Below are positions 1 to 64,000 of a stretch of DNA of 64,000 nucleotides, piece by piece. The notes below the pieces were generated by a model, which was not told where the DNA came from, did not search any database, and saw only the letters and a program-made list of their open reading frames with translations. Made by a program: the position numbers and the translations under genes. How positions within the stretch are numbered: the first letter of the stretch is position 1; every line of letters begins with the position of its first letter. The DNA comes from a virus: IMG/VR virus record IMGVR_UViG_3300035670_000014, positions 62,001-126,000 of that record, one strand, 5' to 3'.

Positions 1-54
1 GTAGTACTTACCACACCTTGCATAGGATCTTAGTTCATCTAATGTAACATTCAT
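1..54 (-). CDS. 5' fragment of a gene running off the window, possibly a PD-(D/E)XK nuclease
   Basis: Only the first 18 codons are present, starting with ATG at 54 and running leftwards out of the window. The peptide contains LRSYARCGKYY, which resembles the N-terminal helix and first iron-sulfur cysteine of Cas4/RecB-type nucleases (L-x-x-Y-x-x-C-x-x-x-Y). The start lies 3 nt beyond the stop of the upstream gene, as in the rest of this operon. With so little sequence the family call is only a suggestion. Confidence 0.4.
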   Translation of the reverse strand, partial: MNVTLDELRSYARCGKYY

Positions 55-56
55 AT

Positions 57-998
57 TTACAGTCTTGTATGGAATCCTAAACCTGCTCCATAGGACCCAG
101 GGCCAGTCCATTGGACGAATGGAGAAATCCACAAGTCTGAAATAAAAGGAATTGGATTACCCAGGTTATAAGAGAAAGGCATAAGGTTAAAATTAAATTT
201 ACCTATAGAGTTAAAGCCTAAACTCATATCAAGGAAAGACCACTCATCTTCTCCAGATTGATCTCTAAGATACATATAACCCACTCCCAAAGAGGCCTGA
301 GGCACCATTCTAGGGTCTCTAAATGGAACCCCTAGCCCTACCCCTAAAGTAAGATTAGGACGCATATGAAAGCGTTCTAGAGGCTTAGAATCTTGTGTGT
401 TATAGCTTGTATCTATCCTGAAAGAAGGATCAACAACTGTTGTCGAGTGGACTGGCAAGACATAAGGATTGCCGTTTGAAAGCAAAGTTAATCTTGTCAC
501 AGTAGTAAGAGATCTCTCATCAGTTTGAACTATAGAAGTATCAACATTTATATCTAGATCATAAGAAGTAGTAGTCAGGTTACCTAGCTCTGTCAAAGCG
601 ACAGAGCCAACTGGAACCTGGACTTCATCAAAGTCTACAATTAATTCCTGTTGCACAGGAGTAACTGTTTGACCTGGCTCAGTCACTACAATTACCTCAG
701 TCCTTCTACCTGAAGAAGAGGCAACTGTAGTTGACTGGCCTATGAGTTCATAGTTAAGCCTTGATAGTTCTTCCTGGAGAACTCTAAGCTCTTCCTCTAG
801 AAGGATGTAATCTTCCATATCTATATAGGCTGTATCTGCCATATGGAATCCGGGAGAGATCTCTCGTCCTTCTATGGGCGCAGGATCTTTAAGTGGCTCC
901 TTCTTATTGCAGTTCTTAACCAGAAGAATCAAGCAAGTAATGATAAGCGCAAGATTAAAAATCTTGTAAGTCCAGTAAAGAATTTTATCCAGAATCAT
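57..998 (-). CDS. Membrane-anchored protein with coiled coil and Gly/aromatic-rich C-terminus
   Basis: About 313 residues. I start it at ATG 998, which overlaps the TGA of the primase-helicase (ATGA) and follows AGAGGAA; the longer frame start is upstream inside that gene. A transmembrane helix (about residues 8-28, LALIITCLILLV) is followed by NCNKKEP, an acidic linker and a short coiled coil (LEEELRVLQEELSRLNYEL). The C-terminal 100 residues alternate Gly, aromatic and polar residues (LTLGVGLGVPF, GAGLGFHTRL), which suggests beta-strands of a barrel or sandwich. I recognise no family. A role at the host envelope is inferred from topology alone. Confidence 0.75.
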   Translation of the reverse strand: MILDKILYWTYKIFNLALIITCLILLVKNCNKKEPLKDPAPIEGREISPGFHMADTAYIDMEDYILLEEELRVLQEELSRLNYELIGQSTTVASSSGRRTEVIVVTEPGQTVTPVQQELIVDFDEVQVPVGSVALTELGNLTTTSYDLDINVDTSIVQTDERSLTTVTRLTLLSNGNPYVLPVHSTTVVDPSFRIDTSYNTQDSKPLERFHMRPNLTLGVGLGVPFRDPRMVPQASLGVGYMYLRDQSGEDEWSFLDMSLGFNSIGKFNFNLMPFSYNLGNPIPFISDLWISPFVQWTGPGSYGAGLGFHTRL

Positions 999-3532
999 AA
1001 TTCCTCTTCTAAACCCCATTCATCAGAATCAGTTGATTCTACTTTGGAGCCAGATTCATTTGCTTGAGCAAGCTTAACTGCCTCAGCAATTGGTATGTGT
1101 ATAAAATTAGAAGCATAAGGATGGAACTTAAAGAACTCAGTTCCCTTGTTACCGTCAATCTTATTCTTGCCAACTATGGCTTCTACAATGGGAAGTTTAG
1201 TTGGGTGAAAGTCCCAGGGATGTTTTACTTCATGAAACCATGGAGACTCCCTGGGGTCCTTATGCAAGTCATTATAAAGGTGGATGATAGCATCGGCATC
1301 ATACTTGAATGCTCTAGCTTCTGCCAGTGACTCGTTAGTCGGCCTACCAGACTTTGTTTTCTTATCAGTTGACGTGTTGTATTCTAATGTACAACCAACT
1401 GATATATCAAACTCGTTAGTCATCTGCTTCAGCTTGTTAGAAACTGAAGTATAGAAAAGCCGGGGCTCGCCCTTAACGGGGAGCTTGTGAGCATTATCTA
1501 TGTGCATGTATATGTTATCATTGGGATATTGGCGTCTCATTCTGATTGCTGCCCGCCTGAAATCCTCAAGATCATAAACATAAGGTATGCCTAGAATCAT
1601 AAATCTTTCTTCGCGTGCGTACCAGTAGGCAAGCTCATAGCCCATCTTAAGAGCATTAAACATATCATCTTTCATGCCATCGGGTAAAACGTTGGCCCAG
1701 TAATTAGGCCTTGTAACCCAATTAAGATGCATAGGAAAACCACCTAGATGTTTATACTTAGGCCAATCCCTGGTAGCCCACTTTGAAAAGATGGCAACTT
1801 GCTTGGTAAACAATGTTTGGACGGAGTCATCTATAGTCATATAGATAACTCTACAGTTATTAGTTTCACTTAGGCAAAGATTGCTGCCCATCCATATACC
1901 GAAGCTAGACTTACCTGCATTCTCTGAACCGCCTATTGCAAGCATCTTGCCCTTGGACCAATCATTAGAGAATACTTTCTGAAAGTCAGGAGCCATAGGA
2001 AATTCATAGCCAGGAAACTCTTCGCCTCGGCTGTCAAATTCTTCCTTGAAAGAAGAAAGTAAGCCAGAGTAAAACTCACCAGATAGGTAATCCGAGTTGA
2101 CTTCGGCATCAAGAGCCATGATCTTAACCTTAGCTTCATCAAGAATAGATGCAGCTTCAGCTGGTGATTTCATAGCAGCGTAAGCTGCTTCTTCTACTGC
2201 TTCCTTTATCCTGGATGCTTTGCTTATCTCTGTCTTATTGACTATAGCATTAACTTCTTCTAAGAGTGTCAGGGTAGAGAAGTCAGTTAGGAATGCAACC
2301 TCTTTAACTAGCGATTCTCTCTGAATCGCAGTAGGGAAGGTAGCAATAACCTGAACAGCTTTCTCTGCAAGCTCCTCTAGTGAAGCACAGTTATCTTTAT
2401 AGTAATCTAGAAGATAGGTAAAAGCAGTAGGGCGGGGAAGTGAAGTAAACTCCCTTACTCCATTCTTCTGGATAAATGAATCAGGATCTTCTCCATTGCC
2501 TATGCTAAGAACAAACTTCTTAGCAGGACCTAGAGAAGAAAGGTGAAGCTGAAGAAGCTTTACTGTAGCTTCCTGACCTGCATTGTCGCCATCTAAGGCA
2601 AAGACAATGTTAGCAGGAGCAAGCTTCCTAATAAGCCTTGCATGTTCATCTGTAAAAGATGAAGAGCAAATAGCTGCCGCAGCAAAGCCGCACTGATGTA
2701 GTGTAAGTGCGTCACCTTGACCTTCTACTATATATAAGGTATCAACTTTGCCTTTCTTAATCAAAGTAGAAGCATTGTTGAAATTATACAGGTAGTTATT
2801 CTTAAGGAAATAAGGTGAATCTAGTAGCTTTGAACCATTCCATTTTGGGTTATCTTTATCAACTGTACCCATGTACCTTGAAGTATAACCAACAGTATTA
2901 CCAAGAGTATCCTTAAATGGAAAGACCAAAGAGTTAGCATTTATGAATCTATCACTAAGACCAAAAGACCTAAGTGCTGATTCACTGTAGCCAATACCTT
3001 CCATTGCCTTAACAAAGTTAGGCCATGAATAGTAACCTAGACCAAAAGATTCTATAGCTTCAGCTGCATCCCAGCCTCTGGAGTCAATAAAGCTTGATAG
3101 AGTTGCATTGCTACCTTGCAGCTCAATCTCAAGATTTCTTGAGAGTATGCCATCTACTACAGAGTAGAACTGCAAATAAGATTGCTTCTTAATATCCTCT
3201 GCAGTCAAAGAAGCAAAGTTAACAGGTATGTCAAGTTCCTTTGCTGCATACTCCATAGTATGAACAAAGTCCTGACCAGTTAATCCAAATCCATTAAATA
3301 GTGCACAAGCTGAAATAGTGTCATGCTTAGCACCACAACCATAACAAACAGCATAAAAATTCTCGGGATCTTTAGTATGAGCCCTAACCTTCATAGAAGG
3401 AGAGCTATCATTATGAGCAGGATTAATACACCTAATAAACCCCTGAGAGTTTGGCTTCATGCCATATAGCTCAAGGTAATCAGGCAGTCTTGCCTTTAAT
3501 GCTTTTGATAATTCATAAAGAGAAGTAATCAA
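995..3532 (-). CDS. Bifunctional DNA primase-helicase (CHC2 zinc finger, Toprim, DnaB-like helicase)
   Basis: 845 residues, comparable in design to T7 gp4. The N-terminus has a CHC2-type zinc finger (C35, H40, C63, C66). A Toprim domain follows, with YIVEGQGDAL near residue 268 and the acidic motif FALDGDNAG near 314. A RecA-fold helicase domain has Walker A IGGSENAGKSS near 540. The protein should unwind the fork and lay down RNA primers for the phage polymerase. It is followed directly by the sigma factor and nuclease in the same transcript. The acidic C-terminus (DSDEWGLEEEL) resembles tails that bind polymerase or SSB in phage helicases, which is inference. Confidence 0.93.
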   Translation of the reverse strand: MITSLYELSKALKARLPDYLELYGMKPNSQGFIRCINPAHNDSSPSMKVRAHTKDPENFYAVCYGCGAKHDTISACALFNGFGLTGQDFVHTMEYAAKELDIPVNFASLTAEDIKKQSYLQFYSVVDGILSRNLEIELQGSNATLSSFIDSRGWDAAEAIESFGLGYYSWPNFVKAMEGIGYSESALRSFGLSDRFINANSLVFPFKDTLGNTVGYTSRYMGTVDKDNPKWNGSKLLDSPYFLKNNYLYNFNNASTLIKKGKVDTLYIVEGQGDALTLHQCGFAAAAICSSSFTDEHARLIRKLAPANIVFALDGDNAGQEATVKLLQLHLSSLGPAKKFVLSIGNGEDPDSFIQKNGVREFTSLPRPTAFTYLLDYYKDNCASLEELAEKAVQVIATFPTAIQRESLVKEVAFLTDFSTLTLLEEVNAIVNKTEISKASRIKEAVEEAAYAAMKSPAEAASILDEAKVKIMALDAEVNSDYLSGEFYSGLLSSFKEEFDSRGEEFPGYEFPMAPDFQKVFSNDWSKGKMLAIGGSENAGKSSFGIWMGSNLCLSETNNCRVIYMTIDDSVQTLFTKQVAIFSKWATRDWPKYKHLGGFPMHLNWVTRPNYWANVLPDGMKDDMFNALKMGYELAYWYAREERFMILGIPYVYDLEDFRRAAIRMRRQYPNDNIYMHIDNAHKLPVKGEPRLFYTSVSNKLKQMTNEFDISVGCTLEYNTSTDKKTKSGRPTNESLAEARAFKYDADAIIHLYNDLHKDPRESPWFHEVKHPWDFHPTKLPIVEAIVGKNKIDGNKGTEFFKFHPYASNFIHIPIAEAVKLAQANESGSKVESTDSDEWGLEEEL

Positions 3533-3553
3533 GGCTCTCCTTCGAGGTTTAAG

Positions 3554-4549
3554 TTAGTCGTTTTTTATAGAGTTAGATAGAAGCTGCCTCAATGCACCTT
3601 GTATCGTTTCTCTTGGCTTTGTCACTATGAAGCCGGCTTTATAAAGTAAAGCTTGAAGCTGGGCATAGTGGCAGGGCGGATTGTCTCCAAGCCCTAGCCT
3701 GTGTACTAGGGTTATTCTATTTATAGGATCTAAAGAATACAAAGCTTCGTTCATAGAAACAATTAAAGTTTCAAAGTCAAGTGTATCCCTAAGATACTCT
3801 ATCTTACCAAAAGAGTCTTCATCAAAGTAATCTTCAGATTCAGACTCTGATTCAGATGACTCGTCTTCTGAGTATGAATCAGAGATATGATTCAAAGGGT
3901 TAAAAGAAAGAATGTAGTTGAGTAAAGCTTCAGCTTTCTTATCACTGAAGCCAAACTCTTCAACAACGTATGATATTGCATCATTGTTTATGGGTATATC
4001 ATTCTTCTTAACAAAAGCAAGGACCTTGCTTACGTCAGTAAGTACATGAACTGGGAGTCTGATTACTCTGTTCTTGTTGCTTATAGCCCTTGTAATTGCC
4101 TGTCTAATCCACCAGGTGGCATAGGTGGCTAGCTTCACACCCTCATCAAGATCAAAGCGCTCTATGGCCCTTATAAAGCCTATAACGCCCTCTTGAAAGA
4201 CATCATCAAATGGAAGACCGTTGTTTTGATAATACTTGGCATTCTTTATAACAAGCTTAAGGTTATGCTCTACAAGTTTATTCCTAAAGGAATTTGCTTT
4301 CTTAAGCATGTCGCTGTTATCTAGAATGTAATCTATTTCTGCAAGATCATCCATGTAGAAAAGATTTTCTATTGCAGATTCATTCAGTAGTATCTGCTCT
4401 TCAATTCTCTTCTTCTCTTTTAGTAACTGTGCCCTGGTGTTATAAGCACACTTAAATACAGTTAAGTAGTGAGCTTCCTGTTCCTTTGTAAGTCGAGGAT
4501 GCTTGTTAATAAAAGAAGATATAAAGTTTAAGGTTGTTTGTTCTGACAT
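3554..4549 (-). CDS. RNA polymerase sigma factor, sigma-70 family
   Basis: 331 residues. Region 2 is clear: FDDVFQEGVIGFIRAIERFD, then KLATYATWWIRQAITRAI, the usual -10 recognition and melting segment. Region 3-like sequence follows (NRVIRLPVHV). The C-terminal part is interrupted by a Ser/Glu/Asp-rich linker (SEDESSESESESEDYFDED) and has only a weak region 4 (SLDPINRITLVHRLGL). It probably redirects host polymerase to phage promoters. The start is preceded by GGAG, 2 nt after the stop of the Cas4-like gene. The acidic insert is unusual for a primary sigma. Confidence 0.92.
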   Translation of the reverse strand: MSEQTTLNFISSFINKHPRLTKEQEAHYLTVFKCAYNTRAQLLKEKKRIEEQILLNESAIENLFYMDDLAEIDYILDNSDMLKKANSFRNKLVEHNLKLVIKNAKYYQNNGLPFDDVFQEGVIGFIRAIERFDLDEGVKLATYATWWIRQAITRAISNKNRVIRLPVHVLTDVSKVLAFVKKNDIPINNDAISYVVEEFGFSDKKAEALLNYILSFNPLNHISDSYSEDESSESESESEDYFDEDSFGKIEYLRDTLDFETLIVSMNEALYSLDPINRITLVHRLGLGDNPPCHYAQLQALLYKAGFIVTKPRETIQGALRQLLSNSIKND

Positions 4550-4551
4550 GG

Positions 4552-5667
4552 TTACTCCTCTGTAGTCTCTTCGACTTCAGATACATCTTGATAAATTATT
4601 TCTCCTTGAACTTTACCATCAGGATATTCAATTGGAGTCTTCTTTGCATCAGCAGAGTAACACATATTAGAAAAGGGGCAATATCTACATTGCCAATCAC
4701 CTATCTTTATTTGAGAGAATTTATCTTTTGATGCTTTTTCTGAGTCAGTCTTATTAAGACTTCCAGATTCATAAAGTTCCTTGATCTTCTCTTCACTGTA
4801 GAAGAAGTCGTAATCCCTGGGAGGGATTAGATCAAGGTGAATAAACTTATGAGCAGACATGTATCTTCTTAAGATGTCTTCTGCGTAGAGTGTATACTTG
4901 TAAGGTTTCTTATTTACATAAACTCTATGCTGAACTCTACCAAGAGAAACACTGACCTCAGGTATAAGGTCAATATCGAACTCTACGCGACTACCATTCT
5001 CTCTAGAGAGATAAACTAACTTGAAGTAAGCCATCTCTTGCTGAAGTACACAAAAGAAATAAGCATAAAGAACAGTCTGAAGTAAGTTATCTTCTTTAGG
5101 CTCAGGTGGGACGTATATACCGCCCTTCTTTCTATGACCAAATACTTGCTTCATACCTTTGAAGCCGGTAATAGATTTAATTTCTACACCAACTTTAACA
5201 CCTGACTCAGGTGATTGGTAGGTTACAAGGTCAACTTCTCCTGAGATCAAGGCATCAGGTAGATTCTGATGAAGGGTGGGAATATACCATCTGAACTTTC
5301 TGGAGTTCTCGCTATAGACCATAGCTCTTTTAGCTTCGTCAGTTATTGCGTTTTCTGTATAACTAGAAATCTTAAACTTCCAAAGCTCTTGAGGAGTAAA
5401 CTCTTGCTTGTCAATGACGAGGTTCTGCTTCGTGGCAAACTCATTGTTTATCATTTGCCTTTGAAGTTTGTTTCTGAACCATGTCTTTCTTAAACAAGCC
5501 CCCAAAGAAACATAACCTCCATCTTCACCTATAGCTAAAGCAGAAGCTTCGCTAGGGTGTAGACTGACTTCAGTTGATGTCCTTGGGGGCTGTTCAAGTA
5601 TTGACTTATCTAGAGTCTCCCAGAAGTTAAAAGGATAGACTTCTGATAGAAACTTAGATTCAGTCAT
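4552..5667 (-). CDS. Cas4/AddB-like PD-(D/E)XK nuclease with predicted 4Fe-4S cluster
   Basis: 371 residues. Nuclease motifs are visible in order: SGEVDLV (catalytic Asp), VGVEIKSITG (E-x-K) and LLQTVLYAYFF (Q-x3-Y helix). A first cysteine in ACLRKTW (C58) and three more in WQCRYCPFSNMC near the C-terminus fit the 4Fe-4S arrangement that locks the N- and C-termini together in Cas4, AddB and AdnB. It probably resects or processes DNA ends with the RecA-like protein in the same block. No cas1/cas2 or repeat array is nearby, so an adaptation role is not supported. Confidence 0.85.
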   Translation of the reverse strand: MTESKFLSEVYPFNFWETLDKSILEQPPRTSTEVSLHPSEASALAIGEDGGYVSLGACLRKTWFRNKLQRQMINNEFATKQNLVIDKQEFTPQELWKFKISSYTENAITDEAKRAMVYSENSRKFRWYIPTLHQNLPDALISGEVDLVTYQSPESGVKVGVEIKSITGFKGMKQVFGHRKKGGIYVPPEPKEDNLLQTVLYAYFFCVLQQEMAYFKLVYLSRENGSRVEFDIDLIPEVSVSLGRVQHRVYVNKKPYKYTLYAEDILRRYMSAHKFIHLDLIPPRDYDFFYSEEKIKELYESGSLNKTDSEKASKDKFSQIKIGDWQCRYCPFSNMCYSADAKKTPIEYPDGKVQGEIIYQDVSEVEETTEE

Positions 5668-5670
5668 GTA

Positions 5671-6096
5671 TTATTCTCCAGGTGCTTCCGTTGCTTCTTG
5701 AGAAGCTGAGGGAAGATTAAGGGATAGCTGGTCTGTAGTAGTCATGGTAGGAGTAGCTGCTTTTAGTTTCTCAGCAACTTCCTGTACAACTTCATTAAGT
5801 TTAGCTTGAGCTTCGTCTCTCGACTTAGTAGCCCTCTCAAAGATTTCCTTGAACTGATCAAAGTTAAACTCTCCAGGAGAAACAATCTTCTCAAGAGTTA
5901 GCATGACTGCATCACAGAAAGCAGTGTAGTCAATGATTAGGTTCTCAAGAGAAACCTTTACGAGAAAGTTTGCAATAGCCATCTGATCAAGATTACCTAG
6001 GATCAACTTATCGCGATTGTTAAGTTCAGATACAGAGGTATTAAGAGAATCAAGTTCAGATTGGCACTGGCAGCACTGTTCGTTATTAGTAGACAT
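5671..6096 (-). CDS. Hypothetical coiled-coil protein
   Basis: 141 residues. It begins with a Cys pair segment (EQCCQCQSELDSL) followed by helical, Glu/Lys/Leu-rich sequence with coiled-coil character and an Ala/Thr/Pro-rich tail. No family is recognised. It sits between the metallophosphoesterase and the Cas4-like nuclease with 4-7 nt spacing, so it is co-expressed with replication genes. Confidence 0.75.
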   Translation of the reverse strand: MSTNNEQCCQCQSELDSLNTSVSELNNRDKLILGNLDQMAIANFLVKVSLENLIIDYTAFCDAVMLTLEKIVSPGEFNFDQFKEIFERATKSRDEAQAKLNEVVQEVAEKLKAATPTMTTTDQLSLNLPSASQEATEAPGE

Positions 6097-6102
6097 GTAA
6101 AC

Positions 6103-7425
6103 TCACTCAAATATGTTAATTGTTTTTATGTAATTAAAGTTGCTAATATCAGGACGGATATTACCATCTTTATCTTGGTAAATAACTGCATAGCCAACTA
6201 TAGAAGGTCTCCTTCTAAACTCAGCTTGCTTAAGGTAGCCTTGGGTCAAACATAGTGCACCTTGCTCTATGAGCAGTTTATTCTGCTCTATAAGCTTAGC
6301 TTGCTTATGTGTATGCCCCATTACGATAGAGTCAAATGAATTCCATGGCAATTGGCCTCTTAAATATTCCATGCCTCTTGTTACAGTAGCACCAGGCTGT
6401 GCAAGGTATGTATCAGGATGCATGAATATAGTCTTACCTACCTTGCCTAGCCAAGGTAAGCCTAGTTCGTTGTAGTAAACATTGGTGAAGTTGTAAGACC
6501 TACCAGTAAAACCGTTCTCATCTAGAATGAGGCCTTTAGATAGTTTATCAACAATATCGCGATTTCCAAGTATTGCTGAATAAGGGTCAAGCTTTTGGCT
6601 GAGATATCTATCAACTCTATTTTCATGATTACCCTTTACTAAGTGAACTTCGTCAAATCTGGAAGCCATTTCCTTAATGAAATTCAAGGCAAGCTGATAT
6701 TCTGACTGAAGAGGTATGCCCTTATCTTTTGAATAAGAAGATACTGAGTAACAGTCAAGTATGTCTCCGTTAAGAACAAGTATGTCTGCATTACCATCAT
6801 GCTCAAGTGCCATCTCTATTGCTTCAGTGTCATGGAAAGGCATGTGTAAGTCAGACAGGCTTAGTATTTTTCTTGTAGCCGGATTAGTAGAGAAGTAAAC
6901 TATCCCTGGTTTAGTTTTAGATAAGTACTCATTTCTTGCTGACATGTACTGCTCTGTAGCAGCAGCAGCCAAGTCAACCTTCGCTGCCTTTGCCGGCTTA
7001 ATCTCAACAGGAGCACAAGCTTCCTGGGTAGCTTCAGCTGTAGCAGAAGCTGCAACAGAGGCATCGCTAGACGAAGAGCTTCTAAGGGCATTTGACCTAA
7101 GGTTACAAGCTACATACCCAGGGGTTACAATCGGAAGATTGTCCATGTTAATTTCAGGAAAGTCCTGAGACTTAAAATGATGCCAAAGATTTGAGTAAAT
7201 AGAATTAATCAAACCAGCAGTAGGCCTGAATAGAAACTTAATATTAAAAGCATTAACTTCCATGACATGCATGTCAGAGTTCCTAATGCCTTGCTTGGGA
7301 TGTATATTGCAAATTGTATTTACCTTCTTTGCAGTATAGAAACCAAGTGAGCCATAGTATTCAAGTAAGCTTTCTCTTGTTTTAAATTCAGAAGGTTTTT
7401 TTAAGTTTAGTTTATTATTCGACAT
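6103..7425 (-). CDS. Calcineurin-like metallophosphoesterase
   Basis: 440 residues. The dimetal phosphoesterase motifs are complete: LSLSDLHMPFHD near residue 197, LVLNGDILD near 220, VKGNHENR near 262 and VMGHTHKQ near 372. The N-terminal 150 residues are Ala-rich and unrecognised, with a segment that may bind nucleic acid (KPSEFKTRESLLEYYGS). The substrate could be a cyclic nucleotide, a nucleic acid end or a phosphoprotein; the position next to the polymerase suggests nucleic acid. The start is preceded by GGGTAAA, a ribosome-site variant used repeatedly in this genome. Confidence 0.88.
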   Translation of the reverse strand: MSNNKLNLKKPSEFKTRESLLEYYGSLGFYTAKKVNTICNIHPKQGIRNSDMHVMEVNAFNIKFLFRPTAGLINSIYSNLWHHFKSQDFPEINMDNLPIVTPGYVACNLRSNALRSSSSSDASVAASATAEATQEACAPVEIKPAKAAKVDLAAAATEQYMSARNEYLSKTKPGIVYFSTNPATRKILSLSDLHMPFHDTEAIEMALEHDGNADILVLNGDILDCYSVSSYSKDKGIPLQSEYQLALNFIKEMASRFDEVHLVKGNHENRVDRYLSQKLDPYSAILGNRDIVDKLSKGLILDENGFTGRSYNFTNVYYNELGLPWLGKVGKTIFMHPDTYLAQPGATVTRGMEYLRGQLPWNSFDSIVMGHTHKQAKLIEQNKLLIEQGALCLTQGYLKQAEFRRRPSIVGYAVIYQDKDGNIRPDISNFNYIKTINIFE

Positions 7426-7427
7426 GT

Positions 7428-9860
7428 TTACCCATTGATAAATTTAATAACGCCGTTCTGTTTAAGTCTAAGAACTGCGGATCTTTCATCTACGCTGTAT
7501 TTAAAGTAGATAATAGACCCTACTTTAATCTTATCTTTATACTCCTCAACTGCATTTGGAAAGAGTGTTAGCTCAGCAACACCCGTCTTGTCCTCAACAG
7601 TGCAAGCATAAAGAGACTTGCCCTTCATCTTGCCTCTTTTTATCTGAATGTCCTCTATTCTGGTGATTACAACTAAACACCTACCAGACTGAGAGACCTG
7701 AGGTACGAGGTTATTAATGTAATCAAGTTCTATAGTAGGCGGTATTTTAATAAAGTCAATAGGGTGAGCTGAAATATATAAACCACAGTACTCACCTTCC
7801 CAGTCTACCATCTGCTTTGTGATTGATCTCTTTTCATAAACAGGAAGTTCAGGAAAAGAAGGCTCTTCTTTTGGCTTAGGAATTATAGGCTTCTTCGGCT
7901 TAGGCTCTGTATATATTTGCTTAGTACCATTCTCATCTATGACGGGAGTGGCAAGTCTGGTTATTACTTTAGTCTTGTAAAGATATTCCCAGTTAGCAAC
8001 TTCTATAGACCATTGCTCTAGTTCTTTATTCTTTAATTTTATATTAGCCTGATTCTCAAGATAAGAATCATACTGATTAAAGTAATCTAGAAGCAAAGGA
8101 AGTGAATCAACAAGGTCTTCTCTCTTGTGACCAAAAGCATCCAGTGCGCCTACTTTAGCAAGGATCGCCAAAGAGCCAGAGTTAACCTTTGATCTGTTGA
8201 TATTAGATAGCCAGTCCTTGAGAGTCTTAGCCTTGTGTACATTGCCGGCGATTAGATAGTTCGCCACAGATTTACCTATACCTTTTAGAATATCAATGCC
8301 AAATCTTATCTTGTTAGCTCCAACCTTGGCAAAGCCAATGTGAGGAGTAGTAACAGAAGGAGGAAGCATTTCTATTCCCATCGCTCTACACTCGTCTATA
8401 TAGGACTTAAGTTTATCTGGCTTATTAGACCTGAGACTCATAAGCTCAATCATAAACTCTACTGTAGAGTAAGCCTTTAGATAGGCGCAAGAGTAAGCTA
8501 TCAATGCATAAGCATAAGCATGTGGCTTGTTAAAGCCATAGCCTGAAAACTTATCAATGTATTCCCATACATAGCTTGCTTCACTCTCTGTAATCTTAGA
8601 GTTCTGAATGCAACCTTGAATAAACCTATCCTTCCACGACTGCATCTCTACTGGGTCCTTCTTACCCATTGCTCTTCTTACATTGTCAGAAGTCTCTTCA
8701 GAGAAGCCAGCAAGAACAGAAAGTGCAGCCATGCACTGTTCCTGGTAAACAAGAACACCGCCTGTCTCGGCTAGGACTGAATCAAGAAGTGGGTGAATCT
8801 TATTCTGAAGTAAGCCTGTTTTCTTGTACTCAATCCAGTCGTCAGTAAGACCATTGTCTTTAGGACCCGGTCTGATTAGTGCGCTAATAGCAGCTAAGTC
8901 TGCAACAGTAGTAGGCTGAACCTCGCTAATAACCTGGAATACATGGGACTCTTCCATCTGGAAAATGCCAGAAACAAATCCCTGGTTTATTAGCGTGAAA
9001 GCTTTAGGATCGTCAAGAGGAACCTCTTCCTGAATCCAGTCAACTGTTTTTCCGATTGCTGCTGTTGTATTCTTGAGTAGATCAAGGTTGTCAATAACAA
9101 GAATGTCAAACTTAATAAGGTTGCAATTCTTCTCAAGAGCGCCAGCTTCCCACTGAGATAAGTAGTACCAATTACCTTGATCATCTTTCTCTCCTTTAAC
9201 CTTACGTAAAGGGATATAGCTGTCCAAATAATCAGAGCCAATAATCACAGCAGAAGCATGCTGAGATTGATTCATAGGTTGCTTGTCCATTGTAGCAACA
9301 CATGAAAATACTTCTTTGTGCTGTTCTATAATCTCAGCGTAAACAGGATCATCCTTAAGGTCAATCCAGGTAGTTGCCTTACCACGATAGCTATCAGGCA
9401 GGCTGTCAGCCAAGGCGCGACCTTCTTCAAAAGTTCCACCTAGTGCTTTTGTAAAGTCAACTGTAGAACTCTTAACAGAATAAGGAGTATAAGTAGTAGG
9501 TCTAATAACACAAAGTTCACCATATTTATTCTGTAATTCTTTTATAATTACATCTTTCCCTGATGGAGAAAAGTCTGTATCTATATCTGGTCCTGCGCCA
9601 GTTACAGTAGAAGAACACCTCTTAGACTTGTCATAGTTATCACTATCAGAAAACAAGTAGAGCAATATGGAGTTACTTTTATTCTCAAGCTTCTTATTGA
9701 TATACTTCTTATCTATTACAATGCGAGTAAAGTCTTCATCGGTGATATACTTTAACTCGAATAGCAAATACCTGAAAGGTACATTCAATGTATACTTTAG
9801 ATAATCTAGCTTCTCATTAGCTTCCCTATTAACAATCTCTAGTTTAGTTTTTAAGTCCAA
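7428..9860 (-). CDS. dnaE: DNA polymerase III alpha subunit, C-terminal half (palm catalytic residues to OB domain)
   Basis: About 810 residues from a TTG at 9860, chosen because GGAGA lies 5 nt upstream; an ATG at 9950 would overlap the preceding gene by 107 nt and has no support. After a non-conserved 75-90 residue leader the protein enters the DnaE palm at PDIDTDFSPSGKD (two catalytic Asp), then KFDIL (third Asp), finger motifs such as FGYGFNKPHAYAYAL-like sequence near the middle, and an OB fold near the C-terminus. The PHP domain and PGRGS motif are encoded by a separate gene at 10241-11491. Together the halves make a full-length family C polymerase. Confidence 0.9.
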   Translation of the reverse strand: MDLKTKLEIVNREANEKLDYLKYTLNVPFRYLLFELKYITDEDFTRIVIDKKYINKKLENKSNSILLYLFSDSDNYDKSKRCSSTVTGAGPDIDTDFSPSGKDVIIKELQNKYGELCVIRPTTYTPYSVKSSTVDFTKALGGTFEEGRALADSLPDSYRGKATTWIDLKDDPVYAEIIEQHKEVFSCVATMDKQPMNQSQHASAVIIGSDYLDSYIPLRKVKGEKDDQGNWYYLSQWEAGALEKNCNLIKFDILVIDNLDLLKNTTAAIGKTVDWIQEEVPLDDPKAFTLINQGFVSGIFQMEESHVFQVISEVQPTTVADLAAISALIRPGPKDNGLTDDWIEYKKTGLLQNKIHPLLDSVLAETGGVLVYQEQCMAALSVLAGFSEETSDNVRRAMGKKDPVEMQSWKDRFIQGCIQNSKITESEASYVWEYIDKFSGYGFNKPHAYAYALIAYSCAYLKAYSTVEFMIELMSLRSNKPDKLKSYIDECRAMGIEMLPPSVTTPHIGFAKVGANKIRFGIDILKGIGKSVANYLIAGNVHKAKTLKDWLSNINRSKVNSGSLAILAKVGALDAFGHKREDLVDSLPLLLDYFNQYDSYLENQANIKLKNKELEQWSIEVANWEYLYKTKVITRLATPVIDENGTKQIYTEPKPKKPIIPKPKEEPSFPELPVYEKRSITKQMVDWEGEYCGLYISAHPIDFIKIPPTIELDYINNLVPQVSQSGRCLVVITRIEDIQIKRGKMKGKSLYACTVEDKTGVAELTLFPNAVEEYKDKIKVGSIIYFKYSVDERSAVLRLKQNGVIKFING

Positions 9861-10248
9861 AGTAATCTCCGTAATCAGGTAAAGTTTCAGACAAAGCACC
9901 AAGGGTAGCAAGAACAGAGAACTCAAAAGTGGTAATACCGAAAGGAACAAACTCTAAAAGTCTAATTGAGTTTAGAATGTCAAGTTTATCAAAGTTATTT
10001 ATAAGAACAGATCCATAACTTGTCCTGTCTGCATTAATCACTTTAGTTATTCCTCTTATTTCCCTTACGGCAAGTTCAACAAAAGGTCCCTGAAAAGTTG
10101 GTGGAGATATATATGTTCCATTGGTTAATCCGGCAATGGTTACTATATAGAAATATGCAAGATTGTGACTTCTTGAATACCATGTAGGAAAACAATAGAT
10201 TGAAGAATCATCAAAATCTAATTTAAAGTAAGATTTGTTTTCACTCAT
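9844..10248 (-). CDS. Small unknown protein inserted between the two polymerase halves
   Basis: 134 residues starting at ATG 10248, which overlaps the TGA of the polymerase N-half (ATGAGTGA). Its end overlaps the TTG start of the C-half by 17 nt. The sequence (SENKSYFKLDF, TWYSRSHNLAYFYIV) shows no homing-endonuclease or intein motif. Because it separates two parts of one enzyme it may be a structural bridge, an unrelated insertion or the remains of a mobile gene. Function unknown. Confidence 0.7.
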   Translation of the reverse strand: MSENKSYFKLDFDDSSIYCFPTWYSRSHNLAYFYIVTIAGLTNGTYISPPTFQGPFVELAVREIRGITKVINADRTSYGSVLINNFDKLDILNSIRLLEFVPFGITTFEFSVLATLGALSETLPDYGDYFGLKN

Positions 10249-11491
10249 CAAGCTCACCACAGAAGTCAAGAGAAACTTTAACTCTACCTGGGTTTAAGAA
10301 TCTTGAAAAGTAAAATCCATTAGCAATGGGGTCCATATGCTTACCAGTAAGACCCAAAGCCCAAGCAAGGAGAGAGCCACCAGATGAACCTCTACCTGGG
10401 CCAACTGGTATGTCGTTATCTTTAGCTATCTTAATATAGTCAGCAACCATTAAGAAGTAAGAGTTATAAGAGCTATCATCAATCAGATCAATCTCGAACT
10501 TTAGTTGCTTCTTATAAGCGGGAGGAATTGGATCAGTATCTGACAAGTTAAGCCTAGACCTGAGGCCTTCAAAGGCCAGTCTCTCAAGCTCATAGAAAGC
10601 TTCCTCGTTTGACATATGGTCAAACTTAATAGGCGGATTCTTAATAGATGAAAAGAAGTAAGAGCTATCTACCATGTCTGCAACATAGCCAGTATTGTGC
10701 ACTGCTTCCTCGGGTATGTTCCATTGCCTACATAACTCCAAAGCAAAGTCTGTATCATACAACCATGCATTGTAGTCTTGTATTGGATACTTAGAATCCA
10801 GATAAGACATGTGCCATCCAATGCACTGAACTAGACCTCTAAGTTTCCATTGATCTTGATCTGACTGGTGGGCGTCAGCAGTAAGAACCAAGGGAACATT
10901 ATGCTTCTTAGAAAGAGGAATAATAAGCTGATCATTAAATTGTTTCTGAAGGTCAACATTATTAACTTGAACTTCTGCAAAGAAGTTATCTCGGCCAACA
11001 ATATCTCTAATCTTCAAGAACCATTCTTCTGCGAGGTCTAACCTGTTAGCTTTAAAGAATGTTGCCATGTGGCTGGATAAGCAAGTAGAAGTAACTATAA
11101 GGCCATCACAATGCTTAGAGAAAGTCTCTATGTCAATACGAGGAAACCTGTGAAAGCCATCACTAAAGGCATAAGTATTAAGCTTAAGTAAGTTCTTATA
11201 GCCTGTCTCATTCTTTGCAAGGCAAAGAAAGTGTCCGTTATTACCCCAGTCCTCATGTGTCTTTTCAGTAGCAGGGCCAAAAGAAAGATAAGTTTCGTTG
11301 CCAATGATTGGCTTAACTCCAGCTTTCTGACAGCCTTTTGCGAATTCTAGAACACCTGATAAAGTACCATGGTCACTTAATGCACAAGCAGTCATGCCTC
11401 TAGACTTGACAACATCACCAATCTTATCCGCTCTCTGAATGCCGTCCTTTAGAGAATTACTCGAATGAACATGTAAATGTACAAATGGCAT
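10241..11491 (-). CDS. dnaE: DNA polymerase III alpha subunit, N-terminal half (PHP domain and start of palm)
   Basis: 416 residues. PHP motif HLHVHSS is at residues 5-11 and SDHGTLSG near 40. The N-terminal palm includes VGPGRGSSGGSLLAWALG and SRFLNPGRVKVSL, which in DnaE proteins immediately precedes the catalytic PDxDxDF. Here the frame ends nine residues later (DFCGELDE), and the catalytic motif reappears in the C-half gene. The two proteins therefore have to associate to form an active polymerase, or be joined in some other way. No intein signature is present at the break. Confidence 0.9.
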   Translation of the reverse strand: MPFVHLHVHSSNSLKDGIQRADKIGDVVKSRGMTACALSDHGTLSGVLEFAKGCQKAGVKPIIGNETYLSFGPATEKTHEDWGNNGHFLCLAKNETGYKNLLKLNTYAFSDGFHRFPRIDIETFSKHCDGLIVTSTCLSSHMATFFKANRLDLAEEWFLKIRDIVGRDNFFAEVQVNNVDLQKQFNDQLIIPLSKKHNVPLVLTADAHQSDQDQWKLRGLVQCIGWHMSYLDSKYPIQDYNAWLYDTDFALELCRQWNIPEEAVHNTGYVADMVDSSYFFSSIKNPPIKFDHMSNEEAFYELERLAFEGLRSRLNLSDTDPIPPAYKKQLKFEIDLIDDSSYNSYFLMVADYIKIAKDNDIPVGPGRGSSGGSLLAWALGLTGKHMDPIANGFYFSRFLNPGRVKVSLDFCGELDE

Positions 11492-11514
11492 ATTTACCCT
11501 TGAATAAGGAAATA

Positions 11515-11595
11515 CAAGTAGAGATAGCTAAAGAATCCCTACTTGATAAGTATTTAAAGTACTAAAGTACTCTATGCAGCTTGACCCGCATAGAG
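11515..11595 (-). promoter_or_regulatory. Two consecutive stem-loops between phoH-like gene and polymerase N-half
   Basis: The gap between the PhoH-like stop and the polymerase start holds two inverted repeats. CTCTATGC pairs with GCATAGAG (11570-11595, 10-nt loop), and CAAGTAG..GAT pairs with ATC.CTACTTG (11515-11545, 9-nt loop, one mismatch). Read on the minus strand the first is followed by T-rich but not poly-T sequence. They could be a weak terminator or leader structure for the polymerase operon. Confidence 0.5.
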
Positions 11596-11603
11596 CATGC
11601 AGA

Positions 11604-12509
11604 TCACTTAAAGATTTCAATCATCAGGTCAACCAAAGGATGACGCATTACCTTCCTTAGATTTACCCAGGAAGTATAAGGTGACTGAAGATAAAGTGGA
11701 TGATTAACCATAGAGATTAGAGAGTTCTCTCCTTGAAGTCTACGGGATGCTTTATCATCTTGCTTAGTGTCTCCCATGAGTACAAGCTTAGAGTTTTTAC
11801 CTATTCTTGTGCTTAGGGTTTCAAGTTGACGTCGCCCAAGATTCTGGGCCTCATCACATATAACCAAGGCATTGCTAAAGTCAACGCCTCTCATATGCTC
11901 CAAAGGAATAATCTGTATTACGCCTTTGTCAATTAAAGTCTGTATAAATGTAGCTGAATTGTTACCAAGTATTTTGTTAAGTGCGATGTTGTAGCTAATC
12001 ATCTGAGGAGACATCTTCTCAAAGATGCCACCAGGGACTTCGCCCATAGCCTCGTCGTCATCGTCATGCACCTGCGTCCTAGGTTTAGTTAGTACAAGGG
12101 TGTCATAAACTTTATTGGTAAAGACTGAGTCGACAGCAAATGCCATAGTAAGCAAAGTTTTACCTGAGCCTGCATTGCCAGTAATAACATTACATGCAAT
12201 GTCAGGATTGCGAAGAGACAATAGAGCAATCTCTTGCTCTAGATTAGCTGGACGAACTTTAACGCTCTTTCCAATAGTGCCCGAAGGGCTTGGAACAGCA
12301 ACAATAGAGTCAGCTCGATACAAGACTATTTGAGATTTATTACCAGACCTAAAGCATCTATACTGATTGACACCAGGTATAGATAGTATAGCTTCCTCGT
12401 CTGATAAATCAAGACATAAGTTACGAATTTCGTCGTAAGTTATAGATCCATGGTCGTCAAGAAACTTTAAAATAATTGGATCAATTAAGTCCAAAACTAA
12501 TTCTGACAT
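11604..12509 (-). CDS. phoH: PhoH-like ATPase
   Basis: 301 residues. Walker A is NVITGNAGSGKTLL near residue 113, and Walker B is ALVICDEAQNLGRRQLETL near 212, followed by KLVLMGDTKQDD; this set defines the PhoH family. The N-terminal 85 residues are not a recognisable PIN domain and look like a small winged-helix or adaptor. PhoH proteins are common in phages and are thought to act on RNA. It lies downstream of the VWA/AAA+ pair with a 6-nt gap. Confidence 0.9.
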   Translation of the reverse strand: MSELVLDLIDPIILKFLDDHGSITYDEIRNLCLDLSDEEAILSIPGVNQYRCFRSGNKSQIVLYRADSIVAVPSPSGTIGKSVKVRPANLEQEIALLSLRNPDIACNVITGNAGSGKTLLTMAFAVDSVFTNKVYDTLVLTKPRTQVHDDDDEAMGEVPGGIFEKMSPQMISYNIALNKILGNNSATFIQTLIDKGVIQIIPLEHMRGVDFSNALVICDEAQNLGRRQLETLSTRIGKNSKLVLMGDTKQDDKASRRLQGENSLISMVNHPLYLQSPYTSWVNLRKVMRHPLVDLMIEIFK

Positions 12510-12515
12510 ATTTAC

Positions 12516-13718
12516 TCATTGAATATGGTAGTAATTACATGGAACCTTAGATAGATTATTCTTTGGTCCTTTATTAATTACCAGTATATCTAAAGGAATA
12601 TTAATTGTGGTGTCAATAGGTGAGTATACGCCATCGCTTAATAATAAAACTCTAGATACATCAGGTAATGAATCTGCAAGGCTAAGTGCCTCTGTAAAGT
12701 TTGTACCACCTCCTCCTCTAAATTCAGCCTTAAGAAAGTCCGCAAGAGAAGAATAAGAAGATACAACCTTACAGTCAGAAACAATTATCTTTGTGTTTAT
12801 ACCTCTTCTTGTAAAACCCAAAGCAACCTGAAGATAAAGATTATAGTAATCTTTATTAGTTGAACCTGATGTATCTAGAATTAAACAGACAGAGTTATTG
12901 TGATTAACTTTAACTCTACCTGGAAGGGTGTCATGGTATCTATTAATACGAGAGTATGAGTAGTCATAGTCCTGACTATCAGAAAGAAACTCATCGTAAG
13001 GATAAAGCTTAATTAAAAGTGGATTTATCCTTGTAAGAGATACGCCGGAAAGAAAAGAATTATTTGAGGAAGAAGTCTCAGGTAACATGGAGTTACTAAG
13101 AGACTTCATCAAGGAAGCAGAAGATTCCATAATCTTTAGATTAGACTTTAAGTCTATACTCTTGGACTCGTTAATACAAATAATCATATCCGTAGAGTCA
13201 GGAGTATAGTTTTCGTTATCTATAAGTTCCTCAAAGTAAATATCCTCGACAGTATGAGTTTCAAGACTCTGATTTGACTTGAGAAAATAACCAGAAAATG
13301 GATATGTAAAGTCAAGATCAATAGTCAGAATCTTTTGAATCCAAGAATTAATATATCTATCTAGAGCTACATTCCTTCTATATAGATCTTCGACAGTATT
13401 AATTTGATCTTGGACTCTCCATGGGTGACCGAGGAATAAATGAGCTGTCTCATGTAGTATGAGATGTAAAAGTTGAGGATCCGATATTGAGTCTATATAA
13501 GGTGAGTGATAAATGACACTATACTTATTGTCTTTACCGAAGTAAAGACATGCAGTTAGTTTAAAATCACTACCGTACTGAGACTTAAGTGCATCCTCAT
13601 TTTCTTTTGTCATCTCCAGCCAAGGAAGAAGCTTGGCCATTTTAGAAATATCGCCTACTTTATGAGACAATTTCATTAGAGTATTTTTGCAATTCTCAAT
13701 GCGAGAATAAGCAGACAT
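12516..13718 (-). CDS. VWA protein with HExxH metallopeptidase-like domain
   Basis: 400 residues. The N-terminal domain has HETAHLFLGHPWR near residue 90, an HExxH zinc motif. The C-terminal domain has a MIDAS start CLILDTSGSTNKDYY near 282, the mid-motif GGGGTNFTEAL and a late Asp in LLLSDGVYSP, making a VWA fold. This peptidase-like plus VWA architecture is the DUF2201 type. It overlaps by 1 nt with the AAA+ ATPase upstream, the usual MoxR-VWA pairing, suggesting a chaperone-like remodelling complex. Confidence 0.85.
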   Translation of the reverse strand: MSAYSRIENCKNTLMKLSHKVGDISKMAKLLPWLEMTKENEDALKSQYGSDFKLTACLYFGKDNKYSVIYHSPYIDSISDPQLLHLILHETAHLFLGHPWRVQDQINTVEDLYRRNVALDRYINSWIQKILTIDLDFTYPFSGYFLKSNQSLETHTVEDIYFEELIDNENYTPDSTDMIICINESKSIDLKSNLKIMESSASLMKSLSNSMLPETSSSNNSFLSGVSLTRINPLLIKLYPYDEFLSDSQDYDYSYSRINRYHDTLPGRVKVNHNNSVCLILDTSGSTNKDYYNLYLQVALGFTRRGINTKIIVSDCKVVSSYSSLADFLKAEFRGGGGTNFTEALSLADSLPDVSRVLLLSDGVYSPIDTTINIPLDILVINKGPKNNLSKVPCNYYHIQ

Positions 13719-14839
13719 TACTTCACCTTTAACATTGAACTGAAATAAGCATCTTGCTTAAGGGTCTTTAGGATTGAGCGACCACTATCAGTTCTTGTTA
13801 TGTAAGTCAAGCAGGCAGAGAATAATTCGGGAGATTCTTTCTTAAGTCCTTGAAGTACAAGGGAAAGATTGGAAGTGTAGGTAACAGACTTCTTAGAATT
13901 TATAATGACGTCCATCAAGTCAGTCTGGCAAATCTCATCAACTATATTAATATAGTCTACAGATATAAGGTCCTTAATCTTGTTGGGATCTTCTAGAAGA
14001 TCTATTACACTTATTTGCTTCTGATAGAACCTTGACAGGTAAATGGCAGTATTAACCTTACCTATCAGGCCGTCAGATAAAGCCTCGACTGCAAGTATGA
14101 AGTCTGTTCCTTCAATGGAAATATTGTTATGCTGAGACCTGTAGGATTCAACATAGTCAAATATTCTCTTAAAGTTTGTCAAAGACCTCGGACACAGAGC
14201 AGAGTAGGAACTTATTGATTCTATATCTGCAGAAGATGTAGCTATAGGTTCAGAGATAGAAAAGTGAGAATAAGATACAAGTGACTTAAACTCAGAATCA
14301 GAAGAATCTAAAGTTGCAGATACAAAAGATTCTTTGTTAGACTCTACATAAACATGAGAGAATCTATTCTTCTCTTGTTCCTTCAGAGGCGAGCCACCGA
14401 ATCTTGCAATGTCGTAATTACCTGCAGCAAAGATTACTGTATTAGCAGGCAAAGGATACTCATGCAGGATTCTTTCTGAAAGCATTTGCATTGAGGCTGC
14501 CCTTTCCTGCTTAGCACCGAGTGGATACTCGTCAAGGAATAATACAAATAATCCTTTGAAGTCAGAAGTAGGAAGCCAGTGTGGCCTTGATCTTCGATTA
14601 ACTTTATGTCCGTTTACTTCTATGAAGTAGGGAATACCCCACTCGTCGGGCTGACAATCAGCTAGGCGTAAATCTACAAACTTTAAGTCAATTTTATTTG
14701 ACTCTGCAAACTTCTTGGCAGAAGATGCGATTATGGAGCTCTTACCTATACCGCTAGGGCCCCAAAAGAAAGTATCAATTTGACATTCTAAAGCAAGAAA
14801 GCATACCTGTTCCATCAGGTCGATGTCAATGGTTATCAA
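13718..14839 (-). CDS. MoxR-type AAA+ ATPase, partner of the VWA protein
   Basis: 373 residues. Walker A is FFWGPSGIGKSS near residues 25-36, Walker B is LFVLFLDEYPLG near 105, and a sensor-1-like FAAGNYD and Arg-containing GGSPLKEQEKNRF follow. The organisation matches MoxR/RavA-like ATPases that act with VWA proteins. It sits directly before the VWA gene and overlaps the recA-like gene by 14 nt, so the three are translationally coupled. Confidence 0.87.
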   Translation of the reverse strand: MITIDIDLMEQVCFLALECQIDTFFWGPSGIGKSSIIASSAKKFAESNKIDLKFVDLRLADCQPDEWGIPYFIEVNGHKVNRRSRPHWLPTSDFKGLFVLFLDEYPLGAKQERAASMQMLSERILHEYPLPANTVIFAAGNYDIARFGGSPLKEQEKNRFSHVYVESNKESFVSATLDSSDSEFKSLVSYSHFSISEPIATSSADIESISSYSALCPRSLTNFKRIFDYVESYRSQHNNISIEGTDFILAVEALSDGLIGKVNTAIYLSRFYQKQISVIDLLEDPNKIKDLISVDYINIVDEICQTDLMDVIINSKKSVTYTSNLSLVLQGLKKESPELFSACLTYITRTDSGRSILKTLKQDAYFSSMLKVK

Positions 14840-15953
14840 AAGCAGGCTCCAGGCTAATTAAGCTATCAATATCAGTAGCAGGTATTTGAGCTATCTGCTG
14901 CTTTCTATGAAGGAAATCTCTTGCCTCAATCGGGGGCAAGGAATGGGCAGATGAAAGCTTAGCAAGCAACTCTGAATTACTTCTGAGTAGTTCGTAAAAC
15001 TTATCACCTTGACCCTTAAGTAGAACTTCACCAGTCTCAGGGTCAATAATTGTGTACCACTTGTTTGCGCCAAGTAGGAACCAGGGACTCTTACACCTGA
15101 TAAAGTAATTTATCAGTGACTGAATTCTGTCAATGCCGTAGTTGTGAACTACAGAGAACGTGCAAGTGGCGTGAACCTGAGCAGCTGTCTTACTCTTGAT
15201 AATAGTAGCAACTCTAGTGTCATCTTTAGAGTTAGGCTTTGTAAGTTCTATCCTTACGTCTGGATAGAATACTGCAGCCCTGCCGCCGCTAGCATTATTA
15301 CCTCTAGCACCCATTGGGGTAATGTTAACCCTAAGCTGATTTGCCATCAGGAAGAGAACATTGTTCTGTGCTGCCGAGTTCTTTAGAAACTTAAGAACAT
15401 CTGTGCCGAACCTGGCTAGAGCGCCTACGCTCTGATTGCCGATCTCTTCTGCTTTCTGCTCTGTAGGAGTCTCTATGGCAGCCCATGAATCTATTGCAAT
15501 AACAGCAACAGCTCCTGATTCCATCAAGTCCATTGCAGTATTAACAATCTCTTGGCCGTTAATAGATGGGTCAATGATAACCCGACCTTCATACCATGGG
15601 TCACCAATAAGAAAAGCAGCATACTCTCTGTCGAGAGTACCTTCTACGTCAGCAAGGTAAGCATACTTAGTTGGATACTTCTTCAGTACTTGGGCAATAG
15701 TCTCTAGAATAAGAGTAGATTTGCCGCCTGAGAAAAGGCTCTCTATAGAATACATTCTACCCATTGCAAAGCCACCTCCTAGAAGTGAGTCTAGCTCTGG
15801 GTCATTAAGAGGAACAAGTTCCCAGTCAGGAACATCAAGAGATGACAGCAAATGATTAGTCTTCCTTGACTTAGAAATAGCGTCAATAATGGCTTGAACT
15901 TTTTTAGATTCGTTTGATGAAGTGGGTTTTTCTTCTTGTGCTTTTCTTGCCAT
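14826..15953 (-). CDS. RecA-like recombinase with a non-consensus P-loop
   Basis: 375 residues. The RecA core is evident: LDSLLGGGFAMGRMYSIES, YAYLADVEGTLDREYA, VAVIAIDSWAAI (Walker B) and FLMANQLRVNI with downstream MGARGNNASGG (L2-like). The P-loop reads SLFSGGKST, so the first Gly of the Walker A consensus is Ser and the usual P-E are L-F, while GKST is kept. It should drive strand exchange in phage recombination or repair. The start is preceded by a GGATTTC stretch after the transglycosylase-like gene. Confidence 0.9.
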   Translation of the reverse strand: MARKAQEEKPTSSNESKKVQAIIDAISKSRKTNHLLSSLDVPDWELVPLNDPELDSLLGGGFAMGRMYSIESLFSGGKSTLILETIAQVLKKYPTKYAYLADVEGTLDREYAAFLIGDPWYEGRVIIDPSINGQEIVNTAMDLMESGAVAVIAIDSWAAIETPTEQKAEEIGNQSVGALARFGTDVLKFLKNSAAQNNVLFLMANQLRVNITPMGARGNNASGGRAAVFYPDVRIELTKPNSKDDTRVATIIKSKTAAQVHATCTFSVVHNYGIDRIQSLINYFIRCKSPWFLLGANKWYTIIDPETGEVLLKGQGDKFYELLRSNSELLAKLSSAHSLPPIEARDFLHRKQQIAQIPATDIDSLISLEPAFDNH

Positions 15954-15960
15954 GAAATCC

Positions 15961-16770
15961 TCAGTATGATTGATCTATTAGTATATCTAGAATCCTGTTA
16001 AACTTACGCTCAAATCTTTGAGCTTTAGCTCCAACACCAGAGTATCCTGAGATATTCCAGTGGCCATTAGAATAGTCAAATCTATTAATAAATTGAGCTG
16101 TATATGGATAAGCAAACTCTGGATTTATTAAGTCGGAACAAGAAGGGCGATTTCTTAACCTCATGCTTCTATTACTAAGGACTTGAGTCGGCCCACATGC
16201 AATGTAGTTTTCCCTGTTAGATATTTCTTCTGGAGTAGAACAGTGATGAGAAACATATGATCCATCTATATCCTGGGTATAGGTCCTACAGTCGCCGTAG
16301 GATTCGTTTGTATAGTTACTTTCGTAGCCGGCAATAATTATTAATCCAGCTGCAGTTGCGTAAGCATCTGGATATTGTCTTGCTGCATTGGCTATGTAAG
16401 TTGCAACCTCATCAAGCTCAGGCTCAGGGAGGAGTCTAATCCTAGCTCTAGGATAGAGACCCTCTTGAACAAGCATGAGATCTATATCTACCATCTTAAC
16501 GAGTGACCTCTTAACGAAGTCCTTTAAGTTATCTGGTGAACTGTAGTTAGACCGATAAGTTGCGTAGTCATCCTGAGATGAATAGTTAGCATCAACAGGA
16601 CATTCAATGTTTTCATAAGTAGGTTGTTCTTCATCAATAACAACTTCTACAGTAGTATCTTGTGTTTCAAGATTATCAGGAACGAGTACTGCCTTTACAT
16701 ACTGAGAGATAAGTAAAATAGTAATCATAAAGATAATAGAAACCAAAATATTTCTTTTATTGTTGTTCAT
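15961..16770 (-). CDS. Membrane-anchored lytic-transglycosylase-like protein, endolysin candidate
   Basis: 269 residues. An N-terminal transmembrane or signal-anchor helix (ILVSIIFMITILLISQYV, about 8-25) leads to a secreted domain. AGYESNYTNES near residue 150 supplies a candidate catalytic Glu, followed by ACGPTQVLSNRSM (like the GxxGLMQ motif of SLT domains) and a late aromatic-rich helix HWNISGYSGVG. Several cysteines could form disulfides outside the cytoplasm. A role in peptidoglycan cleavage is likely. No holin is obvious next to it. Confidence 0.7.
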   Translation of the reverse strand: MNNNKRNILVSIIFMITILLISQYVKAVLVPDNLETQDTTVEVVIDEEQPTYENIECPVDANYSSQDDYATYRSNYSSPDNLKDFVKRSLVKMVDIDLMLVQEGLYPRARIRLLPEPELDEVATYIANAARQYPDAYATAAGLIIIAGYESNYTNESYGDCRTYTQDIDGSYVSHHCSTPEEISNRENYIACGPTQVLSNRSMRLRNRPSCSDLINPEFAYPYTAQFINRFDYSNGHWNISGYSGVGAKAQRFERKFNRILDILIDQSY

Positions 16771-16777
16771 TTTATTT

Positions 16778-16996
16778 TTACTTTTCGTTTTGGAAAACTA
16801 GATCAAGAAGCTCAGTATGAGTATACTTCTTGTTGCCTAGCTGAATATAGTTATCTCCAGATTTAACACCCACAGCATAAGAATGAAGTAGATCTGAAGC
16901 ATCAGAAGAAGCTTCCTCTATAAGCAGAAGCAGACTGCTTACTAGCTTAAGTGCATCTTCTTTGTCTCTTATTACTGGCTTAAGTTGTTCACTCAT
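16778..16996 (-). CDS. Small hypothetical protein
   Basis: 72 residues, rich in Leu, Ser, Asp and Lys, with predicted helices and no membrane segment. It ends 8 nt before the transglycosylase-like gene and starts after GAGGATG, so it is probably the first gene of that translational unit. No family recognised. Confidence 0.7.
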   Translation of the reverse strand: MSEQLKPVIRDKEDALKLVSSLLLLIEEASSDASDLLHSYAVGVKSGDNYIQLGNKKYTHTELLDLVFQNEK

Positions 16997-17121
16997 TTCA
17001 TCCTCTTTATTAGTTTAAAATTAAAGTTCTCAAGAATCTTGTAATAGAAAGCCTGGTTCTCATTTTGAGCAAGAATAAAGGTACAAATACCCCAGGCAAA
17101 GTAACTGAAAGTTATTAAGGG

Positions 17122-19119
17122 CTAAAACTTAACAACGCATCCAGTAGAGTCGCAGTACTTCTCTCCTACTCCCTCTTCGTTAGAAGACAGAGTCATACTA
17201 GAAGTATCAGTAATAGATGCAAGCATCTCATTATACTTAGCTTCATCTATTGCCTCATATGGAGCCTGGATGTAACCAGTCTCAGAAAGCTTTAAGAAAG
17301 AAATAGTTTTAAGCTCGGAGTCGAAAGCTTCGAGGACAGGCTTAATTTGATTTGCTTCATCTTCCTTAAATGTTACAGTTACACTGACTGAGTTATCAGC
17401 CCAATACTTCTGCAGGTCAGCGCAAAGCTTTACCTGCTCCCATATGGTTACATCAAACTTAGTCTTGGTAAAGTACTTTTCCTTAACAGGAAAAGATACA
17501 ACCATTGCATTAGAACCGTAAGCATCAGGCTCAACATGATAGCCCATCTGGATAAAGTCCTGAACCATGGGATTATCATTAGCAAATCTAATCCGGCGAA
17601 TATAGTACTCACTCTCTGGATAGTGCATACCAGGTGTAGCACCTGCAAGCAAGCTTACAGAACCAGAAGGCTTCACCGTTGTGAGCTTCTTGCTCCTTGG
17701 AATACAGAGCCAATCTGAGTAGGACTCATCCCAAGACTTGATTAAGCTATACAAGTATGATGAATTGTCCATAAACTTTCTATAGCCAAACTTGGCAATG
17801 GCCTGAGTTATTCCTGACTGGCTGATTCCGAGTCTTCTGTTCTTTAGCATTACAGCATTGGTCTTGGGCCAATGAGTATTGGTCAAAGTAACAGACTTGT
17901 TGTAAAGGTAAGCAAGCTTACCTATAGATACAAGCTCCTCAATAGAATCAAGATGAGCAGGGAATATTTCTACAAGGTTACAGAGCTCTCTGTTCTCAAG
18001 AGTAATCTCTGCACAAGGATTTACGCCTTTAACTTTGACATCAAAGTTTCCTTTGCCATCTAAAGTACGGCCGTAATGTCTTGAGTTATCAAGCCAGTGA
18101 AATCCAGGTTCGCCATTGATAACACACTGCTGAGATAGTTCAGAGTAATCCATACCCGGTGTAGCAGTAACAGTATTGTTACTATTCCAGCGCCAAGCAT
18201 AAAGTTTCTCTTGATCATTCTTAAGCAAAGTAAACACCTTATCTTCTGGATCGCCAATAGCAATTGCAGCAGAACGTCTTACGTTACCAGCAACAACACA
18301 TCGACCAATAACATTCTGTGTATCCACGATAAGTTCAGAGTCAATAAGCTGACCTACTTTAGCGTTCCATAATTGACGTATAGTCGTGTGTAAAAGCTTT
18401 AAAGGCTCAGGGCCAGAGGATGTACCTCCAAAGCGAACAATAGCACATCCAGCATCTCTAAGCAAGCTATAGTCAAAGACTACCGTAGCAGTACCATCAA
18501 TATAAGAATTAACCAAATGCTTAACTGATTCAGCCCAGCCTTCTCTGGAATCAGGAATAGTGTAAACAAATGTTTCATTAGGATTAGGAGCCTTAACGTG
18601 TAGGCGTCCAGCACCTAAAGTGTCGTAACCTACACCAATGCCAAGCATAAGGGCATCCATAATCCATTCAAAGATTTCACCTTTGTCTGTTTCAATTGTC
18701 TCAGTAGAAATAAAAGAACAATTATAAAGAGCAGCACCAGTACGCTCCATAACATACCGAGTTCCCATCATCCATAAGCCTCTACCTGGAGGTAGAAACT
18801 TAAAGTTGAACATGGCATCGTACATAGCTTCAGCAGTAGCGTTAGCTTTAGATTCTATCCATGGAAGTCCTGCATTTTTACAGTGATCTTTCTGTATAGA
18901 GAATACACCATTAACTACACGCTGAATGCACTCATGCCATTCTTCTGTCCTTTGTGGATCAAAGGATTCATGCCTCTCTTGCATCCGTCGAGAGTAAGTT
19001 CTCTTGAATGTAATGTATCCTACAGGGCCCCAGTCAATAGACCGGGTAGCATAAGAGTCTACAAAGTCTTGATTAAGTTGAAAGCTAAGATGGGGAAAGT
19101 AGTTAATTTCTTGATGCAT
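17122..19119 (-). CDS. nrdJ: Adenosylcobalamin-dependent (class II) ribonucleotide reductase
   Basis: 665 residues, close to the monomeric RTPR type. Recognisable blocks include ALYNCSFISTE (N-side redox Cys), GRCVVAGNVRRSA, VNPCAEITLENRELCNLVE (thiyl-radical Cys, catalytic Glu and second redox Cys), TVKPSGSVSLLAG and the C-terminal shuttle pair YCDSTGCVV. It reduces ribonucleotides to deoxyribonucleotides without oxygen dependence and needs host or environmental B12. It has its own upstream promoter candidate but no B12-box, so no cobalamin riboswitch is visible. Functionally it links with ThyX and the phage polymerase. Confidence 0.93.
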   Translation of the reverse strand: MHQEINYFPHLSFQLNQDFVDSYATRSIDWGPVGYITFKRTYSRRMQERHESFDPQRTEEWHECIQRVVNGVFSIQKDHCKNAGLPWIESKANATAEAMYDAMFNFKFLPPGRGLWMMGTRYVMERTGAALYNCSFISTETIETDKGEIFEWIMDALMLGIGVGYDTLGAGRLHVKAPNPNETFVYTIPDSREGWAESVKHLVNSYIDGTATVVFDYSLLRDAGCAIVRFGGTSSGPEPLKLLHTTIRQLWNAKVGQLIDSELIVDTQNVIGRCVVAGNVRRSAAIAIGDPEDKVFTLLKNDQEKLYAWRWNSNNTVTATPGMDYSELSQQCVINGEPGFHWLDNSRHYGRTLDGKGNFDVKVKGVNPCAEITLENRELCNLVEIFPAHLDSIEELVSIGKLAYLYNKSVTLTNTHWPKTNAVMLKNRRLGISQSGITQAIAKFGYRKFMDNSSYLYSLIKSWDESYSDWLCIPRSKKLTTVKPSGSVSLLAGATPGMHYPESEYYIRRIRFANDNPMVQDFIQMGYHVEPDAYGSNAMVVSFPVKEKYFTKTKFDVTIWEQVKLCADLQKYWADNSVSVTVTFKEDEANQIKPVLEAFDSELKTISFLKLSETGYIQAPYEAIDEAKYNEMLASITDTSSMTLSSNEEGVGEKYCDSTGCVVKF

Positions 19120-19148
19120 ATATATAGAGGGGTTAAGGGGGTTATAAG

Positions 19149-19177
19149 ATTATATCAACCTTCCCTTTGAGGTTAAA
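19149..19177 (-). promoter_or_regulatory. Promoter candidate for nrdJ
   Basis: Minus strand TTTAAC, 17-nt spacer, TATAAT (TATAAT at 19149-19154, -35-like hexamer at 19172-19177). A small hairpin GCTCT..AGAGC lies just upstream at 19189-19208. The same layout occurs before the lipoprotein gene. Confidence 0.6.
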
Positions 19178-19188
19178 GAACTTATTAA

Positions 19189-19208
19189 GCTCTTTTACAA
19201 ATTAGAGC
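19189..19208 (-). repeat. Inverted repeat upstream of nrdJ promoter
   Basis: GCTCT pairs with AGAGC with a 10-nt AT-rich loop. A related hairpin is at 19744-19759. Both precede a TTTARC-N17-TATAAT promoter, so they may be operators or leftover duplicated upstream regions. Confidence 0.45.
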
Positions 19209-19261
19209 ATAAATTAAAGTTAATTAAAGTCAAAGACTTAGATAACTTAATAGATGCTTTA

Positions 19262-19301
19262 ACAAGTTAAGCGCCACACTTTTTATGTAGCGCCTAACTT
19301 G
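19262..19301 (-). terminator. Stem-loop after the lipoprotein gene
   Basis: On the minus strand AAGUUAGGCGC can pair with GCGCUUAACUU across a 15-nt loop (one G-U pair). It sits 30-70 nt past the lipoprotein stop and is followed by GTTAAAG rather than a clean U-run, so it is a possible terminator or processing hairpin. Confidence 0.5.
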
Positions 19302-19332
19302 CAAAGCAAAGACAGACTTGTAGTTTTAAAAA

Positions 19333-19638
19333 TTAGGCACCTGCTCCTGAACCTTCAGAAGCTGAACCTTCGGTAGCTGATCCCTCAGTAGGTGAACTTC
19401 CCTCTTCAGTAGGTGCTGAACCTTCTTCAGTGGAGCCTTCTTGGGTTGAACCTTCAGCATCTGGTTCAACAGGACCTGAGTCTTCACTTGTAGAATCCTC
19501 AACAACATCGACATCAGCAGCTACATCGGCATCAACAGGTGTGACTTCTTCCTCGTCTCCACCACAGGCAGCAAGATAAACTGATAGAACTAATAGAGCA
19601 AAGAACAAGGTAAAGATACGAAAAGAAAATGTATTCAC
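19333..19638 (-). CDS. Lipoprotein with EGS-repeat tail
   Basis: 101 residues. A hydrophobic signal peptide ends in a lipobox (VYLAAC, Cys about 25). The mature part is very acidic (GGDEEEVTP, ADVAADVDVVED) and then consists of degenerate EGS-T/A-P repeats (EGSTQEGSTEEGS, TEGSATEGSASEGSGAGA). It should be lipid-anchored to the host envelope as an extended, disordered polyanion. Phage lipoproteins often block superinfection at the receptor; here that is inference. Confidence 0.8.
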   Translation of the reverse strand: MNTFSFRIFTLFFALLVLSVYLAACGGDEEEVTPVDADVAADVDVVEDSTSEDSGPVEPDAEGSTQEGSTEEGSAPTEEGSSPTEGSATEGSASEGSGAGA

Positions 19639-19700
19639 GAAAAACTCCTAAGTTAGTAATTCGAGGGTAAAAGCACCCAAGAATATAAAGGTATTTATAT

Positions 19701-19729
19701 ATTATATCAATCTTTTATCTGAAGCTAAA
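19701..19729 (-). promoter_or_regulatory. Promoter candidate for the lipoprotein gene
   Basis: Minus strand TTTAGC, 17-nt spacer, TATAAT (TATAAT at 19701-19706; -35-like at 19724-19729). A hairpin CTCTTATATATTAGAG lies upstream at 19744-19759. The arrangement duplicates the nrdJ upstream region, including TTGATATAAT around the -10. Confidence 0.6.
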
Positions 19730-19797
19730 CAATTTACTAGATTCTCTTATATATTAGAGTATCTTAAGAAGATAAGCCATCTCAGTGTAGATTGCTG

Positions 19798-20823
19798 CTA
19801 TTTCCTGCCTCTTAAGCTAGAGACAAACAGTAATTCTTTATTCCTTAAATGGCTCACTTCTCCTACTACTTCTCCGCTAGGATTATAGATTCCAATTTGT
19901 GCGCCCACATAACGCTTGAAATCTTTTTCAATAACCATGAGGTCAGCGTCACGCTCTAGTAAGATTTGTTCAATCTGTTCGCGGCTTAAGTATCCTTCGT
20001 CATTGAAGGATACTACTAAATGGGGACACTTAGCAGAAGAAACAATATGACGTAAACCTGATTCAGCTTCACGTTTCCGATTAAAAATACTTGATCTCTC
20101 TCGAACATCAACGCGCTTACAGGCTATTCCATACACTTCCGGCTTGTCCCACAATACCAGAGATTCCCAAATATGGTAGTTTCCCAGGTAGTTGTGCTGG
20201 TTGTACGGTGGGTCAATATAGCAAATATCAGCATCGAGAGTGCCAACTATATCGAGTGCATCTCCCTGGTTGGCTTCTCCTTTTCCAGATGCAGCCCTAT
20301 TTAAAATATTTGGCAAGCGCAAATTGAGATCATTGTTTGACCTTGCTGCCCATTGCTTCAAGTAGGCCATCTGAACGCCAGTCGTCGAGTCGACACGGTC
20401 AGCTGCTTCCATGAGTGAAACGAGAACCACGGCTCTCAGTTCAGGTTCGAGTCCCATCTCCTCGATACGCTCACGAATAGCATCAATCCGTTCTCCATTT
20501 TTAGGTTGGAAGAATCTACTATTTTCGCAGAATGTTTCAGTGAAATATCCTGGACGGCCAGGTATTTGATTCAGTTCTGTAATAATTCTTAGTGCGTCGT
20601 CAGCACAATCTTCTCGATCTGCAACAACGTAGCACTGTGCCAACTCCTTTGCATATGCATTGAGGTCGTTTGAAATTACTCTATAACCTGCCCCCTTAGC
20701 AGCATGACCTACCCGACTAGTACCTGAGAATAGGTCGACGACCGTACCACTAGGAGTCAGCTGCTGAAAGGTTTCAATAATAGTTGGTAATAGGGTTCTT
20801 TTAGAACCTAGATACTTGATCAT
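19798..20823 (-). CDS. D12-class DNA N6-adenine methyltransferase
   Basis: 341 residues. Motif X-like KYLGSKRTLLP is at residues 3-13, the SAM-binding motif DLFSGTSRVGHA near 30, and catalytic DPPYNQHNY near 204. This is the Dam/D12 class. Its third-position GC looks higher than in the neighbouring genes, which hints at recent acquisition, perhaps from a bacterial restriction-modification system. No cognate restriction enzyme is adjacent, so it is more likely a protective or regulatory orphan methyltransferase. It is preceded by a good TTAGGAG ribosome site. Confidence 0.88.
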   Translation of the reverse strand: MIKYLGSKRTLLPTIIETFQQLTPSGTVVDLFSGTSRVGHAAKGAGYRVISNDLNAYAKELAQCYVVADREDCADDALRIITELNQIPGRPGYFTETFCENSRFFQPKNGERIDAIRERIEEMGLEPELRAVVLVSLMEAADRVDSTTGVQMAYLKQWAARSNNDLNLRLPNILNRAASGKGEANQGDALDIVGTLDADICYIDPPYNQHNYLGNYHIWESLVLWDKPEVYGIACKRVDVRERSSIFNRKREAESGLRHIVSSAKCPHLVVSFNDEGYLSREQIEQILLERDADLMVIEKDFKRYVGAQIGIYNPSGEVVGEVSHLRNKELLFVSSLRGRK

Positions 20824-20845
20824 AAGAAACTCCTAAGTTAATTAA

Positions 20846-20869
20846 TTTCTAGATCAAAGTATCTAGAAA
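20846..20869. repeat. Perfect inverted repeat before the methyltransferase
   Basis: TTTCTAGAT and ATCTAGAAA flank a 6-nt centre (24 bp in total) in the short gap between the upstream gene and the methyltransferase ribosome site. Position and symmetry fit an operator or a mRNA leader hairpin. Confidence 0.55.
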
Positions 20870-20892
20870 AATAAAAGTACTAATATAGTAAA

Positions 20893-21492
20893 TCAATCTT
20901 CTCTATGGGTAACAGGTGCATTCTTAAGCTCCTGGCCCACGGTATAAGAGAGAGTCTCTAGTGTTCTTCTTACAAAGGTAAGCCTTTCTCTTTTAGTTTG
21001 CCAGAAGAAAGTCAAATAATCTGCGAGCATTTTTTGATTATGTATCTCAGTATTCTCTGCTTCTATCTGGTACTTAAGCTCGTCATTACTTGGAGCCTTA
21101 GTACCAGACCTAGAAGACTTGAGTGCTCTGAATCTCTTAGAAGAGATGTCATCTAGCTCGCGAGACAGAGCAGAGCTAACCAAGGTAGATTCCTCAAACT
21201 TAAAGCTAGCATACTCGTAAAGAGAAGAGCATTTAGAGAGAAGCTCTTTAATGTCAGAAGAGTCTGGAGATTTAGGAATCTTAATAGCAAATATAGAATT
21301 CCATTCCTCCAGAGTCTTATTATCAATCTTAAGAAGTTTATAGTCATCAATCAAAGAAAGAACAGCCCTACGACTCCTAGCCATAGACTTAAAGAACTCG
21401 GCAGAGTTTCTTTTGCCGTCTTCCTCAATGGAAATAACCGGGACTTCTTCAGCTGGAGCTGCAACTGGACTGCTGTCAGTTTCTTGATCCAT
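20893..21492 (-). CDS. Hypothetical helical protein
   Basis: 199 residues, strongly charged and helical (ELDDISSKRFRALKSSRSG, LKYQIEAENTEIHNQKML) with coiled-coil potential. It starts with an acidic Pro-rich leader and has no membrane segment. No family recognised. It follows an intrinsic terminator after the SpoVG-domain gene, so it probably heads a new transcript. Confidence 0.72.
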   Translation of the reverse strand: MDQETDSSPVAAPAEEVPVISIEEDGKRNSAEFFKSMARSRRAVLSLIDDYKLLKIDNKTLEEWNSIFAIKIPKSPDSSDIKELLSKCSSLYEYASFKFEESTLVSSALSRELDDISSKRFRALKSSRSGTKAPSNDELKYQIEAENTEIHNQKMLADYLTFFWQTKRERLTFVRRTLETLSYTVGQELKNAPVTHRED

Positions 21493-21525
21493 TCCTATTC
21501 CCTTGCTTGTTGTGAGTTCTCAAAG

Positions 21526-21546
21526 AGAAAAGCCCCTAGCGGGGCC
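21526..21546 (-). terminator. Intrinsic terminator after the SpoVG-domain gene
   Basis: GCCCC TAGC GGGGC at 21532-21545. On the minus strand the hairpin is followed directly by TTTTCTC. It lies 9 nt after the stop at 21555. Confidence 0.85.
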
Positions 21547-21554
21547 CAGAACAA

Positions 21555-21995
21555 TTAGAATTGATCCATTTCGTCATCAATAATGTTCCAGGGGTCCTTT
21601 TCTTGCCCTTTCAGGGCGGGTGAGTTAATCTTAGCTGATGCCTTCTCTCTATATTCTTGAGGAATCTTAGAGTTAGATGGATTACTTTGAGGCCTTGGAG
21701 TCGAGGCAACAGAAGATCCAGAAACCTTTCGGTTATAGGCATCAAGTATTTGTCTTGAAAATTCAGGTCCTAGTTCCTCGCCTAGAACTTCTACGATGTT
21801 AACGTACTTGGTAGTACCATCGTTAGCCTGGTATGAGCGACTCGGGGCAGATACAAATGCATCGCCCTTCTTGCTCTTGATTATCTTGTAATCATTAACT
21901 TTAAGTAAGTTATTGAAAGTTACAGTAACCATACCAAGGATTGAAGAGTTTGACTTAGGAATGTAAACCTGAACATCTGTAATTTGTAATGACAT
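21555..21995 (-). CDS. SpoVG-domain nucleic-acid-binding protein
   Basis: 146 residues. The first 90 match the SpoVG pattern: LQITDVQVYIPKSNSSILG, VTVTFNNLLKVNDYKIIKSK, KGDAFVSAPSRSY and IVEVLGEELGPEFSRQILDAY. Bacterial SpoVG binds DNA and RNA; in this genome the acidic tail (DPWNIIDDEMDQF) is very like the C-terminus of an SSB, used to recruit replication proteins. I therefore favour a single-strand-binding or replication accessory role, as inference. Confidence 0.8.
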   Translation of the reverse strand: MSLQITDVQVYIPKSNSSILGMVTVTFNNLLKVNDYKIIKSKKGDAFVSAPSRSYQANDGTTKYVNIVEVLGEELGPEFSRQILDAYNRKVSGSSVASTPRPQSNPSNSKIPQEYREKASAKINSPALKGQEKDPWNIIDDEMDQF

Positions 21996-22004
21996 TTTTA
22001 TACC

Positions 22005-22346
22005 TTATGAATGTATTGTTAAATAACCTGAAGAGTGTAGAACACTCAATAGCGTTGGAAATGCTGATGCAAGCTCTATGCTAGGTATTAGCATGTCTTC
22101 TGCAAGTACCTCTATTGCATCATAGTGCTTAAGGCCTGACTTAAGCATTTGAATAATAATAGCCGATGAATGGCCTGAAAGGCTAGCTGCAAGGCTATAC
22201 TTATCCTTTAGGTCCGGTATAGAGTTTATTATTCCTTCAATGTTTTCTGCCTCTGAGTCATCCATAAACATATGAATGAACTGCTCCAAAGACATAGGAC
22301 CAAGGCCCGGTAAGTCTACTAATACTCTAAGTGGATTAATCTTCAT
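22005..22346 (-). CDS. Hypothetical protein
   Basis: 113 residues, hydrophobic-helical and soluble in appearance (GLGPMSLEQFIHMFMDDSE). No family recognised. It overlaps the upstream gene by 4 nt (ATGA) and lies before the SpoVG-domain gene. Confidence 0.7.
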   Translation of the reverse strand: MKINPLRVLVDLPGLGPMSLEQFIHMFMDDSEAENIEGIINSIPDLKDKYSLAASLSGHSSAIIIQMLKSGLKHYDAIEVLAEDMLIPSIELASAFPTLLSVLHSSGYLTIHS

Positions 22347-22861
22347 TTATTAACCTGATTGAGTAACCTGTAAGAAGGAATCTTAATCATATACTTCCTC
22401 AAGAAGTATGTAATCAAGCCAGGAGTATAGACAGGTATGAACTTCCTACCTGTACTAAATGATTCCTTATGTACCATGGAGTAGTTAGTTGCAAAATCTA
22501 AGAACCAACAATACTCAGGTAAATACTTAACATTAGAATAACTAATGTAAAGATTCCTACTTCCACTAACACCAATCCAACCAGACCAGATGTTAGAAAC
22601 GTCTGGATAGTAGTTGTTAAATTGATGAATTAAAGAATGCAAGTTACACTCTTGCTCTGGGACTTCTATATCCAAAGTAGAAGATTGGGGATGCTTCTTG
22701 TAGAAAAGAAAAGAATACATAAACATATTCATTCTTTCCAAGTCTAAAATATAAAGCTCAGTAGGGCGATAGTAAGAAACTATCAGTTCCCTGAGGAACT
22801 TTAAATTATTTAGCACAGAAGTAAAGTAGAACTTTATATATTTGTATATACTAGAATCCAT
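22343..22861 (-). CDS. Hypothetical aromatic-rich protein
   Basis: 172 residues, rich in Tyr, Phe and Leu, without clear membrane helices or motifs. The stop of the preceding gene (TAG at 22851) overlaps its start by 11 nt. Function unknown. Confidence 0.68.
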   Translation of the reverse strand: MDSSIYKYIKFYFTSVLNNLKFLRELIVSYYRPTELYILDLERMNMFMYSFLFYKKHPQSSTLDIEVPEQECNLHSLIHQFNNYYPDVSNIWSGWIGVSGSRNLYISYSNVKYLPEYCWFLDFATNYSMVHKESFSTGRKFIPVYTPGLITYFLRKYMIKIPSYRLLNQVNK

Positions 22862-23336
22862 ACCAACCTATAATTTGAGGAAGTGAAGATTTGCACAGCT
22901 CAATAAACACAAGCCACTCGCCATAAGAGAGTGGTAGCATTACTGAACTGGATGTAGCTTCATCACCAATCTTAAGAAGTCTTGATTGATAAAACTTAGA
23001 TGATGAATCATTATTTAATTGAATAGTAAGCTTCTTACCTGGCTTCTTAGCACCTGGGGTATTACCTCCAGGTACATGATAGAGGTTTAGATCGTTATTA
23101 AGTTTGTCTGCCTCTAGTAGAGATTGAATGTCAGCAATGCCTAGAGAAAACTTTATTTTCTTAGCATCTGACCAGTCATAAACCTTGTTATCCCAATCTT
23201 TACATGGAGCAAATTCCATATAGACCGCACCGCTTCTTGCATCCTTGTAACCTCCGTCCGTACCGGTCTTAAAAGGTATGAAAGATACTTGAAGTGCTCC
23301 GCTCTTTTTATAAGTTTGCCATTGCCCTCTAGCCAT
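22851..23336 (-). CDS. Hypothetical basic protein, possible ssDNA-binding fold
   Basis: 161 residues. Beta-rich sequence with KIKFSLGIADIQSLL and KKPGKKLTIQLNNDSSS is reminiscent of Whirly/PurA-like single-strand-binding proteins (beta sheet plus helix that ends in xxDIxxLL), and it lies close to the SpoVG-domain gene. The resemblance is weak and only a structure prediction would test it. Confidence 0.62.
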   Translation of the reverse strand: MARGQWQTYKKSGALQVSFIPFKTGTDGGYKDARSGAVYMEFAPCKDWDNKVYDWSDAKKIKFSLGIADIQSLLEADKLNNDLNLYHVPGGNTPGAKKPGKKLTIQLNNDSSSKFYQSRLLKIGDEATSSSVMLPLSYGEWLVFIELCKSSLPQIIGWYGF

Positions 23337-23628
23337 TTGTTCCTCTTTTGTAATTAATAAAGTTTCTTAAGGTTAATAAAGTTTGGAGAAGGTAGCTATG
23401 AATCATAGGACTTATTGCATCATGGCTTTCAGCCTTCTCTAGATAGCTAATAGTAGTATCTATATTTGTATAGTCAAGGTCTGTCAGTTCCCCCACGATA
23501 TATAAATTGTGAAAGATAAGAGAATATATTAGCTCATCAGACTTGATAGGCTGAGGCCAAGATTCAATTACTTTAAAAGTCGAGTCAGCCAAAGACTTGG
23601 CTAGCTCAGGAAAAACAATTTTAGACAT
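23329..23628 (-). CDS. Hypothetical protein
   Basis: 99 residues, mostly helical with few charged clusters. It overlaps the next gene by 8 nt. No recognised domain. Confidence 0.68.
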   Translation of the reverse strand: MSKIVFPELAKSLADSTFKVIESWPQPIKSDELIYSLIFHNLYIVGELTDLDYTNIDTTISYLEKAESHDAISPMIHSYLLQTLLTLRNFINYKRGTNG

Positions 23629-23640
23629 TAGTTAATTTTG

Positions 23641-24024
23641 TTAATTTTTGTTTATGAAGTCCAAGATAGATTTGGACATTTTTTGTTTGAGATCCTCCAC
23701 CATTGAAGGATGAACAAGGGAGAAGAAGAAGTTACCCTGTTCAAAGTCTATTGTAACATAGTTAGTGCCATCCTCATCAAGGCACTTTACTTTAAATAAA
23801 GTTACAGGCAAGCATTTCAGTATGGACATGATGTCTGGATTGGGAGAAGACATGACGGCCATTAGAGTTTCTTTAGTTCCCATCCCGAAGGTAATACCTT
23901 CTTTATCGGAAGTGGGAAGAAAGAAAGGTCTGACTTCATAAGAAGCAGGACCTAAAGAAATGTTAACTGACTTTAATTTCAGCAGTTGTTTAAAAGGTGC
24001 ATTTGAGACTTTATGTTTCTCCAT
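23641..24024 (-). CDS. Hypothetical protein
   Basis: 127 residues beginning MEKHKVSNAPFKQLL, beta-rich in the middle (VNISLGPASYEVRPF) and helical at the end. It overlaps the upstream gene by 46 nt, so the start may lie further in. No recognised domain. Confidence 0.65.
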   Translation of the reverse strand: MEKHKVSNAPFKQLLKLKSVNISLGPASYEVRPFFLPTSDKEGITFGMGTKETLMAVMSSPNPDIMSILKCLPVTLFKVKCLDEDGTNYVTIDFEQGNFFFSLVHPSMVEDLKQKMSKSILDFINKN

Positions 24025-24599
24025 CTATCCTCGGCAGTTTCATTTATCTTTTGTGTAAATAGATTAGTAGAAAAATACTGGAAGTATAAATCTAATCTAT
24101 ATGAAATCTGATAGCTCACGTTTAGGAATTCATCCTCTTCAAGATCAAGGAAGGAATCAATCAAAACGGGCTCATCAATAAAAGGATAAATAGAAGCAAG
24201 TGACTTAACAATCCTGCTAGCTAAGAAGAATAGATAGTCAGAATTGTAATCGCTCTCAAAGTCTGATTTAATAATTGGAAAATCATAAAACTCAGACAAG
24301 CCAGAGCAAGACAACCTAAGAACAAGAGTATCTTCTGTAACTCTAGCCACAAGAGAATAGCTAAAGTCAGATGGATAACTACTGATTGAAGATAAAGAGT
24401 TCTCGCCAACCTTTAAGGTTTCGATAACTTGACTATCTGGAGGAGAAGGCAAGACCTCCTGTTTAAGTGCAGGAGGCTCTGCCTTAATGTAAGGTTTCAT
24501 TTTAAATTCAGGCTTAGGCTTTAGTAGCCTATTTAGAATCTTATTAAGCAAATAGACCTCAATCGTACATACAAGCGACAAAGCCACCAAGCCAAGCAA
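23979..24599 (-). CDS. Hypothetical protein with N-terminal membrane segment
   Basis: 206 residues. The first 20 are hydrophobic (GLVALSLVCTIEVYLLNKI), followed by Lys/Pro linker and an acidic helical domain. Probably membrane-tethered with the bulk in the cytoplasm. The start overlaps the upstream stop by 41 nt. Function unknown. Confidence 0.65.
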   Translation of the reverse strand: MLGLVALSLVCTIEVYLLNKILNRLLKPKPEFKMKPYIKAEPPALKQEVLPSPPDSQVIETLKVGENSLSSISSYPSDFSYSLVARVTEDTLVLRLSCSGLSEFYDFPIIKSDFESDYNSDYLFFLASRIVKSLASIYPFIDEPVLIDSFLDLEEDEFLNVSYQISYRLDLYFQYFSTNLFTQKINETAEDRWRNIKSQMHLLNNC

Positions 24600-24924
24600 T
24601 AACTTCAGTAATACTTGTCATGGCAACCCGAGTAGGAGCATCAGGGTCAGGCAAGGGAAGAGAAACATTGTTAGATGTTCTAAGATAGAATTTTGTTTGA
24701 GTATAGGAGTGATCTTCCCCTGAAGTAAGGGGGACAACTACATCCAACCTAATTCCATTTGAATTATAAGGAGAGGGGAAAGAGCCAGAATATGTTATCT
24801 GGCGAGATACATTGGTTACAGCCTTCCATCCCAGTGCAGGCATGGCCAAGACGAAAGCATCAAGATTATCTTTTACTTCTCCAACTTCGGCCGCAGAAAG
24901 AGAAAGAACAGTTGCATCACTCAT
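24559..24924 (-). CDS. Hypothetical protein
   Basis: 121 residues, beta-rich (RQITYSGSFPSPY, RLDVVVPLTSGEDH, TKFYLRTSNNVSLPLPD). It starts 9 nt after ThyX. No recognised family; may be a small beta-sandwich. Confidence 0.68.
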   Translation of the reverse strand: MSDATVLSLSAAEVGEVKDNLDAFVLAMPALGWKAVTNVSRQITYSGSFPSPYNSNGIRLDVVVPLTSGEDHSYTQTKFYLRTSNNVSLPLPDPDAPTRVAMTSITEVIAWLGGFVACMYD

Positions 24925-24932
24925 ATTAACCT

Positions 24933-25907
24933 CTAATCAGAAAGTATGTTTAGGAACAAAGAGATTTTCTCATGAAGCTCACTTGCTTCACTAGAAGTTA
25001 TAGTATAACCTTGTTCTTTCTTCAATAGAGAAACAACATTATCTATCTCATAAGAATGCAGTAAGACTTTATTTAGCAACTCTTTTAGAGCAGCTATGTC
25101 TGCAGAAGAAAGAGTAAGGGCATTGAATATGTAATCTCTTGCTGCCTTTATTGTAGCAGGAGCAAGAAGTTCTATATACTCAAGCATTTTATTTGCAATA
25201 ACTCTTATCTCGAACTGAGCATCAGAAGCAGTCCTTAGTCTTAAGAAGTGCAATAAGTTATGCAAGTCCATAGTTACAACAAAAGATGTGAAAGTAGCAG
25301 TAGGGAGTATACCTCTTGCTATTTCTCGTGAAACTCCTGCTTCAAGTAACTTTGTATAAGACTCATAAGAGGAGCTAATGGAGTCCCTATAGCTATCATG
25401 TAAGTCTTTCTGATCTTCAAGGTAACTTGAAGTATCAGTGCATTGTTTATTTTGTTTATGCTGGCCAAAGAAAGCATAGGGCTCATAGATCTTATCAGGA
25501 GCCTGACTATATCTATAGGATGCCTGATTATACTTGCCAGTTCTGTGTCTCATAAACTGAGCAGCAACATAGAGCGGACACTCAATGTCAAATGTAAACG
25601 AGACATGTTCAAAAGGACTAGTATGTTTATCTCGCAACAATCTCCGAAGGAGAGCAACATCGCTGGACTTCCTGGAGGTTCCCTTAGAGTAAGATCTCCT
25701 CGCAATATCTACAATGTGAGAATCTAAAGGACTAAGTGTTGAGTTCCAGTCATCCTGTATTACTTCAAGAGGAAAAGCACCAGGGCTAGCCTCTATTAAA
25801 GTAACAGAACCAAGATAGTAAGATTTATTATCAGAGTCAACTCTTTCAATAGCTGGCTCAATGTGAGAGACTTTAGAAAGTACAGAGTAGAGTGGTGATT
25901 GTGTCAT
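24933..25907 (-). CDS. thyX: Flavin-dependent thymidylate synthase ThyX
   Basis: 324 residues from ATG 25907, which follows AGGTAGC; a frame extension to 25952 crosses a terminator and is not used. The ThyX signature RHRTGKYNQASYRYS (R-H-R-x(7)-S class motif) is near residue 120, with DKHTSPFEHVSFTF upstream and a C-terminal arginine-rich FAD/dUMP-binding segment (LRLRTASDAQFEIR). It methylates dUMP using methylene-THF and FAD/NADPH. The C-terminal 60 residues extend beyond the usual length and are helical. Confidence 0.95.
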   Translation of the reverse strand: MTQSPLYSVLSKVSHIEPAIERVDSDNKSYYLGSVTLIEASPGAFPLEVIQDDWNSTLSPLDSHIVDIARRSYSKGTSRKSSDVALLRRLLRDKHTSPFEHVSFTFDIECPLYVAAQFMRHRTGKYNQASYRYSQAPDKIYEPYAFFGQHKQNKQCTDTSSYLEDQKDLHDSYRDSISSSYESYTKLLEAGVSREIARGILPTATFTSFVVTMDLHNLLHFLRLRTASDAQFEIRVIANKMLEYIELLAPATIKAARDYIFNALTLSSADIAALKELLNKVLLHSYEIDNVVSLLKKEQGYTITSSEASELHEKISLFLNILSD

Positions 25908-25926
25908 TATATTGCTACCTAATAAA

Positions 25927-25950
25927 GTAAAAAAAATAGCCCCGAAGGGC
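25927..25950 (-). terminator. Intrinsic terminator between 26.4-kb gene and thyX
   Basis: Minus strand GCCC TTCG GGGC hairpin (UUCG loop) followed by TATTTTTTTTAC. It ends transcription after the gene at 25977. Confidence 0.88.
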
Positions 25951-25976
25951 AAGGCTTTAATAAGACTAAAGTCTTA

Positions 25977-26426
25977 TTAAGCTAGTGTAACTGGAACTGA
26001 AACAACAATCTCAGTGCTGTTAGACGAGGCTCGCCATGCTCGAATGTCTTCATCGTTTCGACAGACAAGACCCGACGGAAGTCGAGAAACCTGACCTTGA
26101 ACTGTCAGTACGCCGGTGCTCCTGTTGAAATCAGGGTCACCATGTAGCTGACGAGAGTCATAGGTGAACTCATAACGACGAGTTGAATCGTTATAAGACC
26201 CAGTAATGACAGGCATCAGTGACCTTGCCGGGGCAACATGGCCAACAGCAACACGATATGTACCTTCATTCGGGCTAACTTCCGTTAGTACCTCTGCAAG
26301 GACTTCGTCGATGTTGTGAGGAAACCAGCCGCCGTAAGCCTGGTAGCCATGAACGATTGGATTATTGCCATTGAATAGAGAGGCAATGCGTCTAGCAAAT
26401 TCTTCTGTTTGTCGTTGTGTCAGCAT
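25977..26426 (-). CDS. Hypothetical protein with atypical composition
   Basis: 149 residues. Richer in Arg, Gly, Val and GC-rich codons than neighbours, and flanked by a structured gap on one side and a terminator on the other, which suggests a single-gene insertion (moron). Beta-rich sequence (TGVLTVQGQVSRLPSG, TEIVVSVPVTLA). No family recognised. Confidence 0.72.
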   Translation of the reverse strand: MLTQRQTEEFARRIASLFNGNNPIVHGYQAYGGWFPHNIDEVLAEVLTEVSPNEGTYRVAVGHVAPARSLMPVITGSYNDSTRRYEFTYDSRQLHGDPDFNRSTGVLTVQGQVSRLPSGLVCRNDEDIRAWRASSNSTEIVVSVPVTLA

Positions 26427-26479
26427 TTGTTTTTACCTAGGTTGGGCTGAGCATCTCTCGATGCAAGTTGACATTCTAA

Positions 26480-26496
26480 ATTGCCGGAACGGCAAT
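26480..26496. repeat. Dispersed GAA-loop palindrome, copy 1
   Basis: ATTGCCGGAACGGCAAT, a perfect 7-bp stem with a GAA loop. The same core recurs at 38975, 49406 and 57498. It is not followed by a T-run on either strand. Confidence 0.8.
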
Positions 26497-26500
26497 AACT

Positions 26501-26550
26501 GCATAACAATAGAATCTTGACTACACAGATGTAGCAGTCAAAAGTTATGC
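26501..26550. repeat. Nested stem-loop element downstream of the 811-aa gene
   Basis: Three nested complementary pairs: GCATAAC/GTTATGC (26501-26507 and 26544-26550), TTGACT/AGTCAA (26517-26522 and 26536-26541) and CTAC/GTAG (26521-26524 and 26531-26534). It begins 4 nt past the stop at 26554 on the minus strand. Likely an RNA structure controlling 3' processing or transcription. Confidence 0.65.
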
Positions 26551-26553
26551 ATA

Positions 26554-28989
26554 CTAAAGGCCAAATAGATTTACATTAACAGGAATATTTTGTTCTGTAG
26601 AAATGGATATACTAATAGGAATAGAGGTATCTTCTACTTCCGGGGTGTTTCTAAAATTGGAAGTTATAAAGAAGTCTGTATAAGAATAAAGGCTCGGAGT
26701 CTTTGAAGGATTCAAGTAAATAGAATTAGCATCAAGACTTACAAAATCCATAGTATTAATAATAGAATTCTTATCTAGAACTGGAGGTGAAGTTTCCGGG
26801 ACCTTTACATATTCTTGATAATAAGATTCTAGTAAATAAGCTTCTGAAATTGTAGAGATAAGTTCAAGAGCATCAAAGACATGCTGTACATCATCAATCA
26901 AATCTCTCTGTATGATGACGCCCTTCTGAGCTTCGATAAGTAAATTAACTAGTCTAACTATTTTTGGAAATGTTTGATTATCTGGTTCTAGTAAGTCAGA
27001 GGCTTCTTGAATAGATGGCAAACTCAAGAGATAGTTAGAAAGAATTGCATACAGAGGAAAAGTCTTTGAAATGAAATGACCACTCTTAACATAGGTATCA
27101 AGAGTATAGTTGTAATTTGAATGAGCATTAAATTGATGATAGCTATAATCAACAGAGTAAGAACTCTGACGAATACCACCTTCGTAACCTATCAGTGACT
27201 GATTTGTCATAGCAAAAGCGTCTACAAGTAGTTTGATCTCACTGACAATGTTAAGAGCTTTAGTTAGCTTAAAAAGCATATTTACTTGGCTGGCAGATAA
27301 GAATACAAGGCTACTCTTAAACACTATTACTTCTGTAATACCAGCAGAGACAGGCAAAGTAAACCTGTCAATACAATTATTCATCTTAAGGCCATTACTG
27401 GTAGCAGATGAATGATTGTATGTATCATTGACAGTTAACTTTGTAGAAGGAATTGCACTGTCATTAGAGACAACCAGGAATACTGAGCTATTGTTATTTA
27501 GCCAATTAAGAGGAGCAGAAGGTGCATCACTAATAAGCTTAGTCAAGCCGTTATTAGCCTTAGGAATAAAGAATGGACTAAAATCTTGAATAGTGATTGT
27601 GTCATCGTAATAATTAAAGCACATAGCAGTGCATAGATTAAAAATGTTTCTAAAGAAAGAGTCAACTGTAGAGTTAATCTCTATAGAATATTGATTATTA
27701 ATTTTGCTTGAGAGCCTTTCACTAAAAATAGCTTGAGGATTCAAATTATAAAGCCTAGAAGATATCTTATGCCTTGTCAGGGCATAGTGGGGATCAGTAA
27801 AAGCACAGCTGAGTATAGGAGATTTCTTCTTGTAAACAATAGACTTGTGATAGTCATTTGTTTCTTGAAAGCCAAATACATAAGTATCTCTGCAGGATCT
27901 CTTAAAACTCTGAGTGTAATCACTGGAAGGGGGATTATAAAGAGTGGAATCAATAAAGCAAAAGGGTGAATTATTCAAGCTATTGTAAATAGGATTCATT
28001 ATCCTATTAATGCATGCTATGAAATCTTCATAGTTAGAGTTATCAACATCACACTGCAAGTGACAGTCAACGTATGAAGATATCTCGAACTCAGAATGGA
28101 AACAAAAGAAAGGAGATAGTCCTTGTGCTCCAAAGGTATCCTTAACTTTTGTATTCATGTATTCCAGTGCTGTAATGAAAGCCTTAATTCTCATGTAGGG
28201 TGAGTCTTCAGGCATACACTGAGCATGCTTAATGTATGAAATTATATTCAAATAGAAGAAAAGAATAGTAAAATCTTTCAGCGCAATAGAAACTTCGTTA
28301 TGATTGTCGAATGATAAGTTACCGAAAGTAGTACAGATTGATTCAAAGTTGCAAGCATACAAGAACCAATTCTGCTGCGCATGAAGAAAAGACGACATGA
28401 TAGACTTGTAAGTAAACTTCTGCTTGGGGTCGCCAGTTTCCAGTGGAAGTTTAAACTGGGACCAGCAATCACCATAAGTGATAAGCTGAAAAGTCAAACA
28501 AAAGAAAAGAATATTCTTAAATATAAAAGGGTTTATCTTTTCAATAGAATAATTTTGACTTGAAGTTATAAAGTTCAGAAAGTCAATTGTAAATTCATTT
28601 GACAATATCTCTCGAAGATAGACAGCACTATCAGTATACATAAGCTCAGCAATCATTGGATGGGGAACATCCTGCAATGATTGAAAGTCTTTAAATATGG
28701 TTTTACTTCCAGTGCGTGGGTGCTGAGTCAGTATCGTTATGATCAAAGCCTTTGAGGCTTTAGAATACTTAAGCCAGGAGTCATAGTCATTAACGAACTT
28801 ACTTGCAAAGACCTCGTCGTCATCTAAATTAGAAATATTTAGATTATGCTTAAGTGCAAACTTAAACCTGAGATCAGGATTGCAAATCATCTTCATGAAA
28901 GATTGAGGCGTGATCTTGCTCAGGGTATCTGGTAATTCTACTAACCCATTTTTAATTTTGACCTTAAAGTCTGCTCTTAGATTTACCAT
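26554..28989 (-). CDS. Large Ser/Asn/Phe-rich protein of unknown function
   Basis: 811 residues with no detectable enzyme motif or membrane segment. Composition is dominated by Ser, Asn, Leu, Phe and Tyr, as in the adjacent 549-residue protein. It begins with a basic segment (LRADFKVKIKNGLVELPD). The size and position in an orphan block suggest a structural, internal virion or shell-like protein, but nothing in the sequence shows this. Confidence 0.8.
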   Translation of the reverse strand: MVNLRADFKVKIKNGLVELPDTLSKITPQSFMKMICNPDLRFKFALKHNLNISNLDDDEVFASKFVNDYDSWLKYSKASKALIITILTQHPRTGSKTIFKDFQSLQDVPHPMIAELMYTDSAVYLREILSNEFTIDFLNFITSSQNYSIEKINPFIFKNILFFCLTFQLITYGDCWSQFKLPLETGDPKQKFTYKSIMSSFLHAQQNWFLYACNFESICTTFGNLSFDNHNEVSIALKDFTILFFYLNIISYIKHAQCMPEDSPYMRIKAFITALEYMNTKVKDTFGAQGLSPFFCFHSEFEISSYVDCHLQCDVDNSNYEDFIACINRIMNPIYNSLNNSPFCFIDSTLYNPPSSDYTQSFKRSCRDTYVFGFQETNDYHKSIVYKKKSPILSCAFTDPHYALTRHKISSRLYNLNPQAIFSERLSSKINNQYSIEINSTVDSFFRNIFNLCTAMCFNYYDDTITIQDFSPFFIPKANNGLTKLISDAPSAPLNWLNNNSSVFLVVSNDSAIPSTKLTVNDTYNHSSATSNGLKMNNCIDRFTLPVSAGITEVIVFKSSLVFLSASQVNMLFKLTKALNIVSEIKLLVDAFAMTNQSLIGYEGGIRQSSYSVDYSYHQFNAHSNYNYTLDTYVKSGHFISKTFPLYAILSNYLLSLPSIQEASDLLEPDNQTFPKIVRLVNLLIEAQKGVIIQRDLIDDVQHVFDALELISTISEAYLLESYYQEYVKVPETSPPVLDKNSIINTMDFVSLDANSIYLNPSKTPSLYSYTDFFITSNFRNTPEVEDTSIPISISISTEQNIPVNVNLFGL

Positions 28990-29011
28990 TTGATCTCTAG
29001 TTTATAGTTTA

Positions 29012-30661
29012 TTAATTAAACAAATCCATAATTAGATGTATAGATTCTTGATTGCTAGAATCTTTAAGCAAATAATAGAAGTACGTCAGTAGACTTACTT
29101 CTGTAGATTCACTATGATTGAATGCATAGTCAACAATAGCATGTAGCTTAGAGTCAAAGTAATCAAGGTTAGGATTAAGATTACTTTCATTGCCGCTAGC
29201 CATGGTATCTTTTATATTCAAAGCATGAGAATAGAAAGAAGAAAGGACACTAAGGCTAAAAGAACGCACAAAGTAGTTCTTTATAGTAGGGTTTTCTTCT
29301 GTTGAAGTGAATGTTGAAATTGGGTTGTAAGAGTTGGTAGCGTTAGCCTTGTAGGGACTTTCTTTGAAGAAAGTATAAGGACTAAAAGGCAAGGCTCTAA
29401 CTGCCTTCTTTCCAAGAAAGTAAACAGCATAGTTGTAAGATGGATCAATAAGATAATTCTTATTCAAGAATAAAGACTCTAGATTATTTGCTGGCTCTTT
29501 ATAGAGATTAAGACTCTTAGCTTTATCTATGATAGAGCTTGAAAAATCACCAAAGGATTTACTCAAGTTAAGATTTGAAAAGTGAATATTATTTGAATGC
29601 TTACTACAAATAGATTTAGTTCCGGTATTGAAGTTCATAAAGAAGTCAATATTGGAACCAAAGAAGTTAAGACTAAAAGGCTTAGAGTGAACATTAGAAG
29701 CATTAGTAATAGGGCTAAATGTAATAGGACTAACTTTAGTAGAAGCCTCTACATCATTAGCAAGCTCAAACGAGAATAAAGAATTAATACTGGATGTTAC
29801 ACATTGAGCCATAGACTCACAAGCAGAGTCCTCATCCAAAGATGAAAACATACTATTCTTGGAGAGGCGCCTAAAGTACTCAGGAATTGAATAAGGAATC
29901 ATAAAAGGACTTGAAGTTGCAAAGACAAAGTCCTGAACGAATCCTTCTTCAAGAAGAAGAGACTGGTAATGTTCCTGGTATGGAACTTGAGAAAGAGAGC
30001 AGTATATTTTGTAGTTTGTATTTTTCAGTGTAAAAGATTCCGAAGACACACTTGCAATAAAACTACCGTCCTTAAAATCAGAAGGCTGCTTGCCATAGTA
30101 GTCAAATACATTTGGGTACTTACAGCTTACAAGCTCAAAGTTATCAACATCAGAAGTAAAGTTAAGAGTGAATGTTCCATTCTTAACAGCATTACTAATG
30201 GACTTACATACAGACTTAAACTTAGTTACAGTAGGAGAGCTCTTGTAGAGCTCAACAATGAAGTAAGCAACACTCATAGAGTAGAGGTCGATAAAAGAAA
30301 TATCTAGGTATATGTCTTCTTCGCCATTGTGAACAAATGCATCTGTATCAGTAGATGCATCATACAAGTGCTTAAGGAAGTCCCCGTAGAATATACCAGT
30401 AGAACTATACTTCTTAAAGACAGGAATGCCCAGGATGTTTTCCTTAATAGGAATATTTAGAATAAGGGCTTCACTTAGAACAGATTCCGATAAAGCAGAA
30501 CCATAACTATTTATATTAGACAAGAATACATTAAGCTTATCAGGATTAAAGTTTATAGATAAGCCAATGCTATTTTGATAAATGAATAAAGATTGTAGAT
30601 TAATGGCATCAAAAACGTTAAAAAACTCATCAGTAAATAGAGTTCTCTTTTTTCTTGTCAT
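29012..30661 (-). CDS. Large Ser/Asn/Phe-rich protein of unknown function
   Basis: 549 residues, basic start (TRKKRTLFTDEFFNVF) and then low-charge Ser/Phe/Asn-rich sequence. No motif recognised. It lies in the same transcript as the 811-residue protein and may act with it. Confidence 0.78.
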   Translation of the reverse strand: MTRKKRTLFTDEFFNVFDAINLQSLFIYQNSIGLSINFNPDKLNVFLSNINSYGSALSESVLSEALILNIPIKENILGIPVFKKYSSTGIFYGDFLKHLYDASTDTDAFVHNGEEDIYLDISFIDLYSMSVAYFIVELYKSSPTVTKFKSVCKSISNAVKNGTFTLNFTSDVDNFELVSCKYPNVFDYYGKQPSDFKDGSFIASVSSESFTLKNTNYKIYCSLSQVPYQEHYQSLLLEEGFVQDFVFATSSPFMIPYSIPEYFRRLSKNSMFSSLDEDSACESMAQCVTSSINSLFSFELANDVEASTKVSPITFSPITNASNVHSKPFSLNFFGSNIDFFMNFNTGTKSICSKHSNNIHFSNLNLSKSFGDFSSSIIDKAKSLNLYKEPANNLESLFLNKNYLIDPSYNYAVYFLGKKAVRALPFSPYTFFKESPYKANATNSYNPISTFTSTEENPTIKNYFVRSFSLSVLSSFYSHALNIKDTMASGNESNLNPNLDYFDSKLHAIVDYAFNHSESTEVSLLTYFYYLLKDSSNQESIHLIMDLFN

Positions 30662-30888
30662 TCAGGATGGTAGTTTAGTAGGTCTTTGATAGCTACAAGA
30701 ACATAGTTAGGAATCATACTAGCCCTAACTGTGGCCATAGTATAGGCTTGCTTAAGTACCTGATTAGACATGTGAGTACCTTTAAGCAAGTGATCAGTTA
30801 AATGGTTCTCTCCGAAGTGAATCATAATAGCAACTTCGTATATCTTTTTCTTGCGATCGTAATCTTCATCAAATTTAAATATAGTCAT
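30658..30888 (-). CDS. Small hypothetical protein
   Basis: 76 residues, mixed helical, starting MTIFKFDEDYDRKKK. Overlaps both neighbours by 4 nt (ATGA type), so strongly coupled. No family recognised. Confidence 0.68.
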   Translation of the reverse strand: MTIFKFDEDYDRKKKIYEVAIMIHFGENHLTDHLLKGTHMSNQVLKQAYTMATVRASMIPNYVLVAIKDLLNYHPE

Positions 30889-31472
30889 ATAAGTATGTTC
30901 TGGATTTTAGACCGCTGATATCCAGACATAGGTATCATGGTCGAGTCAGCATGTATAGTAAAGCTATGCTTATCTGAAGCATTGCATTCTATTACTATTG
31001 TGTAGTGCTGGCCAGAATTTACTCTCTTGTAGTACTGGCTTACATTTACTTTGAAATCACCAACATCAACAACAGAGTCATCAAAGTAATCACTTGACAT
31101 GCCATCTGGTATTTGAGTTGGATTCAAGTCGAAAGCAAGATGCATTAGATTAATAAACTCATCAGCTTCAACGAGAGGCTTGTAGACCTCAGGTAACTCA
31201 AAAGTTTCAATTGAAGTAGTCAAGCTTTGAAGTAACTCATCTGAAATATTAAACTCACAAGTATCGTCTGGTTTAACAGATTCATTTATGTAAAGTGGCT
31301 CTACAGACAGAGTGTGAGTAAAGATCTCCTTATCGTTGTAAGTATAAATTACAAAAGTATTAAACTTGTAAGGAAGATTGTAATCTGGAATCTCAGCAAT
31401 ATTACGACTGAGCCTCCTTCTGATCAGAAGAAACAGAAGTGCTGCTATAAGCAGGGCAAAGAGTGCTAGCAT
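30885..31472 (-). CDS. Hypothetical single-pass membrane protein
   Basis: 195 residues. The N-terminal helix LALFALLIAALLFLLI is followed by RRRLSR, giving an N-out/C-in anchor. The rest is a beta-rich soluble domain (KVNVSQYYKRVNSGQHYTIV). The start overlaps the upstream gene by 71 nt. Function unknown. Confidence 0.7.
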   Translation of the reverse strand: MLALFALLIAALLFLLIRRRLSRNIAEIPDYNLPYKFNTFVIYTYNDKEIFTHTLSVEPLYINESVKPDDTCEFNISDELLQSLTTSIETFELPEVYKPLVEADEFINLMHLAFDLNPTQIPDGMSSDYFDDSVVDVGDFKVNVSQYYKRVNSGQHYTIVIECNASDKHSFTIHADSTMIPMSGYQRSKIQNILI

Positions 31473-33210
31473 TTTCCTCTAGTAGCTTAATAATAGAAGC
31501 TTGAATTTTGTATCCACGAATAGCATTGAATGTATCAACTGCAGTCATTTGTGGATTGTGAAAATAAATAATAAACTTGGGAGTAAATGAAAACTTTTCC
31601 AGGCAGGAAAACGGAGAAATAGATACAGAGTAATCATCTGGATTTGTAAACTTGTAAAACAAGTCAACTTCTCCGGTTATCAACCTGGTAAATAGTTCAA
31701 GATTAATCTCCAGATTATGGAATATATGATAGTTTACATAAGAGTAAACTTTCTTGGAAATCTTTTGAAACAGATTATAGTAAAGAGAGTTGGGACTATT
31801 GAAGAAAAGTTTCCTTGCTTCAATAATCTTATTACCAAGTTGCTTAAGGCAAGCCCTTAGGTAGTGCAGCTGAGATGCAGTAAAGGGAACCTCATTAAGA
31901 TAAGCTCCAATGTAAGAGTCAACCTTTGCATCAATCTTACTGACGGTAGTAGAATCACAAGACTTAACAAGATTAATCAAGTATGATTCATATGCGTGAT
32001 CGTAAAAATCCTGACTCCTTAGCTTCAAGAACTTATAGGAGTTAAAGTTTTCATCCTCATAGGGATACTCAGAACTAGAAACTATCTCTCCAATAAGAGT
32101 ATCTTTGACCTTAGTAGGAACACACATAGAAATAATACTAAGAGGAACCTTTACACGTCCTCTCTTAGAGGGAAAATTGGCCATTGTATGCTTTGCTTTG
32201 ACCCAGTCCTCAGCTATCCTAGGGTCTTTAGTATAGCCCACTAGAGTGCCATCTGAAGTGCTTAGAGCCCATCTGGTAACGAGCCTTAAATCATCAGCAA
32301 GATTATAAAAGTATTCCTGAGTAGTCTCTGGTAAATGACTTACAAAGGTTTCAATTGAAGAAACAGTAAGCGGAACCTGGTTCTCAACAAACACAGAGAA
32401 AATACTTTTATTACCCTTAAGGATTTGAAGCTTAGCTATATCAATGTAGCTTTCGAGCCTGAGTTGATTCTCAATAGAATCCTTACTGGACATAAGAAGA
32501 TTGTAAAGTCCAGTAGACTCTTGAACTATATTGAATATTTCCTGGTACTTGGACTCAAGCTGAATAAAGTTTTCAGTGATCCAGGCTGGACTAAACTGAG
32601 GAGGATCAAGTGAGGGAACAGATCCAACTTCAATCTCTTGATTGTAGATGACACCAAATGATTCAAGGACCTCAAGGAAGTCCTGATGCCTTTGATTGTT
32701 TCTGCTTGTATAGAGCCCAGTACTGTTAAGAAGAATTGTATGACTAGGTATGGTAGAACCACACTCTCCTGATACCAAAGTACCATGCTTAAGTTGATGA
32801 GCAAAGTACTTTCTATTGTCAGTATTCTGTAATGTGATTCTTTTCTCGGGGAGAAATTCTCTTTCCGCTTGAATGAAAGAAGGAAACTCTGTGTAATTTA
32901 TATCGTAAGTTAAAGTGGACTCATGAATAACATCAGTATTTTCAATTTCTTGTTCAAGCTCTTCAAGTGTTTTCATCTGCTTTTTTGTTAGAGATTTTTT
33001 CTTTAATGATTGAATCCAATTCTTCACAAGTAAATCATCTTGCAAGTCTTGAGAATTAAGAGTGAGCTGGTTTGATAAATAACAATAACCATTGTTAATT
33101 AGATCAAGTGCCATCTCCCAATCTGAATTACAAAAAAGTGACTGATCAAAGTAAAGAGTAAAATCTTCATCCAACCAGTCACTTGTGGTAATCTTTGTTT
33201 TTAACTTCAT
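31402..33210 (-). CDS. Large hypothetical protein
   Basis: 602 residues. N-terminal part is charged with a short coiled coil (KKQMKTLEELEQEIENTD); the rest is helical. No catalytic signature recognised. Located between the SAP-like gene and the membrane gene. Confidence 0.77.
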   Translation of the reverse strand: MKLKTKITTSDWLDEDFTLYFDQSLFCNSDWEMALDLINNGYCYLSNQLTLNSQDLQDDLLVKNWIQSLKKKSLTKKQMKTLEELEQEIENTDVIHESTLTYDINYTEFPSFIQAEREFLPEKRITLQNTDNRKYFAHQLKHGTLVSGECGSTIPSHTILLNSTGLYTSRNNQRHQDFLEVLESFGVIYNQEIEVGSVPSLDPPQFSPAWITENFIQLESKYQEIFNIVQESTGLYNLLMSSKDSIENQLRLESYIDIAKLQILKGNKSIFSVFVENQVPLTVSSIETFVSHLPETTQEYFYNLADDLRLVTRWALSTSDGTLVGYTKDPRIAEDWVKAKHTMANFPSKRGRVKVPLSIISMCVPTKVKDTLIGEIVSSSEYPYEDENFNSYKFLKLRSQDFYDHAYESYLINLVKSCDSTTVSKIDAKVDSYIGAYLNEVPFTASQLHYLRACLKQLGNKIIEARKLFFNSPNSLYYNLFQKISKKVYSYVNYHIFHNLEINLELFTRLITGEVDLFYKFTNPDDYSVSISPFSCLEKFSFTPKFIIYFHNPQMTAVDTFNAIRGYKIQASIIKLLEENASTLCPAYSSTSVSSDQKEAQS

Positions 33211-33260
33211 GAGTTCCCCCTGAAAAGATACAAAGGAAACAACCTGAAAGGTTGGTAATT

Positions 33261-33962
33261 CTATAGGTTTTGCAAGTCAGAATAAACCGACTCAAACCAT
33301 TCTAGATCCAAATCTCTGAGGTACTTCTCATGGGCAGTAAGTAAGCTTAACATAACACTCTTATAAGTATTCAGGTTGCGATCAACAAGAAAACTATAAG
33401 TACGAGATAGAAGTATAAACTGAAAGCAGTCATTGCCTGCTTTCTTAGAGGCAAGAAAACGAAGTCCCTTTACCGTTTCGTTTATAAACTTGACTTCTGG
33501 CTCAGTAGGGATAAAATCCTTGCCCTTATATCTGTGAATGAAGGCATGAGCTCTATAACCCTTATTAAAAAAAAGAACCTTATTCAACAGTGAAGTTAAA
33601 TAAGGCTCTTTATCCGGGAAACCTGGAAGAGTAATCAGTACGCCGCTATCTTGCTTGCGGTTTTTCATAGATTCATCTTCTGAATTAACAGAGACAGGGA
33701 CTATACTTTCAATTGGTAATCCAGTATTGTCTTCCTGAGATGATTCCGTCTTCGCTATCTCGTCTAAAGTATTGACAGATAACTCCGATACATTCGTACT
33801 ATCTTGCTCGATGTACTCCTGGTTTCCAGAACTAGAGAGTATTAATTCTACTAGTTCTTTTTTGGTTTGACCTGCTGTTGTTGCAGTATCAAATCCAAAA
33901 CTCTCAGCTACATAAAGTAGCTGTTGTTTGTTCATTTTTCCAAGTTCAGAAGGTGTATGCAT
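33261..33962 (-). CDS. Hypothetical protein with SAP/Rho-N-like N-terminus
   Basis: 233 residues. The first 45 (LGKMNKQQLLYVAESFGFD, TKKELVELIL) form a two-helix pattern typical of SAP or Rho-N nucleic-acid-binding modules. A disordered acidic linker and an unrecognised helical domain follow. It may bind DNA and tether something to it; it lies next to the uracil-DNA glycosylase. Confidence 0.7.
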   Translation of the reverse strand: MHTPSELGKMNKQQLLYVAESFGFDTATTAGQTKKELVELILSSSGNQEYIEQDSTNVSELSVNTLDEIAKTESSQEDNTGLPIESIVPVSVNSEDESMKNRKQDSGVLITLPGFPDKEPYLTSLLNKVLFFNKGYRAHAFIHRYKGKDFIPTEPEVKFINETVKGLRFLASKKAGNDCFQFILLSRTYSFLVDRNLNTYKSVMLSLLTAHEKYLRDLDLEWFESVYSDLQNL

Positions 33963-33975
33963 AGTTTAATAGGGG

Positions 33976-34557
33976 TTAAATGTACCTATTAATTATACTT
34001 CTGATCCTTTCAGTCCATGCATCTTTAAGCTGATTGTTAGGTTGATTGCTTCTCAGTACATAGGCTGGATGAAATACTCCATGTACACCAATCTGAGAAT
34101 CATTAAACTTAACAGAGTAGTCTACATTAATTGCAGGGCCTGCGTCTTGATTAAACAAAGTTTTTATTGCAGTAGATGCAACTTTACCCACACACAAAAC
34201 AACCGAAGGTTGTAATATCTCTATCTCTCTAATCAGGTGATTAGATGCGCACTGCATTGACTGCTCTAGAGATGGGGTTGCATTATTTACTGGCCTACAT
34301 TTAACAGTGTTAGTGATATAGAAAATATTAGGTCTTTCATCAGAGGCTGCCAATAGAGTATCTCTTAGCAACTTACCTGACTTACCAACAAAAGGAACGC
34401 CTTGGAGATCTTCCTCCTGACCTGGAGCTTCGCCAACTACAAGCACAGGCGGCTTAGAGTTAGTAGGTGCACTTGAGTGCCCAACAACTGGACGAGTACA
34501 GCTAGATCTTAGTTGGCAAGAGTGACAATTAAGTATAGACTCTTGTAGTATTCTCAT
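33976..34557 (-). CDS. Uracil-DNA glycosylase, family 4 (Fe-S)
   Basis: 193 residues. Motif 1 is VGEAPGQEEDLQGVPFVG and motif 2 is GVFHPAYVLR. Four cysteines in the family-4 positions (CHSC near 11-14, VKCRP near 86, MQCAS near 102) would hold a 4Fe-4S cluster. It removes uracil from DNA, relevant to a genome replicated by a family C polymerase with phage-encoded dUMP metabolism (ThyX, deaminase). This also suggests the genome is not uracil-substituted. Confidence 0.92.
   Translation of the reverse strand: MRILQESILNCHSCQLRSSCTRPVVGHSSAPTNSKPPVLVVGEAPGQEEDLQGVPFVGKSGKLLRDTLLAASDERPNIFYITNTVKCRPVNNATPSLEQSMQCASNHLIREIEILQPSVVLCVGKVASTAIKTLFNQDAGPAINVDYSVKFNDSQIGVHGVFHPAYVLRSNQPNNQLKDAWTERIRSIINRYI
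34199..34213. repeat. GAA-loop palindrome inside the glycosylase gene
   Basis: ACAACCGAAGGTTGT, a perfect 6-bp stem with GAA loop. The same core is in the non-coding end region at 63635-63653. Confidence 0.6.
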
Positions 34558-34563
34558 ATGCCT

Positions 34564-34887
34564 TTACATTAAGGATTCTTTTATTTTAATAATGAGCGGA
34601 AAGACAGACTTGAAGTGATCATTCCACTCTTTGGCTTTGTTAGATTCAAAGTCAAATGCTAAATAAGATAAAAGAGAAAAGTCAGAATCAGATTCAGCAG
34701 CTGAAATAATTTCATCTGCTGTCATTTGAAAAGCTGGGATATCCTTATCAAAGAATACAAACCTGCGAGTCAAAGGGCTATAGTAAATAGAATAAACTTT
34801 TCCCCTTATTGTTTCTTTACCAAGTGTGTAAGTCAGACTTTCAATGAGAGACATGCTCATTTTCCTTACGCTTCTTCTTCTGCTCAC
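34564..34887 (-). CDS. Hypothetical protein
   Basis: 107 residues starting with basic MSRRRSVRKMS; a start at MSMSLIESLTY (34860) is also possible since the first codons overlap the previous gene by 47 nt. Helical with no recognised domain. Confidence 0.65.
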   Translation of the reverse strand: MSRRRSVRKMSMSLIESLTYTLGKETIRGKVYSIYYSPLTRRFVFFDKDIPAFQMTADEIISAAESDSDFSLLSYLAFDFESNKAKEWNDHFKSVFPLIIKIKESLM

Positions 34888-35473
34888 AAAGCAGGATTGT
34901 AGCTATAAGGTTATCTTGTGCCTCTGGGATTGGGAAGTCAGTATAGAGCATCTCCCAACACTCAAAGTAGTCAGATGGCCTAGAAGGATCGTAAGAGAGA
35001 AAAGAATAATATGAATCAATATAGGTACTTATAATCATCCTGGCTAAGTCAGACTTAAAAGGCACTACAGAAAATACTTCATTCAGATTAACTTCTGGAT
35101 GATCCTTAATAAAGTCAATGAAATCAAAAGCTTTGCTTAGTTTCTCATAAGGACAATCTCTAAAGTCCATAGATGAACCTTCAAAGATCTTCCTTAGATA
35201 AGAATCTACATCAACAATAGTATTAATAGGAGGGCTGATAAAGTAATGCTTTCCATTAAACTTCAGGAGCAATGAGGAGTCTATATAGATACAATAGTCT
35301 TCATAAGTTTTACTAAATAGTAAAGCTATAGCTTTACGAGAAGTAGAAAGATTGCCCTGAATCAAAGGAAAGTAAATTGGAGAATCAATTATGTAACTAA
35401 AAACAGTAGAATGAAAATGATTTAGGTAATAAGCACTAGCTGAAGCAATTTTAGAAATAGCAATCTTAAGCAT
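34841..35473 (-). CDS. Hypothetical protein
   Basis: 210 residues, Ser/Tyr/Phe-rich, ending in a basic tail (EQKKKRKENEHVSH). Starts after a clear terminator with ribosome site GGAG (TTGGAGTTTTATG), so it heads a transcript. No family recognised. Confidence 0.72.
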   Translation of the reverse strand: MLKIAISKIASASAYYLNHFHSTVFSYIIDSPIYFPLIQGNLSTSRKAIALLFSKTYEDYCIYIDSSLLLKFNGKHYFISPPINTIVDVDSYLRKIFEGSSMDFRDCPYEKLSKAFDFIDFIKDHPEVNLNEVFSVVPFKSDLARMIISTYIDSYYSFLSYDPSRPSDYFECWEMLYTDFPIPEAQDNLIATILLCEQKKKRKENEHVSH

Positions 35474-35500
35474 AAAACTCCAATGATATAGCTAAAATAA

Positions 35501-35517
35501 ATACCCCGATGGGGTAT
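35501..35517 (-). terminator. Intrinsic terminator after the M28-like peptidase
   Basis: Perfect hairpin ATACCCC GAT GGGGTAT; on the minus strand followed by TTATTTTAGC. It lies 28 nt past the stop at 35545. Confidence 0.85.
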
Positions 35518-35544
35518 AGTCATTTAGTTTAATGTTTACTTTTA

Positions 35545-38250
35545 CTAAAGCAGTTTCCCAACTTTAGATGCAAGTGAATTTAGTGAAGTAAAAGTCTTCT
35601 CTATCAGGTTAGGCAGAATAGAAGTATCTACTACTGAGTCTACAAAAGTCTCGACAGGAAGAGTAAGTTGCTTGATTTCATTCAAGGGAACTTTCTCAAT
35701 AATAATGTCGTCATCAAGTAGATCAATAACAGGAGGCTTAGATTCAAATTTAAACTTGAGTCTAATTCTATCCGCTAAAGCCTCAGGACAAAGAGAAGCA
35801 AAGTGTATATAAGTTTCTTTGTTTCTTTTGTTGTTAGTAGAACAGTAGTCAAGATAATGATCAATTGAATCTGCCCAAATGCCTAGAGCTTCTCGAAAGA
35901 ACTCATTGCATTTATTATGATTGCGAGAAGTAATTGCGTCAAGTAGTTCTTTACTTGATTGCTCATAAGAAACAACCTGATCGTATACACGACCCAAAGA
36001 GAAGCCTAGTACTTTTTCTGGCGCAAAGCCAGGCTTAGATACTACATGCTTAAGAAGCTGTCCTCCCTTTTGGCCATCGTAAAATCCTGCCTCAAATGAC
36101 TTTTTATCAAAAGCAAAAGACGGAGGAGTCAAGCTGCTATCACTACTGGTAAAGTTGCACTCATAAAAATAAGCAAACATGTCCCTGAAGAAAGAACTGT
36201 TAAAATCCTTAAACAGAGTCTTATTTAGAGTGGCACTACTAAGCTTAGCAAAGTTTATATCTGTGTCGATCATAAAGTCATCATCTGAAATTAGCATCGA
36301 GATATAAGTAGTAATGAAAGGCCAGGCAATATCTTCTGTAAAGCAATAGAACTTATCATCAGTAGAGAATTCATTGCTAAGAAGACTCGGATCTGACATC
36401 ACACAAGATGTACCAATAAGAGTAAGAAAGATATCATCAAAGCTAAGATTGTAAGATTCATCTGCCTTGGACTGATGCCCGTGAGACTTAAGATCTCTAT
36501 CAATGTCAATGATCCTAATCGCATGACCTGCAATGAAAGCAAAATACTCTAGCTCATTCATCCCAAATTGTGAACTTAATGATATGGGCTTAATGCCTAG
36601 CAGGCCCATATAGTAGAAATCCTCTTCGTTAGAGCAATATTTCCTAACAGCATCAAGAGTATGCCTAATGTTAGGATCATAAAAGGTATGATTATAAATT
36701 GAGCTAAATGCACTGTTAGGAGTGTCTTTAAGATTACTCATGTAGAAGTCAGCAAGATCAGGATTAACTTTCTTATACATAAGAAAGTCTAGCTCGCTAA
36801 TAAACTTGCCCCTAGACATGAGGTCTTTCATGACAGGTATGTTGTCATCTTTTAGATTAAGAAAAGATATCCTACTCTCTAGATTTGACTTGAAGAAGCC
36901 ATTTGCTTGAGTGTTAGACTTCAGATCAATGCTAGGCTGCTTCTTTGGTTCAGAAGTTGGAGCAATAGAAGTCAAACAATCAGTATTATTACTGAATAAC
37001 TCAGACCAATAGTTAATCTCTTTAGTCAATTCAGTGCCAGTAAAGTAATCAAACTTACCATTCTTGATAAGAGATTTGCTTCTACTGTTAGTCTTTGAAG
37101 TAGACTGACTAGGTGTAGTTCCACTAAAGGTCAGGTCCTTGTAAGGATAACCGACACTAATAGAAGCATCAGAAACATATGTATTACTTTTGGCAGTAGT
37201 AGTAATCTTCTTATTCTTGTAGTTAATTGAACCATAAGGCTTATTGTTCAATATGCCTTTGTCAATCTCACTAGACCATTCATTGGTCGATATCTTGAAG
37301 AGTAATGAAGTGAAGTAATCCATGTCATGCTCATTGGCATAAATGAATTTATCTTCGTTCTTGTGGCATATGCTCCAGATGTGGGGGATGGGTTCTGATT
37401 TAGAAAGAACCTTCTTCATCTCCTTTCTTGTCAGCGTACCAATGCAAGCAGCATTGTAACCAGCTGTCCTGAGAGGCATTGCGTCATTAGGAGGGCAGTT
37501 AATGTTTGCGTAAGTAGAACAAGTATGGTTCTTTACAGCTTCCTTAAACACCATAGAAGCAGAGTTGTAGCTCTGGTCAATCCAGTAGTGAGTGCCCCTT
37601 GCTGTAAGCTCCAGATTAAGAATCAGCCCGATTTTACCATATCGGTCTGTAGCCCTGAGTACATTAGCAAGTGCCTTGCTGCCTCCCATGCCTGACTCTT
37701 CTTCGTCAAGGATCGCAATCATAATATTATGATAAAGCAATCCTCCGCTGGCAAGGTAGTTACAGATCCTTTTGTTAAGAGCAATCAGGTGACAACAGCT
37801 AGCAAGGTTATCTTGAATGTTATCACTGTAAGAGTTTACTATGTCGTGATGGGCGGTAAAGACAATAGTATATTCTTCTTCTACCTTCTTAAGTCTATTC
37901 CTAACAGCTGATGACATAAAAATAGAATAAAGATTAACATTGGAAGGTTTATCCTGGTTTTTATTCTTGCTGTAGTTATGAAACTCAACTTTTGAGAATG
38001 GAGTATCACCCTGAACTGAATGGGAAGCTTGAAGCAAATAAGAAATCATCTTATCTGGTCTTTCTAGCAATCCATAGTCAGGATTAAAGACGTTAAGACT
38101 TCTATTCTGAGTGCAATGAGCTTTACTAGAAAGTAAAGACTCAGCAATAAGATAAGCATTTGAATCAAAGGGAGGCAAAGCCCCCCTTTGATTCAAGTTG
38201 TAGCTTCTAGTGTCAGGAATTTTTTCATTTGAAATACTAATGGCAACCAT
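35545..38250 (-). CDS. M28-like zinc exopeptidase domain with a 550-residue unknown C-terminal extension
   Basis: 901 residues. The first 340 contain the M28 pattern in order: VFTAHHDIV (His, Asp ligands), IQDNLASC (bridging Asp), ILDEEESGMGGS (Glu pair), LNLELTARG and a late His in PIPHIWSICHKNED. This predicts a two-zinc aminopeptidase or carboxypeptidase. The remainder is Ser/Asn-rich and unrecognised. M28 enzymes are normally about 300-450 residues, so the extension is unusual. No signal peptide is present, so it acts in the cytoplasm or in the virion. Confidence 0.8.
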   Translation of the reverse strand: MVAISISNEKIPDTRSYNLNQRGALPPFDSNAYLIAESLLSSKAHCTQNRSLNVFNPDYGLLERPDKMISYLLQASHSVQGDTPFSKVEFHNYSKNKNQDKPSNVNLYSIFMSSAVRNRLKKVEEEYTIVFTAHHDIVNSYSDNIQDNLASCCHLIALNKRICNYLASGGLLYHNIMIAILDEEESGMGGSKALANVLRATDRYGKIGLILNLELTARGTHYWIDQSYNSASMVFKEAVKNHTCSTYANINCPPNDAMPLRTAGYNAACIGTLTRKEMKKVLSKSEPIPHIWSICHKNEDKFIYANEHDMDYFTSLLFKISTNEWSSEIDKGILNNKPYGSINYKNKKITTTAKSNTYVSDASISVGYPYKDLTFSGTTPSQSTSKTNSRSKSLIKNGKFDYFTGTELTKEINYWSELFSNNTDCLTSIAPTSEPKKQPSIDLKSNTQANGFFKSNLESRISFLNLKDDNIPVMKDLMSRGKFISELDFLMYKKVNPDLADFYMSNLKDTPNSAFSSIYNHTFYDPNIRHTLDAVRKYCSNEEDFYYMGLLGIKPISLSSQFGMNELEYFAFIAGHAIRIIDIDRDLKSHGHQSKADESYNLSFDDIFLTLIGTSCVMSDPSLLSNEFSTDDKFYCFTEDIAWPFITTYISMLISDDDFMIDTDINFAKLSSATLNKTLFKDFNSSFFRDMFAYFYECNFTSSDSSLTPPSFAFDKKSFEAGFYDGQKGGQLLKHVVSKPGFAPEKVLGFSLGRVYDQVVSYEQSSKELLDAITSRNHNKCNEFFREALGIWADSIDHYLDYCSTNNKRNKETYIHFASLCPEALADRIRLKFKFESKPPVIDLLDDDIIIEKVPLNEIKQLTLPVETFVDSVVDTSILPNLIEKTFTSLNSLASKVGKLL

Positions 38251-38510
38251 TAGCGAGTTAACGTTGCGTAGTTAACCAAGATGATTGAAGTTCCAGCTTT
38301 ACTAAATTTAAACTCATAGTTTTTATCTGGAGAAATATCAAGACGATCCGTATTTACATACGGGAAAGACTGTGAGTTCAAATAAGTACCGTCAGGCTCG
38401 CGATAGGCGACCCTCATAAGACTTGGCTTACTCGTGTTAAGGTAAGCAATCCTATCAGGGTTAACAGTAGGTTGAGAAGGGATCTTTTGCTGCGGAATCT
38501 GAGTCGCCAT
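38250..38510 (-). CDS. Small hypothetical protein
   Basis: 86 residues, Gln/Pro-rich start (TQIPQQKIPSQPTV) then beta-rich sequence. Overlaps the peptidase gene by 1 nt (ATG/TAATG junction), suggesting coupled expression. Unknown function. Confidence 0.65.
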   Translation of the reverse strand: MATQIPQQKIPSQPTVNPDRIAYLNTSKPSLMRVAYREPDGTYLNSQSFPYVNTDRLDISPDKNYEFKFSKAGTSIILVNYATLTR

Positions 38511-38679
38511 TAGATAACATCTTTGTTATTTTGTTAACGAAAGCCTCAACGAGGCGAGTGATATATTGAGTAATTTCATCAAGTAAATTCAAAACATAAT
38601 CTCTACCTTTTTGAGAAATGAAAAATTCAAGAACATAATCAGTGATGATTGAAGCTACTAGAGAAATAAATTTCATCAA
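38461..38679 (-). CDS. Small amphipathic protein
   Basis: 72 residues, hydrophobic/amphipathic helices (FISLVASIITDYVLEFFIS, ITRLVEAFVNKITKML). Could associate with membranes. It overlaps the next gene by 50 nt. No family recognised. Confidence 0.62.
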   Translation of the reverse strand: MMKFISLVASIITDYVLEFFISQKGRDYVLNLLDEITQYITRLVEAFVNKITKMLSNGDSDSAAKDPFSTYC

Positions 38680-38708
38680 AGTCCTTAGGTAATATACAGG
38701 AAGTCTTC

Positions 38709-39089
38709 TTAGTTAGAAGTTCCTTCCTGAGGGGTGGATAGCAAAGTCTCATCAACAGCATCCAGAACTATAGGAGTAGTTGAAGCTTCAACTGGGACTT
38801 GAGGTGTACCAGCTTCAGTTACTTCTCCTGCGTCAACTTGTACAGGTGCTGATGCTTCTTGTGCAGGAACTGTATCCGATTGTAAGTCCAAGTTACAATC
38901 TGCATAAGGTGCGTCAGCGGATCCACAAGGACCAGTACCTTCAGTCTGAGCGCTAGCTTCTAGTGCCGAACCATCTGCCGGAACGGCAGGAGTCTGGGCG
39001 CTAAAAGCCCAGTATCCTAGGATCGATAGAATAATCAAGATTGCTAGAATTGACGAAAGAACTGGGTTGGGAGTTGAAAGTGATCTCAT
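38709..39089 (-). CDS. Membrane-anchored Ala/Pro/Thr-rich protein
   Basis: 126 residues. A transmembrane helix (SSILAILIILSILGYWAF) precedes a long low-complexity extracytoplasmic segment rich in Ala, Pro, Val, Thr and Glu. It resembles the EGS lipoprotein in style: a tethered disordered tail. Three cysteines in a cluster (GPCGS, ADCN) may form a disulfide. The gene contains a copy of the dispersed palindrome at 38975. Confidence 0.7.
   Translation of the reverse strand: MRSLSTPNPVLSSILAILIILSILGYWAFSAQTPAVPADGSALEASAQTEGTGPCGSADAPYADCNLDLQSDTVPAQEASAPVQVDAGEVTEAGTPQVPVEASTTPIVLDAVDETLLSTPQEGTSN
38975..38989. repeat. Dispersed GAA-loop palindrome, coding copy
   Basis: CTGCCGGAACGGCAG lies inside the membrane-anchored Ala/Pro-rich gene. 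The 13-nt core TGCCGGAACGGCA is shared with the intergenic copies at 26480, 49406 and 57498. Confidence 0.65.
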
Positions 39090-39645
39090 GTTGTTGTTCC
39101 TCTAAAATAAGTTTGGTTGATTTTTGCGAGCTAATAGATGAAGTACACAATGTAATCCTATCTTTTAGCTCTAGTAAAGATGCATACTGACTAGAAAGTA
39201 AGTAAGTATGTAGCTCTAGTACATATTGAAATAGATTTGTATTCTCTACAAAAGTAGAGAATGGCAACCTATAAGTGCTAGGAGATTTAAACAATCTCTG
39301 TAAGTCTACAAAGTTTGTATTAATATTAAGAACAGTATTGGGCGAGATCGCCTGAGAAAGATTCTTCAAAGTAGAAGAACCAAACTGGATATCGTTCCTG
39401 CCATAAGTCTTAATGGGATTAGAAGCATTAAGAATATTGCAGGTAGTAAATGTAAGATTCATCTTGAGAGATGACAAGTCACCGAAGTCATCATTCTCAT
39501 TGAATGAAACAAAGAATGAATCACAAGCATAAATGTGTGAAGAAGAAATATTCTGGTACTGAAAATCAATTGAAAAGTTAGACTTAAAGAAGTCAAGAAG
39601 TAATTTTTCAGCAGATTTGTTTTTAGTAAACAACTTATTATTCAT
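39001..39645 (-). CDS. Hypothetical protein
   Basis: 214 residues, Ser/Asn/Phe-rich like the large orphan proteins. Starts at ATG 39645 and overlaps the next gene by 89 nt, so the end runs well into the neighbour's frame. No recognised motif. Confidence 0.68.
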   Translation of the reverse strand: MNNKLFTKNKSAEKLLLDFFKSNFSIDFQYQNISSSHIYACDSFFVSFNENDDFGDLSSLKMNLTFTTCNILNASNPIKTYGRNDIQFGSSTLKNLSQAISPNTVLNINTNFVDLQRLFKSPSTYRLPFSTFVENTNLFQYVLELHTYLLSSQYASLLELKDRITLCTSSISSQKSTKLILEEQQHEITFNSQPSSFVNSSNLDYSIDPRILGF

Positions 39646-39847
39646 TTCTTTTAAGAGCAGCGATTTTGGAAATCAAAAGTTTTTGTGCTCTGTTGAGTTC
39701 ATGTAAGCTAACAACGAGGCCTTGATAATCAGGTCCCTTAGGAGTTTCTTTCATCTCTACTTCAAGATTATATATTTCATCTTGTACAGATTCAAGTTCC
39801 TCGCTAAGTTCTTCTAAAGTTTCACTAAAATTAAGTTCTTTGTTCAT
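39638..39847 (-). CDS. Small coiled-coil protein
   Basis: 69 residues, almost entirely heptad-like (LEELSEELESVQDEIYNLE). Divergent from the small plus-strand gene 37 bp away. Unknown function. Confidence 0.68.
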   Translation of the reverse strand: MNKELNFSETLEELSEELESVQDEIYNLEVEMKETPKGPDYQGLVVSLHELNRAQKLLISKIAALKRNE

Positions 39848-39884
39848 TTTAAGGTATGATAAGATTATATGTTATAGGTATAGT

Positions 39885-40136
39885 ATGAATTGGAACATTA
39901 AACCAGACAAAGATTTGCTCGAAAAACTTGTTTGGGATTATTCATTAGTTGAATTATCCCTGTTCTTCGAGACATCTAATAAAACAATTGAAAAAAAATG
40001 CAAAGAGCTTAATATTGAATTGCCGCCTAAGGGGTACTGGCACACAGGAGCCAGAAGAGATTCAAAGATTAAAAGACTTGAATCACTCTTTTCTCTCAAA
40101 GAAAAAATACAAAGTCCACAAGAAGCCGGCAAATAG
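39885..40136 (+). CDS. Small helix-turn-helix protein, plus strand
   Basis: 83 residues from ATG 39885. The central segment (LVELSLFFETSNKTIEKKC, then LNIELPPKGYW) is the HTH type found next to homing endonuclease and HNH domains, where a Pro-Pro-x-Gly-Tyr-Trp end is typical. No nuclease domain follows, so it may be a remnant or a small regulator. It is one of only three plus-strand genes I accept and faces the membrane gene convergently with a 54-nt overlap. Confidence 0.65.
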   Translation: MNWNIKPDKDLLEKLVWDYSLVELSLFFETSNKTIEKKCKELNIELPPKGYWHTGARRDSKIKRLESLFSLKEKIQSPQEAGK

Positions 40137-40325
40137 AGAAGCGAATACTCCAATTATACTTTTAGTAACAGAAGTAATTGTAAAGTAAAAGAAGACCAAG
40201 CTTAGTACCTCAGATAAGAAGGGTGCCTTCTTAAAGAAGCCTCTGATAGTAATAGGTAGCTTTACATATATAAAGTATAAAGCCATGAAAGCAAAGAATC
40301 CGAATAAAAGAACCTGGATTATCAC
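40083..40325 (-). CDS. Small two-pass membrane protein
   Basis: 80 residues from a GTG preceded by AGAGG. Two hydrophobic helices (VLLFGFFAFMALYFIYV and SIIGVFASLFAGFLWTLYFF) with a basic loop and basic C-terminus. Size and topology resemble small holins or envelope proteins, but no family is recognised. Confidence 0.62.
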   Translation of the reverse strand: MIIQVLLFGFFAFMALYFIYVKLPITIRGFFKKAPFLSEVLSLVFFYFTITSVTKSIIGVFASLFAGFLWTLYFFFERKE

Positions 40326-40375
40326 CTACAACCTCTTGGGAACAGAGTAATTTATACTCATGTTTAAGTAAAAGT

Positions 40376-40393
40376 AAACCCCTTATGGGGTTT
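40376..40393 (-). terminator. Intrinsic terminator after the tRNA-Ile-like gene
   Basis: AAACCCC TTAT GGGGTTT hairpin. On the minus strand it is followed by ACTTTTACTTAAAC. It lies 12 nt beyond the tRNA 3' end. Confidence 0.82.
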
Positions 40394-40404
40394 ATCTTCT
40401 AAAG

Positions 40405-40523
40405 TGATAAGGGTTGGATTCGAACCAACAACGCGAGGTGTATCAAGCCTCCGCTCTACCGAGAAGTAGTTCTTAGTAGTAAATTAATACTAGTTAAGCT
40501 TTCTTCATTGGAGCTACCTTATC
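40405..40523 (-). tRNA. tRNA-Ile(GAT)-like gene with an enlarged D-loop
   Basis: 5' acceptor GATAAGG (40523-40517) pairs perfectly with CCTTATC (40412-40406). TA, D-stem GCTC and its partner GAGC, anticodon arm GAGGC-TTGATAC-ACCTC, variable GCGTT and T-arm GTTGG-TTCGAAT-CCAAC follow. Between the D-stem halves there are about 54 nt instead of the usual 7-11, ending in the normal CGGTA. The anticodon stem has one C-A mismatch. The gene is about 119 nt, no CCA is encoded. It may be spliced, or be a tRNA-like RNA. Confidence 0.7.
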
Positions 40524-40532
40524 ATGCACTGC

Positions 40533-40551
40533 AAATTTCGCGAAGCGAAAT
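40533..40551. repeat. GCGAAGC hairpin, copy A
   Basis: AAATTTCGCGAAGCGAAAT: stem ATTTCGC/GCGAAAT with GAA loop. Identical to copy B at 40679. Confidence 0.85.
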
Positions 40552-40678
40552 GTCTTCCCCAGAGCAAGACACTGTTCATTTAATTAAAAATGAAACTTTG
40601 AAACCTAAGTTTACAGAGTATACTTTGAGTATCAGTGCCTTACTCCAGGGAGAACACCACACCAGAGACATGCAACAT

Positions 40679-40697
40679 AAATTTCGCGAAGCGAAAT
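40679..40697. repeat. GCGAAGC hairpin, copy B
   Basis: Second identical 19-nt copy of the same palindrome, 127 nt after copy A. Confidence 0.85.
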
Positions 40698-40711
40698 TAT
40701 TCCTTAGTAAG

Positions 40712-40987
40712 CTAATCTTCTGTAGAAAGTAGAAAAACTTCGTAAGGAATACATTCCATGTTATCTGATGTACAGATAACGGAGGTAACTAGACCTTCTG
40801 TTTCTGTGAATTCTGCATAGCAAAAGTTAAAGTCATCAAGTTCCCAGCACTTAATGATTTCAAACTCAAGTGGTTCGGGTGCAAAAGAATTAAAGAGATA
40901 ACCTATTAAGACGCCAATAATTAATGTAAAAATTATGAACTCAAGATTCTCTTTAATGTATTTTTTAATATCTAAACGGTTTGACAT
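40712..40987 (-). CDS. Small single-pass membrane protein
   Basis: 91 residues. Basic N-terminus, a helix LEFIIFTLIIGVLIGYLF (about 15-32), then an acidic domain with four cysteines (KCWELDDFNFCY, ICTSDNMECIPY) likely to form disulfides outside the membrane. Unknown function; the cysteine pairs suggest a folded ectodomain. Confidence 0.68.
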   Translation of the reverse strand: MSNRLDIKKYIKENLEFIIFTLIIGVLIGYLFNSFAPEPLEFEIIKCWELDDFNFCYAEFTETEGLVTSVICTSDNMECIPYEVFLLSTED

Positions 40988-41318
40988 TTAACCTTGTTCT
41001 TAGGCGCTTTGTTGTAAAAGGCCTGTATTTGGCTATCCTGGAGGCTCCTTCTGAGGGAGCATCTGGCTTACCAACTTTAAGCCTAGGAGCTCTTAATGGA
41101 GGCTTTTTAAGCGTTAGAGGTTCTTCTACAAGTATTGTGTGAATCTCCTCTTCTGCTTCGTCCTCTTTATCATGAAGGCCAAAGTATTTCTCGACAACTA
41201 TTTGACCAGCTACAGTCGCTGCTGTTCCGAGGAAAGTAGAAACAGTTGATACTGCAATGTCAAAGAGAACACTTTTAGTTCCTGCTGCTGCAAGAAGCTG
41301 AATGGCCTGTAGATACAT
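40965..41318 (-). CDS. Hypothetical protein with hydrophobic N-terminus and basic tail
   Basis: 117 residues. An Ala-rich hydrophobic first third (VLFDIAVSTVSTFLGTAATV), an acidic centre and a very basic C-terminus (FTTKRLRTRLNVKPFRY). Overlaps the next gene by 23 nt. Preceded by AGGAGTTTT. No family recognised. Confidence 0.66.
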   Translation of the reverse strand: MYLQAIQLLAAAGTKSVLFDIAVSTVSTFLGTAATVAGQIVVEKYFGLHDKEDEAEEEIHTILVEEPLTLKKPPLRAPRLKVGKPDAPSEGASRIAKYRPFTTKRLRTRLNVKPFRY

Positions 41319-41349
41319 AAAACTCCTATTAAGGTATACTTTTATGGTA

Positions 41350-42660
41350 TCAACTATAGTACTGACAGACTTGATTTATATTGATCGGCTCAGTTGGTTG
41401 ATTCGGAATCATAAGAACAGAACAGCTTTTTCGACTTGATGCAGCATAAGCACTAGAGTTTAGATACAAATATGGCAAGTCATAGCGTGGATCTCTAAAG
41501 CCAAACTTGACGCCCATAGATCTGCAGTCATTAAATCGAGTAATAATGTCAAATCTCAAAGGCTGCCAGTAAATAATTGGACTAGGATCCATATCTTTAA
41601 TTAGAGTACTTGTATTTCTTGACTCAGTATTGTAAGATCGCGCATAAGTAGGGTTATTAAACCAATCTACAGCAGTAATCCACTCATTACATTGTGCAAT
41701 TGTATTGCTAGTTGACTCTTGAGTTTCTGCTTTGTATGCAAAACTAAGGTCTAAAGAAGCAAACATTTTATTAGAGTGAGATCTTTTAGCTAGACGAAAA
41801 GAAAAATCTTCAAACGAAAACTCAGAAAGAATAGACTGGTTAATTATCTCAATCTGATCGCTAAAGTTAGGATCCTCAATAACAGAATATAAAGCAGAGG
41901 TAAAATCTTGAGGAACAAGACCCTGAAATAAATATTTTGAAGAACTGTGAAGGATGCCTTCTTCTGGAAGAATACTAAGCAGATCAGAGAACTTCCGATT
42001 AGTCTTCATGTGCTCGAAAACTAAAATCTTCTTAACATAATTAAGAACATTGAAGAATAAGTATCTATAGTTATCGTGGCTTTTTCGTGAAGATGACTTT
42101 AGTATAGGATTAACACAAGCCTTAACAAAATCCATAGATAGATCTAGGCAATTTTGAGTAAGCAAAGGGAAGTCACCCATTGCATAACCCTTGTTAAAGC
42201 CTCCAAAGAAGTAATCTATACCGATTAGACCTTTATATCGCCTGTTCCAGCGTGACCAGTTAGAGTCAATAATCTCAGGATAGTGTTTTCTGAATAAAGT
42301 ATAAATTTCAGTACCTGAAAAATAATCAAAGTTATAAGAAGGAATACCAGAGCTACCAAGAATACCAGAGTAAGAAATCAAGTCATTAACATGATTCGTA
42401 TAGTCAGCCATAATAGGCCGCTCTGGCTCCCTTTCTCTAAACCTCAGGTCCATACCATTGGTGTACAAATGGAAAGTGGTACTCCAGGGATTATAAAGAA
42501 TCGTGCCTGGAATATCAGAGTAAACCTCTAAAGCTTGAATAGATTCCTTATTAAGATCATATAGCTTTACAATCTTATAATTATCAGATTCAAAATTTGA
42601 ATGCACTCCAGAGGTTAAGTTAAATGTTTTTTTATTTTTCTTTGTAGATATATATGGCAT
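41350..42660 (-). CDS. Hypothetical protein of the Ser/Asn/Tyr-rich class
   Basis: 436 residues, no enzyme motif. It contains NFDYFSGTEI, similar to KFDYFTGTEL in the extension of the M28-like protein, so the two may share a small domain. Starts after an ACTTTTACTTAAA gap from speD. Confidence 0.75.
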   Translation of the reverse strand: MPYISTKKNKKTFNLTSGVHSNFESDNYKIVKLYDLNKESIQALEVYSDIPGTILYNPWSTTFHLYTNGMDLRFREREPERPIMADYTNHVNDLISYSGILGSSGIPSYNFDYFSGTEIYTLFRKHYPEIIDSNWSRWNRRYKGLIGIDYFFGGFNKGYAMGDFPLLTQNCLDLSMDFVKACVNPILKSSSRKSHDNYRYLFFNVLNYVKKILVFEHMKTNRKFSDLLSILPEEGILHSSSKYLFQGLVPQDFTSALYSVIEDPNFSDQIEIINQSILSEFSFEDFSFRLAKRSHSNKMFASLDLSFAYKAETQESTSNTIAQCNEWITAVDWFNNPTYARSYNTESRNTSTLIKDMDPSPIIYWQPLRFDIITRFNDCRSMGVKFGFRDPRYDLPYLYLNSSAYAASSRKSCSVLMIPNQPTEPININQVCQYYS

Positions 42661-42670
42661 TTACTTTTAC

Positions 42671-43168
42671 TTAAAGTACAGTTAAGGATGATGTGTTTTT
42701 CATATTCTCAAGTTCATATAAGTCTCTGTTAATTACATACTCTCTCCTGGTGGTCAGACTATATGTCTCAACTAGAAGATCAGAGACAAAATTCCAGGGA
42801 AAAGATTTACAGGAACTAATATCGACCTGAATAAGACCAGATTCAGGAAATGTATGAATAGCAATATGGCTTTCAGCTATAACTGCAATAGCAGTGTGTC
42901 CATATACACCTTCAGATCTATAAGACAAAGACTTTCTAAGTAAGTCGGCCGTCTTAGAGTTACCCAATCCTTCTTCTTCAAGAGACTGAAGACTTCTATG
43001 CATCTCTGAAGTAGCCATTGGAAATGCTACGCAATAAGGAGCAACTATCAAAGTCATATCAAGTAATTCTACTGCTTTATTGATAAAAGCCAGAGTTACA
43101 TTGGTATCATTAAGTAGTTCAGGGGAGCCTATTGCGTCAAGTATATAGTGGAGACCATTGTATTGCAT
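42671..43168 (-). CDS. speD: S-adenosylmethionine decarboxylase proenzyme (SpeD family)
   Basis: 165 residues. The self-cleavage site is VIAESHIAIHTFPE, with Ser100 as the residue that would become the pyruvoyl group, followed by VDISSCKSF. The size matches bacterial class 1b SpeD, although the C-terminus is longer and unusual. It would supply aminopropyl groups for spermidine, which condenses DNA, or, as in some phage and bacterial homologues, have shifted to arginine or ornithine decarboxylation. No spermidine synthase gene is nearby. Confidence 0.9.
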   Translation of the reverse strand: MQYNGLHYILDAIGSPELLNDTNVTLAFINKAVELLDMTLIVAPYCVAFPMATSEMHRSLQSLEEEGLGNSKTADLLRKSLSYRSEGVYGHTAIAVIAESHIAIHTFPESGLIQVDISSCKSFPWNFVSDLLVETYSLTTRREYVINRDLYELENMKNTSSLTVL

Positions 43169-43209
43169 TTAATTACCAGTTACAGGGCTGAATTGCCTAA
43201 TAGATTCTA

Positions 43210-43713
43210 TCACTTACTAAGTAAACTAGCAGATTCTATAAGCAAAGGGTATGGATTTATATTGCTTTGGACTTTATATTCTTTGGATAGAGACTTCCAA
43301 AGGTGAATAGCAGACTCAGATGTACTGCCTGTGTCACTGTATAAAGCAGGAACAAACATAAACTTGGAATCAGGCCACATAGTAGAGGCAAACTGTATAG
43401 CAAACTTATAAATAAGTTTACCTACACCTTTATTCTTATGGGATTCATACTGAATGATTGCAAGATCAACCATTAGGCAGTTAAAATCCTTTATATAAGG
43501 ATGAGGAAAAGATTTAGCTTCATAAAGATGAAAGATAAAATGAAAAACATCTATCTCAAAGCCTGGAACAACATAATATGCTGTTATGTCCAGTATGGAT
43601 GGTTTATTAGCTAATCCTTTGTCAAAATTGACAGATATAGAAATATTAAGGCCTAATATAGAAGAGACTGTGTCTTGCAGTTGACGAGCAAGATTTTGGA
43701 TGCTATTAGTCAT
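43210..43713 (-). CDS. Putative GNAT-family acetyltransferase
   Basis: 167 residues. LAIIQYESHKNKGVGKLIY resembles the acetyl-CoA pyrophosphate loop (Q/R-x-x-G-x-G) of GNAT enzymes and is followed by a helix and a beta strand (KFMFVPALYSDTGS). It lies directly upstream of speD in the transcript, so a polyamine or protein substrate is possible. The domain match is partial. Confidence 0.6.
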   Translation of the reverse strand: MTNSIQNLARQLQDTVSSILGLNISISVNFDKGLANKPSILDITAYYVVPGFEIDVFHFIFHLYEAKSFPHPYIKDFNCLMVDLAIIQYESHKNKGVGKLIYKFAIQFASTMWPDSKFMFVPALYSDTGSTSESAIHLWKSLSKEYKVQSNINPYPLLIESASLLSK

Positions 43714-43808
43714 AGAATAATTCCCAAAAATAAAATAGAGAAAATGGAAGCATTTTTTTTCTCAATTTTGAAACCTCCTATTAGGCCCCTTTTCTTTATA
43801 TGAGTAAA

Positions 43809-44402
43809 TTAAGGAAGGTTAGCGAAGTAATTAATTGCAGAATCTATAAGATCAGATGTAATACCGGTCTTATAGTTACTGTGTATTAATTGATTGCCAA
43901 ATACCAGACATTCGTCGTCATCGTCAATAACGATGTAGTTTCCAGTATAGTTGCAATAGCTAACCCAGTCCTTAATTTCTTCACTCCTGACAAAGAAACT
44001 ACCTTCGTTTCTTTGTTTGGTTCTAGAAATAATAGAACCAGTAAAACCTTGTAATTTAAGGTATTCTATAGTTCCGTAATAATTAGATCTCCATGTACTT
44101 GAGAGTACATATCTAATATCGGGATAAGTAGAATGAAGTCTATTTAGAATACTAACAAGATCAGGAAAAATACCAGGGTATTTGTCGTCTTGATTGGCGT
44201 TAAAACTACAGGTCCAATTGAGGGCATCTAGATTACTGCCCTCAAAGTTAAGGACACCATCTATGTCAAGAAAAACTAACCTGGTTATTTTAGCCAGGTT
44301 AGGTTTATTTAAGTAATCATCTGAATCATAGAAATTAAGTGGCATTTGAAAATGCCGACAATAATTTATCTCTGATAAATGACTAGAAGATGAATTAGTC
44401 AT
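43809..44402 (-). CDS. HAD-superfamily phosphatase of the HAD-SAK type
   Basis: 197 residues. Motif I LVFLDIDGVLNF near residue 45, motif II YVLSSTWRSNY near 99 and acidic motif IVIDDDDECL near 155. Phage proteins of this type are related to the phosphatase domains in nucleic-acid repair proteins. It might remove 3' phosphates or act on nucleotides. It overlaps the upstream small gene by 8 nt. Confidence 0.8.
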   Translation of the reverse strand: MTNSSSSHLSEINYCRHFQMPLNFYDSDDYLNKPNLAKITRLVFLDIDGVLNFEGSNLDALNWTCSFNANQDDKYPGIFPDLVSILNRLHSTYPDIRYVLSSTWRSNYYGTIEYLKLQGFTGSIISRTKQRNEGSFFVRSEEIKDWVSYCNYTGNYIVIDDDDECLVFGNQLIHSNYKTGITSDLIDSAINYFANLP

Positions 44403-44646
44403 TGTAAGGAAACAGATTCATGATTGTTTCTTCGCATTTTTCAGTGATCATAAGAGTAACCAAATCAATATCACTCTCACAGTAACCAAATTTCTTCATA
44501 AACTGAAGCAAAGGTTGATAAGATTTAAACATTACAGTTTCTGTAATGTCATCATAAGTTTCGTACTTAAAGCAATCGGAAAACTTTTTGCCATTTTGCT
44601 TCTCGATTAAATAAGTTTGATAATAGAATAAATCAGCTAATTCCAT
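44395..44646 (-). CDS. Small hypothetical protein
   Basis: 83 residues from ATG 44646 (MELADLFYYQTY); a TTG start at 44676 is an alternative. Acidic, Tyr/Phe-rich, helical. Overlaps the HAD gene by 8 nt. No family recognised. Confidence 0.62.
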   Translation of the reverse strand: MELADLFYYQTYLIEKQNGKKFSDCFKYETYDDITETVMFKSYQPLLQFMKKFGYCESDIDLVTLMITEKCEETIMNLFPYND

Positions 44647-44825
44647 AGTTGTAACCAATGATAAAGTCGCAAGCAAATGTTACTGGATATTGTTCTTTCT
44701 CAGTATTCATTGAATGACTTAAATAGGGGTAATGTCGTAATAAAGACACAAAACCCATGTTGAGTTTCGTTTATAATTTACTTGTATCGGATATAAAAGG
44801 CAAGTAAAGATAAACCAAAAGAAAG

Positions 44826-44852
44826 AAGGTGAAACCTTCTAGGTTTCACCTT
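44826..44852 (-). terminator. Intrinsic terminator after the radical SAM C-half gene
   Basis: AAGGTGAAACC TTCTA GGTTTCACCTT, an 11-bp perfect stem. On the minus strand it is followed by CTTTCTTTTGG. It starts immediately after the stop at 44853. Confidence 0.88.
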
Positions 44853-45743
44853 TTAGAAAGCATACCTTATCCTGCAATAGGGGATGTACTCTTGTATTAC
44901 AGATTTAAAATTAGAAACACTTTTAGCCTTTAAATCGTATTTATAGCAAATAACATCAGGCTTGTTGTATTTAGTTTGTTGACTCTTAGGATTCCAAAGG
45001 AATGATTCTCCCTTTGGGTTCCATACTTCGTTGATCTTATGAAGCTGCTCACTATGGGTGAGCATTATGACTTCACAAGCAAGTTGATCTTTGGCCTTCT
45101 GAGATAAAGTTGAATCAATAAGCTGGAAAAGCTTAATCCAGTCCTGCCTGGCACCAGGATAAAGAATCACCGGACTAAAGTTCAAGTGAACTTCATAGCC
45201 GGCATCAACAAGTTGATTGATTGCATTTATTCTTGCTGATATTTGACTAGTCCTGATGTCAACATATTGGGATATAGATTGAGGCATAAGGCTATACCTT
45301 ATCCTTACCCTATCCCCAGGATCAAAAGCCAGTAGAGGGGCAATATTGACCGTTTTAGTAGCAAAGCTAACCTTAGCATTCTCGCTGTGCTTAACAGCTT
45401 CCATTATTTCCAGTGGAATGTTGGAAATCATAAGGTCAAGGCTTACATCATTGTTATTACCAATGTCATAAGTCCAATACTTGGAATCACACTGATTAGG
45501 TTCAAGCTTAGGACCCAAAGAGTTAGAATGAGAAATTATAGAATCTATAACATCATCTGTATTAACAAATATAGTAACAGGATTAGAACCACCCTTTCTA
45601 CGAGCCGTATAACAGTTGTGAGTTAGAATATTTTCAGCAAAATAATTTTCATAAACAGGAACATGGAAATTATAAACAGTCGTATTTTTTTCAATTTTCT
45701 TTATACTTTGAATTTTAGAAAACTTAGGAGTTTTAAGTTGCAT
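44853..45743 (-). CDS. Split-intein C-part fused to C-extein of a spore-photoproduct-lyase-like radical SAM enzyme
   Basis: 296 residues. Residues 1-43 form a C-intein: VYNFHVPVYENYFAENI is block F and ILTHN is block G with the terminal Asn. The extein starts at Cys44 (CYTARRKGG), which is both the +1 nucleophile and the last cysteine of the CX3CX2C cluster motif. The rest carries SPL-like blocks (RIRYSLMPQSI, YEVHLNFSPVILYPGARQDW). It must be joined to the N-part at 46276-46902 to give a complete enzyme. Its 5' end overlaps the divergent HNH frame. Confidence 0.92.
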   Translation of the reverse strand: MQLKTPKFSKIQSIKKIEKNTTVYNFHVPVYENYFAENILTHNCYTARRKGGSNPVTIFVNTDDVIDSIISHSNSLGPKLEPNQCDSKYWTYDIGNNNDVSLDLMISNIPLEIMEAVKHSENAKVSFATKTVNIAPLLAFDPGDRVRIRYSLMPQSISQYVDIRTSQISARINAINQLVDAGYEVHLNFSPVILYPGARQDWIKLFQLIDSTLSQKAKDQLACEVIMLTHSEQLHKINEVWNPKGESFLWNPKSQQTKYNKPDVICYKYDLKAKSVSNFKSVIQEYIPYCRIRYAF

Positions 45744-46574
45744 AACTGTTCTGTTTGTGGAAAGTTTACTAATAAAAAATGCTGTGAAGAAAAAGTATTC
45801 CTAGAGAAAGGTTTAGTATTTAACTATCACAGTGAAGCTGCAAGATATTTTAATGTAGATTCAAGATATGCAAAAAGAAAACTCTATAATGTAAACTATA
45901 CTTTAAGTGAAATAAAAATAACAAAAAACAGCAAACTAGTTAATTGTAAAATTTGCAATCAATCATCAATAACTTCAAAATGTAGAGCTGGATATTGTAA
46001 AAATTGCTCTCGTAAAGGATTAGGTAAGAAAACTAGAGGAATAGAATTAAGAAATAAATACCTTGGAGAGAAAAATCCAAACTTTAAAGATGGTAAAGCA
46101 AGGCAGTCGATAAGAAACAGACATGAATGGAAAGAAATAAGAAAAGAAATTCTTTCAGAAAGACAATGCTGTGAAGTAAGTGGACATAGTAAATACTTAC
46201 ATCTTCATCATATATTGCCAGTTTGCTTATTTCCACAATATTCATTAGAAAAATGGAACATTATTGTTCTTCAGGCTAATCTACACATAGAAGTTCATCG
46301 TCAAGATTTAGATATTGTGCTTCTACCCAACCTCTGTTCTTTGTATAAAGAGGATGTTCACCTGATACGCGAAGAGTTCGTCCGTCAACTGAAATTTCAT
46401 AAATTTCACTTACTTGACGAGATGCCAAATGAAAAGCTTGAGCTACTAAAGGAGAACCAGAATTGGTATCGTAAGAAATTACATCTGATCCCGATAGAAT
46501 TTGTTCTACAGGAATTTGGCCACTTGGAGTGGATATCAAAGTTCCTTCTTCCACGCAGTAGAGGCAAGAACTAA
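45663..46574 (+). CDS. HNH homing endonuclease between the split-intein halves, opposite strand
   Basis: Open frame of 303 residues; a TTG start at 45738 would reduce overlap with the C-intein. It has cysteine pairs (CSVCGKFTNKKCC, CKICNQ..CRAGYCKNC) like zinc ribbons, an HTH-like stretch (SEAARYFNVDSRYAKRKL), a GEKNPNFKDGKAR segment and the nuclease core LHLHHILPVCLFPQ..N..LHIEVH. The core ends near 46300. The following 90 codons are antisense to the N-intein and may not be functional. It would be the homing partner that spreads the split intein. Confidence 0.88.
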   Translation: MEIINSRIFFNFLYTLNFRKLRSFKLHNCSVCGKFTNKKCCEEKVFLEKGLVFNYHSEAARYFNVDSRYAKRKLYNVNYTLSEIKITKNSKLVNCKICNQSSITSKCRAGYCKNCSRKGLGKKTRGIELRNKYLGEKNPNFKDGKARQSIRNRHEWKEIRKEILSERQCCEVSGHSKYLHLHHILPVCLFPQYSLEKWNIIVLQANLHIEVHRQDLDIVLLPNLCSLYKEDVHLIREEFVRQLKFHKFHLLDEMPNEKLELLKENQNWYRKKLHLIPIEFVLQEFGHLEWISKFLLPRSRGKN

Positions 46575-46902
46575 AACAGCCGTTTGCATGAGACGGCGGA
46601 ATAAAATCAGTTGACCTTCCAGAATCAGTCATTGCCATATTAGACATACGACCAATAACAAGAACATGTCTTTTATTTGCTATCCAATCTACAGGATCGG
46701 CCTTAGCTAAATCTGGAATAAGCCAGTGATTCTTAACATATTTAACTTCATAGTTAGAGCCAGAATCTGCAAGCTTTTGACAGATTGATGTGATTCTAGA
46801 TATTTCCTTTTCACTATAATTACAATTCTGTATATAAAGAGTATTTATATCACTCAGTTTAATCACTAGGTCCCCTTGGTTGGTATTAAGAAAAGGCCCC
46901 AA
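46276..46902 (-). CDS. N-extein of a spore-photoproduct-lyase-like enzyme with split-intein N-part
   Basis: 208 residues. Residues 1-115 are extein ending NGCFSSCLY, the first two cysteines of a radical SAM CX3CX2C motif. Cys116 starts the intein: CVEEGTLISTPSGQIPVEQI is block A and TLRVSGEHPLYTK is block B. The frame stops 93 residues into the intein (DDELLCVD). Splicing would give ...CFSSCLY joined to CYTARRKGG, about 368 residues in total. The predicted activity is radical SAM repair of DNA, by family; the substrate is uncertain. Confidence 0.92.
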   Translation of the reverse strand: MGPFLNTNQGDLVIKLSDINTLYIQNCNYSEKEISRITSICQKLADSGSNYEVKYVKNHWLIPDLAKADPVDWIANKRHVLVIGRMSNMAMTDSGRSTDFIPPSHANGCFSSCLYCVEEGTLISTPSGQIPVEQILSGSDVISYDTNSGSPLVAQAFHLASRQVSEIYEISVDGRTLRVSGEHPLYTKNRGWVEAQYLNLDDELLCVD

Positions 46903-46908
46903 GGGGCC
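46891..46908 (-). terminator. Intrinsic terminator between the DUF262 gene and the radical SAM N-half
   Basis: GGCCCC AA GGGGCC; on the minus strand followed by TTTTCTTAATACC. It lies just after the stop at 46917 and overlaps the first codons of the frame at 46902, so the actual start of the next gene may be the internal GTG/ATT region or transcription may read through. Confidence 0.75.
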
Positions 46909-46916
46909 AGATAGAG

Positions 46917-47465
46917 TTAAGACTGATACTCAGCAAGTAAATTCCTTACACGCTGAATTTCTTCTAGTGTATGAGGAGTACCTGTAGCGTTGATTCGTAG
47001 GTATAACATTAGCCGATCTGCAGGACTTAGGTCAACATACATAATCTTAACTTCCGTCTTGCGATATAGCTGTCGAATGTCCTTATCATCAAACTCATGT
47101 ACATAAATGTTCTCGCCGGTAGTCGGTTCGATTGCCGGGATGTTACCAAGCATCCAATGGTACAGCGAAAAGAGCCGATGTTGCCCATCAATGATCTCCA
47201 TATGATCATCGTAGATGTTTCGATTGATCCAGCATGGAGGACAGAATCCTCCAGTAATCATACTTCCGACAAAAGCACTAGCTTGATATACAGTCCAAGT
47301 ATGATTTCGTTGATAGTCAGGGACTACCCACTTTCGATTAGGATCATCTGGACTACCTGCAAATCCCTTTTGTATCTCAAACAAGTTAGCATGCGACTCA
47401 ACAACAAAAGGCAATGGTTTAAAGATAGAATCAAATGATCTTTTGATTAGAGTTGAAGCTGTCAT
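46917..47465 (-). CDS. DUF262/ParB-like domain protein
   Basis: 182 residues. VVPDYQRNHTWTVYQASAF, MEIIDGQHRLFSLYHWM and RLMLYLRINATGTPHT are the DUF262 signatures (DGQQR and the R-x-N-x-G-T end). DUF262 is the N-terminal domain of GmrSD-type restriction proteins and of other nucleotide-dependent DNA-targeting factors. Here it is alone, without the DUF1524 HNH domain. Its codon use is less AT-rich than neighbours. It could be an antagonist of host GmrSD or an independent regulator. Confidence 0.85.
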   Translation of the reverse strand: MTASTLIKRSFDSIFKPLPFVVESHANLFEIQKGFAGSPDDPNRKWVVPDYQRNHTWTVYQASAFVGSMITGGFCPPCWINRNIYDDHMEIIDGQHRLFSLYHWMLGNIPAIEPTTGENIYVHEFDDKDIRQLYRKTEVKIMYVDLSPADRLMLYLRINATGTPHTLEEIQRVRNLLAEYQS

Positions 47466-47475
47466 GTTTTAGATT

Positions 47476-47799
47476 TTAGCCTTTAATTTTAGTATTTAAA
47501 GCACTAATATTTGTTCTTTCAGGGATAGAAGTACTATACCAAGTACTATATTCATCTAGAATATAAGATAGAGAATTAATAAATAAAGATATAGAAGGAT
47601 CGAAACTATAAGTATTATCAAGAGTCATACTTAAGCCTAGATTTGAAATTCTATATCTTGCATAAAGAACTCTATCAATAAAAATGCTTAACTCTCCGGT
47701 ACCATAGTCTTCAAATAAGATTCCTGAATCTTGGTACTTGAAGAAGTATGAAAAGAGTTTCTGAGTTACAGTTCTGCTTATAGGTAAAGTTTTACTCAT
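47476..47799 (-). CDS. Hypothetical protein
   Basis: 107 residues with beta-rich Ser/Tyr/Ile sequence (LYARYRISNLGLSMTLDNTY). Preceded by AAGGTAAAA ATG. No recognised domain. Confidence 0.68.
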   Translation of the reverse strand: MSKTLPISRTVTQKLFSYFFKYQDSGILFEDYGTGELSIFIDRVLYARYRISNLGLSMTLDNTYSFDPSISLFINSLSYILDEYSTWYSTSIPERTNISALNTKIKG

Positions 47800-47831
47800 T
47801 TTTACCTTAATATAGGTTAGATTTAGTTAAG

Positions 47832-47906
47832 TACGCCTGGAAGGATTCGAACCTCCGACCGATCGGGTAGAAACCGATTGCTGCTATCCAACTGAGCTAC
47901 AGGCGC
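47832..47906 (-). tRNA. tRNA-Arg(TCT)
   Basis: Acceptor GCGCCTG pairs with CAGGCGT (one G-U). Anticodon arm ATCGG-TTTCTAC-CCGAT gives anticodon TCT. T-arm GGAGG-TTCGAAT-CCTTC. Discriminator A, no encoded CCA. It reads AGA, the dominant Arg codon in AT-rich genes. Confidence 0.93.
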
Positions 47907-47942
47907 ATGAATAATGGCACTTAATATAAATTAAGTTAAGAT

Positions 47943-48296
47943 TTAGTGGTCAGGATAGTAGAGCATATCCTCAAAGAGATAAGGATCATCAAACGGCTCT
48001 TCTTGGGTAATAGAGCCATCAGGGTGAACTTCAAAGTGATCATGAATTGACCAAATTGAAGAATCGTTTACCAGAGCTCTAAGGTGCTTAAGGATTTGAG
48101 CATCCGTAAGCTGATTGCATGCTACATCTTCAAGAAAGATAGAAAAGTCAATTGACTTATCGCCCTTAATTGACCTGATATAGGGTGCCCTGACGTAGAT
48201 TACAATTTCAGCATCTAAATCTACAGCAAGTTTACGGGCATATTCAAATGCCTCAGACTTAGTAGTAAAAGTATTACCATTAACTAAATACTTCAT
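47943..48296 (-). CDS. Hypothetical protein
   Basis: 117 residues; begins with a small beta/alpha domain (MKYLVNGNTFTTKSEAFEYA) and is acidic at the end. No recognised function. Confidence 0.7.
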   Translation of the reverse strand: MKYLVNGNTFTTKSEAFEYARKLAVDLDAEIVIYVRAPYIRSIKGDKSIDFSIFLEDVACNQLTDAQILKHLRALVNDSSIWSIHDHFEVHPDGSITQEEPFDDPYLFEDMLYYPDH

Positions 48297-48314
48297 AAGG
48301 TAACCTCTAAGGGT

Positions 48315-48533
48315 TTAGTTGAAAGATGTAAGTATATCTTGCACGTCAAGGAGGCAATCAATAGTATCCTGATGGGTAGGATTACTCATTTTCATAAGTA
48401 AGTCTATTCTATCAAGAGCTTTAGTGATTGTAGACCTGATAGGGCTACCATTTATTTTCATTTCAGTTACAGCTTTAATCAAAGCCGAAATATCTTCAGG
48501 AGATAAAGCAAACCTGTAGTCGGTTTCGGTCAT
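48315..48533 (-). CDS. Small hypothetical protein
   Basis: 72 residues, helical (SPEDISALIKAVTEMK). Follows an intrinsic terminator, so it starts a transcript. No family recognised. Confidence 0.66.
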   Translation of the reverse strand: MTETDYRFALSPEDISALIKAVTEMKINGSPIRSTITKALDRIDLLMKMSNPTHQDTIDCLLDVQDILTSFN

Positions 48534-48556
48534 AGTTCCCCTATTATTTTAGAAAT

Positions 48557-48598
48557 AAAAGCCCAACTAAACCCAAGATTAAAAGGATCTAGTTGGGC
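48557..48598 (-). terminator. Intrinsic terminator after the Ala/Gly-rich gene
   Basis: GCCCAACTA (48561-48569) pairs with TAGTTGGGC (48590-48598); on the minus strand the stem is followed by TTTTATTTC. Confidence 0.8.
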
Positions 48599-48609
48599 AG
48601 TTATTTGAA

Positions 48610-49011
48610 TTATTCTGAGTCAGACTCAGAAGACTCCAGAGCACCTAGCATGGGGAGTGCAGAACGCACACTTTCCATGAGGGGCTCGGCTACATCACGT
48701 CCTACAGCCTCAGATACAAGACTTGCAGCCTGACGGGCTGTACGAGCAGTACGACCAGTAATTAGGTTTGTATCTGCTGCCATTGACAGAGCCATAGCAC
48801 CAAGAAGCTTAACAGCAGCACGGCCGTAAGGATTCTCGAGAACTACATCTGCACTTTCACCAAGTAGGCCACGGCCTACCTGAATAGCAACTTCTGATGC
48901 CTGATTGGCAACACCGACCTTGACTCCGTGACGGAGGCCAGAGGCGATTGACTCAAGAGAATTTGAAACTGGTGAACTGCCAGGAGCAGTTCCGATAGTG
49001 ATTGTAGCCAT
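48610..49011 (-). CDS. Ala/Gly/Ser-rich hypothetical protein
   Basis: 133 residues from ATG 49011 (MATITIGTAPGSS); the longer frame begins upstream of the promoter region and is not used. Mostly small helices (AVKLLGAMALSMAADTN) ending in SSESDSE. It has its own strong promoter and terminator and higher GC codons, which fits an abundant, singly expressed protein. Unknown family. Confidence 0.73.
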   Translation of the reverse strand: MATITIGTAPGSSPVSNSLESIASGLRHGVKVGVANQASEVAIQVGRGLLGESADVVLENPYGRAAVKLLGAMALSMAADTNLITGRTARTARQAASLVSEAVGRDVAEPLMESVRSALPMLGALESSESDSE

Positions 49012-49048
49012 TTGTTTATTTTTCCATGGAGGTTGTTTTAGTATGAAT

Positions 49049-49077
49049 TTTATATAAGAATAGACTTGTCTGATCAA
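49049..49077 (-). promoter_or_regulatory. Sigma-70-type promoter for the Ala/Gly-rich gene
   Basis: Minus strand TTGATC (49072-49077), 17-nt spacer, TATAAA (49049-49054), placed 38 nt before the ATG at 49011. This is one of the best promoter matches in the window. Confidence 0.7.
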
Positions 49078-49167
49078 GTAAGATTTTAATACTTGTCTGT
49101 ATTTAAATAATAAGACACGGGTTTACTTAATTAGACAATTTGAACTTTTAGTAAGATTAGTACCCGA

Positions 49168-49380
49168 CTAGTGCTTTGTTTTAGCTTTTCTATTATTTTT
49201 TGTTCTAGTCGTGGGTGAATCTATAGTCTTACTATTAGTTCTTTGATCTACGCTTGTTGCAAGAATCCGATTGATCAAATTGGATCCAAGCTCAATCAAA
49301 TTAAAACGGACCGAAAAGGTGGCGGGGCCAACCTTTAGAGTTGTAATGTTACTAAGTCTGTTGTTTTTTAACATAAGCAT
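49168..49380 (-). CDS. Small basic protein
   Basis: 70 residues, Asn/Thr/Lys/Arg-rich, ending TRTKNNRKAKTKH. Could bind nucleic acid. A dispersed palindrome lies just upstream of it. No family recognised. Confidence 0.62.
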   Translation of the reverse strand: MLMLKNNRLSNITTLKVGPATFSVRFNLIELGSNLINRILATSVDQRTNSKTIDSPTTRTKNNRKAKTKH

Positions 49381-49405
49381 ATCCTGGTAGGACTTACACT
49401 ACAGA

Positions 49406-49420
49406 TTGCCGGAACGGCAA
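49406..49420. repeat. Dispersed GAA-loop palindrome, copy 3
   Basis: TTGCCGGAACGGCAA between the genes ending at 49454 and starting at 49380. Confidence 0.8.
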
Positions 49421-49453
49421 CAGGGCAGTTAAGCAAGTTTCCTTTAGGAAAAT

Positions 49454-49741
49454 CTACTTAGAAATTTCAATTTGGCCATTGAGAATGCAAACAATGGGAT
49501 TGATAGATCTAGATAGTATGCCATTAAATGTCTCTTCGGTCATTGAAACAAACTTCGCAGATTTAGGTAAGCAATCTGTAAGTTTAATTTCGTTAAGGTG
49601 AAAAGCATATATAGATTGTGTTCCATCTTGTGCTCTTAGAATCAGGTGGTAATTTTTAGCTGATAAGTTGGATAAAAATGAAATATCATTAGTTTTAGAA
49701 TGGGAAAAGTAACTATTGGCAAGTTTTATCGAATGATGCAT
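49454..49741 (-). CDS. Hypothetical protein
   Basis: 95 residues, mixed, starting MHHSIKLANSYFSHSK. Separated from the HD hydrolase by 10 nt. No family recognised. Confidence 0.68.
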   Translation of the reverse strand: MHHSIKLANSYFSHSKTNDISFLSNLSAKNYHLILRAQDGTQSIYAFHLNEIKLTDCLPKSAKFVSMTEETFNGILSRSINPIVCILNGQIEISK

Positions 49742-49751
49742 TTTTAACCTA

Positions 49752-50540
49752 CTAACTTAAGATTAACACTCGTCTATTCCATCGAGATAAGAAAGGAGTA
49801 GCTTGTTGGTTTTCTTTGTATTCCGTAATAAAGGAATGGGACAAACCATAGCAATCTTGAAGAAAGGACATTACTTCAACCTCCGAAGGAGGGTTGGCTT
49901 TTATATCAAGAATATTAGACTTAAATATAGGTCTTTTTATAAGATACTTATTAACTAAAGTGCCTGACTCAAAGTATGGTTCAAGACTGAATTTGATTGC
50001 ATAAAATGTTGAACAGAAAGCCTGATAAATAATATCAACCTTTTCATCTTTAACTTCATTTTTTAGATCAAATCCTGGTAAAGGAATGACTAAATCTTCA
50101 AAATGAAAAGCTAAATTATCAACTTTATGTACTAAATCATTAGCTTTGATTCCTAAGTGATTATAGAATGAAAGCCTAAGATTCTCAATTGCCAGGTGGG
50201 CATTGTCACTCAGATGCTTTTTAACAGGAGTAATAATGTCACCAGTAACAGATTCTTCTACATCATGAAAGAGGCATTCATCTATAAAATCTTCATAGAT
50301 TACTTGGCCCTTTCTGTTTAAGACAACATTCATTGCACTAAACATCTTAGTAGCAATGAGGTAGCAGAATATACAATGCTGAAGTACACTGTACTCAGCT
50401 CTTTGGCCAGCAAATCTGTTAATTCTACTTAAAGTTGCTTCAATAAGCTCAGGCTCAACTTCTTCAACAAATTTCCTGATTTGACTGTTATCAAATAAAT
50501 CAAAGTGAGAATAGTTGAGACCATTTAGTATAAATGGCAT
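49752..50540 (-). CDS. HD-domain phosphohydrolase, 5'-deoxynucleotidase-like
   Basis: 262 residues. Metal ligands appear in AEYSVLQHCIFCYLIATK (His), DECLFHDVEESVTGDIITP (His-Asp and the E-x-x-x-G-D-I-P region) and a late Asp in VHKVDNL. This follows the YfbR/HD pattern of phage nucleotidases that trim dNMP pools. It lies next to TilS and the deaminase, in a nucleotide/tRNA metabolism group. Confidence 0.8.
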   Translation of the reverse strand: MPFILNGLNYSHFDLFDNSQIRKFVEEVEPELIEATLSRINRFAGQRAEYSVLQHCIFCYLIATKMFSAMNVVLNRKGQVIYEDFIDECLFHDVEESVTGDIITPVKKHLSDNAHLAIENLRLSFYNHLGIKANDLVHKVDNLAFHFEDLVIPLPGFDLKNEVKDEKVDIIYQAFCSTFYAIKFSLEPYFESGTLVNKYLIKRPIFKSNILDIKANPPSEVEVMSFLQDCYGLSHSFITEYKENQQATPFLSRWNRRVLILS

Positions 50541-50569
50541 TATCCAGGTCTCCAGGATTGTAGAGTAAG

Positions 50570-51211
50570 TTAAGATTCTTCCATTGAAAGAAACTCTACA
50601 TTATTCATTTTGTGTTTAATTGTAGACTTCAAGTTTGGAAAAACTTCAAGTACCTGATCAATAAGCTGCATTCTGACTTTAGACCTAAGACCAGATGAAT
50701 CAAAGTTAGTAGGCTCCTCAAAGTAAGGAACGCCTTTTCTATCGCACCAAGAGATTAGTTCAATCTTTGGAGTTGAAAGAACAGGCCTGGAAATGCCCAT
50801 AGAATGATTTACAGTGGGCATTAGCTTGGGATTGCCTCCAGAGAATGAAGACATAATCCAAGTTTCTACTTGATCATCCAGGTTGTGAGCAGTATGAACG
50901 TAAGCCATATCATACTGTCTCCTTAGAGCAGAGAAAGCAGAATACCTCTCATTTCTCCAGTATTCGTACCAAGATTCAGATGATTTCTTGGAAGATTGAT
51001 TCTTGGAGCAATGAAGTGTGATCTTGCGATCATTACAATAAGATTCAACTAAATCTTGTAGATAGTTACAAGAATCTGCACCATGATTATGGTGAAAAGC
51101 TATTACTTGTTTCTTTCGAGAAAGAAAATCAAGTAATGCCATTGAATCAGGACCGCCGCTGACAGCAACAAGAACACTATTATTTGGAGTTGGCCGAAGG
51201 AGTTTGATCAC
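50570..51211 (-). CDS. tilS: tRNA(Ile)-lysidine synthetase-like PP-loop protein (TilS core)
   Basis: 213 residues. The PP-loop is VAVSGGPDSMALLDFL (residues 15-30), followed by HHNHGADS, YVHTAHNLDDQVETW and FFEEPTNFDSSGLRSKVR-type sequence, the TilS N-terminal domain order. The C-terminal tRNA-recognition domains of bacterial TilS are missing, so it is a core-length form. It would convert C34 of tRNA-Ile(CAU) to lysidine. A CAT-anticodon tRNA is encoded at 57396-57472. Confidence 0.88.
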   Translation of the reverse strand: MIKLLRPTPNNSVLVAVSGGPDSMALLDFLSRKKQVIAFHHNHGADSCNYLQDLVESYCNDRKITLHCSKNQSSKKSSESWYEYWRNERYSAFSALRRQYDMAYVHTAHNLDDQVETWIMSSFSGGNPKLMPTVNHSMGISRPVLSTPKIELISWCDRKGVPYFEEPTNFDSSGLRSKVRMQLIDQVLEVFPNLKSTIKHKMNNVEFLSMEES

Positions 51212-51366
51212 ATCAACACTCTTAGGGTTATAAGATTTAAACTTAAAATAAAGACCCCATAATAAAACATGGCTCTATAAGTTATATGTTTAGGAGTAAA
51301 AAAAATAACAACTAAAGCTGCAAATAACAATACAAAAACGTATAGATTAGTCACAAAGCTAAGCAT
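51208..51366 (-). CDS. Small two-pass membrane protein
   Basis: 52 residues from ATG 51366, preceded by AGGAAATTAATC; helices LYVFVLLFAALVVIFF and MFYYGVFILSLNLITL. Sits between the deaminase and TilS with overlapping ends. A holin-like size, but function unknown. Confidence 0.6.
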   Translation of the reverse strand: MLSFVTNLYVFVLLFAALVVIFFTPKHITYRAMFYYGVFILSLNLITLRVLM

Positions 51367-51368
51367 GA

Positions 51369-51749
51369 TTAATTTCCTAGATACATACATGACCAGGTTT
51401 GATCATTATTAGAATAGAAGACTCTTCTTATTCCGACGTATCTAAGGGCATTTTCACACATAGAGCAGGGCTTACTGTTGGCAAGTTTATCATTGGAGAC
51501 TAATCTTGCAACGTAAACATCTGCTCCCCTTGTAACTTTAATATCAACGTTTAAGATTAAAGCAAGCTCAGCATGGCATGAAGCAAAGTATTTATTTTCT
51601 CTAAATCTAGCACCAAAGCTTGAAAAGCCAGGTTGATTAAAAGAAGTCTTATATACTTTACCGCCCTTATATAGAGCGGCACCATGGCGCATTCTAAAGT
51701 TAGAATCTAAAGCTGCCAGAGTGGCAGCGCGAATAGGTGCCTTTTTCAT
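51369..51749 (-). CDS. Zinc-dependent cytidine/dCMP deaminase-family protein
   Basis: 126 residues. Zinc ligands and proton shuttle in SCHAELAL (H/C-A-E) and the second motif KPCSMCENALRY (P-C-x-x-C). The short length fits the CDA/dCMP deaminase superfamily; free nucleotide or tRNA substrates cannot be told apart from the sequence. It may supply dUMP for ThyX. Followed by the membrane gene and TilS. Confidence 0.85.
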   Translation of the reverse strand: MKKAPIRAATLAALDSNFRMRHGAALYKGGKVYKTSFNQPGFSSFGARFRENKYFASCHAELALILNVDIKVTRGADVYVARLVSNDKLANSKPCSMCENALRYVGIRRVFYSNNDQTWSCMYLGN

Positions 51750-51758
51750 AAGGGTAGT

Positions 51759-52607
51759 TTAATGCATAGAATCTGGTTCAGTATTTGGGCTTTTGACTGA
51801 AGTAGGAGAATTAATCTCCCAATTGTTAGTTAAGCGATCAGAATCCTGAAGCCAAAGTTCGTAGATGTACTCGTTGAGAGACGGGTAGTCAGCACCTTCA
51901 AGATTGAAAATCATACACTTGTAGTAGTAAAACGCATACCTAACAAAAGTCAAAGCAAAGGGAATGAAATCCAAATAATTCCAATACTCAAGCTCAAGCT
52001 CAATGCTTGGTTCATTGTTCTGGAGATTAGGATTATAGGTTCCACCTTCTCTACTATTCAGGATTTCTCTAGATTCTGTTTCTGCGAATTTAAAATACTG
52101 AGAAAGATAAGGAGTAACAATATCGGGAATGTTATAAATGGAAAAATATGTATGGCCATTTCGACTATAGTCTCTTGCAAGGGAGTAAGACAAAGCCAGC
52201 AAGAAGCAAGCATGTCTAGTGTGCAAAACTGGCCTATTGAGATTGTCAATATTACTGATGGTGATTGTATCTTCCTCTTCCTCGGCGTCGAAGAATGTAA
52301 AAGATTCAATTACGCCACTATGCTTGTAGTTGAAAACTACATCGCCCTTATTAAGATTAAGGGCTGCCTGATTTTGTCCCTTAATTCTTGAAGGAGTATC
52401 GTTGGTAGAGCAACGAGACAAAGAAACTAGCTTGCTATTTTCACTATGGGGAGCCATGCAGAAAGTGTAAACATGCTCACCCATGCTTACATATTCCTCA
52501 ATAACACAAGAAGTGTATTCGTACTCAGGAAACAACCTATGCTTCGATGCATAGCGATCAAGTGTACGGGACATTGACAAGAACTCATCATTATTTTTAT
52601 GTGTCAT
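51759..52607 (-). CDS. Hypothetical protein
   Basis: 282 residues, acidic and Tyr/Ser-rich (FDAEEEEDTITISNIDN). No recognised domain or membrane segment. Ends 10 nt before the deaminase. Confidence 0.73.
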   Translation of the reverse strand: MTHKNNDEFLSMSRTLDRYASKHRLFPEYEYTSCVIEEYVSMGEHVYTFCMAPHSENSKLVSLSRCSTNDTPSRIKGQNQAALNLNKGDVVFNYKHSGVIESFTFFDAEEEEDTITISNIDNLNRPVLHTRHACFLLALSYSLARDYSRNGHTYFSIYNIPDIVTPYLSQYFKFAETESREILNSREGGTYNPNLQNNEPSIELELEYWNYLDFIPFALTFVRYAFYYYKCMIFNLEGADYPSLNEYIYELWLQDSDRLTNNWEINSPTSVKSPNTEPDSMH

Positions 52608-52609
52608 TT

Positions 52610-53290
52610 TTACTTACAGGTTAAGAGTACAAAGAAACCAGGAGGAACTTCATTTGGCAAGTAAATATAACTATGCTCATGAAGTATACCTAAAAATAAA
52701 AGTCCGCCAGAGTCTAGTGTATAAGAGCCCTGCATCTCGTCTTCTAAGAAGTATAAATCCACATCAACTAAAGATTTGCCATCTTGAGGAATCCATAGTA
52801 AATATGAATTATGCTGAATAGGCTTCTCATAGGGCTTATCTGGTTTTCTGTCGTGTGAAGCAGGCAAGCTCAGAGTTAGAGCCTTGCAAGATTCAATAAC
52901 TGAGACTGAATAGCAAATATTTCTATTCCCCATCATTCCATCAATGACACCAATAAGTGCCATAAATGGGATTGGAATGGGGTCAAAGTAAGACTCAGAA
53001 GAGAGTGCCCACCAATTAGAAGAGTCAAAATAAAGTTCACTTCCAAAAAATAGGGAGTTAACTTCAAAGTAACTATTATCTGGCAAGGGCCAGTCAATAA
53101 TACTATATTCTAATCTCTCCAAATAAGACTTAAGCCATGATTCCATTTCAAATGGAATGTGGCCTCTATAAAGGTCAAAGGCATACTTCTCAACTTCAAT
53201 GCTTTCATTGTAATCAAAAAGTACATCTTGAAGAGAGAGTGATATTTCTCTATCAGAAAATCTACTTTCTGATTTGATTGGATCCCTCAT
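52610..53290 (-). CDS. Hypothetical protein
   Basis: 226 residues, with aromatic and acidic blocks (SNWWALSSESYFDPIPIPF). Starts by a 4-nt overlap with the nucleotidyltransferase-like gene, and may be its partner. No family recognised. Confidence 0.73.
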   Translation of the reverse strand: MRDPIKSESRFSDREISLSLQDVLFDYNESIEVEKYAFDLYRGHIPFEMESWLKSYLERLEYSIIDWPLPDNSYFEVNSLFFGSELYFDSSNWWALSSESYFDPIPIPFMALIGVIDGMMGNRNICYSVSVIESCKALTLSLPASHDRKPDKPYEKPIQHNSYLLWIPQDGKSLVDVDLYFLEDEMQGSYTLDSGGLLFLGILHEHSYIYLPNEVPPGFFVLLTCK

Positions 53291-54447
53291 AGTGTAAAGT
53301 ACTCCATCTTTTTGTTTACTTTAAACGAGTCAAAGTTATCAATTATTGACTTAACTTCTTCAGCAAACTTGGCTTTCCTGTAATAGCTTATTGGAATAAT
53401 GGTACATCCAGCACAAGATTGAAAGTCACCTGATAGCAAGTTATACTGCTTCTCTAAGGTTTCCATAAGCAAGTTAGAGTCAATGAAGTATCCTCTATCA
53501 GAATACTTTTTGACTCTTACATGAAAGTTAAGAATATTAGAATGATAAGGATTTATAACTAAAGTTTTCGACTCATTGTCTTCATAGAATGAATCAACGC
53601 AATTGACTTCACCATTGTAATAGTAGGCACTTACACAAGTAAAGTCATAGGTTTCAATCAAGTTATAAGGAGAAAGTATAAGTCTCCTAAGAGGATTTAA
53701 CATGTAATAATGAGTAAAAACTTGCTGTGATGGAGTACGAACTTTAGAAAAGAAATATGAATAAAACACTGAAATTATGTATTCAAGCTTTTCCTCGGGG
53801 AATGGAAGATTGAAAGAATTAATTTTACTGCTAAGAGTAGTAAAAGAAAGATCTCCTATAGGAGTAATTAATGTATCGTCAGTATCTGGGGTCAAATTAG
53901 AAACAGTAAAGAAATAATCAATAGGTTTTTCTGGAGGAAAAATATTCATCAGAGATTTAGAATTAAGTGCTATTACCTGAATGTGTACAGATTCAATTTC
54001 ACTTAAAACAACCTCCAAAGAGATTAGTCCAGAATTTCTAAGTTCCTGATTTCTATTTACACCAGCTGTATCTTCAAAAAAAGTAGAAACAATATAAGTA
54101 TCTACTTTATCTTCAGATTTAGAGTTATTAGAATGAATCTTAAGCTTAGAGTTAGGATATTTCTCAGCAATAAATTCAATCAAGAGCTTAAAAATAAATC
54201 CTCTTCCATTAGGAGTATAAGAGAAGCTTAAGTCCATAATGTATAAGTCCCAGTCATTAACTGGAGTATCATTCCATACGGAAGTTAGACTGCCACCTGA
54301 TAAAGCCAAAGCTGGGTAAGAAGATTCACCTAAAAAATCTTTAAATTTAGAATATTCAATAATAGGATTAACAACTTCAGCGAAGTGTTTATTTTTATTA
54401 AGTTTATCTAACAGAATTTTGTTGTTAGCTTGTTTCTCAAAATACAT
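53287..54447 (-). CDS. Putative nucleotidyltransferase (pol-beta fold)
   Basis: 386 residues. LALSGGSLTSVWNDTPVND followed by WDLYIMD gives the GG[ST]..DxD pattern of pol-beta-type nucleotidyltransferases. A third acidic residue may be in SLEVVLSEIESVHIQVIAL. The rest is helical and unrecognised. Poly(A) polymerases, CCA-adding enzymes and toxin-type NTases share this motif. It overlaps the next gene by 4 nt. Confidence 0.6.
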   Translation of the reverse strand: MYFEKQANNKILLDKLNKNKHFAEVVNPIIEYSKFKDFLGESSYPALALSGGSLTSVWNDTPVNDWDLYIMDLSFSYTPNGRGFIFKLLIEFIAEKYPNSKLKIHSNNSKSEDKVDTYIVSTFFEDTAGVNRNQELRNSGLISLEVVLSEIESVHIQVIALNSKSLMNIFPPEKPIDYFFTVSNLTPDTDDTLITPIGDLSFTTLSSKINSFNLPFPEEKLEYIISVFYSYFFSKVRTPSQQVFTHYYMLNPLRRLILSPYNLIETYDFTCVSAYYYNGEVNCVDSFYEDNESKTLVINPYHSNILNFHVRVKKYSDRGYFIDSNLLMETLEKQYNLLSGDFQSCAGCTIIPISYYRKAKFAEEVKSIIDNFDSFKVNKKMEYFTL

Positions 54448-54479
54448 TCAGTTAGTCCTACTATTGATATAGTTTAAAG

Positions 54480-54698
54480 TTAAAGTTTCTTATTTATTTC
54501 AAGGATGTTATCTTGGAGATCAGATATAGCTTGCCATAGCATTTTAATTTCTTCATCAGAAGAGCTCCTATTGCTCATTAGCTGAGGAAACTCAGGAACA
54601 AATACCATTGACACTTCATTCTGGAAGATGCTTTGATAAATCCAGCCGTTGGGAACTTTAAAGCGAGCCAAATATTTGTCTACTTTTTCGTATTCCAT
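54480..54698 (-). CDS. Small hypothetical protein
   Basis: 72 residues, N-terminal beta and C-terminal helix (LWQAISDLQDNILEINKKL). Preceded by GAGGGTAAATG. No family recognised. Confidence 0.66.
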   Translation of the reverse strand: MEYEKVDKYLARFKVPNGWIYQSIFQNEVSMVFVPEFPQLMSNRSSSDEEIKMLWQAISDLQDNILEINKKL

Positions 54699-54725
54699 TT
54701 ACCCTCTTAGATTGCGATTGGAGCA

Positions 54726-54800
54726 ATGTATCTGTCGGGACTCGAACCCGAAATCAGTAAATTAAAAGTTTACTGCCTTACCAATTAGGCCACAGATACA
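54726..54800 (-). tRNA. tRNA-Lys(TTT)
   Basis: Acceptor TGTATCT/AGATACA. Anticodon arm GTAAA-CTTTTAA-TTTAC gives TTT. T-arm CGGG-TTCGAGT-CCCG. No encoded CCA. Confidence 0.92.
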
Positions 54801-54812
54801 AATAAAGAAAAA

Positions 54813-54895
54813 TGCCCAGAGCGGGACTCGAACCCGCAAGGCCCTAAGGCCGGGGGATTTTAAGTCCCCTGCGTCTACCATTTCGCCATCCCGGC
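54813..54895 (-). tRNA. tRNA-Leu(TAA)
   Basis: Long variable arm (CGGCCTTAGGGCC) and anticodon arm GGGGA-CTTAAAA-TCCCC with anticodon TAA. Acceptor GCCGGGA/TCTGGGC with one mismatch. Typical Leu D-arm GGCGAAATGGTAGACGC. Confidence 0.88.
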
Positions 54896-54926
54896 ATTTA
54901 CCCCAGTGAGCGGGGTGTTCTATCTA

Positions 54927-55547
54927 TCACAAGCGGATGGGCATGACAACTGCCATCTTGTCACCTGATTCATCCTGAAACAGGATCGGTGAAAGGGAAT
55001 TTTCCGCATACATCAAGACCTTATCATACCCCTTCAACGCATCCATCATGTAGTTTACGTTGACGGCGAATTTAGCGGCCTTGTGTTCTGCAAGGTAACC
55101 GCCTTGAATTATGATTTCGTGATCCTGCGTAAATAGGGTGTCTTCGGACACAACGCCGATAGAAATCTTCATTTCGTTATTTTCAGCAACGACACTCACG
55201 CATTTATACTTCTTATCCACTAGCCGCGAAAGGGTCTTGAACGCATCTAAGGCAACCTTTGCTGATCCCGCAAACACAGGAGATTTGTAATAGGGGATTA
55301 CCTGATTATAGTTTGGGAACGACATGGTATCGTCCCCCTTAATACGGATTTCGTACCCGTCAAATCCCGTGAATGAGTTATCGTCCCATATGATAGACGC
55401 ACGGGTACCGTTTTTACGCACCGTGGGATCAAACCGATATTGCGCGTTTTCTATGCCGGAAAACAGATTCCACACGTCCCGTGGAATTAGGTAGGTATCC
55501 GCCGTGTCATCTTCTGATCTGGTAGATGCGTTGGAGGGTGTTATCAC
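54927..55547 (-). CDS. dnaN: Beta sliding clamp, C-terminal part (frameshifted from the N-part)
   Basis: 206 residues from a GTG at 55547. It carries the second half of clamp domain 2 and domain 3, ending LSPILFQDESGDKMAVVMPIRL, the usual DnaN C-terminus. The reading frame is +1 relative to the N-part and the join lies at an A7 run (55554-55560), giving VPKKDAVITPSN if one base is skipped. It could be a separate subunit, the product of slippage, or an inactivated gene. Confidence 0.8.
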   Translation of the reverse strand: MITPSNASTRSEDDTADTYLIPRDVWNLFSGIENAQYRFDPTVRKNGTRASIIWDDNSFTGFDGYEIRIKGDDTMSFPNYNQVIPYYKSPVFAGSAKVALDAFKTLSRLVDKKYKCVSVVAENNEMKISIGVVSEDTLFTQDHEIIIQGGYLAEHKAAKFAVNVNYMMDALKGYDKVLMYAENSLSPILFQDESGDKMAVVMPIRL

Positions 55548-56031
55548 CGCGTCTTTTTTTAGGGACTTGAATTCGAGTCAATCGGTGTCCGTCCGTTGAA
55601 ACGAGTGCCATCTTCCCGTTTTTCACTTCTGCCATAACATGCATAAGCGAGGGGAGGGATTCGTCCGCTGACACGTTAGACGCAACACTATCCGCATAAT
55701 TGCGAAAGGCTTTACCCGTATTTATCAGTACGGCGTCCGGTTGATCCACCGACGGAGGAATCTGGAAGTCCAAAGGCGGGATTTCATTCAACTGGTTGTC
55801 AACCGCAGGGGGAAGTAAATTGACTTGGGAAGTCAACGGGGATTTTTGACTCCGAAGCCTAAATCCCGTTTCCGTAGCTTCAATACTGTCAAACCCATTA
55901 GCGCGTAGGGAGTCGTGCAAAATCACCCCTAGAAAATTGGCATTTTCTGGAGCTGGGAGGATGTAGAACGCGGAAAATAATCCCGCATTTACACGAATCA
56001 CAGCCTTGCCCCTTCCGCCTTCACGAGGCAT
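55507..56031 (-). CDS. dnaN: Beta sliding clamp, N-terminal part
   Basis: 174 residues. It covers domain 1 and the start of domain 2, with the DnaN signature KMALVSTDGHRLTRIQVP near residue 150. Directly after this the frame shifts into RRGDNTLQRIYQIRR and stops. Combined with the part at 54927-55547 the total is about 370 residues, the normal clamp length. The GC content is higher than in the phage core, as is that of the next genes. Confidence 0.82.
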   Translation of the reverse strand: MPREGGRGKAVIRVNAGLFSAFYILPAPENANFLGVILHDSLRANGFDSIEATETGFRLRSQKSPLTSQVNLLPPAVDNQLNEIPPLDFQIPPSVDQPDAVLINTGKAFRNYADSVASNVSADESLPSLMHVMAEVKNGKMALVSTDGHRLTRIQVPKKRRGDNTLQRIYQIRR

Positions 56032-56110
56032 TTTGGGAAGGTGGATTTTTTCGGGATTAGGCTCAATAGGTGCTTTAATTGCATGATTTACCTGTGGGGT
56101 TATGGTTGAT

Positions 56111-56563
56111 TTACCAGAGGACGATCTTGTAAATCGTTTGATTAGTTTGGTAGTCGAATGACTCAGACATCTGAATCATGCCTTCAACACACATGTGTGT
56201 AAGGTATGTGTGTATTTCGCCTTCGCATTCCCTGAATGAGAGATTCCGATCTGCCATTAATTCCCACGGGGTTAGCTTCTTCGCAAGCTCCTCTATTGTC
56301 CCTGACAAGCAGGCAACGCCCGAAATCATTTCCGCGTAATTTTTCGCACGATCCATGATTAGGGTCATGACCTCATCTTCGCGGGGTATCTTGGGATCGT
56401 TAGAACCCGCATAAGGGGGATTAGGGGAGTCAATTAGCTTCACGCTCGCAGGGGATTCGCCGTAGATTTTTGCCAGTTCACGGTACGCCTGTTCGGGTGA
56501 AAGGGCAACCCGCGAGACCTGCCCAAATAGGTTAACTTCGATTACCACTTGCAATATGTCCAT
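56111..56563 (-). CDS. Hypothetical protein, possible winged-helix C-terminus
   Basis: 150 residues. Mixed N-terminal beta/alpha sequence and a C-terminal segment (CEGEIHTYLTHMCVEGMI, then YDYQTNQTIYKIVLW-like strand) that resembles a winged helix. Same composition as the clamp gene. Function unknown. Confidence 0.66.
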   Translation of the reverse strand: MDILQVVIEVNLFGQVSRVALSPEQAYRELAKIYGESPASVKLIDSPNPPYAGSNDPKIPREDEVMTLIMDRAKNYAEMISGVACLSGTIEELAKKLTPWELMADRNLSFRECEGEIHTYLTHMCVEGMIQMSESFDYQTNQTIYKIVLW

Positions 56564-56642
56564 GATGATTCTCGGTATTATTTCGGTAGGGTTATTTCGG
56601 TAGGATTCGGATAATCCCGTCGTTACTAACGAAGAGAAAGCC

Positions 56643-56900
56643 GTGGAAAATGCTACTTCGCCGTATCAGGAATTTCAAGGATATTGGTTACAGTATCTGT
56701 TGACCAAACACATCAAAGATAACGTGGTCGAAATTGCCTGCCTGTACGAACTCATGCAGGAGCTGATTTCTAAGCACAAGGGAAATCCGGAATTCGTCGA
56801 TTTCCTTTATCAGATTCCGGGCTATCGGGATCACATGACGTATCTCTACGACGAGCACGGGGATTCGTCCACATATCGGCAGTTTCTACCAATTCGGTAG
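56643..56900 (+). CDS. Small plus-strand hypothetical protein
   Basis: 85 residues, aromatic-rich helical (YQEFQGYWLQYLLTKH, FVDFLYQIPGYRDH). Preceded by AGAGAAAGCC GTG and facing the next gene convergently with 8 bp between their ends. No family recognised. Confidence 0.6.
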   Translation: MENATSPYQEFQGYWLQYLLTKHIKDNVVEIACLYELMQELISKHKGNPEFVDFLYQIPGYRDHMTYLYDEHGDSSTYRQFLPIR

Positions 56901-56908
56901 AATCGCCC

Positions 56909-57214
56909 CTACACGAATAGGGAACGTAGCGGGTGCTTCGAGTCTAGCAGTGAAGGCAGTCGATCTACCCCTCCTATCTGAATGGCGATTTCACGATTAT
57001 ACATCGCGAGTTCGTGATTTCGATTCTGAGGGTACATGAACCCCATCGCGACGTATGCGAAAACCGACGCGGCTTCTTCCGGAGTCAGATCCGCCGTATA
57101 CTCAAAATTCCCGTCGTCGCCGTCGTTGTTGCTGTCGGCAAGGGGGTCCACAGGCTGCAAAGCCTCTGCGAGAGAAGCTGCGATTGCCGCTGCGAGGTCG
57201 TTCATGTTCATCAT
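56909..57214 (-). CDS. Hypothetical protein
   Basis: 101 residues with an Ala-rich amphipathic start (NDLAAAIAASLAEALQ), an acidic Asn/Asp segment and a helical end. No family recognised. Confidence 0.64.
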   Translation of the reverse strand: MMNMNDLAAAIAASLAEALQPVDPLADSNNDGDDGNFEYTADLTPEEAASVFAYVAMGFMYPQNRNHELAMYNREIAIQIGGVDRLPSLLDSKHPLRSLFV

Positions 57215-57308
57215 CTTGTTTCCTAGATCAAAGGGCGGAAGTGCCTATCAGATAGACACCGCTTGTGGAAGATCTTACAAGATCCTAATGCAATACCCTA
57301 ATGCGAAG

Positions 57309-57392
57309 TACCGAGAGCGGGACTCGAACCCGCAAGGCCCTAAAGCCAGGGGATTTTAAGTCCCCCTTCTTTACCAGTTTGAACACTCGGGC
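57309..57392 (-). tRNA. tRNA-Leu(TAA)-like gene with imperfect acceptor stem
   Basis: The anticodon arm, variable arm and T-arm are nearly the same as in the tRNA-Leu at 54813. The 5' part differs (GCCCGAGTG, D-arm TTC..GAA), and the acceptor pairs only as CCGAG/CTCGG with a one-base offset. It may be an active divergent copy or a decaying duplicate. Confidence 0.6.
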
Positions 57393-57395
57393 GAA

Positions 57396-57472
57396 ATGCA
57401 CTCAGCCGGATTTGAACCGGCAACCACCGAATTATGAGTACGGTGCTCTAACCAGATTGAGCTATGAGTGCA
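57396..57472 (-). tRNA. tRNA with CAT anticodon (Met or Ile2)
   Basis: Acceptor TGCACTC/GAGTGCA, D-arm GCTC/GAGC, anticodon loop CTCATAA, T-arm GCCGG-TTCAAAT-CCGGC. The anticodon CAT is Met unless modified by TilS, in which case it reads AUA as Ile. Acceptor pairs 4-69 A-U and 5-68 C-G do not settle the identity. Confidence 0.88.
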
Positions 57473-57496
57473 AATTAGCTAAATAAAGCCTAAGAA

Positions 57497-57513
57497 ATTG
57501 CCGGAACGGCAAT
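57497..57513. repeat. Dispersed GAA-loop palindrome, copy 4
   Basis: ATTGCCGGAACGGCAAT between a glycine-rich gene and the tRNA-CAT gene; identical to the copy at 26480. Confidence 0.8.
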
Positions 57514-57539
57514 CGGATATTGACTTATATAGCCTCTTA

Positions 57540-57890
57540 TTAAAGATACATTTCTTCTTCAAGATCTGTGTTACCGCTACCATTACCATTAGTAGAAAAA
57601 TCCCCAGCACAACGACTAAAGCCACAACCTAGTCCAAATTTGACAAAGCTCCCATAGCCATGGCCTCTACCACTACCATCACCATGAAGATCTATAGATC
57701 CATGACTTGAGCTAATACCAGAACCAAAGCCAGTAAAGAGTGGCTGACCATATTGGTCGCCATTACCATGACCAGTTAGGTAGCCAGATGCCACCCCATG
57801 AGCAACTCCTGGACTTGCACCGCATAGCTTATTAGTGCCAGCTGAATTGCTTAATCCAGCACCATAGCCTGTTTCTGTGTTTTTATACAC
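57540..57890 (-). CDS. Glycine-rich repeat protein (AT-codon family)
   Basis: 116 residues made of loose 14-18 residue repeats of the form L-x-G-x-G-x-G with small spacers (YLTGHGNGDQYGQ, LHGDGSGRGHGYGSF). Acidic C-terminus. First of five similar genes to 59210. No known family; a polyglycine or beta-solenoid fold is possible. Confidence 0.75.
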   Translation of the reverse strand: MYKNTETGYGAGLSNSAGTNKLCGASPGVAHGVASGYLTGHGNGDQYGQPLFTGFGSGISSSHGSIDLHGDGSGRGHGYGSFVKFGLGCGFSRCAGDFSTNGNGSGNTDLEEEMYL

Positions 57891-57916
57891 TATAAGCTCC
57901 TTAGGTTATTACTAAT

Positions 57917-58156
57917 TTAGTAATCTTGACTTGAACCAGTGCAGTCCCTGACTCCAGACCCATGAGCAATACCTCCTCCTATTCCTTTCATGTTTGAAGA
58001 TCCAGGAGAAGAACCAAAACCAGCTCCGTAGCCTTTAGCGTTTTCTGTCAGATCATTAGATTGATTAGCACAACCGTAACCAGTACATTTATAATATCCA
58101 TCACCATTTGAAATTCCGCCTCCATAATTAAATGTAATATTTTCAGTATGAGTCAT
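57917..58156 (-). CDS. Glycine-rich repeat protein
   Basis: 79 residues from ATG 58156 within the stop region of the upstream gene. Same repeat style (YGAGFGSSPGSSNMKGIGGG). The longer frame beginning at 58228 adds a hydrophobic segment in the wrong position and is probably not used. Confidence 0.66.
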   Translation of the reverse strand: MTHTENITFNYGGGISNGDGYYKCTGYGCANQSNDLTENAKGYGAGFGSSPGSSNMKGIGGGIAHGSGVRDCTGSSQDY

Positions 58157-58469
58157 ATGTGCCACAAAGAGAGAAAGAGTAAACAGAAGACTTAGTCCTT
58201 TCTGCGTTAGTAGGAAATTGATTACCAAATCCCATTCCAGTTAAGTCTTTATTACCTGGGGATGTTGCCAGACCATCGCCTTCTCCAGTTAAATTAGTTT
58301 CACCAAATCCGTGAGCAATACCATCTCCCAAGCCTATAAATTGATTTAGACAATAATAGTTATCAAGGCTACTAAGTCCAATTCCCTTGCAGTTCTGTGA
58401 ACCATATGAATTGGAATTTTGGAATTCAAAAGTTTCTGTCATGGTATGTCCTTCAAAAGATTCGGTCAT
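58143..58469 (-). CDS. Glycine-rich repeat protein
   Basis: 108 residues, repeats such as IGLGDGIAHGFGETNLTG and GDGLATSPGNKDLTGMGFG. Start overlaps the upstream gene's stop region by 17 nt. Confidence 0.7.
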   Translation of the reverse strand: MTESFEGHTMTETFEFQNSNSYGSQNCKGIGLSSLDNYYCLNQFIGLGDGIAHGFGETNLTGEGDGLATSPGNKDLTGMGFGNQFPTNAERTKSSVYSFSLCGTYDSY

Positions 58470-58914
58470 TAGTTATAGCTGAGCCAGAAAGAGATAAATC
58501 TCCATGTGCCAGGTCGTCACCTCCACCAAAGCCCATAGGAAGTGAAGATTCAAAGCCTGAAGCTTCACCAATACCGTCTCCATAACCATTGAGCATGCCA
58601 TCGCCGGCGGCAAAAGCAATGCCCATACCATAACCTGATATATCAATAAATCCAAATGAAGAGCCATACCCCTTTCCATTTCCTGTGGAAAGGAAGTTTC
58701 CATGGCAATCACTTTCGCCATAAGCGTCACCTGAAGAGTCATCATAGCCATAGCAACCGCTATCGCCATTGCCAAAGCCTAAAGCCTCTTCATCACCTGA
58801 ACTATTGTTGTAACCATTACCAAAGCCGGTAAGGAATTTATTTCCACAGCCAAAAGATGAACCGTATCCGAGGCCATAGCCAAATTCTTTGTTATTATCT
58901 AGAGAATCAACCAT
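58453..58914 (-). CDS. Glycine-rich repeat protein, largest of the AT-codon family
   Basis: 153 residues with about eight repeats of x-G-x-G-x-G separated by short Ser/Asp/Phe spacers (FLTGFGNGYNNSSGD, MLNGYGDGIGEASGF). The other frame of the same region gives a spurious Met-rich ORF. Secreted or surface role not shown; no signal peptide. Confidence 0.74.
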   Translation of the reverse strand: MVDSLDNNKEFGYGLGYGSSFGCGNKFLTGFGNGYNNSSGDEEALGFGNGDSGCYGYDDSSGDAYGESDCHGNFLSTGNGKGYGSSFGFIDISGYGMGIAFAAGDGMLNGYGDGIGEASGFESSLPMGFGGGDDLAHGDLSLSGSAITNDRIF

Positions 58915-58922
58915 AAGTTACA

Positions 58923-59210
58923 TTATTCAGTTTCATAGTCATCAGCGCCTTCACCTTCACCATAGCAGCTACTGTGACCTTTAGCAGAGCTATAGCCACA
59001 ACTAAAGCCATTGGCGTTTTTACTTCCAAAACCACAACTCATGCCACAGCCTGAGCCTTGATAGCCGAAGCCAGCAGCGCCACCTTCGCCTTGAGCAATT
59101 CCATTACAACTGCTATCACCAGATGCATCCGATTTACCATAACCCCAGCCATTATTTTCACAATAGCCGTATTTATAGTCAAGGGAAAGGGTAAATTCAG
59201 ATTCAGTCAT
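58923..59210 (-). CDS. Glycine-rich repeat protein following the SPWEEV junction
   Basis: 95 residues from ATG 59210, which lies in GGGAGGAAGTATG, the end of the upstream SPWEEV gene. N-terminus TESEFTLSLDYKYGY, then Cys/Gly-rich repeats (GYGKSDASGDSSCNG, GCGMSCGFGSKNANG). Confidence 0.7.
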   Translation of the reverse strand: MTESEFTLSLDYKYGYCENNGWGYGKSDASGDSSCNGIAQGEGGAAGFGYQGSGCGMSCGFGSKNANGFSCGYSSAKGHSSCYGEGEGADDYETE

Positions 59211-59476
59211 ACTTCCTCCCAAGGTGATTCACTACCGCTTTCGATTAGATAAGCGTGTGCTTCGCTTATATCATTGAACGCCTGAAAACCGTTTTTGATT
59301 AGATAGGCGTGAACTTCGTTTACGTCATTGAACACTTGAAGATCACTACTTGTATCTAGGCGTACTACTGTTTCCTTTTCGTCGTCTGGGGTATCTACGT
59401 TGATGGGCATAGGTGGGTACAGGTATATTACCCCTGCCTCAGTGACTGACCGCCAGCCTTTACGCAGCTTTAACAT
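59207..59476 (-). CDS. SPWEEV-family protein with an internal duplication
   Basis: 89 residues from ATG 59476 (MLKLRKGWRSVTE). It contains two adjacent copies of a helix (QVFNDVNEVHAYLIKNG and QAFNDISEAHAYLIESG) and ends ESPWEEV. It shares LKLR-x-G-W, YLYPP and EAHAYL with four paralogues in this array. Unknown function. Confidence 0.78.
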   Translation of the reverse strand: MLKLRKGWRSVTEAGVIYLYPPMPINVDTPDDEKETVVRLDTSSDLQVFNDVNEVHAYLIKNGFQAFNDISEAHAYLIESGSESPWEEV

Positions 59477-59754
59477 ACTTCCTCCAAAGGGGATTCTACT
59501 TCCTCCCATGGTGATTTATTACCTGCCTTAATCAGTAATTCATGCGCTTCCAGAATACTGCTAAATATCAGAAACTCGCTATCACTAGCGCGTCGTAATG
59601 ACTTTGGATATGCCACTACCTCTTTTTTACCGTCTGGCGCATCCAGATAATAAACGTACCATTCGGAACCAGACGTATCTCTACCGGGCGGATACAGATA
59701 GGTTATTCCATCCTCAGTAACCAAATCCCATTCGTTACGTAATTTCAGTGTCAT
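59470..59754 (-). CDS. SPWEEV-family protein with doubled C-terminus
   Basis: 94 residues from ATG 59754. TLKLRNEWDLVTEDG start, YVYYLDAPDGKKEVVAYP core and SPWEEVESPLEEVC end, in which the junction motif appears twice. Its start lies in GTATG directly after the terminal codons of the neighbouring frame. Confidence 0.76.
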   Translation of the reverse strand: MTLKLRNEWDLVTEDGITYLYPPGRDTSGSEWYVYYLDAPDGKKEVVAYPKSLRRASDSEFLIFSSILEAHELLIKAGNKSPWEEVESPLEEVC

Positions 59755-59926
59755 ACTTTCTCCCACGGCGACTCGCTGCCTCTAGGCGAGGGTGCGACGT
59801 ACCTAACCACCTCGCGCCAAACCGGCGAAAAGCAATCTCAAGCATTTCTGCCTGAAGCTCGGCCTGTGATTTTGACCGCACTTCGTCAAGCAGTCGATCT
59901 ATGAGCTGCTTCGTTTCGGTGCTCAT
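59735..59926 (-). CDS. Small Arg/Glu-rich helical protein
   Basis: 63 residues from ATG 59926, which lies in GGGAGGCAGTATG. Helical and charged (QLIDRLLDEVRSKSQAEL). Its end covers the conserved junction DNA in another frame (RRGRKYDTEIT), so the DNA motif has been kept without the SPWEEV reading. Unknown function. Confidence 0.66.
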   Translation of the reverse strand: MSTETKQLIDRLLDEVRSKSQAELQAEMLEIAFRRFGARWLGTSHPRLEAASRRGRKYDTEIT

Positions 59927-60027
59927 ACTGCCTCCCATGGCGATTCGTCGCCGCAGCCGTTGCCGCTGCCGTCGCGGCCACTGCTGTAGCCGTAGCCGCA
60001 TCCTGTCTGTGTATTATTCTGAGTCAT
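59923..60027 (-). CDS. Mini glycine-rich protein ending in SPWEAV
   Basis: 34 residues (MTQNNTQTGCGYGYSSG ... DESPWEAV), too short for a standard ORF cutoff. It combines the MTQNNTQTG start of the GC-rich glycine family with the SPWEEV-type end, so it looks like a recombinant or minimal cassette. Its stop overlaps the next ATG. Confidence 0.68.
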   Translation of the reverse strand: MTQNNTQTGCGYGYSSGRDGSGNGCGDESPWEAV

Positions 60028-60029
60028 CG

Positions 60030-60539
60030 TCATCGCGAGTACCCGAGTTCCCGCAAGCGAATCAATATCATATACGCGGACACATCGAAGTCGCGCGCCA
60101 GCTGGTTACCGTCCACCATCCCACGCACCCGGATGGCTGCATGCATGTAGTCGGTCGGCATAAGGAAGCTGGTAGCAAACCGATTAGCCTGTCGTTCCTG
60201 GATGGGGTCACCGCTTCCCCGAAGTTCGGTGTCTCGAAATACCAGACCGATGGGGTGCAGGAGGATGTGCCCAAGTTCGTGCGCCATCGTGAACCGCTGG
60301 CGTTGGTGCGAATCGCCAGCCCGAACCCAAATCTGGCCATATCCAAGCACGTCGGTCTTGGCAGCGCCGGCCACGTCCATCACCGAGCGATAGACTGCGA
60401 TGCCCAAGGAGTTGCAGAGCGCCTCCACATTAACTGGCAGACCCTTGACTTGAAGCTGATTCAAAACCAACTGCGCCGCAAGTTGTGGGGAGTTAGTAGC
60501 CCACGTTTCCACTATGTTTTTGAGTTCAGTCCAATGCAT
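60030..60539 (-). CDS. ImmA/IrrE-family metallopeptidase
   Basis: 169 residues from ATG 60539 (MHWTELKN). The zinc motif is FTMAHELGHILLHP, with the third ligand region QERQANRFATSFLMP; this matches ImmA/IrrE enzymes, which cleave helix-turn-helix repressors. GC-rich codons, unlike the phage core. It lies between glycine-rich cassettes, with no repressor gene next to it. Confidence 0.88.
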   Translation of the reverse strand: MHWTELKNIVETWATNSPQLAAQLVLNQLQVKGLPVNVEALCNSLGIAVYRSVMDVAGAAKTDVLGYGQIWVRAGDSHQRQRFTMAHELGHILLHPIGLVFRDTELRGSGDPIQERQANRFATSFLMPTDYMHAAIRVRGMVDGNQLARDFDVSAYMILIRLRELGYSR

Positions 60540-60702
60540 GCCGACCTCGCGAGCTAGGTGTTGACTCGCTGCAACCGTATCCGCTGCTATGAGCGCCGCC
60601 ATAACCACTACCGCCGGTGTTGCCGGTGCCGTAGCCTTCACCGTATCCGTAGCCGCTGCCGGAGCCGACGCCTGTCTGTGTATTATTCTGAGTCATAGTC
60701 AT
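60526..60702 (-). CDS. GC-rich glycine-repeat protein
   Basis: 58 residues (MTMTQNNTQTGVGSG..., GYGEGYGTGNTGGSGYGG) ending CSESTPSSRGRHALD. The end resembles the SESP junction but is out of register. Overlaps the ImmA start. Confidence 0.7.
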   Translation of the reverse strand: MTMTQNNTQTGVGSGSGYGYGEGYGTGNTGGSGYGGAHSSGYGCSESTPSSRGRHALD

Positions 60703-61030
60703 CATCGTCATCACTTGCGGTGCCATTGCCATAGCCTTCTCCCTCTCCAAAGCCGAAACCGTTACCGTAGCCATAGCTATCGCCGCTACCATAGCCATCA
60801 CCGCCACCAGAGCCGGTGCCGTAACAATAGCCTAATCCGTTTCCAGATCCGTAACCTTTGCCCCATCCGTAGCCATCGTCATCGCCATAACCATCGCCAG
60901 AGCCAGAGCCTTTTCCGCGGCCAGAGCATTTTCCGCGGCCAGATCCGTAACCTTTGCCCCATCCGCAGCCGAAACGGTATCCGTTGCCGGAGCCGCTGTC
61001 TATCTGTGTATTATTCTGGGTCATTGTCAT
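60683..61030 (-). CDS. GC-rich glycine-repeat protein
   Basis: 115 residues, alternating X-G dipeptides (GYGSGRGKCSGRGKGSGSG, GFGFGEGEGYGNG) after the MTMTQNNTQ start, acidic end (DDDDDYDSE). DNA is a degenerate 6-bp GGCNAC-type repeat. Confidence 0.72.
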   Translation of the reverse strand: MTMTQNNTQIDSGSGNGYRFGCGWGKGYGSGRGKCSGRGKGSGSGDGYGDDDGYGWGKGYGSGNGLGYCYGTGSGGGDGYGSGDSYGYGNGFGFGEGEGYGNGTASDDDDDYDSE

Positions 61031-61364
61031 CTCCGCAGCCTTCGCCGTAGCCGTTGCCTCCGCCGTTGCCGTCGCCGCGACGGTAGCCGCTGCCGTAGCC
61101 GTCTCCGGCGCCATAGCCATAGCCGTAGCCATCACCGCATCCATGGCCGCGACCGGGGCCACAACCATCTCCGCTGCCGTAGCCTTCGCCGTTGCCATAT
61201 CCATAGCCATATCCATATCCGCAGCCGTCGCCGTTGCCATGGCCATAGCTGTAGCCATAGCCGTAGCCATCACCGCATCCATGGCCTCGACCATCGGCGT
61301 ATCCTTCTCCGCAGCCATCGCCGCGCCCTGATTCGGTCTGTGTATTATTCTGTGCTATCGACAT
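61011..61364 (-). CDS. GC-rich glycine-repeat protein
   Basis: 117 residues beginning MSIAQNNTQTESGRG. Long alternating GYGYG/GDG tract ending GCGDDNDPE. The start overlaps the upstream stop by 20 nt. Confidence 0.72.
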   Translation of the reverse strand: MSIAQNNTQTESGRGDGCGEGYADGRGHGCGDGYGYGYSYGHGNGDGCGYGYGYGYGNGEGYGSGDGCGPGRGHGCGDGYGYGYGAGDGYGSGYRRGDGNGGGNGYGEGCGDDNDPE

Positions 61365-61680
61365 CGCCACCTCCATCGCCGCGACCGCAATCGTAGCCAC
61401 CACCGTAGCCGCAGCCATGGCCGTAGCCATCTCCTTCGCCGTAACCTTCGCCGTAGCCGTCGCCGTTGCCGTAGCCGACGCCGCCGCCGTAGCCGCTGCC
61501 GTATCCGCTACCGCTACCGTCGCCATTTCCTTTGACGTGACCTTCGCCGTTGCCGTAGCCGTGGCCGTCTCCGGTGCCCCAGCCGTAGGCGTAGCCGTAG
61601 CCGCCTCCCTCGCTGCCGTCGCGGCCACTTCCGTAGCCGTTGCCGTAGCCGTCGCCGCGCCCTGAAGTCACGGTGTCCAT
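61345..61680 (-). CDS. GC-rich glycine-repeat protein
   Basis: 111 residues (MDTVTSGRGDGYGNGYGSG...). It lacks the QNNTQT start of the other three. Its ATG overlaps the stop codon region of the DUF6948-like gene. Confidence 0.72.
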   Translation of the reverse strand: MDTVTSGRGDGYGNGYGSGRDGSEGGGYGYAYGWGTGDGHGYGNGEGHVKGNGDGSGSGYGSGYGGGVGYGNGDGYGEGYGEGDGYGHGCGYGGGYDCGRGDGGGDVDSTE

Positions 61681-61967
61681 ACGGGTGCCCCCATGACACT
61701 AGCTGCACCTGCTTCGGAGCAGAGCACAATCTCCACCACGTCACACGAAACAACCGCAGCAACGACCGGGGCAACCTTGCTCTCCGCGTGACTCAGGCCG
61801 TTCGCGGCAATCCCGTGACAGGACGCTGCCCCGCTCCAATACCAGACCTTGCGCGCATCACGCAACACGCATGACTTGCTGGCAAGGTCCAGAGACACCA
61901 ATACTCCGACGTGGACACCCGCGCGGTGGTCCCGAACCAACACTGTCTTTCCAACAAACTGTACCAT
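61668..61967 (-). CDS. DUF6948-like protein
   Basis: 99 residues: VLVRDHRAGVHVGVLVS, VLRDARKVWYWSGAAS, then a beta-rich end VEIVLCSEAGAASVMGAPVW. This order matches the small phage/plasmid family DUF6948 of unknown function. Codon use is GC-rich. Confidence 0.75.
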   Translation of the reverse strand: MVQFVGKTVLVRDHRAGVHVGVLVSLDLASKSCVLRDARKVWYWSGAASCHGIAANGLSHAESKVAPVVAAVVSCDVVEIVLCSEAGAASVMGAPVWTP

Positions 61968-62030
61968 GATCTCTTCTCCTCTTGTTACGCCCGAAATTGG
62001 GCATTTTGCGAACCAAAATATGGAATGTAG

Positions 62031-62276
62031 TTAAAGCACTTCTTCCCACGGCGATTCGCTACCGCTTTCAATTAGATAGGCGTGAGCCTCATTCATGTCA
62101 TAAAATACCATATATTCTTCTTTCCCATTGGGGTATGCTGCTATTTCTTTTTCACCGTCTGCTATATCTAGATAATCGACGTACCAGCCGTTACCAGTGG
62201 TGACTTCCTCTAGAGGATATAAATAAGTTACTCCACGATCGGTAACTGATTTCCACCCTTTCCTTAATTTCAACAT
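62031..62276 (-). CDS. SPWEEV-family protein
   Basis: 81 residues from ATG 62276 (MLKLRKGWKSVTDRG). Core WYVDYLDIADGEKEIAAYP, end EAHAYLIESGSESPWEEVL. Starts in GGGAGGAAGTATG. Downstream of it is the DUF6948-like gene, not another family member. Confidence 0.8.
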   Translation of the reverse strand: MLKLRKGWKSVTDRGVTYLYPLEEVTTGNGWYVDYLDIADGEKEIAAYPNGKEEYMVFYDMNEAHAYLIESGSESPWEEVL

Positions 62277-62512
62277 ACTTCCTCCCAAGGCGATTCGCTG
62301 CCAACGCTCAGAAGGTAAGCGTGGGCTTCTTCTATAGAGTCAAATTCAAAATCATTCATACCGCCGTTGGGATACACATAAATCCCTTTGCTTTCGATTA
62401 AAGCATAGGCGTGCCCCCAGCTCTCCCCTTCCCGGTAAATCCGTTCATGGCCTTTTCGGTAAGGATTATACATTTTTTCAATTTTCCAACCCTCACGTAC
62501 TTTCAGTGTCAT
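62270..62512 (-). CDS. SPWEEV-family protein
   Basis: 80 residues from ATG 62512 (MTLKVREGWKIEKM). End EEAHAYLLSVGSESPWEEVC. The start is inside the end of the preceding family member. Confidence 0.8.
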   Translation of the reverse strand: MTLKVREGWKIEKMYNPYRKGHERIYREGESWGHAYALIESKGIYVYPNGGMNDFEFDSIEEAHAYLLSVGSESPWEEVC

Positions 62513-62745
62513 ACTTCCTCCCAAGGCGATTTGCTACCAACGCTTAACAGGTAAGCGTGTGCTTCTTCGGTGGATTTACATTTAAATGAATCATTCCCAC
62601 CATTTGGATATGCATAAACAATTTTAGCATTTAAATCCATATAGACATACCAAAAAGGACCAAACTTAGGGCTAGTCCAGGGCGGGTAGAAATAAATGCT
62701 GCAATCTGTTTCCCAAGTCTTCCATCCTTCCCTTAATTTCAACAT
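62509..62745 (-). CDS. SPWEEV-family protein, first of the array
   Basis: 78 residues from ATG 62745 (MLKLREGWKTWE), with AGAGAGGTG upstream. Core FWYVYMDLNAKIVYAYPNG and end SKSPWEEV. It has its own ribosome site, so it probably initiates the coupled series. Confidence 0.8.
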   Translation of the reverse strand: MLKLREGWKTWETDCSIYFYPPWTSPKFGPFWYVYMDLNAKIVYAYPNGGNDSFKCKSTEEAHAYLLSVGSKSPWEEV

Positions 62746-62781
62746 AGTCACCTCTCTTGAAAGGATTAAGTGTTAAATGTT

Positions 62782-63072
62782 TTACTGAGCTACGTCAGAG
62801 TCTGCTTCCTCTTTAAGCATAAGTAATGCATAGCCAAGAATATCACCATAGGGTGACTCTCCAAAGGCATCTTTCCTGTTAGCAATGCGCATAAGCTTAT
62901 CAAAAATACGAGCAATAGTTAACATGTCTTTATACTGACTTACAGCAATTCCATTTGGATAAAGAATTTCAAGAAACTGCTGGGATTTACTAAAGCTACT
63001 TCCATAAGCTTCATTCTTTTGAGAAACAAGATTAGCAATAAATATTGCAATATTTTGATATGAGTTATTCAT
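62782..63072 (-). CDS. Hypothetical protein
   Basis: 96 residues from ATG 63072 after AGAGAG. Helical, Leu/Lys-rich (SQYKDMLTIARIFDKLMR). No family recognised. Confidence 0.7.
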   Translation of the reverse strand: MNNSYQNIAIFIANLVSQKNEAYGSSFSKSQQFLEILYPNGIAVSQYKDMLTIARIFDKLMRIANRKDAFGESPYGDILGYALLMLKEEADSDVAQ

Positions 63073-63088
63073 AGATTTTACTCTCTGA

Positions 63089-63412
63089 TTACAAGTTAAG
63101 GCCACAAGATTTTAATTCTTGCAAAGCAAGATATTCAATAAGACAATTATTAACAGACTCGTGGTCTAGTTCTTCATTATCAATCTTAGCTTTATTTATC
63201 ATAATAAAATCAGGGTCTTGAGTGTCTAAGGTTGCAGCAATGCACCAAGTATGAATACGTCTTGTATAAACAAAATCGGGGTCAAGAAGTGAAGTCCCTA
63301 TGTACTCTATATTAATAAAGTCACCAGGATTCACAACATTCTTCTCTAGAAGAGTAGAGATCTTCTTACTAGAGTATTTAATCAAGTTCTTTATAACATA
63401 TTCAGGCAGCAT
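63089..63412 (-). CDS. Hypothetical protein
   Basis: 107 residues starting MLPEYVIKNLIKYSSKK, mixed alpha/beta. First gene downstream of the non-coding region. No family recognised. Confidence 0.7.
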   Translation of the reverse strand: MLPEYVIKNLIKYSSKKISTLLEKNVVNPGDFINIEYIGTSLLDPDFVYTRRIHTWCIAATLDTQDPDFIMINKAKIDNEELDHESVNNCLIEYLALQELKSCGLNL

Positions 63413-63634
63413 TATAAGTCCTTTAGTTGGTTTAGCAAAATAAAATCTTCTATTTTATGAGTATACACCCATACCCATGGGTAAGCAGAGCTTACCAAGT
63501 CACAAAAGGCTAAATAAAACAACAAGTTCCTCGGCGGCGGAATATAACAATGTCAATTTTCTACTTCTTCTAGACTAAAATCTACAAGTTAGAAAAACAA
63601 TCCTTCTATTTTACCTAATAAAGCAACCTACCTA

Positions 63635-63653
63635 AAACAACCGAAGGTTGTTT
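63635..63653. repeat. GAA-loop palindrome in the non-coding region
   Basis: AAACAACCGAAGGTTGTTT, 8-bp stem with GAA loop; core shared with 34199-34213. Confidence 0.75.
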
Positions 63654-63761
63654 CACCCAGTAACTATAAATCCTACTAACCCTAGATTCTACAAACCTAA
63701 TTACTACTAACTAACTACACCTAACACATAACGCATAGACATATATGCAAGTAGCATAAGA

Positions 63762-63833
63762 CAGGTAAAGCAGAGTGCGAAGTGAGTGCAAAGACAGGTC
63801 AAGCAAAGTACGAAGTCAGGTCAAGCAGAGTGC
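63762..63833. repeat. Three iteron-like direct repeats
   Basis: CAGGTAAAGCAGAGTGC (63762-63778), CAGGTCAAGCAAAGTAC (63795-63811) and CAGGTCAAGCAGAGTGC (63817-63833). Start-to-start distances are 33 and 22 bp, multiples of 11, so all lie on the same face of the helix. Confidence 0.65.
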
Positions 63834-64000
63834 ATAAGGTAAGCATAAGATAGTTACAAAGTAGGCATGAAGCAGTTAACCCTCCGCATAAATCCTACTT
63901 CCAGACTTCTTATTACTCTGTTTACTATGGTTATAGTGGGTTTAAGATTAGTTGTATTTGATTTGTCTATGGGGGAATAAACCTATTTTAATATTCTTAT

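What the first reader, a model, noticed from the sequence alone, without database searches (positions are those of the whole stretch)
44853..46902. Radical SAM repair-type gene fractured by a naturally split intein, with insertion exactly inside the Fe-S motif
The N-part ends its extein with GCFSSCLY and continues as an intein (block A CVEEGTLIST, block B VSGEHPLYT) that stops after 93 residues. The C-part begins with 43 residues of C-intein (VYNFHVPVYENYF, ILTHN) followed by Cys-Tyr-Thr. Ligation would give CFSSCLYCYTARRKGG, a perfect CX3CX2C radical SAM motif, with the +1 Cys being the third cluster ligand. So neither half can bind the cluster alone, and enzyme activity should depend on protein trans-splicing. 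Fractured genes with split inteins and an intervening endonuclease gene have been described in metagenomic phage data for replication and nucleotide genes; a spore-photoproduct-lyase-like host protein is one I do not recall.
Basis: partly seen in the sequence, partly recalled or inferred. Interest (0 to 1): 0.93.

Follow-up and report, generated by a model that had tools for sequence, protein, structure and literature searches.

The report
Split-intein gene with antisense-overlapping endonuclease
A phage radical-SAM enzyme gene is broken in two at its iron-sulfur motif by a split intein (a self-excising protein that rejoins the two halves), and the DNA-cutting enzyme thought to spread this insert is written on the opposite strand, sharing about 300 bases with the intein's front half, an arrangement conserved in 31 distinct viral loci.

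Summary
N-part (46276-46902, -) and C-part (44853-45743, -) are the two halves of one SPL-family radical SAM protein (TIGR03886). They carry complementary N- and C-intein fragments inserted before the third Cys of CX3CX2C. Contiguous intein-free homologues in other viral contigs have exactly that motif, and 41 further IMG/VR contigs carry the same split intein at the same site. The 31 distinct complete copies, window included, fall into three lineages.

Between the halves lies an HNH endonuclease gene on the opposite strand (45738-46574, +). Its C-terminal third, including its last invariant histidines, is encoded antisense to the N-intein. In all 31 loci this frame stays open through nearly all the N-intein, up to the endonuclease's own stop, although codon shuffles predict about 2-4.5 stops per copy. 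Synonymous sites of the N-intein are frozen only within the overlap: third-position diversity is 0.46 in codons 1-9, beyond the endonuclease stop, and 0.08 in codons 10-91. So both strands are under protein-coding selection.

Intein DNA can be 99% identical where exteins are 74% identical, pointing to recent homing. Trans-splicing and homing are inferred, not shown. It is a new variant of the 'fractured gene' arrangement.

The parts
46276..46902 (-). N-part ORF: N-extein (radical SAM, ends GCFSSCLY) fused to the N-intein; the likelier start is GTG 46866
46558..46866 (-). N-extein of the SPL-family radical SAM protein, carrying cluster Cys 1 and 2 (CX3C)
   Evidence: TIGR03886 model 26-94; intein-free homologues
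46279..46557 (-). N-intein, 93 aa (Cys1, block A CVEEGTLIST, block B SGEH)
   Evidence: TIGR01445 1.4e-4, PF14890; profile matches NrdJ-1 intein 8ubs 2.2e-11; alignment A1
45738..46574 (+). HNH homing-endonuclease-like gene, 278 aa, TTG start with AGGAG at 45726-45730; ORF open from ATG 45663
   Evidence: PHROG HNH/homing endonuclease 1.5e-8 to 1.3e-6; 12 Cys/His/Asn positions, the catalytic HNH residues among them, invariant in 31 homologues; AF2 HNH-like core
46276..46574 (.). Dual-coding stretch: N-part ORF on -, C-terminal ~97 aa of the HNH protein on + (HEN His183 = 46284-46286, His187 = 46296-46298)
44853..45743 (-). C-part ORF: C-intein fused to the C-extein; its 5' end overlaps the HNH start head to head by 6 nt (45738-45743)
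45615..45743 (-). C-intein, 43 aa, ending ILTHN
   Evidence: PF14890 3.5e-5, TIGR01443 sub-threshold, alignment A2
44853..45614 (-). C-extein, begins with Cys+1 = third cluster ligand (CYTARRKGG...)
   Evidence: TIGR03886 8.6e-95; PDB spore photoproduct lyase 4fhg 2e-9
44826..44852 (-). Intrinsic-terminator-like hairpin directly after the C-part
   Evidence: consensus match only
46895..46908 (-). Terminator-like hairpin between the upstream gene and the N-part
   Evidence: consensus match only

Best explanation
This is a mobile, naturally split intein with an antisense homing endonuclease, sitting in a phage gene for an SPL-family radical SAM enzyme. Shown by sequence: the gene is cut exactly before the third Cys of CX3CX2C; the two halves carry complementary Hint fragments; an HNH gene lies between them on the other strand; and the HNH gene's C-terminal third is dual-coded with the N-intein. 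Inferred: the two halves are translated separately, the intein fragments associate and trans-splice, and the ligated ~355-residue protein regains CFSSCLYC and can bind its cluster. Also inferred: in mixed infections the HNH enzyme cuts intein-free alleles near the motif codons and repair copies the whole ~0.95-kb element. Because much of the endonuclease shares its DNA with the N-intein, splicing selection restrains decay of that part of the endonuclease reading frame.
For: Consecutive TIGR03886 coverage by the two ORFs. Intein signatures. Precise empty sites in intein-free homologues, closest pair L028/L076 with 89.6% identical C-exteins. The same split architecture in 31 distinct complete loci. 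Intein-locus DNA 99.0% identical with exteins 74.1% (L099/L014), and 94-98% with exteins 68-81% in several other pairs, which indicates horizontal movement. HNH catalytic residues invariant in 31/31. Dual coding: 0 stops in the antisense frame in 30/30 against 1.6-4.5 expected per sequence, and 1-9 stops in 15 unrelated N-inteins. HEN-tail identity exceeds synonymous redraws between the window and group B (34/90 against 19.1+-3.3). Third-position differences are 0.118 in the overlap, 0.32 in the HEN body and 0.47 in the C-extein. The constraint ends where the HEN ends: pos3 diversity 0.457 in codons 1-9 against 0.081 in 10-91, Mann-Whitney P = 7e-7.
Against: No expression, splicing or cleavage data. 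The C-part and the group-B HNH genes lack a clear Shine-Dalgarno sequence, and no promoter stands out. The last ~30-50 HEN residues are predicted with low confidence, and Foldseek gives only weak HNH-nuclease matches. Group-B sequences are related, so per-sequence probabilities are not independent. The recognition site of the endonuclease is unknown.
Confidence: 0.88

Rival explanations
1. The gene is broken by an assembly or sequencing error, or is a decaying pseudogene: a contiguous intein or an intein-free gene misread.
For: It comes from a metagenomic viral record; the halves lie in separate ORFs with 532 nt between them.
Against: The same layout recurs in 30 other distinct sequences from many IMG/VR datasets, mostly with a constant 965-bp element and intact frames. 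The intervening DNA codes on the opposite strand with normal codon-position bias in the HEN body.
Confidence: 0.02
2. The split intein and HNH gene are real, but the antisense overlap is passive: the HNH protein functionally ends near its last catalytic His and the rest is run-on translation through the N-intein.
For: The final 30-50 HEN residues have low AF2 confidence, and the stop sits at different places in the window (46574) and in group B.
Against: Run-on sequence would not freeze synonymous sites of the N-intein. They are frozen over codons 10-91 and free in codons 1-9; codons 24-37 vary less at pos3 (0.024) than at pos1/2 (0.19/0.17), i.e. the HEN second position is what is kept. The frame is open in all copies against shuffle expectation.
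Confidence: 0.09
3. Synonymous conservation in the N-intein reflects an RNA or DNA element (mRNA structure, regulatory site, or the endonuclease's own binding site) rather than a second protein frame.
For: Endonuclease genes can have operator-like sites near their own coding sequence (I-TevI, described in PMC2988022).
Against: The constraint spans ~246 nt, shows HEN-frame periodicity (pos1/2/3 0.094/0.074/0.132), keeps the frame stop-free across lineages whose N-inteins differ at about half of their residues, and ends at the HEN stop.
Confidence: 0.03
4. The halves do not splice but assemble non-covalently, as with the endonuclease-split NrdA of phage Aeh1.
For: Split phage enzymes that work as two polypeptides are known (PMC2988022).
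Against: Splicing residues are conserved (Cys1, S/TxxH, HN|C) and the break lies inside the cluster motif, so no half would hold all three ligands.
Confidence: 0.04

Closest known systems
Fractured genes with split inteins and intervening endonucleases (Dassa et al. 2009, doi 10.1093/nar/gkp095; paper not held, described from memory)
   Same: Conserved enzyme gene broken by a split intein with a free-standing endonuclease gene in between, mainly in phage metagenomes.
   Different: The target is a radical SAM enzyme cut inside the Fe-S motif, with Cys+1 as a cluster ligand. The endonuclease is HNH, on the opposite strand, and dual-coded with the N-intein; about half of the 2009 loci had Vsr-like enzymes. 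I could not check orientations or overlaps in that paper.
Naturally split inteins NrdJ-1, gp41-1, IMPDH-1
   Same: Hint N- and C-fragments of similar size; the N-intein profile matches NrdJ-1 (8ubs, 2.2e-11) and gp41-1 (6qaz, 0.0075).
   Different: Different extein and insertion site; antisense endonuclease retained in every copy.
Intein-containing Rv2578c-family radical SAM protein (NF038136)
   Same: A known intein-bearing radical SAM family; the weak alignment (E 0.0026, model 68-155 on N-part 108-193) spans the same GCxxxCxY|C junction.
   Different: A cis intein in a single polypeptide of another radical SAM family, to judge by the 574-residue model. Same-site insertion is suggested, not verified.
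Antisense homing endonuclease genes in group I introns (e.g. PMC9548176)
   Same: Endonuclease gene inside a self-splicing element on the strand opposite the host gene.
   Different: RNA introns in rDNA; here a protein intein, and the endonuclease shares coding DNA with the splicing protein.
Spore photoproduct lyase (4fhg, PF20903) and TIGR03886
   Same: Family by sequence; CX3CX2C after ligation.
   Different: No conserved H-donor Cys before the T-x-D-I segment; substrate unknown.

Membership tests
Naturally split intein (Hint) | Two separate ORFs carrying N- and C-terminal Hint fragments with Cys1, block B T/SxxH and C-terminal His-Asn followed by C/S/T | tested here: met
   Cys1, VSGEH, ILTHN|C in the window; Cys1, the block B His, HN and Cys+1 invariant in the aligned relatives
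Naturally split intein (Hint) | Catalyses protein trans-splicing | not testable with these tools
   Needs co-expression and mass spectrometry
Fractured gene (split intein plus endonuclease) | Conserved enzyme interrupted by a split intein with an endonuclease ORF between the halves | tested here: met
Fractured gene (split intein plus endonuclease) | Intein-free alleles exist at the identical site | tested here: met
   L002-L004, L076 and others
HNH homing endonuclease | HNH catalytic residues and zinc-binding/HNH fold | tested here: met
   Invariant H157/H158, N174, H183, H187 and the Cys positions checked; PHROG HNH hits; moderate AF2 model only
HNH homing endonuclease | Cleaves the intein-free allele and drives homing | not testable with these tools
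   Only indirect: intein locus more similar than the exteins
TIGR03886 SPL-family radical SAM protein | Score above the curated cut-off (437.55 bits) in one polypeptide | tested here: not met
   60.9 + 317.8 bits from two pieces; partly because it is split, so a divergent relative, filed as SPL-like only
Spore photoproduct lyase (enzyme) | CX3CX2C cluster motif | tested here: met
   In the inferred ligated sequence and in nearly all intein-free homologues listed
Spore photoproduct lyase (enzyme) | Conserved H-atom-donor Cys (C140/C141) | tested here: not met
   No conserved Cys at the matching segment; W/I/V before T-Y-D-I in most
Antisense overlapping (dual-coding) gene pair | Second frame open beyond expectation and synonymous-site suppression confined to the overlap | tested here: met

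The most novel reading that the evidence does not exclude
The N-intein and the C-terminal third of its homing endonuclease, including the last catalytic histidine of the HNH motif, are encoded by the two strands of the same ~0.3 kb. This locks the two selfish functions together: most mutations that would kill that part of the endonuclease also hit the splicing domain. That would explain why no endonuclease-less copy was found, although loss of the endonuclease is the usual fate in the homing cycle.
Probability: 0.6. Interest if true: 0.88.

Novelty: new variant of a known kind. Interest (0 to 1): 0.82.

Why it matters
Intein theory has long asked why homing endonucleases persist after an intein is fixed; functional mutualism between the two domains is one proposed answer (discussed in PMC8966425). 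Here the link is in the DNA itself: the endonuclease's reading frame is entangled with the splicing domain's. With 31 loci in three lineages, the idea can be tested by recoding. The insertion also makes a radical SAM enzyme's cluster site depend on trans-splicing, with the splicing nucleophile Cys+1 becoming a cluster ligand. That gives a testable case of redox- or splicing-gated enzyme activation in phages and a new family of natural split inteins for protein engineering.

Tried and rejected
Assembly error or pseudogene: rejected by 30 conserved relatives. Contiguous intein with an in-frame endonuclease: rejected, because the intervening ORF is on the other strand and the halves have their own stop and start. 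Free-standing HNH relatives with the same tail: none found; all 39 hits of the HNH scan lie in contigs with this element, one of them a new lineage, L184. Annotated phages: no relative of the C-part and no split SPL gene; only unrelated intein hits and short HNH hits. Cellular genomes: one Diapherotrites MAG with only a C-intein-like match, not followed. Other inteins in the 171-kb record: none with profile A1. Foldseek of the HNH model: only weak matches, led by HNH-nuclease entries. Profile comparison of HEN with N-intein: no relation, so the antisense protein is not a duplicate. Literature for intein plus spore photoproduct lyase: no paper; for split intein plus radical SAM: two unrelated reviews; for split intein plus overlapping genes: nothing relevant seen.

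Full report
Observation. The window is 64 kb of a 170,948-bp IMG/VR virus record. On the minus strand, the N-part ORF (46276-46902) ends its extein with GCFSSCLY and runs into a 93-residue N-intein. The C-part ORF (44853-45743) starts with a 43-residue C-intein ending ILTHN and continues CYTARRKGG. TIGR03886 covers N-part 51-117 (model 26-94) and C-part 41-296 (model 90-346), and the intein profiles hit the expected fragments. The C-extein matches spore photoproduct lyase structures at 2e-9; the N-intein profile matches the NrdJ-1 intein at 2e-11. The TTG start at 46902 lies in a terminator-like hairpin, so GTG 46866, with AAGGGG upstream, is the better start.

Insertion site. Intein-free relatives in other viral contigs are contiguous across the junction and nearly all read CX3CX2C there, for example GCAMACTY|CYVARRKG in L002 and GCALSCAY|CYVGRRKG in L003. 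The window's nearest extein relatives, L002 (51%) and L003 (46%), lack the intein, while the intein-bearing group B exteins are only 35-40% identical. The closest full/empty pair is L028/L076, with C-exteins 89.6% identical in amino acids and insertion exactly between TAC and TGT.

A conserved family. Scans with the N-intein, the C-intein and the HNH protein found 41 other contigs with this element, some truncated by contig ends. With the window there are 31 distinct complete copies: the window itself, 29 of group B, and L184 as a third lineage. The element is 965 bp in 28 of the 29 group-B copies. In every complete copy the region between the halves holds an HNH gene on the opposite strand. 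Intein-locus DNA is up to 99% identical where the C-exteins are only 74% identical (L099/L014). Together with the patchy distribution, this indicates horizontal movement.

The endonuclease. Window 45738-46574 (+) encodes 278 aa with PHROG HNH/homing-endonuclease matches. Twelve Cys/His/Asn positions, including those of the HNH motif, are invariant in 31 homologues. In the window it starts at TTG 45738 with AGGAG seven bases upstream, head to head with the C-part ATG at 45743. AlphaFold models show an HNH-like core followed by helices whose codons lie inside the N-intein; the very C-terminus is low confidence. Foldseek gives only weak matches, led by HNH-nuclease entries.

Dual coding. In the window the HNH frame runs antisense through the entire N-intein and stops just inside the N-extein; in group B it stops at about N-intein codon 9. 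HEN codon position 2 pairs with N-intein codon position 3. Four tests agree. First, no stop occurs in this frame within the overlap in any of 30 copies. Synonymous codon shuffles predict 1.6-4.5 per copy, with probabilities of zero stops of 0.0005-0.12 each, and 15 unrelated N-inteins have 1-9 stops there. Second, between the window and group B, HEN-tail identity is 34/90 against 19.1+-3.3 from synonymous redraws for the best pair, and above expectation in all nine pairs tested. Third, within group B, third-position differences are 0.118 in the N-intein, 0.32 in the HEN body of the same element and 0.471 in the C-extein. Fourth, the constraint has a sharp edge: N-intein codons 1-9, beyond the HEN stop, vary normally (0.092, 0.045, 0.457), while codons 10-91 are frozen at position 3 (0.02-0.16; means 0.457 against 0.081, P = 7e-7). 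The sequences are related, so the individual probabilities are not independent. The within-element comparison and the edge at the HEN stop do not depend on independence in the same way.

Mechanism. Best supported: separate translation of the halves, Hint reassembly, trans-splicing to CFSSCLYCYTARRKGG, cluster binding, and spread by endonuclease-induced repair in mixed infections. The splicing and homing steps are inferred from conserved residues and from the intein/extein divergence contrast; neither was shown. The enzyme's substrate is unknown: the H-donor Cys of true spore photoproduct lyase is not conserved, so 'repair' is not established.

Known context. Fractured genes with split inteins and an intervening endonuclease were described by Dassa et al. 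2009. That paper is not held, so I rely on memory that it reported eight kinds of DNA synthesis and repair enzymes and Vsr-like endonucleases in about half of the loci. Antisense endonuclease genes are known in group I introns (PMC9548176). Endonuclease loss, and mutualism with the Hint domain as a way to avoid it, are discussed in PMC8966425. No paper in the library joins inteins with spore photoproduct lyase, and the two that join split inteins with radical SAM are unrelated reviews. The NF038136 model suggests another radical SAM family with an intein at the equivalent position. I therefore rate this a new variant of a known kind: known split-intein/endonuclease logic, with a new target, an Fe-S-motif insertion, and dual-strand coding that I did not find described.

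Noticed in passing
7428-11491 (-): DNA polymerase III alpha is in two ORFs: PHP plus the start of the NTPase domain in 10241-11491, the rest in 7428-9950, with an unassigned stretch (141-aa ORF 9844-10269) at the break. No intein signature was found there.
   Followed up: partly
L028 and L076, junction flanks: Full and empty alleles are nearly identical (about 110 nt) just downstream of the insertion but only 74% identical just upstream, as expected from one-sided co-conversion or recombination at the site.
   Followed up: partly
L099 and L014: Intein locus 99.0% identical at DNA level while the C-exteins are 74% identical: a likely recent transfer.
   Followed up: yes
L012:2658-2741; L109:241-306: A second N-extein-like fragment lies upstream of the fractured gene, perhaps a partial duplication or a remnant of an earlier copy.
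   Followed up: no
L041, codons before position 657: An intein-free homologue reads GCLYNYTY|CY: the second cluster Cys is Tyr, so it may be inactive or a sequence error.
   Followed up: no
45738-45743 (window); CATG in group B: Start codons of the endonuclease and the C-part overlap head to head (6 nt in the window; a shared CATG palindrome in many group-B copies), which could couple their expression.
   Followed up: partly
41350-47465 (-): Neighbours are an S-adenosylmethionine decarboxylase (42671-43168), a HAD_SAK_2 protein (43809-44402) and a GmrSD_N/DUF262-like protein (46917-47465).
   Followed up: no
N-part residues 108-193: Weak alignment to NF038136 suggests that an intein in Rv2578c-family radical SAM proteins occupies the equivalent Fe-S-motif position.
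   Followed up: partly
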